Below, piece after piece: positions 1 through 19,567 of a stretch of DNA of 19,567 nt (position 1 is the stretch's first letter; every line of letters starts with the position of its first letter). The position numbers and the translations under genes are program-made. The stretch covers positions 1-19,567 of the forward strand of contig DEVX01000071.1 of the NCBI GenBank assembly GCA_002363515.1, in the 5' to 3' direction. The stretch comes from Candidatus Saccharibacteria bacterium UBA3225 (lineage in GTDB: Bacteria; Patescibacteriota; Saccharimonadia; Saccharimonadales; Saccharimonadaceae). The notes under the pieces were generated by a model, which ran no database searches, had not been told where the DNA came from, and worked only from the letters and a program-made list of their open reading frames with translations.

Positions 1-633
1 TATACTGCAGTAGTTAGCGTACGCAATAACAATGATCTTACTGGCTTCGTTGCTAGCCTATACATTAAGGACTCTGGCGGCAACAAGCTTACGAATTTCT
101 CTGGTACTAATTCCGAGTTCACTTTTGCAAGCACTCCAGCCTATACGAATATTCAGGTATCTCACAATGTATCTGGTAACGCGGCAGACCCAGGCGTGTG
201 TTTTGATTATACTATTTCGTTTAGTACCTCTGATAGTTATACATTAACTACCGATTCTACTTGTAGTAATCCTACAACGGTAACTAGCGGAAACACCATT
301 AAGCTTAAAGCAGGCGACACTATTACTATTGGTGCAAATGGTACCAAGTCTGAGATTCCAGTTGGCACCACTTATACGATCGCTAAGTCTGGCACTGACG
401 AATATACAACTACCATCGATGGAACTGAACAAACCAGCACTGGCACCAAGACTATGGTGGCTACTAACGCTCCAACATACAATACCGCGAACAAGACTAC
501 TATAGACGAAAAGCTTAACTCCGCCGTCGATACGGGCGCAACTATGAATATAGCTATCTATATTCTCTTGGCTCTCGCTGGTGCCGCAGGTGTTTATTAT
601 GTAGCTCGCAAAAAGCTCGCTAATAAGGCTTAA
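1..633 (+). CDS. Sortase-anchored surface protein, C-terminal part (5' truncated)
   Basis: Frame 1 is open from the first base to the TAA at 631-633, giving the last 210 residues of a larger protein. The visible part is rich in Thr, Ser, Asn and Gly with few charges, as in extracellular beta-rich adhesin or pilin domains, and has two Cys (GVCFDY and DSTCSN) about 18 residues apart that could form a disulfide. It ends with a cell-wall sorting-type signal: an AVDTGA motif in place of LPxTG, a hydrophobic stretch (IAIYILLALAGAAGVYYVA) and a basic tail (RKKLANKA). This is what a membrane transpeptidase of the sortase class recognises, and a class B sortase lies two genes downstream on the same strand. 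I infer a surface fibre subunit or adhesin anchored or polymerised by that sortase. The start lies outside the window, so the domain architecture is unknown. Confidence 0.8.
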   Translation, partial: YTAVVSVRNNNDLTGFVASLYIKDSGGNKLTNFSGTNSEFTFASTPAYTNIQVSHNVSGNAADPGVCFDYTISFSTSDSYTLTTDSTCSNPTTVTSGNTIKLKAGDTITIGANGTKSEIPVGTTYTIAKSGTDEYTTTIDGTEQTSTGTKTMVATNAPTYNTANKTTIDEKLNSAVDTGATMNIAIYILLALAGAAGVYYVARKKLANKA

Positions 634-661
634 TTAGGCCGTAGCTAGGAAAAATAAAAAT

Positions 662-1171
662 ATGAAAAACAGCAACAAGGTTAGGAGTACTTGGGTACTC
701 CTAGCCTTGAAGGCGTTTGCTATTATTGTCATACTATGGCTTAGCTTTGGTGTATTCGTAGGGTTGCGCAGAATATCTGACGTTTCTATGAATGGACGAA
801 TTAACGATGGTGACTTCATACTCTTTAATCGGATAGGCAAGAATCATAGTGTTGGTGATGTTGTCATTTATTCTTACGATGGACGCGAATTGATGTCCGA
901 GATAATCGGAGAAGAAGATGATCTTATTACGCTAAATGATGACGGATACTTATTGGTTAACGGTGTTATTGTTTCGAATGCGCCAGTTTATGACAGTACA
1001 CTTGACGAAGCTAACCCCTTTGGTGACGGTTTTCGCGTTCCGGCGGATAGCTTTTTCGTTTTAAACTCCAATTATGAAGATATGAAAGATTCTCGAACTT
1101 TTGGAGCTGTTAAGGAATCTGATATTAAGGGAAGTGTAATCGCTTTGCTTTTGCGTACGCGGAGTTTTTAG
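662..1171 (+). CDS. Signal peptidase I-like protein (S26 family, SipA/SipW type) lacking the catalytic Lys
   Basis: This 169-residue protein has one N-terminal membrane segment (about residues 11-34) and then the signal peptidase fold. The serine box is DVSMNGRINDGD (Ser42), followed by VGDVVIY and a box-E-like DSRTFGAVKESDIKGSV (residues 143-158). In active bacterial enzymes box D reads KRxIGxxGD with a catalytic Lys. Here the equivalent is MSEIIGEEDD, so the Lys position is Ser79 and the next residue is Glu80. The archaeal/ER-type His is also absent. Non-catalytic signal peptidase homologues that help pilus assembly are known from streptococcal pilus loci (SipA), and the class B sortase starting 2 nt after this stop fits such a partner. 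I infer a pilin-assembly chaperone rather than a general signal peptidase. An AGGA about 11 nt before the ATG can serve as ribosome binding site. Confidence 0.75.
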   Translation: MKNSNKVRSTWVLLALKAFAIIVILWLSFGVFVGLRRISDVSMNGRINDGDFILFNRIGKNHSVGDVVIYSYDGRELMSEIIGEEDDLITLNDDGYLLVNGVIVSNAPVYDSTLDEANPFGDGFRVPADSFFVLNSNYEDMKDSRTFGAVKESDIKGSVIALLLRTRSF

Positions 1172-1173
1172 AC

Positions 1174-1947
1174 ATGAAGGGACAAAGTGAAAACAAAATC
1201 GTTGTCGTCCAAAATATTATAGATAGGGTGTTCAATATTATCCTATTATCGGTATCGATATTATTTTTGTGCGTTGGAATTTATGCACTTATTGATAATC
1301 ATTTAGTTGTGAAAGAAGCAGATATTCCAGATAGTCTAAAAAAGTTGGCTATGGCTGATCGAGCCTACCCAGATATACGGGAGTTGCAAAGAACTAATGA
1401 GGATATAGTTGCGTGGTTAACGCTAGATGATACTCCGATAGATTATCCAATTACACAGTCTAAAGATAATGCAAAGTATCTAACGGTGGATTATAAAGGT
1501 GAACATTCGATTGCTGGCAACCCGTTCGTGGACCATCGGAATGATTTCCTAAACGATAATTATACGGTTATTTATGGCCATCGTATGAATCGTAATAAGA
1601 TGTTTGGTTCTTTGGTGGAATATACAGATAGTTCTTATTTGCAGAAACACCGTCGGGGCACTATAACTACCACAAAAGGTACATTTGAGCTTGAGGTGTT
1701 ATCTTATTCGGTAGAGGATGTAACTAAGACAAAAATCTATGATTTGGCAAGTATTCGAAATGGTAAAAATAAAGAAATTATTAAGTCTATTATTGAAGGT
1801 GGCAGCACGATAAACGGTAGCTATCCAGCCGAGAGATTGCAATCCGATGAAGTAAATAGCTGGCAATTGATACTTCTATCTACTTGTGATAAAGATTCGC
1901 GCCATTACCGCGATGTATTGCTGTTGAGGGTTGGTGAAGAATTGTAG
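1174..1947 (+). CDS. Class B sortase
   Basis: This is a membrane-anchored cysteine transpeptidase of 257 residues that cleaves a sorting signal and joins the substrate to an amine (cell wall or another pilin). An N-terminal membrane segment spans about residues 22-42. The sortase B signature follows: IVAWLTLDDTPIDYPITQ, DNAKYL, and GNPFVDHRN. The catalytic residues are His136 (YGHRM), Cys238 (LLSTCD) and an Arg at 246 (HYRDVLLL). The helical insertion before the Cys strand, about residues 185-225, is typical of class B. It is separated by 2 nt from the signal peptidase-like gene, so the two are almost certainly co-transcribed and act on the upstream VDTG-ending surface protein. No clear terminator follows; the rpsF promoter lies within 25 nt of the stop. 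Confidence 0.9.
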   Translation: MKGQSENKIVVVQNIIDRVFNIILLSVSILFLCVGIYALIDNHLVVKEADIPDSLKKLAMADRAYPDIRELQRTNEDIVAWLTLDDTPIDYPITQSKDNAKYLTVDYKGEHSIAGNPFVDHRNDFLNDNYTVIYGHRMNRNKMFGSLVEYTDSSYLQKHRRGTITTTKGTFELEVLSYSVEDVTKTKIYDLASIRNGKNKEIIKSIIEGGSTINGSYPAERLQSDEVNSWQLILLSTCDKDSRHYRDVLLLRVGEEL

Positions 1948-1968
1948 CCGAATGCTCTGGCTTTGACT

Positions 1969-1997
1969 TGCCAAACAGGGGTGGCATATGTTATAAT
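1969..1997 (+). promoter_or_regulatory. Promoter of the rpsF operon
   Basis: TTGCCA (1969-1974) and TATAAT (1992-1997) are separated by 17 bp. The predicted start is near 2004, giving a leader of about 68 nt before rpsF. Confidence 0.75.
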
Positions 1998-2014
1998 TTG
2001 CTCAATATTAGCTC

Positions 2015-2052
2015 AGCAAGAGGCTATTTTTAAAAAATAATGCGCTCTTGCT
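2015..2052 (+). promoter_or_regulatory. Hairpin in the rpsF leader
   Basis: AGCAAGAG (2015-2022) pairs with CTCTTGCT (2045-2052). The helix can continue through GC/GC and UAUUUUU/AAAAAUA with small bulges. No U-tract follows, so it is not a terminator. In many bacteria the S6:S18 complex represses its own mRNA through an rpsF leader structure with a conserved CCG; I do not see that trinucleotide in the hairpin, so the regulatory role is only suggested by position. Confidence 0.4.
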
Positions 2053-2071
2053 TTAACCAAAGGAGTGTTCT

Positions 2072-2422
2072 ATGCGAGAATACGAATTAACCGTGCTCAT
2101 TCATCCTGATTTAGAGATGAATCTTGAGCCGGCAACCGACAAGGTCAAGGCTTTGATTGAGGCCAACGGTGGTAAGATTACCAAAGAGGCCAATGAGGGC
2201 AAGAAAAGACTTGCTTATCAGATTAAGGGTCAAGATTTTGCGGTTTATTACTATTACGAATTGGAACTTCCGGCAGCTGCTCCAGCAAAAATTTCTTCGG
2301 TACTCAATATTACCGATGAAACGATTCGCTATCTGCTAGTTGCGAAGGATCCACGTCGTGAAAAGATGTTGGCAAAACGCCAAGAACGCAAAGTTCAAGA
2401 AGAACCAAAAGAGGAGGAATAA
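2072..2422 (+). CDS. rpsF: Small ribosomal subunit protein bS6
   Basis: A 116-residue S6 with the expected start MREYELTVLIHPDL, the GKKRLAYQIKGQDFAVYYYYEL beta region (in two adjoining strands), and the LNITDETIRYLLVAKD C-terminal strand. A short charged tail (KVQEEPKEEE) follows. S6 binds S18 on the platform of the 30S subunit, and the S18 gene is two positions downstream. The start is set by an AAAGGAGTG ribosome binding site about 6 nt before the ATG. The gene opens the rpsF-ssb-rpsR-efp-miaA operon, and the stop is separated from ssb by 3 nt. Confidence 0.97.
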   Translation: MREYELTVLIHPDLEMNLEPATDKVKALIEANGGKITKEANEGKKRLAYQIKGQDFAVYYYYELELPAAAPAKISSVLNITDETIRYLLVAKDPRREKMLAKRQERKVQEEPKEEE

Positions 2423-2425
2423 CAT

Positions 2426-2878
2426 ATGGCGCGGGGATTTAGCAAAGCAATCATTGTAGGTAACATGACGCGTGATCCAGAATTACGCTCAACGCCAAGT
2501 GGGGCTCAAGTTTGTAGCTTTACAGTGGCGGTAAATCGCAATTATAAAGACGGCTCGGGAGATAATAAGGAGCAAGTTTCTTTCTTAGATTGCTCGGCTT
2601 GGGGGAGGTCCGGTGAAATTATCGCGCAATATGCAAAGAAGGGTAGCGGAATTTTGGTTTCTGGCCGTATCGAGCAGCGTAGCTGGGAAGATAAGGAAGG
2701 CCAAAAGCGCTCTCGGGTTGAGATCGTCGTTGAAGATTTTAACTTTATCGGCGGAGGCAATGGCGATGGCGGAAGTTATTCTGGCGGAAACAAAGGAAGC
2801 GCAAATAATAGCGCTACGGATGTCGCGCCGGATGATATTTCCGATGAACCTATCGACCTGAGTGAGATTCCATTTTAA
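2426..2878 (+). CDS. ssb: Single-stranded DNA-binding protein
   Basis: A 150-residue SSB. The OB-fold occupies about residues 3-108 ([48 protein letters not shown]). A glycine/serine-rich linker (about 109-128) follows, and the protein ends in the acidic tip DLSEIPF, which in the family is the docking peptide for replication and repair proteins. It coats ssDNA in replication, repair and recombination, and during natural transformation where that exists. The position between rpsF and rpsR is the classic bacterial arrangement. A GAGGAGG-like site at the end of rpsF provides the ribosome binding site. Confidence 0.97.
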
Positions 2879-2898
2879 TAGATAAGAAAGGTAAAAAG

Positions 2899-3096
2899 AT
2901 GAAGAGATACAAGAATGATCCAAATATGTATTTCGATTATCGCGATGTAAAAACTTTACAACGCTATGTCGATGCATATGGCCGCATTGAGCCAATTTCA
3001 AAGACTGGTCTATCTGCAAAACAGCAACGTCAACTTGCCGTAGCCGTTAAGCGTGCTCGCCATTTAGCATTAATGCCATTTGTTGCTAGCGCGTAG
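2899..3096 (+). CDS. rpsR: Small ribosomal subunit protein bS18
   Basis: A 65-residue S18 with the family core: [20 protein letters not shown], then the [29 protein letters not shown] type C-terminus (split here at the Thr). In S18 this core contacts 16S rRNA and S6. The protein is slightly shorter than the usual 75 residues because the basic N-terminal arm is nearly absent (it begins MKRYKNDPN). An AAAGG site lies upstream. It sits 20 nt after ssb in the translation operon. Confidence 0.95.
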
Positions 3097-3114
3097 TTCT
3101 GGGGGTTCTTAAGC

Positions 3115-3675
3115 ATGTATGGACCAACGGATTTAAAGAAAAACACCCTGATAACTTTGGATGGTCAGCCATATAAAGTGGTGGAATATTCTCAAAAAGT
3201 AATGGGGCGTGGTGGCAGTATTGTGAATGTGAAGGTTAAGAACCTAATTACGGGCGCATTATTGCCAAAAACCTTCAAAGGTCAGGAAAAAATTGAGCCA
3301 GCAGAGGTTGCGAACCAAACGGTGCAGTACCTCTACAATGATGGCGAGAAATTCTATTTCATGAATCCTGAAACCTTTAACCAGTATGAGCTTACCGCTG
3401 ATATGGTTGGTGATGCGAAGGATTTTATGAAAGAAGGCGAAAATTTCGATATTCAATTTTACAACGATAGTCCGATTAACTTAGTATTGCCAAAGAATGT
3501 GTGGTTAGAGGTTACTTATACTGAGAGCGTGGTTAAGGGTGACACGACATCTTCTGTACAGAAGGACGCGAAACTTGAAACTGGTGTCGAGGTAAAAGTT
3601 CCAGCTTTCATTAAGACTGGCGATGTAATATCTGTCGATACGGAGACTTACGCTTATCGTGAGCGCCAAAAATAG
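3115..3675 (+). CDS. efp: Translation elongation factor P, Arg at the loop tip
   Basis: At 186 residues this is a full-length EF-P, which relieves ribosome stalling at polyproline stretches. Domain I starts MYGPTDLKKNTLITLDGQPY. The KNLITGALLPKTFKG segment is typical, and the C-terminal OB domain ends GDVISVDTETYAYRER. The loop that reaches the peptidyl-tRNA CCA end reads QKVMGRGGS, so the functional tip is Arg32 rather than the Lys modified by EpmA. Arg32 is the residue rhamnosylated by EarP in pseudomonads, but the surrounding motif differs and no EarP gene is present here. The ribosome binding site is a weak GGGGG upstream. The end overlaps miaA by 17 nt. Confidence 0.96.
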   Translation: MYGPTDLKKNTLITLDGQPYKVVEYSQKVMGRGGSIVNVKVKNLITGALLPKTFKGQEKIEPAEVANQTVQYLYNDGEKFYFMNPETFNQYELTADMVGDAKDFMKEGENFDIQFYNDSPINLVLPKNVWLEVTYTESVVKGDTTSSVQKDAKLETGVEVKVPAFIKTGDVISVDTETYAYRERQK

Positions 3676-4477
3676 GATCGCGGAAAAAGACAGTAGAGCG
3701 GGGAGTGGCTCTGCTGTTTTTGATGTGTCTAAATGGCCGGTATTGGTTATAGTAGGACCTACTGCGAGTGGAAAAACTGGTTTAGCAATCGATTTGGCAC
3801 TGACGCTTTCGGAACGAGGTATTTGTGACTGTGAAATAGTTTCGGCAGATTCACGCGCGATATATAAAGGAATGGATATTGGCACGGCGAAGCCTATGCT
3901 GACGGAGATGAAAGGTGTGCCACATTGGGGCATTGACTTGGTAGAACCAAATGATCGATTTACGGTTGTTGACTTTTGTAATTATGCACTCAAGAAAATC
4001 AAAGATATACGTAGGAGAGGGCATCTGCCGATAGTTGTGGGCGGCACAGGACTGTATGTGGATGCGCTAGTCTACGATTACCATTTTAATGATGTTGTGA
4101 AAAATAATTATTCAGACAGACAAGAGATGAGTTCGGATTATGTAGTATTTGGTATCGATTGGCCGCGCGAGGAATTACGGAAACGGTTGCTGATTAGGTC
4201 GAATAAATTATTTGCTCAGCCGATTGAGGAAGAGACTCTGACGCTAGTAGAGCAATACGGCTGGGATAGCCAAGCAATGAAGTCGGATATTTATCCAATT
4301 TGTTGGGAAATGATGCGTGGAAATATTGATCGCGAGGAGGCGATACGGCTAAATGAGATAGATGATTGGCATTTGGCAAAAAGACAATTAACATGGTTTA
4401 AGAGAAATAAGAATATTGTTTGGATAGAGCTGAATGGCGCTGTTGAGCGTATAATTAATTTTTACTTGTCTAGATAA
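3659..4477 (+). CDS. miaA: tRNA dimethylallyltransferase
   Basis: MiaA transfers a dimethylallyl group to A37 of tRNAs that read codons starting with U. The 272-residue protein has the P-loop GPTASGKT (33-40), the ADSRAIYKGMDIGTAKP substrate segment (63-79), the VVGGTGLYVDAL segment (127-137), and the C-terminal AKRQLTWFKRN signature. It is somewhat shorter than the usual 300 or so residues, with a compact insertion domain. The likely start is GTG at 3659, inside the end of efp (17 nt overlap), which suggests translational coupling; about 20 poorly conserved residues precede the first strand. Confidence 0.92.
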   Translation: MSAKNRIAEKDSRAGSGSAVFDVSKWPVLVIVGPTASGKTGLAIDLALTLSERGICDCEIVSADSRAIYKGMDIGTAKPMLTEMKGVPHWGIDLVEPNDRFTVVDFCNYALKKIKDIRRRGHLPIVVGGTGLYVDALVYDYHFNDVVKNNYSDRQEMSSDYVVFGIDWPREELRKRLLIRSNKLFAQPIEEETLTLVEQYGWDSQAMKSDIYPICWEMMRGNIDREEAIRLNEIDDWHLAKRQLTWFKRNKNIVWIELNGAVERIINFYLSR

Positions 4478-4496
4478 ATTCTAATTCTTTTGTTAA

Positions 4497-4502
4497 TATA
4501 GT
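4497..4502 (+). promoter_or_regulatory. -10 box giving a leaderless start for the winged-helix gene
   Basis: TATAGT ends 6 nt before the ATG at 4509, and there is no Shine-Dalgarno sequence in TATAGG-ATG. The geometry matches the M50, comM and 12947 genes. No good -35 box is visible. Confidence 0.4.
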
Positions 4503-4508
4503 TATAGG

Positions 4509-5108
4509 ATGAGCAAAGAAAACGCAGTGCCATTAGAAAAATTGTTTGGTTCAAAAACCAGGGCTAAATTGTTGGGTTTGTTCTTCGAGAATCCAGAAAA
4601 GTCGTATTATGTGCGAGAGATTACTCGCGTAATAGAAGAGCAGATAAATTCTGTGAGGCGTGAGCTTACAAACTTAAATGCGTTAGGGCTTGTAAAAATT
4701 GAGAACTATGAGAATAAAGTTTATTATTCAGCAAATATGAAACATCCATTCGCTCGTCCGATGTCAGAAATATTCTCACGAAAAATTGATTCAAAGCAAG
4801 ACATTGAGGCACATAAGCCGACTTGGGCAGATTATGTACGTCCAGTGGAAAATCTAATACATGGCCTAATTGTAACAAATCGTCTGCCTGGTCAAGAGGG
4901 GCTGGACTTGTTGATTATCGGCGATGATTACCAGCGAAAGTTGACGCGATGGGCGGAAGTAGTGGAGAAGCGCCAGGGCAAGCCGCTTAATTATGCCATC
5001 ATGAGCCGCGAGGACTATTTATATCGTAAAAGCGTGCGTGATAGATTTATAGCAGATGTGTGGTCGCTTCGAATTAGTGAAACTTATGATCCAGAAAGAA
5101 TTCTGTAA
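4509..5108 (+). CDS. Winged-helix transcriptional regulator with a C-terminal nucleotidyltransferase-like domain
   Basis: A 199-residue protein. Residues 9-75 form a winged helix-turn-helix of the ArsR/MarR-like type: LFGSKTRAKLLGLFFENP, a recognition region around YYVREITRVIEEQINSVRREL, then LNALGLVKI and the wing ENKVYYSAN. The C-terminal half (about 113-199) contains GLDLLIIGDD, predicted strands and helices, and YAIMSREDYLYR, resembling the minimal nucleotidyltransferase-like domains that follow such HTH domains. The GS...D/E catalytic pattern of an active enzyme is not evident, so a ligand-binding or regulatory role is more likely. The neighbouring MBL-fold gene starts 21 nt downstream and is probably co-transcribed. 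The target is unknown. Confidence 0.7.
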   Translation: MSKENAVPLEKLFGSKTRAKLLGLFFENPEKSYYVREITRVIEEQINSVRRELTNLNALGLVKIENYENKVYYSANMKHPFARPMSEIFSRKIDSKQDIEAHKPTWADYVRPVENLIHGLIVTNRLPGQEGLDLLIIGDDYQRKLTRWAEVVEKRQGKPLNYAIMSREDYLYRKSVRDRFIADVWSLRISETYDPERIL

Positions 5109-5129
5109 AAAGTAGAAGAGGAGTAGGAA

Positions 5130-5579
5130 ATGTTTGAAATTGAATTGAAAAATTCTGACGAAATGACGATAAAAGCTAAGGAAAGAGTCGTAAATATTAA
5201 TGTCGCACAATCGACAATTAATGCCGATTTGAAGGTTGGCACAATTAGGGGTTCTGGGGAATTTGAGATTGGCGATATTGCAATTGTTGGCACTAGCCTA
5301 AAAGAGGGCGGTATTATGTACCGTATTGATGTGGATGGCATTAAAATTGGTATTGTAGGAAATACTGCTAAAACCGATGACCTTGATAATCTTGGTCCAG
5401 TGGATATTCTAGGGACTAGTAACCCTAAGACTGTTTCAATTGTTGAACCAAAGATTGTAATTCCGATGGGTAATATGGATTTTGCAGAGATAAAAGCATC
5501 CGTAAAGACAGAGAAGAAGCTAAAGATTAAGAATGCCAATTCGTTGCCGGCCGTAATGGAAGTATGGAAGCTAGATTAG
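5130..5579 (+). CDS. Degenerate metallo-beta-lactamase-fold (UlaG-like) protein without metal ligands
   Basis: At 149 residues this resembles the core of UlaG-like MBL-fold hydrolases: GSGEFEI (41-47, compare GPGEYEI), MYRIDVDGIKIGIVGNT (63-79, compare the family xIYRIExDGxxIxHLGD), LGPVDIL (88-94), and EPKIVIPMG (106-114, compare PKxVIPMHY). The N-terminal HxHxDH motif is missing altogether. The HLGD aspartate region reads IVGNTAK, and the IPMHY histidine is replaced by Gly114. It therefore cannot bind the usual metal pair and is likely a pseudoenzyme. A GAGGAG ribosome binding site precedes the ATG. It follows the winged-helix gene and may be an effector or partner of it. The family call rests on motif similarity read by eye. 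Confidence 0.65.
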   Translation: MFEIELKNSDEMTIKAKERVVNINVAQSTINADLKVGTIRGSGEFEIGDIAIVGTSLKEGGIMYRIDVDGIKIGIVGNTAKTDDLDNLGPVDILGTSNPKTVSIVEPKIVIPMGNMDFAEIKASVKTEKKLKIKNANSLPAVMEVWKLD

Positions 5580-5584
5580 ACCCC

Positions 5585-5613
5585 TTGCGAAAAAGCCAAT
5601 TATAAGATATAAT
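5585..5613 (+). promoter_or_regulatory. Promoter of rpmB
   Basis: TTGCGA (5585-5590) and TATAAT (5608-5613) are separated by 17 bp. The predicted start is near 5620, leaving a leader of about 30 nt with AAGAAGAG before the ATG. Confidence 0.75.
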
Positions 5614-5649
5614 AGAGCAAGTTTTTAATAATAAGAAGAGATAATAGAT

Positions 5650-5841
5650 ATGGCAGTATGTGAAATTACCGGCAAAGGCAAGATGTATGGCCACAACGTA
5701 AGCTTTTCGCAGCACAAGACTCGTAAAGTTTTTGAGCCAAATATCCAGAAGCGTACCTTTATTATTGATGGCCGCAAGGTTAGAATGAAAGTTGCAGCTT
5801 CAACGCTTCGTACGCTTCGTAAGAAGGGTTTGATTAAGTAG
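5650..5841 (+). CDS. rpmB: Large ribosomal subunit protein bL28
   Basis: A 63-residue L28. It begins MAVCEITGKGKMYGHNVSFS, the usual start of the family (CxxTGKGPxxGNNVSHS), and continues with TRKVFEPNIQKRTFIIDGR and a basic VAASTLRTLRKKGLIK end. Of the zinc-ribbon cysteines seen in some L28 proteins only Cys4 is present, so this is a zinc-free form. It is monocistronic: it has its own promoter and is followed by an intrinsic terminator. Confidence 0.96.
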   Translation: MAVCEITGKGKMYGHNVSFSQHKTRKVFEPNIQKRTFIIDGRKVRMKVAASTLRTLRKKGLIK

Positions 5842-5861
5842 ATTTGCCTTTTAGATAAAAG

Positions 5862-5896
5862 AGACGGACTCTGGTTATTAGGGTCCATCTTTTTTT
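5862..5896 (+). terminator. Intrinsic terminator after rpmB
   Basis: GACGGACTC (5863-5871) pairs with GGGTCCATC (5881-5889) with one mismatch and one G-U pair. A run of seven T follows at 5890-5896. Confidence 0.8.
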
Positions 5897-5924
5897 GTGC
5901 GAGATGTGAGACTCTAAGTATATA

Positions 5925-5933
5925 TGGTATAAT
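5925..5933 (+). promoter_or_regulatory. Extended -10 promoter, leaderless start of the M50 protease gene
   Basis: TGG-TATAAT (TATAAT at 5928-5933) ends 6 nt before the ATG at 5940. No Shine-Dalgarno and no convincing -35 box is seen, so transcription should start at or next to the A of the ATG. Confidence 0.6.
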
Positions 5934-5939
5934 GATTGA

Positions 5940-6623
5940 ATGAGTGATGACATAACTCACACCTTGGGGTATGTATTTGCGGTATTTATTATTACTTTAT
6001 TTTCGATGATTTTACATGAGTTAATGCATGGCGTTGTTGCGCTAAGGCTCGGTGATGATACGGCGAAATATAGTGGTCGATTATCTTTAAACCCACTAAA
6101 GCATATCGACCCAGTTATGACGATTGTGGTGCCTATACTGCTCGCATTGATGGGTGGGCCGATTTTTGGTGGTGCAAAGCCAGTTCCAATTAATAAATAC
6201 AAGCTAAAATATCGTGAGTGGGGGTTTGCCCTGGTAGCGATAGCGGGGCCATTGACGAACTTCATATTGGCGCTAGCGTTTTTCTTGATTGGATATTGGA
6301 CGGGGGCATTTCAGATTCAAAATGGGGGAGTATATTATTCTGCGGATAGTTTTTGGAGTATGTTTGCGATGCTGGGGGTGAGTATTAATCTGGGCTTTAT
6401 GCTGTTTAATATTATCCCAATTCCGCCATTAGATGGATCGCGAGTGCTATATGCGATTGCGCCAGAGGGGGGGATTCGGACATTTATGGAACAAATCGAG
6501 AGATATGGCTTATTTGTAGTGTATTTCTGTTTGCTATTCTTTGGTACGGCACTCAGTTTTTATATGAGTGGCGCAATGAATGCTATTTTACGTTTCTTTA
6601 CAATGTTAGTTGGTGGAGCGTAG
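5940..6623 (+). CDS. M50 family (site-2-type) zinc metalloprotease
   Basis: An integral membrane protease of 227 residues with about five to six membrane segments. The zinc site is HELMH (His26, Glu27, His30) in the first segment, and the third ligand is Asp165 in PPLDGSR. The AGPLTN segment (102-107) and FGGAKPVPIN (76-85) are typical of the SpoIVFB/S2P-like group without PDZ domains. Family members cleave substrates inside or next to the membrane; the substrate here cannot be told. All zinc ligands are present, so it is probably active. It has its own promoter and likely a leaderless mRNA, and stands alone between rpmB and a candidate ncRNA. Confidence 0.9.
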   Translation: MSDDITHTLGYVFAVFIITLFSMILHELMHGVVALRLGDDTAKYSGRLSLNPLKHIDPVMTIVVPILLALMGGPIFGGAKPVPINKYKLKYREWGFALVAIAGPLTNFILALAFFLIGYWTGAFQIQNGGVYYSADSFWSMFAMLGVSINLGFMLFNIIPIPPLDGSRVLYAIAPEGGIRTFMEQIERYGLFVVYFCLLFFGTALSFYMSGAMNAILRFFTMLVGGA

Positions 6624-6641
6624 TTTCTCCTTGGCGTGTTT

Positions 6642-6670
6642 TTGACGGGGGGAGGTTGACGTGATAGAAT
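6642..6670 (+). promoter_or_regulatory. Promoter of the candidate ncRNA at 6677
   Basis: TTGACG (6642-6647) and TAGAAT (6665-6670) are separated by 17 bp. The predicted start is about 6677, two bases before the closing stem of the structured region. Confidence 0.65.
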
Positions 6671-6676
6671 AAAAGT

Positions 6677-6809
6677 AGCCCAAGTTGCGCATGATTTTCC
6701 TGAATAATCATGTTTTAGGGAATTCGACATATTAAACCCGTGGGTTTAGTGTGAGAGAGTTTACCCACCGTGTTCTTATCACGGGAAAACGATGCAACTT
6801 GGGTTTTTT
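6677..6809 (+). ncRNA. Candidate structured ncRNA of about 130 nt, unknown family
   Basis: A good promoter ends just upstream. The transcript begins with CCCAAGTTGC (6679-6688), which pairs with GCAACTTGGG (6794-6803) followed by six T (6804-6809), so the 5' and 3' ends close on each other and form the terminator. Inside are CATGATT/AATCATG (6690-6696 / 6706-6712), GTGGGT/ACCCAC (6740-6745 / 6763-6768) and CCGTG/CACGG (6768-6772 / 6780-6784). A competing perfect arm pair TAAACCC/GGGTTTA (6733-6739 / 6742-6748) also exists. No convincing ORF fits. The closed-end shape recalls 6S RNA, but the length is short and I see no diagnostic 6S, SRP or riboswitch core. Function is unknown; a small regulatory RNA is the simplest reading. 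Confidence 0.5.
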
Positions 6810-7040
6810 GGTGGTTTATTTAATTTGCAAGCCGCCGCCATGCGCTCCTTGTCGAAGAGTGTGGCTATGTCTGATTATTTCGAACATTATTTTTACTACA
6901 GAGCAGGAGTCAAATGACGGGGTTTGCGATTCTGTATTTGTTAATTTTATAATTTTTAAGTCCAAAAAAATTGGACATTGCCGTATGGTCGAAAAAGACG
7001 CGATGAGAGCCATAAGAGGGGCGGAAATATTAAATGCTTG
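6810..7040. other. Non-coding stretch without assigned function
   Basis: No ORF here looks like a protein; the open frames on both strands are low quality and overlap one another. The only local structure seen is GTCCAA/TTGGAC (6960-6965 / 6971-6976) with an A5 loop and no T-run on the plus strand. Confidence 0.4.
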
Positions 7041-7049
7041 TGGTAAAAT
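7041..7049 (+). promoter_or_regulatory. Extended -10 promoter, near-leaderless start of the Nudix-RNase HI gene
   Basis: TGG-TAAAAT (TAAAAT at 7044-7049) ends 8 nt before the ATG at 7058, with no Shine-Dalgarno between them. Confidence 0.45.
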
Positions 7050-7057
7050 GGTAATAT

Positions 7058-7945
7058 ATGAAGCAGCGTATTCGGGTGACGGCGATATGCAAAAAAGACG
7101 ACGAGGTCTTGCTTTTGAAGCGGGCTGGGGGAAGAATTGATGGCGGAACGCCGCATTTTGAGCTGCCACAGGGGAAAATTATCTTTGGCGAGCAGCCAGA
7201 AGAAGCTATGACGCGGGTGATTTATGAGAACTTGGGCGCGCAAGCCGCGAGCGTGCAATTGGTTGATGCGGTAACTTTTACTAACTTGGAGGGGGCGTCC
7301 GAATTGGGGAATCTTTATATCGTATATGAGATAAAAATTGCGAGCGGCTCAGTAAAAATTACGAACGAACGATATTCGGCTTATAAGTGGATAAAAGTAT
7401 CGGAGATGGGCTCATTTGCGCTTGAAGAGGCGTCATTGATGGTATTGCAGATTACGGCCACAAAGGCAGGGGTGCCAGCGTCGCGAATTATACAATCGGG
7501 TGAAAACGCACAAGTGCTGCCGGCTAGCGATTTTGCGACTATCTATACCGATGGTGGCTCACGAGGAAACCCGGGGCCAAGCGGTTTGGGCTATTATATT
7601 ATCGGCCCGGATGGCAAAGAACTAAAAAGGGGTGGCGAGTTTTTGGGCTTTTCCAGCTCGCGCTTAGCGGAATATTATGGCTTGAAAGAAGGGCTAGAGC
7701 AGGCAATCGAGTTAGGTTTGAAGAAGGTACATTTTAAGAGCGACAGCTTAATGATGGTGAACCAGATGAATGGCGTTTATAAGGTGAAGAATCAGGATTT
7801 GTTGCAAGTGCACGCAGATGTTTTGAAGTTACTGGAGAATCTCGAAGCTTACAGTTTTACGCATGTGCCGAGAAGTATGAATGTAGAGGCTGATGCGGAA
7901 GTAAATAAGGTCATCGACGCAAATGTGCGCCGGGGAGCTTATTAA
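7058..7945 (+). CDS. Nudix-like domain fused to ribonuclease HI
   Basis: This 295-residue protein has two domains. Residues 1-135 are Nudix-like: VTAICKKDDEVLLLKRAGG, then a degenerate Nudix box GKIIFGEQPEEAMTRVIYENLG (39-60, two overlapping pieces) in which only the first Glu, the Arg and one Glu of the REUxEE core remain, so hydrolase activity is doubtful. Residues 158-295 are RNase HI with all four acidic catalytic residues: Asp165 (YTDGGSRGNPGPSG), Glu205 (RLAEYYGLKEG), Asp229 (FKSDSL) and Asp279 (NVEADAEVN). The RNase half should cleave the RNA strand of RNA:DNA hybrids; the Nudix half may bind a nucleotide or act as a scaffold. The gene is monocistronic and followed at once by rnpB. Confidence 0.88.
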   Translation: MKQRIRVTAICKKDDEVLLLKRAGGRIDGGTPHFELPQGKIIFGEQPEEAMTRVIYENLGAQAASVQLVDAVTFTNLEGASELGNLYIVYEIKIASGSVKITNERYSAYKWIKVSEMGSFALEEASLMVLQITATKAGVPASRIIQSGENAQVLPASDFATIYTDGGSRGNPGPSGLGYYIIGPDGKELKRGGEFLGFSSSRLAEYYGLKEGLEQAIELGLKKVHFKSDSLMMVNQMNGVYKVKNQDLLQVHADVLKLLENLEAYSFTHVPRSMNVEADAEVNKVIDANVRRGAY

Positions 7946-7955
7946 TAGATAACAT

Positions 7956-7984
7956 TTGAAAAAGTTGTCAAGGTTTGATATAAT
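7956..7984 (+). promoter_or_regulatory. Promoter of rnpB
   Basis: TTGAAA (7956-7961) and TATAAT (7979-7984) are separated by 17 bp. The start is predicted at about 7991, one base before the P1 helix. Confidence 0.8.
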
Positions 7985-7990
7985 TAACGA

Positions 7991-8347
7991 CAAGCTCGTT
8001 GACGTAGTCGCTGGCCTTTTGGCGAGAGGAAAGTCCGGGCAGCATAGGACACGGTAGTTGCTAACGGCAACCGCACGCAAGTGTAGGAAAAGTGCCACAG
8101 AAACTATACCGCTTCAGTTGTTTAACTGTTGTAAGGGTGAAAAGAGTGGGGTAAGAGCCCACAGACCTTGGTGGTGACATCGGGGTGGGGTAAACTCTAC
8201 CGGCTGCAAGGAGACCTAGATACCGTGGTCCGCGGATGGTCGCTCACCGCTAGATCCCGTGAGCAATTGCGGGGCTAGATAGATGACTGCGGGCTTTATT
8301 ATATTTATATAATAAAGTCACAGAACCCGGCTTATTATACGAGCTTT
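7991..8347 (+). ncRNA. rnpB: RNase P RNA
   Basis: This is the catalytic RNA that removes 5' leaders from pre-tRNA. The conserved cores are clear: GAGGAAAGTCCGGGC (from about 8025), CACAGAAAC, AGGGTGAAA followed by GTGGGGTAAGAGCCCAC, and at the 3' end AGATAGATGACTGC and ACAGAACCCGGCTTA. Helix P1 forms from AAGCTCGT (7992-7999) and ACGAGCTT (8339-8346) and fixes both ends at about 357 nt. The domain order is that of the ancestral type A RNA. It has its own promoter and terminator. Confidence 0.97.
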
Positions 8348-8357
8348 TATGCCTTGG

Positions 8358-8385
8358 AATTCCACGTTTTGATGTGGAATTTTTT
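8358..8385 (+). terminator. Intrinsic terminator of rnpB
   Basis: AATTCCAC (8358-8365) and GTGGAATT (8374-8381) form a perfect 8-bp stem followed by T residues to 8385. Confidence 0.85.
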
Positions 8386-8498
8386 GTTGTAAAAATATCT
8401 TGAAAAGATGAGAGAGCGTACTAAAACCATTGATCTGAAAATGTTTATTGGCAGTCGTATACTTTGGAGTGCTAACGCTTTTCTGGAAAAGATTCCAC

Positions 8499-8529
8499 AA
8501 AAAATACCCCAGATAGTGGGGTATTTTTT
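8499..8529. terminator. Bidirectional terminator, mainly for rplT (minus strand)
   Basis: AAAAAATACCCC (8499-8510) pairs perfectly with GGGGTATTTTTT (8518-8529) around a 7-nt loop, so it has a U-tract in both directions. It lies 9 nt past the rplT stop and backs up the rnpB terminator. I see nothing else in 8386-8498. Confidence 0.85.
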
Positions 8530-8538
8530 AGTTCCTAA

Positions 8539-8880
8539 CTATTTTACGCTTTCGCAGATGGCGGTAAAGGCTTTTGGATCGCTGACGGCAAGTTCAGCAA
8601 GAACTTTACGGTCGAGTTCGATGCCCTTGGTCTTCATACCATTGATTAGCTTGCTATAGCTGATGCCGTTTTCGCGAGCGGCATTGTTAATGCGAGTAAT
8701 CCAAAGAGCACGCAAATCGCGTTTGCGATTGCGGCGATCGCGGTAGGAATAACGTAATGCTTTGATGACACCTTGCTTCGCAAGACGGAAGCTACGAGTG
8801 CGATAATGCTGCATGCCCTTAGCAGCTTTAAGAATCTTTTTGTGCTTTGCGCGAGCAGCGACTCCACGTTTAACTCTCAT
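8539..8880 (-). CDS. rplT: Large ribosomal subunit protein bL20
   Basis: A 113-residue L20 that binds 23S rRNA early in 50S assembly. The family sequence is clear: [58 protein letters not shown] and [13 protein letters not shown]. It is the last gene of infC-rpmI-rplT, 2 nt after rpmI, and its ribosome binding site (AGGAG) lies within the end of rpmI, so the two are likely translationally coupled. A strong hairpin follows the stop. Confidence 0.97.
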
Positions 8881-8882
8881 GA

Positions 8883-9077
8883 TTAAGCTCCTAATGCAGT
8901 TTTAACGTTTTTCTTGATTTTGCCCTCAATAATAGCAGCAGTTTTCATGTTGCGTTTGCGGGCTTTGGACTTTTTGGCAAGGATATGGTTGCCGAAAGCA
9001 CGTTCGCGGACGATTTTACCAGTTTTGGTAATGCGGACGCGTTTGGCGGTACCCTTGTGGGTTTTCATCTTTGGCAT
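8883..9077 (-). CDS. rpmI: Large ribosomal subunit protein bL35
   Basis: A 64-residue, highly basic L35: [20 protein letters not shown], then the short [16 protein letters not shown] segment. It is the middle gene of the infC-rpmI-rplT operon. The 76-nt gap to infC holds an AACGC/GCGTT stem and an AGGAAAGG ribosome binding site. In many bacteria L20 represses this operon through a leader structure at this place; I could not identify such a site with certainty. Confidence 0.96.
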
Positions 9078-9153
9078 TTGATTACCTTTCCTACTTTAGT
9101 TGATATACGGAACGCTTTGGGGTGTAGGGAACCGGTGGGCGTTATAATGCAAT

Positions 9154-9669
9154 CTATTTATGGCGAACCATAAAGGTAAGATTGCGGCCGCTCATCTGCG
9201 ATTTGCCGTCTACGACAACTTCACTGCCGAGTTTTTCGATGATGCGGTTCATGAGTTCGGTGCCGATTTCTTTGTGAGCCATTTCGCGGCCACGGAAGAT
9301 AATCATTACTTTGACACGATCGCCGTCATCGAGCAATTCGATGATTTTGCGGCATTTTATATTGAGGTCATTTTCCCCAATTTTTAAACCTAGCCTGATT
9401 TGTTTGAGTTCGGAGCTTTTAGCTTTTTTCTTGGCGCGAGATTGCTCCTTCATCTTTTGATACTGGTATTTACCCCAGTCGATGATTTTGACGACGGGCG
9501 GATTAGCGTTAGGGGAAATCTCCACTAAGTCTAAGCCGGCATCACGCGCCATAAGCTGAGCGTCGCGACTAGACATGATACCTAACTGCGCGCCGTCGGC
9601 GCTGATAACGCGCACCTCCGGATAACGAATATCTCCATTAATGCGTGTTTTCGAATTGTTGGTACCGAT
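9154..9669 (-). CDS. infC: Translation initiation factor IF-3, likely AUC start codon
   Basis: IF-3 binds the 30S subunit and checks start codons and initiator tRNA. The protein has the N-terminal domain (TRINGDIRYPEVRVISADG, DAGLDLVEISPNANPPVVKI), the linker (YQKMKEQSRAKKKAKSS) and the C-terminal domain (FRGREMAHKEIG, MSGRNLTFM). The frame stays open to 9738, but a promoter (9710-9738) lies inside that upstream part. No ATG, GTG or TTG lies at a suitable distance from the GAGGAG ribosome binding site. ATC at 9669-9667 is exactly 7 nt after GAGGAG and yields a 171-residue protein of normal length. Non-AUG starts are characteristic of infC (AUU in E. coli) because IF-3 represses its own rare-start mRNA. 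Confidence 0.93.
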   Translation of the reverse strand: MGTNNSKTRINGDIRYPEVRVISADGAQLGIMSSRDAQLMARDAGLDLVEISPNANPPVVKIIDWGKYQYQKMKEQSRAKKKAKSSELKQIRLGLKIGENDLNIKCRKIIELLDDGDRVKVMIIFRGREMAHKEIGTELMNRIIEKLGSEVVVDGKSQMSGRNLTFMVRHK

Positions 9670-9709
9670 GGTAGTGCTCCTCAAAAAATTAGACTTTGTT
9701 ATGGCGACA

Positions 9710-9738
9710 ATTATACCAAAATGCTTTCGAAAATACAA
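9710..9738 (-). promoter_or_regulatory. Promoter of infC-rpmI-rplT
   Basis: On the minus strand TTGTAT (9738-9733) and TATAAT (9715-9710) are separated by 17 bp, with a TGG extension before the -10. The start is predicted near 9703, 34 nt before the AUC codon. Confidence 0.75.
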
Positions 9739-9758
9739 GGGGTGCGACCCCAGATATG

Positions 9759-11282
9759 CTAATTGAGTATTTGGGGACGATATTGGATAGCTTCCGAAAT
9801 GTGTTCAGTGGTAATTTTAGGTGAGAGTTCTAGGTCGGCAATGGTCTGAGCAACTTTAATGATTTTAAAATAAGAACGAGCGGACAGACAATAATGGTTT
9901 GAAGCTTGGCTGAGTAGGTCTTTAGCTGTTTTCGTAAGGTGGCAGTATCTAGTAATTTCAAGCGAAGAAAGGCGAGAATTGAATCTCGTAAGGTCGTGAT
10001 AACGTAGGTGTTGTTGTTGGATGGCATCGTGAATCTGTTTTTGAGCGAGAGTATGCTGTTTAGTGCTGGTTGTGTGGCCGCGATGGAGGATGCTGTCGGG
10101 TTCTTGCAAGACAGGAGTTGTGATATCGATACGGTCCAAAAGCGGTCCAGATAATTTTTGACGATATCTCTGAATGGCGCTAGGAGAGCAGGTGCATTCT
10201 TTGATATTTGATTGAAAGTAGCCACAGGGGCATGGGTTCATGGTGGCAATTAGCATAAAGTCGGCAGGATATTGGGTATGCCCATTGATTCGATCGAGTT
10301 TAACGAAATGGTTCTCGAGTGGTTGCCGAAGCGCCTCGAGACAATCTCGACGAAATTCTGGCAGCTCGTCGAGATGTAGAACGCCGAGATGAGCGAGGGA
10401 TATTTCGCCCGGTATGAGATTTGGACCGCCGCCTAGTAGAGTGGTTAGATTGATACTATGATGTGGGGCGCGATATGGGCGTTCCGAGATGATATTTGTA
10501 CATAGAGAGTGAAGGGAATGAACCTTTGTGATAGCGATTTGTTCAGTGAGACTTGGCGGCGGCATAAGGTTGGCGCTGACTTTGGCAAGCATAGTTTTGC
10601 CAGTACCAGGCGGGCCGGTTAAGAGGATATTGTGTCGCCCTGTGACGGCGATGGTCAGGGCACGTTTAGCGTGTTCCTGGCCGATAACCTCGTCTAAATA
10701 AAAATGGTTATGGTTATCTGTTTGTGTATTTTTAACAAAGACAGTGGTGTTCTTGATGGTGGCTTTACCTTTTAGAAATAGTCATAATTCGCGTAGATTA
10801 TGTGCGGGGATTATGTCAAGATTATTGTCGGCTAAAAGGGTGGCTTGAGGCATGTTGCCAGCAGGAATGATGAGCTGTTTAAATCGATATTTTTTGGCGG
10901 TTTCGACGATATTTAAAATGCCCTTGATAGGCTTTAAATTGCCGTCTAAGGACAATTCGCCTACAAACATACGATTCTGTAGGTCTTTTGCCAATAGTTG
11001 CTGAGAAAGGCTGAGAATCGCTAGGGTGATAGGCAGGTCAAGATGAGTGCTATCTTTACGGAGTTCGGCTGGCGCGAGATTAATAATAATTTTGTGCCGA
11101 GGAAAGTCGAATAAAGAGTTGCGAAGAGCAGAGCGGATGCGGTCGCGACTTTCGGTAATCATTTTACCGGGCATACCGACAATATTGAAGGCGGGAAGAC
11201 CGCGAGTTGCGTCGCCTTCGACCGTAACCAGATGACCCGTATAGCCATAGGGGATGGCTGAATAAACTTTTGAGATTTTCAT
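9759..11282 (-). pseudogene. comM: ComM (YifB/Mg-chelatase-like AAA+ helicase), split by one in-frame TGA
   Basis: In other bacteria ComM is a hexameric helicase that promotes branch migration during natural transformation. One reading frame runs from ATG 11282 to TAG 9759 (507 positions, normal length), interrupted only by TGA at 10784-10782 (codon 167). Before it lies the complete Lon-protease-like N-terminal domain (MKISKVYSAIPYGYTGHLV, AFNIVGMPGK, HLDLPITLAI, VGELSLDGNL). After it come LDEVIGQEHAKRALTIA, the Walker A GPPGTGKT (223-230), Walker B LHLDELPEF, the NPCPCG zinc-type segment, LLDRID and the C-terminal helical domain, with no further damage. No ATG, GTG or TTG in frame occurs between the TGA and the Met right after Walker A, so an intact ATPase domain can only come from readthrough. 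It is either a very young pseudogene, a readthrough gene or a sequence error. Confidence 0.85.
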
Positions 11283-11288
11283 AGCGGA

Positions 11289-11317
11289 AGTATATAGGGG
11301 TGGAAGCTTGATTTTAA
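11289..11317 (-). promoter_or_regulatory. Promoter of comM, leaderless
   Basis: On the minus strand TATACT (11294-11289) ends 6 nt before the ATG (TCCGCT between them) with no Shine-Dalgarno. TTAAAA (11317-11312) 17 bp upstream is a fair -35 and overlaps the -35 box of the divergent ssrA promoter. Confidence 0.5.
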
Positions 11318-11336
11318 AGCGTGAGTGCGATAAAAT
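11308..11336 (+). promoter_or_regulatory. Promoter of ssrA
   Basis: TTGATT (11308-11313) and TAAAAT (11331-11336) are separated by 17 bp. Transcription should start a few bases before the mature 5' end at 11348. Confidence 0.7.
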
Positions 11337-11347
11337 TGTAAGTAGTT

Positions 11348-11713
11348 GGGGCTGACAAAGCTTAGACGGATTATTAACAGTATGTATGCGGATCGATTAA
11401 CACCGTAAGTGTTTTCATAAATGCAGACAAAACTGCTAGTAAGCATGTAGCTTATATGCCTGCTTACGCAATGGCCTAAGATATACCTAGGTCTGTTATC
11501 CTCGGTGAGATACCATAACTTCGGATAATATCATACACATGGTAATAAGGTTGACCTTCTGACAGTGGTTAGCACGAAAATTTAGTCATGACTTCGCTGA
11601 GTTTTGTTTATTCCAGCTCTAGTGAGTTTGTCGAGATGAAAGAATGAACTATGTCCGTAGATTGCATGCCAGAGATAGTTCGGACCCGGAGGCAGTATCC
11701 GGCAGCTCCACCA
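11348..11713 (+). ncRNA. ssrA: tmRNA (one-piece)
   Basis: tmRNA rescues ribosomes stalled on mRNAs without stop codons and tags the product for proteolysis. The acceptor stem forms from GGGGCTG (11348-11354) and CAGCTCC (11703-11709), with the CCA end encoded (11711-11713). The GGGGCTGACAAAG start and the TTCGGACCCGG-like T arm near the 3' end are typical. The tag frame most likely starts at GCA 11423 and ends at TAA 11477-11479, coding ADKTASKHVAYMPAYAMA after the charged alanine. A helix CCTA/TAGG encloses the tag stop, as in other tmRNAs. The tag ends Ala-Met-Ala rather than the common Leu-Ala-Ala. Confidence 0.95.
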
Positions 11714-11735
11714 GTGCTATAGAAAAAGTTTAGAA

Positions 11736-11764
11736 TAAAAAGTCGCCAGGGTAGGTGATTTTTT
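11736..11764 (+). terminator. Intrinsic terminator of ssrA
   Basis: AAAAGTCGCC (from 11738) pairs with GGTGATTTTTT (from 11754) allowing G-U pairs, giving a stem that ends in a T-run. Confidence 0.65.
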
Positions 11765-11778
11765 GATGATTTTTATAC

Positions 11779-11821
11779 AAAAAAGTGAAGATCCGGTAAC
11801 TGCGAGGAAAACCGGATCTTC
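11779..11821 (-). terminator. Strong hairpin with a U-tract on the minus strand
   Basis: GAAGATCCGGT (11787-11797) and ACCGGATCTTC (11811-11821) form a perfect 11-bp stem. On the minus strand it is followed by AC and six T (plus-strand A-run 11779-11784); on the plus strand no T-run follows. It looks like a terminator for leftward transcription, although no minus-strand gene is evident to its right. Confidence 0.55.
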
Positions 11822-11942
11822 TGTGTGGAGTGTGGAGTTATATTTTGGAATCGATGTTTGTTTTTGGCCTCTGGATAATATTTTTATTCAAAAGCTACCT
11901 CTATAATAAGGCTTTAAAATGCTCATGTCAATACAAAAAGTG

Positions 11943-12440
11943 TTGTATTATTTACAATATTTTTACGCATTTTTGTTGTGGAAAATACGTGCGCAAATGA
12001 CATGTTTTGGTTCGAATCGGGCTTTGGGCAGGTGGCATTCTGGGCAGAGTGCATTTTGGCTGTCTTGGCATGTATTTTGTTTTGGATGGGTTGGCAAAAA
12101 TTGGGTAAGATATCACGAATAATGGGTAAAAATAGCCATAAAGTATCGTCAAGATGGTTATATCTGTATCTGTAAAAAATACATAAACAGTTTGGAATTA
12201 ACTATTTGGTAATGTAGTAATTGGTGCGCGTTGTAAAAAATACTAATAATGAGAAGATGGCTGTGATCGGCAATAACATAACGTCATATATATTAATGCA
12301 GGTAATCGCAAGTGTTAATTGTACGGACCAGGCGGCAGAGGAGTGAATGGATGTAGTTTATCTGCATGTTGTAGAAAATACTATATGCTATTTAGACATA
12401 TGTACCCCTGTTGTTTGGTATAACGTTGTAAATAATACAA
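11943..12440. repeat. Five dispersed copies of a TTGTA-N5-TACAA-like 15-mer
   Basis: Copies are at 11943-11957 (TTGTATTATTTACAA, the reverse complement of the last copy), 12170-12184 (CTGTAAAAAATACAT), 12231-12245 (TTGTAAAAAATACTA), 12369-12383 (TTGTAGAAAATACTA) and 12426-12440 (TTGTAAATAATACAA). The first and last are perfect interrupted palindromes TTGTA-N5-TACAA; the others have one or two mismatches in the arms. Copies 12231 and 12369 also share ATGTAGT about 11-12 nt upstream. The last copy ends 21 nt before the -35 box of the promoter at 12462. Such palindromes usually bind a dimeric regulator. Confidence 0.5.
11978..12175 (+). CDS. Possible small membrane protein (weak)
   Basis: A 65-codon frame starts at GTG 11978, or 57 codons from ATG 12002. 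It would encode one membrane segment (QVAFWAECILAVLACILFWM) followed by a basic tail (KLGKISRIMGKNSHKVSSR). That is the usual look of a real small membrane protein, but no ribosome binding site or -10 box stands at the right distance, and another frame overlaps it. I do not recognise a family. Confidence 0.22.
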   Translation: MENTCANDMFWFESGFGQVAFWAECILAVLACILFWMGWQKLGKISRIMGKNSHKVSSRWLYLYL

Positions 12441-12461
12441 TATTTTTGAGCACAAGAATTA

Positions 12462-12490
12462 TTGACTTTTATGCGAGTATTTGCTATATT
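12462..12490 (+). promoter_or_regulatory. Strong promoter of the 12497 RNA
   Basis: TTGACT (12462-12467) and TATATT (12485-12490) are separated by 17 bp, and TGC precedes the -10 (extended -10). This is among the best promoters in the window, yet no gene of normal size follows for 450 nt. Confidence 0.75.
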
Positions 12491-12701
12491 GAGAATGTGC
12501 CTGAACAAAAATAAAAAGCACAAAAATAAACAGAAGAGGATGTGTAGTGAATTTGGCGTAGTAATAGCTTATTTCTAGCCATAAATTACACCTAGGAGTA
12601 AGCTAAGCTCCGCCAAACACTTACCGAGAGGTAAGGAGCGTAGAGCGCGTAAACCAAAGATACGACTAGCACTTTATATACCCGAAACAGAGGAGTACGA
12701 A

Positions 12702-12758
12702 ATGGTTTGCAAGGACTATGCCTCTCTATACGAGAGGCGGTCAATAAAGCCAGGGTAG
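12702..12758 (+). CDS. Possible 18-codon leader peptide inside the structured RNA
   Basis: ATG 12702 opens MVCKDYASLYERRSIKPG, ending at TAG 12756-12758. A consensus GAGGAG (12690-12695) lies 6 nt upstream, the best ribosome binding site spacing in the neighbourhood. The codons overlap the GCCTCTC/GAGAGGC hairpin. AGAGG at 12689-12693 can instead pair with CCTCT at 12721-12725, so ribosome access and hairpin formation would exclude each other. No amino acid run suggests a specific attenuator. Confidence 0.3.
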   Translation: MVCKDYASLYERRSIKPG

Positions 12759-12840
12759 AGATCAAGTTTGCGGCTATAAGTAATGTATATATTTGCCGGA
12801 TAAACCCCTCTACCTTTGGCCCAGATATCTTGTGGGGAAG

Positions 12841-12885
12841 AAGTATTTTTCAGTTTGTCATTATAATTGCGCAATACTTATTTTT
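12841..12885 (+). terminator. Possible terminator of the 12497 RNA
   Basis: AAGTATT (12841-12847) and AATACTT (12873-12879) form a 7-bp stem over a 25-nt loop, followed by A and five T (12881-12885). It is AT-rich, so only moderately convincing. Confidence 0.4.
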
Positions 12886-12931
12886 CGCGCGATAAGCGAA
12901 GGGCAGTAAAAGAAAATCACTAGTGCTTTTG

Positions 12932-12940
12932 TGCTATAAT
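12932..12940 (+). promoter_or_regulatory. Extended -10 promoter, leaderless start of the 12947 gene
   Basis: TGC-TATAAT (TATAAT at 12935-12940) ends 6 nt before ATG 12947, without a Shine-Dalgarno. A palindrome CACTAGTG (12918-12925) sits at the -35 side and could be an operator. Confidence 0.6.
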
Positions 12941-12946
12941 TCGCTT

Positions 12947-13312
12947 ATGGATAAGTTATTGCTTACGATCAGTATTACGGCATTCTTCTTTCTTGTAGCA
13001 ATGATGTTTTTGACGAGCCCGAGTGGGGTGGGCGCTTTAGGGGTATTTGTCCTTTTTATACTAGTGTATGTTCTTTGTCTAGGGCTTGCAGTTTTTGGCT
13101 GCAGGCTATTTTTTTACTTACGGAAACGTTTAAATAAGGCGAATGGTGGCAATATAAAGAAGAAGAGCTATTATTATGGCCCAATTATTGCATTAGCGCC
13201 GCTATTTTTGTTGATTGGCCAGACTTTTGGCAGGTTGAGCATAGTGGAAGTTATAGCGGTATTTTTCTTGGAAGTCTTACTTTGTTTCTTAGTTTCTCGA
13301 AACGTCTTGTGA
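12947..13312 (+). CDS. Small multi-pass membrane protein, unknown family
   Basis: From ATG 12947 the gene encodes 121 residues with about four membrane segments (approximately residues 4-23, 29-55, 76-95 and 98-118), joined by a basic cytoplasmic-type loop (LRKRLNKANGGNIKKKS). An upstream GTG at 12923 would place the start codon before the TATAAT box and is unlikely. The stop is TGA, and its TGA also forms the TGn extension of the next gene's -10 box. I do not recognise a family. The position directly before the TraG/VirD4-like cluster suggests a membrane partner of that system, but this is inference. Confidence 0.65.
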   Translation: MDKLLLTISITAFFFLVAMMFLTSPSGVGALGVFVLFILVYVLCLGLAVFGCRLFFYLRKRLNKANGGNIKKKSYYYGPIIALAPLFLLIGQTFGRLSIVEVIAVFFLEVLLCFLVSRNVL

Positions 13313-13318
13313 TATAAT
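13310..13318 (+). promoter_or_regulatory. Extended -10 promoter, leaderless start of the 13326 gene
   Basis: TGA-TATAAT (TATAAT at 13313-13318) ends 7 nt before ATG 13326. The start region GCTTATGGATAA is nearly identical to that of the 12947 gene, and no Shine-Dalgarno is present. Confidence 0.55.
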
Positions 13319-13325
13319 AATGCTT

Positions 13326-13805
13326 ATGGATAACAAGGGCGACATAAAGGGTGCTCGCGGTGAGAATGGCGCTCTTTTTGGTGCTCAAGAGATGTTGCCG
13401 AAAGATGGCGAAAAAGAGAAGTTTAACGAATTTCTTAATCAGCGGGGAGATTTAAAGCCAAAGATTGAAATGCCGGCCGAACTGATTGATACTGATAATT
13501 CGGCGGAAATTAGCGGCGAAGCTCAACCGAACGAACAATCTGCCTCTGCGGTTTCCGTACAAGACGATAAAGATAATGATGCGCAAAGAGCAGATGAAGT
13601 TAAAGCTCAGCTTGAACAAATAAAAGTTCCGCGTGATGCAGAGAGTTTACCGAAGAGTTACGAAAAAGCCGTGACGGATATTTTGAATCGTAATCGAAAA
13701 GACCCATTTCATCTTGTGCAGGAAATGGATATAGCAAGGTGGAAATTGATGGAAAAGGCATTTGCTCGCAAGATGGGCGATGGCCTGAACGGGGGAGGTG
13801 CTTAG
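13326..13805 (+). CDS. Acidic, largely disordered protein upstream of the TraG/VirD4-like ATPase
   Basis: 159 residues from ATG 13326; an in-frame ATG at 13320 lies 1 nt after the -10 box and cannot be in the transcript. The first 100 residues are acidic and polar (for example DTDNSAEISGEAQPNEQSAS) and probably disordered. The last 50 (YEKAVTDILNRNRKDPFHLVQEM, in two adjoining helices) look helical. There is no signal peptide or membrane segment. The TAG stop abuts the ATG of the next gene with no gap, so the two products are translationally linked and likely work together. No family is recognised. Confidence 0.7.
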   Translation: MDNKGDIKGARGENGALFGAQEMLPKDGEKEKFNEFLNQRGDLKPKIEMPAELIDTDNSAEISGEAQPNEQSASAVSVQDDKDNDAQRADEVKAQLEQIKVPRDAESLPKSYEKAVTDILNRNRKDPFHLVQEMDIARWKLMEKAFARKMGDGLNGGGA

Positions 13806-16800
13806 ATGGATATCGCAACGATAGCGGTAATTGCTCTAGTAGTTGTTGTGAGTTTAGTGCTGGCTTGGAAGCTTTGGGCGGGAGCGAAGCGTGACCGCAA
13901 GAATATCGCACGCGCTCTAAAAATGGTGCCAATGTTGATTCACTTGCCGCCAAGTACAGACGATATTGAGGTGGGTGGTCGCGATGAGCGTGATGTTATC
14001 AATGAGCAACTTTCTGAAGCGCAGGTAATGTATAGTATTATCTCTTCGACGCTAAAGAAGGGTTTGAAAGCAAAATTGTACGGTCAGAAGCATATTAGTT
14101 TTGAAATAGTGGCCCATGATGGTTTTATTAAATACTATGCAGTAGTGCCAGCCGTATTGACTGAGACAATAAAACAGGCGATTACGGCCGCATATCCAAC
14201 TGCACGTATGGAAGAGGTGGCCGATCCGAATTTCTTTAGTGCAGAAGGAAAGATTGATGCGGTTTCTGGTGGCGAGTTAAGATTGAAAGAGGACTACTAC
14301 TATCCAATTTCCACCTATGAAGATTCGAAGCGAGATGTATCGTTAGGCTTAATAAATGCTATGTCGGTAGCGAAAAAAGGTGACGGTATTGGCTTGCAGA
14401 TTATGTTCCGCCCAACGGATGGTAGTTGGGTACAAAAATCGCTTGAGCGAGTACAAAATATAAAAGACGGCAAGAAATGGAAAAATAGTACGGGTAATTT
14501 AATTAACCGTGCTGTATACAATGCTGGTAATTTTGTTGGCGATGTTGCACGTGCATTGTGGGAGCCGCCTTCAGAGCATGAAAAATATCAAGATGAAAAC
14601 AAAGTTTTAACAAATCTACAACAAGAAGAGATTCAGAAGATTGAAGAGAAGACGAAGTATCCTGGTTTTGAAGTTTTAGTGCGCATAGTTGCCAGTTCTA
14701 GTAGCAAAGCGCGATCGGAGTCTTTGTTAAATGGGGTAGTAGCAATTTTCTCTCAATACGACTTACCTCAATATAACGGTTTTCGTTACGACATAATGAA
14801 TCGATCAGAAGATTTAGTGCGTGATTATATATTGCGCATTTTCCCGCAGACTCAACGCAGTATGGTGTTGAATAGTGTAGAAATGGCGAGCTTATTTCAC
14901 TTGCCATCGCAAAACTCAATTCCGACATCGCAAGTTGAGCGCCAGGCTACGAAGCAGGTGGATGGTCCAGCGAAGTTAGCTGAAGATGGTGTGATTTTAG
15001 GTGTCAATAAGTTCCGAGGTGAAGAAAAAATAATTCGTTTACGCGATAAGGATCGTCGTCGTCACACTTATGTAATTGGTTCCACTGGTATGGGTAAATC
15101 TATTTTGCTTACCAATATTGCTTATCAGGATATGTGTGACGGGCGCGGTTTTGCATTTATTGATCCGCACGGCGATGCAATTGAATTGCTATTATCGAAA
15201 GTGCCACAAGAGCGCATGGATGACATTATCGTGTTCGAGCCGGGTAATATGGATAATCCGGTCGGTATGAATATGTTTGAATTTACCGATGAAGATCAGA
15301 AAGACTTTATTGTGCAGGAAGGTATTAATATGCTTACCTCATTGTACGATCCGGGCAACCAGGGTATTTTTGGTCCACGTGCACAGCACATGTTCCGCAA
15401 TGCGGCGCTGTTATTGATGAGCGACCCGGAAGGCGGTACCTTTATCGATATCCCAAGGTGCTTTATTGATCCAGAGTTCGTAAAGTCGAAGTTGCAATAC
15501 GTCACAGATAAGACAGTATATGATTACTGGACGAAGGAATTCCCAGCTTCGCAAAAGTCAAGTGATGCGGGCGAGGTGACGAGCTGGTTTGTGTCAAAAT
15601 GGGGTCCGTTCCTTTCGAATAAGATGATGCGCAATATTTTGGGTCAGACTAAGTCGGGCTTTAATATTCGCGAAATCATGGATAATAAGAAGATTTTGTT
15701 GGTTAACCTATCGAAAGGTAAGACCGGTGAGCTAAATGCGAAGCTTCTAGGTATGATTTTCGTAATGAAGTTCCAAGCGGCGGCGATGAGTCGTCAGGAT
15801 ATTCCGGAAGATGAACGTCAAGATTTCTGTTTGTTCGTAGACGAGTTTCAGAACTTTGCAACGGAGAGCTTTGAGTCGATTCTGTCTGAGGCGCGCAAAT
15901 ATCGTTTGAATCTTGTTTTGGCGAACCAGTTCATGACGCAGTTGACGGATAAAATTCGCGAAGCTTTGCTTGGCAACGTTGGTACGATTATGTCTGGTCG
16001 TCTTGGTGTGACGGATGCGGAGTTGATGGAAAAAGCCTTTTCGCCAGTATTTACAGCGGAAGATTTGCATAAACAGCCGAATTTCTGTGCGATAGCGACG
16101 GTGATGATGTTCGACATGCCAACTTCGCCATTTACGATTAGTTTGTTGCCACCGATGGGCGATAGTAGTGAAGAACTGATGGTGCGCATGAAAGCCTATG
16201 CCTTGTCGAAGTATGGTCGCCCGCGTGCAGAAGTCGAAGCAGAAATTGATGAGCGCCTGGCGGCTACAGATGAGAAAGATAAGGCTAAGCCGGCTGCTAA
16301 CACTACTGCCACGGCGGGCGCTGCGACGGTTGCGGGAGCAGCGGGGGCGGCTAATAGCCGAAAACCTGTAGCTAAGCCAAAGAAGAATTTCTTGGATTCT
16401 TGGCTAGAGAAGAAGGCGCAGCTTGGCAAAAAGAGCCGCGAAGACGCTTCGAAAGCGATGGAAGATAACTTGACGATAAAAGGAGGAGCGAAGAAGCCGG
16501 CTACTCCGAATATAGAGGCGCCAAAACCGATTAAAAAAGTGGCGACGCCGCCAGCGCAAGAGCCGGCCGCATTAAATGGGGCGCAGTCGATTGCAGCACA
16601 AGCTCCTGTACCTACTCCTATGCAGACTTCAGGACCGATGGCTGCAGAGCGACCTAGCGCTGCGTCTACTCCTACGCCGCAACAGGTAGTGCAACCTGCA
16701 ACTAAGCCTGCGTTGCAGCCGGCACCTAACCCTACTGCTTTAAACATTCAGCACGACTCAAACGCGCACAAGCTAGATGCGGCTGAGGAACTAATAGAGA

Positions 16801-17078
16801 TGTCAACTGGTTCCACTTGGACGGCGACGGCTGCAGAAAATGCGGCAAATACGACAGCGAACGAAACTAAGAAGGCAACAAATGACTTCCTGAAGGCTGA
16901 CGCCAAGCTAAAAATTCATCATGAACCGCGTAAAGTTTTGAACGTAAGTCAGCAGGCGGTGGCTCCGACTACGTCTACTCCAGTGGCACAAGCGGCTGCT
17001 ACGCCGAATCAAGCGAATCAGAGCGTCGCTAATGCCGTTAAAGACGACGAAGACGGCATCGTACTGCGTTGGCGCTGA
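13806..17078 (+). CDS. TraG/VirD4-like type IV secretion ATPase with a long low-complexity tail
   Basis: A 1090-residue membrane-anchored ATPase. An N-terminal membrane segment (about 4-26) is followed by a large N-terminal domain (about 40-400). A RecA-like motor comes next, with Walker A GSTGMGKS (425-432), an HGDAIE segment (FIDPHGDAIELLL), and Walker B LFVDEFQNF (Asp679, Glu680). SEARKYRLNLVLANQFMTQL follows (split at Asn), as in TraG/VirD4/TraD coupling proteins. About 815-1090 is rich in Ala, Pro, Thr and Lys and surely disordered, with a final charged DDEDGIVLRWR. Relatives pump DNA or protein through type IV secretion or pilus-like machines. No relaxase, VirB4 or pilin genes are in the window, so the substrate is unknown. 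A GGGAGG ribosome binding site lies in the preceding gene; the stop is TGA. Confidence 0.88.
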   Translation: MDIATIAVIALVVVVSLVLAWKLWAGAKRDRKNIARALKMVPMLIHLPPSTDDIEVGGRDERDVINEQLSEAQVMYSIISSTLKKGLKAKLYGQKHISFEIVAHDGFIKYYAVVPAVLTETIKQAITAAYPTARMEEVADPNFFSAEGKIDAVSGGELRLKEDYYYPISTYEDSKRDVSLGLINAMSVAKKGDGIGLQIMFRPTDGSWVQKSLERVQNIKDGKKWKNSTGNLINRAVYNAGNFVGDVARALWEPPSEHEKYQDENKVLTNLQQEEIQKIEEKTKYPGFEVLVRIVASSSSKARSESLLNGVVAIFSQYDLPQYNGFRYDIMNRSEDLVRDYILRIFPQTQRSMVLNSVEMASLFHLPSQNSIPTSQVERQATKQVDGPAKLAEDGVILGVNKFRGEEKIIRLRDKDRRRHTYVIGSTGMGKSILLTNIAYQDMCDGRGFAFIDPHGDAIELLLSKVPQERMDDIIVFEPGNMDNPVGMNMFEFTDEDQKDFIVQEGINMLTSLYDPGNQGIFGPRAQHMFRNAALLLMSDPEGGTFIDIPRCFIDPEFVKSKLQYVTDKTVYDYWTKEFPASQKSSDAGEVTSWFVSKWGPFLSNKMMRNILGQTKSGFNIREIMDNKKILLVNLSKGKTGELNAKLLGMIFVMKFQAAAMSRQDIPEDERQDFCLFVDEFQNFATESFESILSEARKYRLNLVLANQFMTQLTDKIREALLGNVGTIMSGRLGVTDAELMEKAFSPVFTAEDLHKQPNFCAIATVMMFDMPTSPFTISLLPPMGDSSEELMVRMKAYALSKYGRPRAEVEAEIDERLAATDEKDKAKPAANTTATAGAATVAGAAGAANSRKPVAKPKKNFLDSWLEKKAQLGKKSREDASKAMEDNLTIKGGAKKPATPNIEAPKPIKKVATPPAQEPAALNGAQSIAAQAPVPTPMQTSGPMAAERPSAASTPTPQQVVQPATKPALQPAPNPTALNIQHDSNAHKLDAAEELIEMSTGSTWTATAAENAANTTANETKKATNDFLKADAKLKIHHEPRKVLNVSQQAVAPTTSTPVAQAAATPNQANQSVANAVKDDEDGIVLRWR

Positions 17079-17085
17079 AAAGGCC

Positions 17086-17113
17086 CTTAGACGCGAAAAT
17101 AGGGGGCTTAGAC
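17086..17113 (+). repeat. Direct repeat CTTAGAC next to the gyrB promoter
   Basis: CTTAGAC occurs at 17086-17092 and 17107-17113, 21 bp apart (two helical turns). The second copy touches the -35 box of the gyrB promoter. It could be a regulator site. Confidence 0.35.
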
Positions 17114-17142
17114 TTGATTTTATGAGGGGAATAGCATATTAT
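17114..17142 (+). promoter_or_regulatory. Promoter of gyrB-gyrA
   Basis: TTGATT (17114-17119) and TATTAT (17137-17142) are separated by 17 bp. The start would be near 17149, 32 nt before the gyrB ATG. Confidence 0.65.
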
Positions 17143-17180
17143 TATATATGTATTAATTATCAAGTTGAGGTAAGTATTCT

Positions 17181-19178
17181 ATGGCTGCAACTAAGAAGTC
17201 CGGTGGGGCGGATGAGTATAATGCTGAGGAGATTCAAGTTCTTGAAGGACTAGAGCCAGTTCGTAAGCGTCCTGGCATGTACATCGGCTCAACTGGATAT
17301 GACGGTTTACATCATTTAATCAAAGAAATTGCCGATAACTCAATCGATGAGGCGATTGCAGGTTATGCAACTTGCGTTACGGTCACATTGCTAGCAGATG
17401 GCGGCTGTCGAGTAGATGATGATGGTCGTGGTATTCCGGTCGATATTCATCCTAAAACAAAAATGTCTGCATTAGAGACAGTATTAACAATCCTGCACGC
17501 AGGTGGTAAATTTGGTGGCGGCGGCTATAAAGTGTCATCTGGTTTGCACGGCGTAGGCTCGTCAGTAGTGAACGCGCTATCGAAGCATATGGTAGCGGAG
17601 GTTTATAAAGATGGTAAAGTTCATCATATCGAGTTTGATACCGGCAAAACTGTGGTGCCATTTGGCGTAACGGGTAAAACCGAGAAACACGGTACAAGCA
17701 TCACTTTCTATCCAGATGAAACTATCTTTAAAGAAACGGTTATTTTTGATTATGATTGGGTAGTTAACTATTTGCGTCATCAAGCGTATTTAACTAAAGG
17801 TATTTTGACTTGTGTGCATGATGAGCGTACTGGCAAGAGTGATTCTTTCTACTTTGAGGGCGGCATTAAAAGTTATGTACGTCGTTTGAATGAGGGGAAA
17901 GAAGTGCTGGCAGACGAGGTGTTCTATGCCGAAAAAGAAGTATCCGACAGTGTGGTGGAAGTAGCAGTGCAATACAATGATAGCTTTTCGGAAACGATTC
18001 GCCCGTTTGCAAATAACGTTTTAACGCCAGATGGCGGTACGCATGTGGTTGGTTTCCGTACGGCATTAAATCGCACGATTAATGATTATGCGCGCAAAAA
18101 TGGTCTCTTAAAAGAAAAAGAGGATAATCTTACAGGTGACGACATTAAGGAAGGCTTGACGGCGGTAATTTTGGTAAAATTGCCAGATCCGCAGTTTGAA
18201 GGTCAGACAAAAAATAAGCTAGGTAATCCGGAAGTGCGCGGTTATGTTGATAAAGTTACAAGCGAATATTTTGCGTATTACCTTGAAGAACATCCGGACG
18301 TTGCCAAAAAGATTGTTAATAAGGCAACCTTGGCGGCGCGTGCACGTAAAGCAGCCCGTGCAGCGCGCGATAACGTAATTCGCAAGGGTGCGTTTGAGGG
18401 GTTGAACTTGCCTTCGAAGTTAGCCGATTGTTCTTCGCGTGATCGTACTGAATGCGAGCTCTTTATCGTAGAGGGTAACTCGGCGGCTGGTTCTGCGAAG
18501 GAAGGTCGCGATTCGAAGATTCAGGCGATTTTACCACTACGTGGTAAGGTGTTGAATACCGAGCGCGCACGTCTTGATAAGATGTTTGCAAATGCGGAGA
18601 TTGTTTCTTTGATTAAGGCTATGGGTGTCGGTATCGGTGATTCTTTTGATATTAATGGACTACGTTATTACAAGATTGTTTTCATGACGGATGCCGATGT
18701 GGATGGTGCGCATATTTCGACGCTACTTTTGACATTCTTCTTCCGCTATATGCCAGAGGTGATTAAGGCTGGTCACGTTTATCTTGCGAAACCGCCACTC
18801 TTTGGTTTGATTAAGGGTACAGGCTCACAGCGCAAGATTGAATATATTTATAACGAAGAAGCACTTGAGCGTACTTTGACGAAGAGAATCGAGGAGCGCA
18901 AAGCGGCTGGTACAAAAATTAATCCAGACGATGAGCGCTTCAAGCAAGCAGGTTATACTGCGCAGCAACGCTTTAAGGGTCTTGGCGAGATGGATGCTGC
19001 CCAGCTATGGGAGACAACTATGAATCCAAAGAATCGTACCTTGATCCGGGTAAATATTGAAGATGCCGAGAAGGCAGACGCAATCTTTACGAAGTTGATG
19101 GGTAGTGAAGCGGAATTACGTAAAAACTTTATCCAGTCTAGAGCAGCAACGGTCGACCTAGACGATTTGGACTTCTAA
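17181..19178 (+). CDS. gyrB: DNA gyrase subunit B
   Basis: GyrB supplies ATPase and Toprim functions to gyrase (GyrA2GyrB2), which introduces negative supercoils. At 665 residues it is the short form without the E. coli-type insertion. The GHKL ATPase part has EIADNSIDEA, DDDGRGIPV, and the ATP lid GGGGYKVSSGLHGVG. The transducer follows. The Toprim domain has EGNSAAGSA (from Glu431) and the metal triad Asp504, Asp506, Asp508 (DADVDGAH). The C-terminal QQRFKGLGEMDAAQLWETTM is typical. The GEM/GQL context and the neighbour gyrA favour gyrase over ParE. A GAGGT site precedes the ATG. Confidence 0.96.
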   Translation: MAATKKSGGADEYNAEEIQVLEGLEPVRKRPGMYIGSTGYDGLHHLIKEIADNSIDEAIAGYATCVTVTLLADGGCRVDDDGRGIPVDIHPKTKMSALETVLTILHAGGKFGGGGYKVSSGLHGVGSSVVNALSKHMVAEVYKDGKVHHIEFDTGKTVVPFGVTGKTEKHGTSITFYPDETIFKETVIFDYDWVVNYLRHQAYLTKGILTCVHDERTGKSDSFYFEGGIKSYVRRLNEGKEVLADEVFYAEKEVSDSVVEVAVQYNDSFSETIRPFANNVLTPDGGTHVVGFRTALNRTINDYARKNGLLKEKEDNLTGDDIKEGLTAVILVKLPDPQFEGQTKNKLGNPEVRGYVDKVTSEYFAYYLEEHPDVAKKIVNKATLAARARKAARAARDNVIRKGAFEGLNLPSKLADCSSRDRTECELFIVEGNSAAGSAKEGRDSKIQAILPLRGKVLNTERARLDKMFANAEIVSLIKAMGVGIGDSFDINGLRYYKIVFMTDADVDGAHISTLLLTFFFRYMPEVIKAGHVYLAKPPLFGLIKGTGSQRKIEYIYNEEALERTLTKRIEERKAAGTKINPDDERFKQAGYTAQQRFKGLGEMDAAQLWETTMNPKNRTLIRVNIEDAEKADAIFTKLMGSEAELRKNFIQSRAATVDLDDLDF

Positions 19179-19191
19179 GGAGGAATGAGAA

Positions 19192-19567
19192 ATGGCAGAT
19201 AAAGACGAAAAAGATACAAGTAAAGTTGGCGGCGTGCCAGATTCAAGCGATGACAAGGGCGTCGACGAAACTTTAGGTGATTACAAAACTGAATCCGAAG
19301 AGGAAGAAATCGTTAAAGTTGGCGGACTAAAGGCTCATGTAGCTGAGGATGGCGTAGAAGAGTTGACGGTCGAAAACGTGATGGAGGATAGCTTCCTGCG
19401 CTACTCGATGTCGGTTTTGATCGATCGTGCGCTTCCTGATGTGCGCGATGGTTTGAAGCCGGTGAATCGCCGTATTCTTTACGCGATGAATAAGAATGGT
19501 TGGAAAGCGCCGCATGCGACAGTAAAATCCGCGCGTATCGTAGGTGAAGTAATGGGTAAATATCACC
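19192..19567 (+). CDS. gyrA: DNA gyrase subunit A, N-terminal part (3' truncated)
   Basis: The start is ATG 19192, 8 nt after a perfect AAGGAGG that overlaps the gyrB stop. The first 62 or so residues are an unusual acidic extension ([20 protein letters not shown] and an EEEEIVKV segment). The normal GyrA start follows: [39 protein letters not shown], and [14 protein letters not shown], where the window ends. The quinolone-determining Ser and the catalytic Tyr lie beyond the edge. In E. coli GyrA fewer than ten residues precede the equivalent position, so the extension is extra. Confidence 0.93.

Follow-up and report, generated by a model that had tools for sequence, protein, structure and literature searches.

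A structured RNA of roughly 345 nt encoded in a Saccharibacteria genome carries, in the loop of its hairpin P2, a 15-nt sequence that is exactly antisense to the start of infA, whose product is translation factor IF1. We consider it probable that this is a separately transcribed, multi-domain RNA whose P2 loop pairs in trans with the 5' end of the infA mRNA, lowering IF1 synthesis. The RNA lies in the window, as we call the whole 19,567-nt stretch of DNA analysed (contig C69 of genome G000), and infA of the same genome is found on another contig (C83, locus L232). An earlier note on this DNA had described a large candidate structured RNA here; its complementarity to infA, which that note had not seen, is the new point of this report.

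The RNA has the tmRNA on one side (Table 1) and, on the other, a small gene with its ATG at 12947, which we take to encode a membrane protein. Both the RNA and this gene lie upstream of a TraG/VirD4-like gene, a name that is partly our own reading. The promoter that the earlier note placed ahead of the RNA is present and reads TTGACT-17-TATATT. A consensus scan alone is weak in this DNA (10 promoters found against 7.4 expected); in 34 same-genus sequences, the -35 hexamer and most of the -10 are among the best-conserved upstream columns. The next gene has its own promoter, also as claimed, with TATAAT at 12935-12940. Its -10 box ends 6 nt before the ATG, and near-leaderless genes may be common in this genome. 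The RNA may form its own transcription unit, as judged from the conserved promoter; a conserved terminator was sought by a scan and not found. The window does hold a terminator-like hairpin (12841-12879, followed by a T-rich tail), which is weak at -4.8 kcal/mol in the terminator scan, and the best candidate lies elsewhere in the two closest relatives. Since sequence conservation fades past about 12840, we place the 3' end there and no longer at 12886, the boundary given earlier. The 18-codon ORF embedded in the RNA, another element of the earlier description, was given up as well: one of 93 relatives has both an uninterrupted frame and a start codon where the alignment puts it. A looser check (ATG within about 20 nt, then 18 open codons) finds such frames in 12 of the 93, or in 39 if GTG and TTG are counted as starts, at differing offsets, and we reject the coding reading. 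The neighbouring tmRNA has a low Rfam score (69 bits), ARAGORN reported nothing for it, and we read its tag as ADKTASKHVAYMPAYAMA.

Table 1. Features of the window; percentages give the share of pair cells holding standard pairs in the covariation set, and fractions the pairs with both-sided changes
Feature	Position	Strand	Remarks
RNase P RNA	7992-8350		Rfam scan of window
tmRNA	11348-11713		Rfam scan of window
Promoter of the RNA: TTGACT, 17 nt, TATATT with TG before it	12462-12490	+	Sequence; conserved columns
Structured RNA	12497-12840	+	5' end inferred from promoter, 3' end from loss of conservation
Helix S1: TTTGGCG 12552-12558 / CGCCAAA 12611-12617	12552-12617	+	88.8%; 2/7
Hairpin P2: 12566-12577 / 12593-12604	12566-12604	+	99.9%; 5/11; presents the antisense loop
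Antisense loop, CTAGCCATAAATTAC	12575-12589	+	Exact antisense to infA positions -7 to +8; 12579-12589 predicted open, CTAG 12575-12578 predicted in P2 stem
Pseudoknot helix: GCTC 12607-12610 / GAGC 12643-12646	12607-12646	+	99.2%; C-G to U-A in 6/65
GNRA-capped hairpin: TTACC-GAGA-GGTAA	12621-12634	+	Sequence; family-variable region
Helix P3: 12649-12654 / 12705-12710, inner 12661-12667 / 12691-12697	12649-12710	+	83.7 to 95.7%; 10/11
18-codon open reading frame embedded in the RNA	12703-12759		
Hairpin P4: GAC, TGCCTCTC / GAGAGGCG, GTC	12714-12742	+	100% and 97.9%; 5/11
Helix P5: 12749-12760 / 12808-12820	12749-12820	+	74.1% and 65.9%; encloses P6
Hairpin P6: 12766-12774 / 12795-12805	12766-12805	+	100% and 98.1%; 6/8

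The strong fold claimed for this region is borne out by the computed folding energy of 12497-12886, -112.5 kcal/mol (z = -5.19), which none of 100 shuffles equalled. The GNRA hairpin of the earlier description exists as well; it is present in the window and replaced in other sequences. The reverse strand of the same segment also beats its shuffles (z = -3.48), so single-sequence folding does not fix the strand; the promoter and the covariation with G-U pairs fix it better. We assessed covariation in the 65 of 93 distinct sequences that were 215-300 nt long and below 90% identity, using a proposed structure of 63 pairs, one pseudoknot included, which makes 3952 pair cells. Standard pairs fill 91.9% of these cells (79.5% in shuffled alignments), and both-sided changes occur in 40 pairs and 560 cells, compared with 31.2 pairs and 188.5 cells after shuffling, so that the helices do covary among relatives. 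When partners were slid by 1-3 columns, both-sided changes fell in 14-26 pairs and 57-116 cells; the structure has an advantage over this control, since both the window sequence and an alignment of the same family had been used to derive it. The helices of P5 are the weakest, in a part where the alignment between genera is poor or uncertain. A hairpin GCG-TAGA-GCGC was dropped for the GCTC/GAGC pseudoknot because its GCG is not kept in three loci (L061, L067 and L083).

At gathering cut-offs, no family of Rfam 15 matched over the RNA, either in the window or in ten relatives. A permissive search of the region gave two chance-level matches, far under cut-off, and in eight diverged loci it returned the tmRNA neighbours and sub-threshold matches only (for example RF00125, which lay outside the RNA and scored 35.3 bits, its cut-off being 80). 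Together with the strong conservation and covariation, this upholds the suggestion of an undescribed structured RNA family of the lineage, and the RNA appears to be a new family. Among the open-licence PMC matches listed (for example the best 8 of 1,273 and the best 12 of 267), no title or abstract dealt with this RNA or with RNA control of infA in Saccharibacteria.

It is very improbable that the RNA is instead a diverged SRP RNA, 6S RNA, second tmRNA or second RNase P RNA. The place of SRP RNA is vacant, in that RF00169 exceeded its cut-off in none of 100 Saccharibacteria genomes (G000-G099; one weak match, in G063), a search in which 9 of 14 controls did so; however, the SRP protein M domain was also found in none of 31 Saccharibacteria genomes, and in 14 of 14 controls. 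RF00013 (6S RNA) gave no match in the window's own genome, which is 86% complete. Neither RF00023 nor RF00010 matched over the RNA, and both tmRNA and RNase P RNA are already present elsewhere in the window. According to a passage of PMC8080830, many CPR bacteria are without two SRP subunits; the absence of SRP in Saccharibacteria agrees with that statement and is not a new kind of finding.

In a DNA search of 100 genomes, strong matches to the RNA, with E no higher than 6.9e-32, came from 43 of the 45 genomes in its genus, the window's own included, and one genome of a second genus matched at E 1.1e-12; G029 and G040 gave no match. With nhmmer at E 1e-3 it was matched in 123 of 124 loci, 80 of which had been collected through the TraG neighbour, and removal of duplicates left 93 distinct sequences. 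A model of the 3' domain (R1), run on a choice of 80 genomes with E limited to 1, had matches in 23. The weakest of these, such as G074 and G198, look like chance; others place the RNA in further genera and, in the case of G077 (E 4.3e-5), in one other family. The conservation among relatives that the earlier note had asked about is therefore found, with the RNA present but diverged in other genera. A survey upstream of the TraG orthologue covered 26 genomes outside one genus, g1 (25 of other genera and one of a second genus, g2). An exact GAGCGGTCA together with GCTCCGCC (at most one mismatch) was seen 60-300 nt before the orthologue in 20 of them, and an exact GAGCGGTCA in a similar setting, judged by eye, in four more (G162, G343, G127 and G144). 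In G256 the survey was cut by the start of the locus, although the R1 model does see the RNA in this genome, and G327 had no RNA motif upstream of its TraG orthologue. The RNA-less genomes G029, G040, G168 and G198 are also missing the TraG orthologue, a 34-37% identical paralogue being all that was found. A tree of the N-terminal part of TraG, which carries no support values, groups g1 and g2 with three further genera, g75, g76 and g11. One genome, G178, holds two RNA copies on different contigs (L272 and L293), the second with an A-to-G change in the loop.

The antisense loop is the best-conserved loop of the RNA and its longest nearly invariant stretch in g1 and g2. Of 93 RNA sequences, 89 carry the exact 15-mer and four differ from it by a single A-to-G change each. 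We searched 294 genomes of the class for TTTCTAGCCATAAATTACA, allowing two mismatches, and 94 had a match (16/16 of g1, 72/75 of g2 and six others); several have a second site, whose opposite strand is mostly the start of infA (TGTAATTTATGGCTAGTCAA...). We located infA with TIGR00008 and read its start wherever a listed place allowed this, which was the case for 70 g1 and g2 genomes. The start is GTAATTTATGGCTAG in 68 of these, GTAATCTATGGCTAG in G149 and ATAATTTATGGCTAA in G256. Positions -7 to +8 hardly vary, -8 to -13 do, and the third letter of codon 2 is kept in 70/70. In 67 of the 70 a -10-like box ends 6-7 nt before the G of this start, so the infA transcript should begin at or next to that G; the predicted mRNA would have a leader of 7-8 nt with no Shine-Dalgarno sequence. 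For nucleotides 12579-12591 of the loop, the predicted probability of being unpaired is at least 0.84, and the computed energy of the 15-bp duplex between loop and infA is -19.9 kcal/mol.

The 15-mer is exact only in infA and the RNA in 10 of 12 genomes; of the others, G149 has exactly two, equally changed copies and G034 has a third gene with the 15-mer. This third gene, which encodes a predicted protein of 240 aa (MASKTKINSTKKSLKSF...), has the infA-like start GTAATTTATGGCTAG in L163 and L162 (G034 and G035). The site is exact in G034, with near-exact copies in G035 and G011, and the gene is a possible second target in that sublineage; being lineage-limited, it was set aside as a general one. 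Start sites within two mismatches of the 15-mer belong to one gene in G250 and one in G183, which we read as groEL and a NusB-like gene, respectively, and which were rejected as targets because each occurs in one of the 12 genomes. In the window genome, the longest Watson-Crick run with infA is 15, whereas none of 20 other start sites in the window exceeds 9. With G-U pairs allowed, one of these 20, which belongs to the gene at 12947, attains 15 as well; run length alone is thus not proof, and we put the weight on conservation and on changes at both sites.

Sixty-six of the 70 genomes have an RNA with an intact loop. The other four all keep infA: in G040, G168 and G198 neither the RNA nor the neighbouring TraG orthologue was found, and in G256 the loop is degenerate. 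The common sequence stands on both sides and pairs 15/15 in 62 of the 66, G178 included, and the remaining four keep the pairing. In G149 the RNA has CCATAGATTAC and infA has GTAATCTATGG, the same change at both sites, and they pair 15/15. G246, G251 and G015 each have one A-to-G change in the RNA that faces a U, leaving one G-U pair. Outside g1 and g2, genome G254 (g75) shows a two-sided change at a position other than that of G149 (infA GTAGTTTATGG, loop CCATAAACTAC), with one mismatch further along and 14/15 paired. G149 and G254 are the two compensatory cases found.

These observations bear on two explanations that do without RNA pairing. One, the least probable of those concerning infA, is chance complementarity between two independently conserved sequences. 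Both sequences are AT-rich, infA leaders are conserved in the class anyway, and 2000 shuffles of the RNA against infA, with a mean run of 7.0, reached a maximum of 14; against this, the exact 15-mer pair is identical in 62 of the 66 genomes with both partners while the rest keep pairing, the conservation of infA stops upstream at the limit of the pairing, and both-sided changes occur in G149 and G254. Hardly more credible is that the loop and the infA start share the site of a DNA-binding regulator. A 15-bp element near the infA transcription start, common to the RNA gene, would look alike, and an altered regulator could alter both sites. However, the element is in antisense orientation and lies some 80 nt into the RNA gene, where it forms part of the loop of a covarying hairpin. 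Moreover, each of the four loop variants is an A-to-G change, which preserves G-U pairing with RNA and has no reason under a DNA site.

The predicted pairing of the RNA with infA is clade-specific. Of 30 RNA-bearing genomes outside g1 and g2, 29 (28 of other genera and one of another family) show no infA match above the non-cognate background. Their longest runs average 6.8 with G254 left out, compared with 6.65 for non-cognate pairs, and the next best is 9, in G137; since non-cognate runs of 11 do occur (2/870), the case of G254 rests on the placement in the loop as much as on length. The match is also absent from g76 and g11, which belong to the same TraG clade, and may have been ancestral to part of the clade and lost in these two, or may have arisen repeatedly. 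A related TGTAR-like motif near the -10 box opens many infA leaders of the class (L170-L199, L295-L320), including families where the RNA was not found. The genomes whose match is at background likewise have infA leaders of a related, conserved type, so leader conservation must have a cause beyond this RNA.

In other genera the P2 loop is longer, and GCACCTT is found in 16 of the 20 loci with both core motifs (L354-L376); inspected by eye, RNAs from outside g1 and g2 often have CCTTAACAATT in their 5' part. These loci bring in the most serious alternative, to which we give roughly one chance in three: that the structured RNA is real and has another main job, such as binding the ribosome or a protein, with infA pairing being a side function of one clade or even an aid to initiation. 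That the core is kept in genera where infA complementarity is lacking means that its function predates, or differs from, infA pairing, and the GCACCTT in the P2 part points the same way. Yet no other nearly invariant stretch of the RNA in g1 and g2 is as long as the antisense loop, which also tracks the changes of infA, and it is difficult to see how pairing across the start codon would aid initiation. Looking for partners of the GCACCTT loops, we searched 28 infA loci from outside g1 and g2 for AAGGTGCG; there were two matches, neither of which was assigned. More speculatively still, the RNA could be a regulator used throughout the order, its folded core fixed and its targeting arm, P2, swappable; in the clade to which Candidatus Nanosyncoccus belongs, the arm would switch IF1 and with it the general translation capacity of the cells, and GCACCUU arms would act on other partners elsewhere.

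Under the reading that we prefer, antisense pairing with infA, P2 would display its loop for pairing in trans in the clade of the window, comprising g1, g2 and, with a changed sequence, g75. The loop would pair with about the first 15 nt of the infA mRNA, namely the whole leader of 7-8 nt, the start codon, codon 2 and part of codon 3. CTAG, 4 of the 15 nt, is predicted in the P2 stem and would have to open. On a near-leaderless mRNA with no Shine-Dalgarno sequence, such pairing should make the start codon, and the 5' end as well, inaccessible to the ribosome. The result would be antisense control in trans, probably repression, with less IF1 made in the cell, and the other domains may fold, stabilise or switch the RNA, perhaps in answer to a signal.

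Most known trans-encoded antisense sRNAs are 50-250 nt long and use linear seeds, often with Hfq. The Saccharibacteria RNA resembles them in having what looks like a separate gene, a short complement to the start of an mRNA encoded elsewhere, and compensatory change. It differs from most of them in its length (about 345 nt), in its covarying multi-helix fold with a pseudoknot and in a target that looks near-leaderless; the effect of sRNAs on leaderless mRNAs is listed as unknown in a passage of a review of leaderless translation (PMC9031893). The RNA likely works as a trans-acting antisense RNA. The antisense RNAs of plasmid copy-number control and toxin-antitoxin systems present their antisense sequence in the loop of a stem-loop and are encoded opposite their targets. 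Recognition through a loop is common to them and the present RNA, whose target, unlike theirs, is a chromosomal housekeeping gene on another contig. OLE, ROOL, GOLLD and raiA are large structured RNAs of bacteria whose roles are known in part or not at all; they share with this RNA the size class, strong covariation and lineage restriction, whereas the Saccharibacteria RNA has no Rfam match over cut-off and a specific RNA target is visible.

Saccharibacteria are tiny epibionts with genomes near 1 Mb, and to our knowledge little is known of their regulation at the RNA level. The family described here, which Rfam 15 does not cover in the sequences scanned, is ready for a covariance model and provides these organisms with a widely conserved structured RNA for which a concrete target can be predicted. 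Our results suggest that a core translation initiation factor may be controlled in them by an RNA loop that would cover the extreme 5' end of a near-leaderless mRNA.
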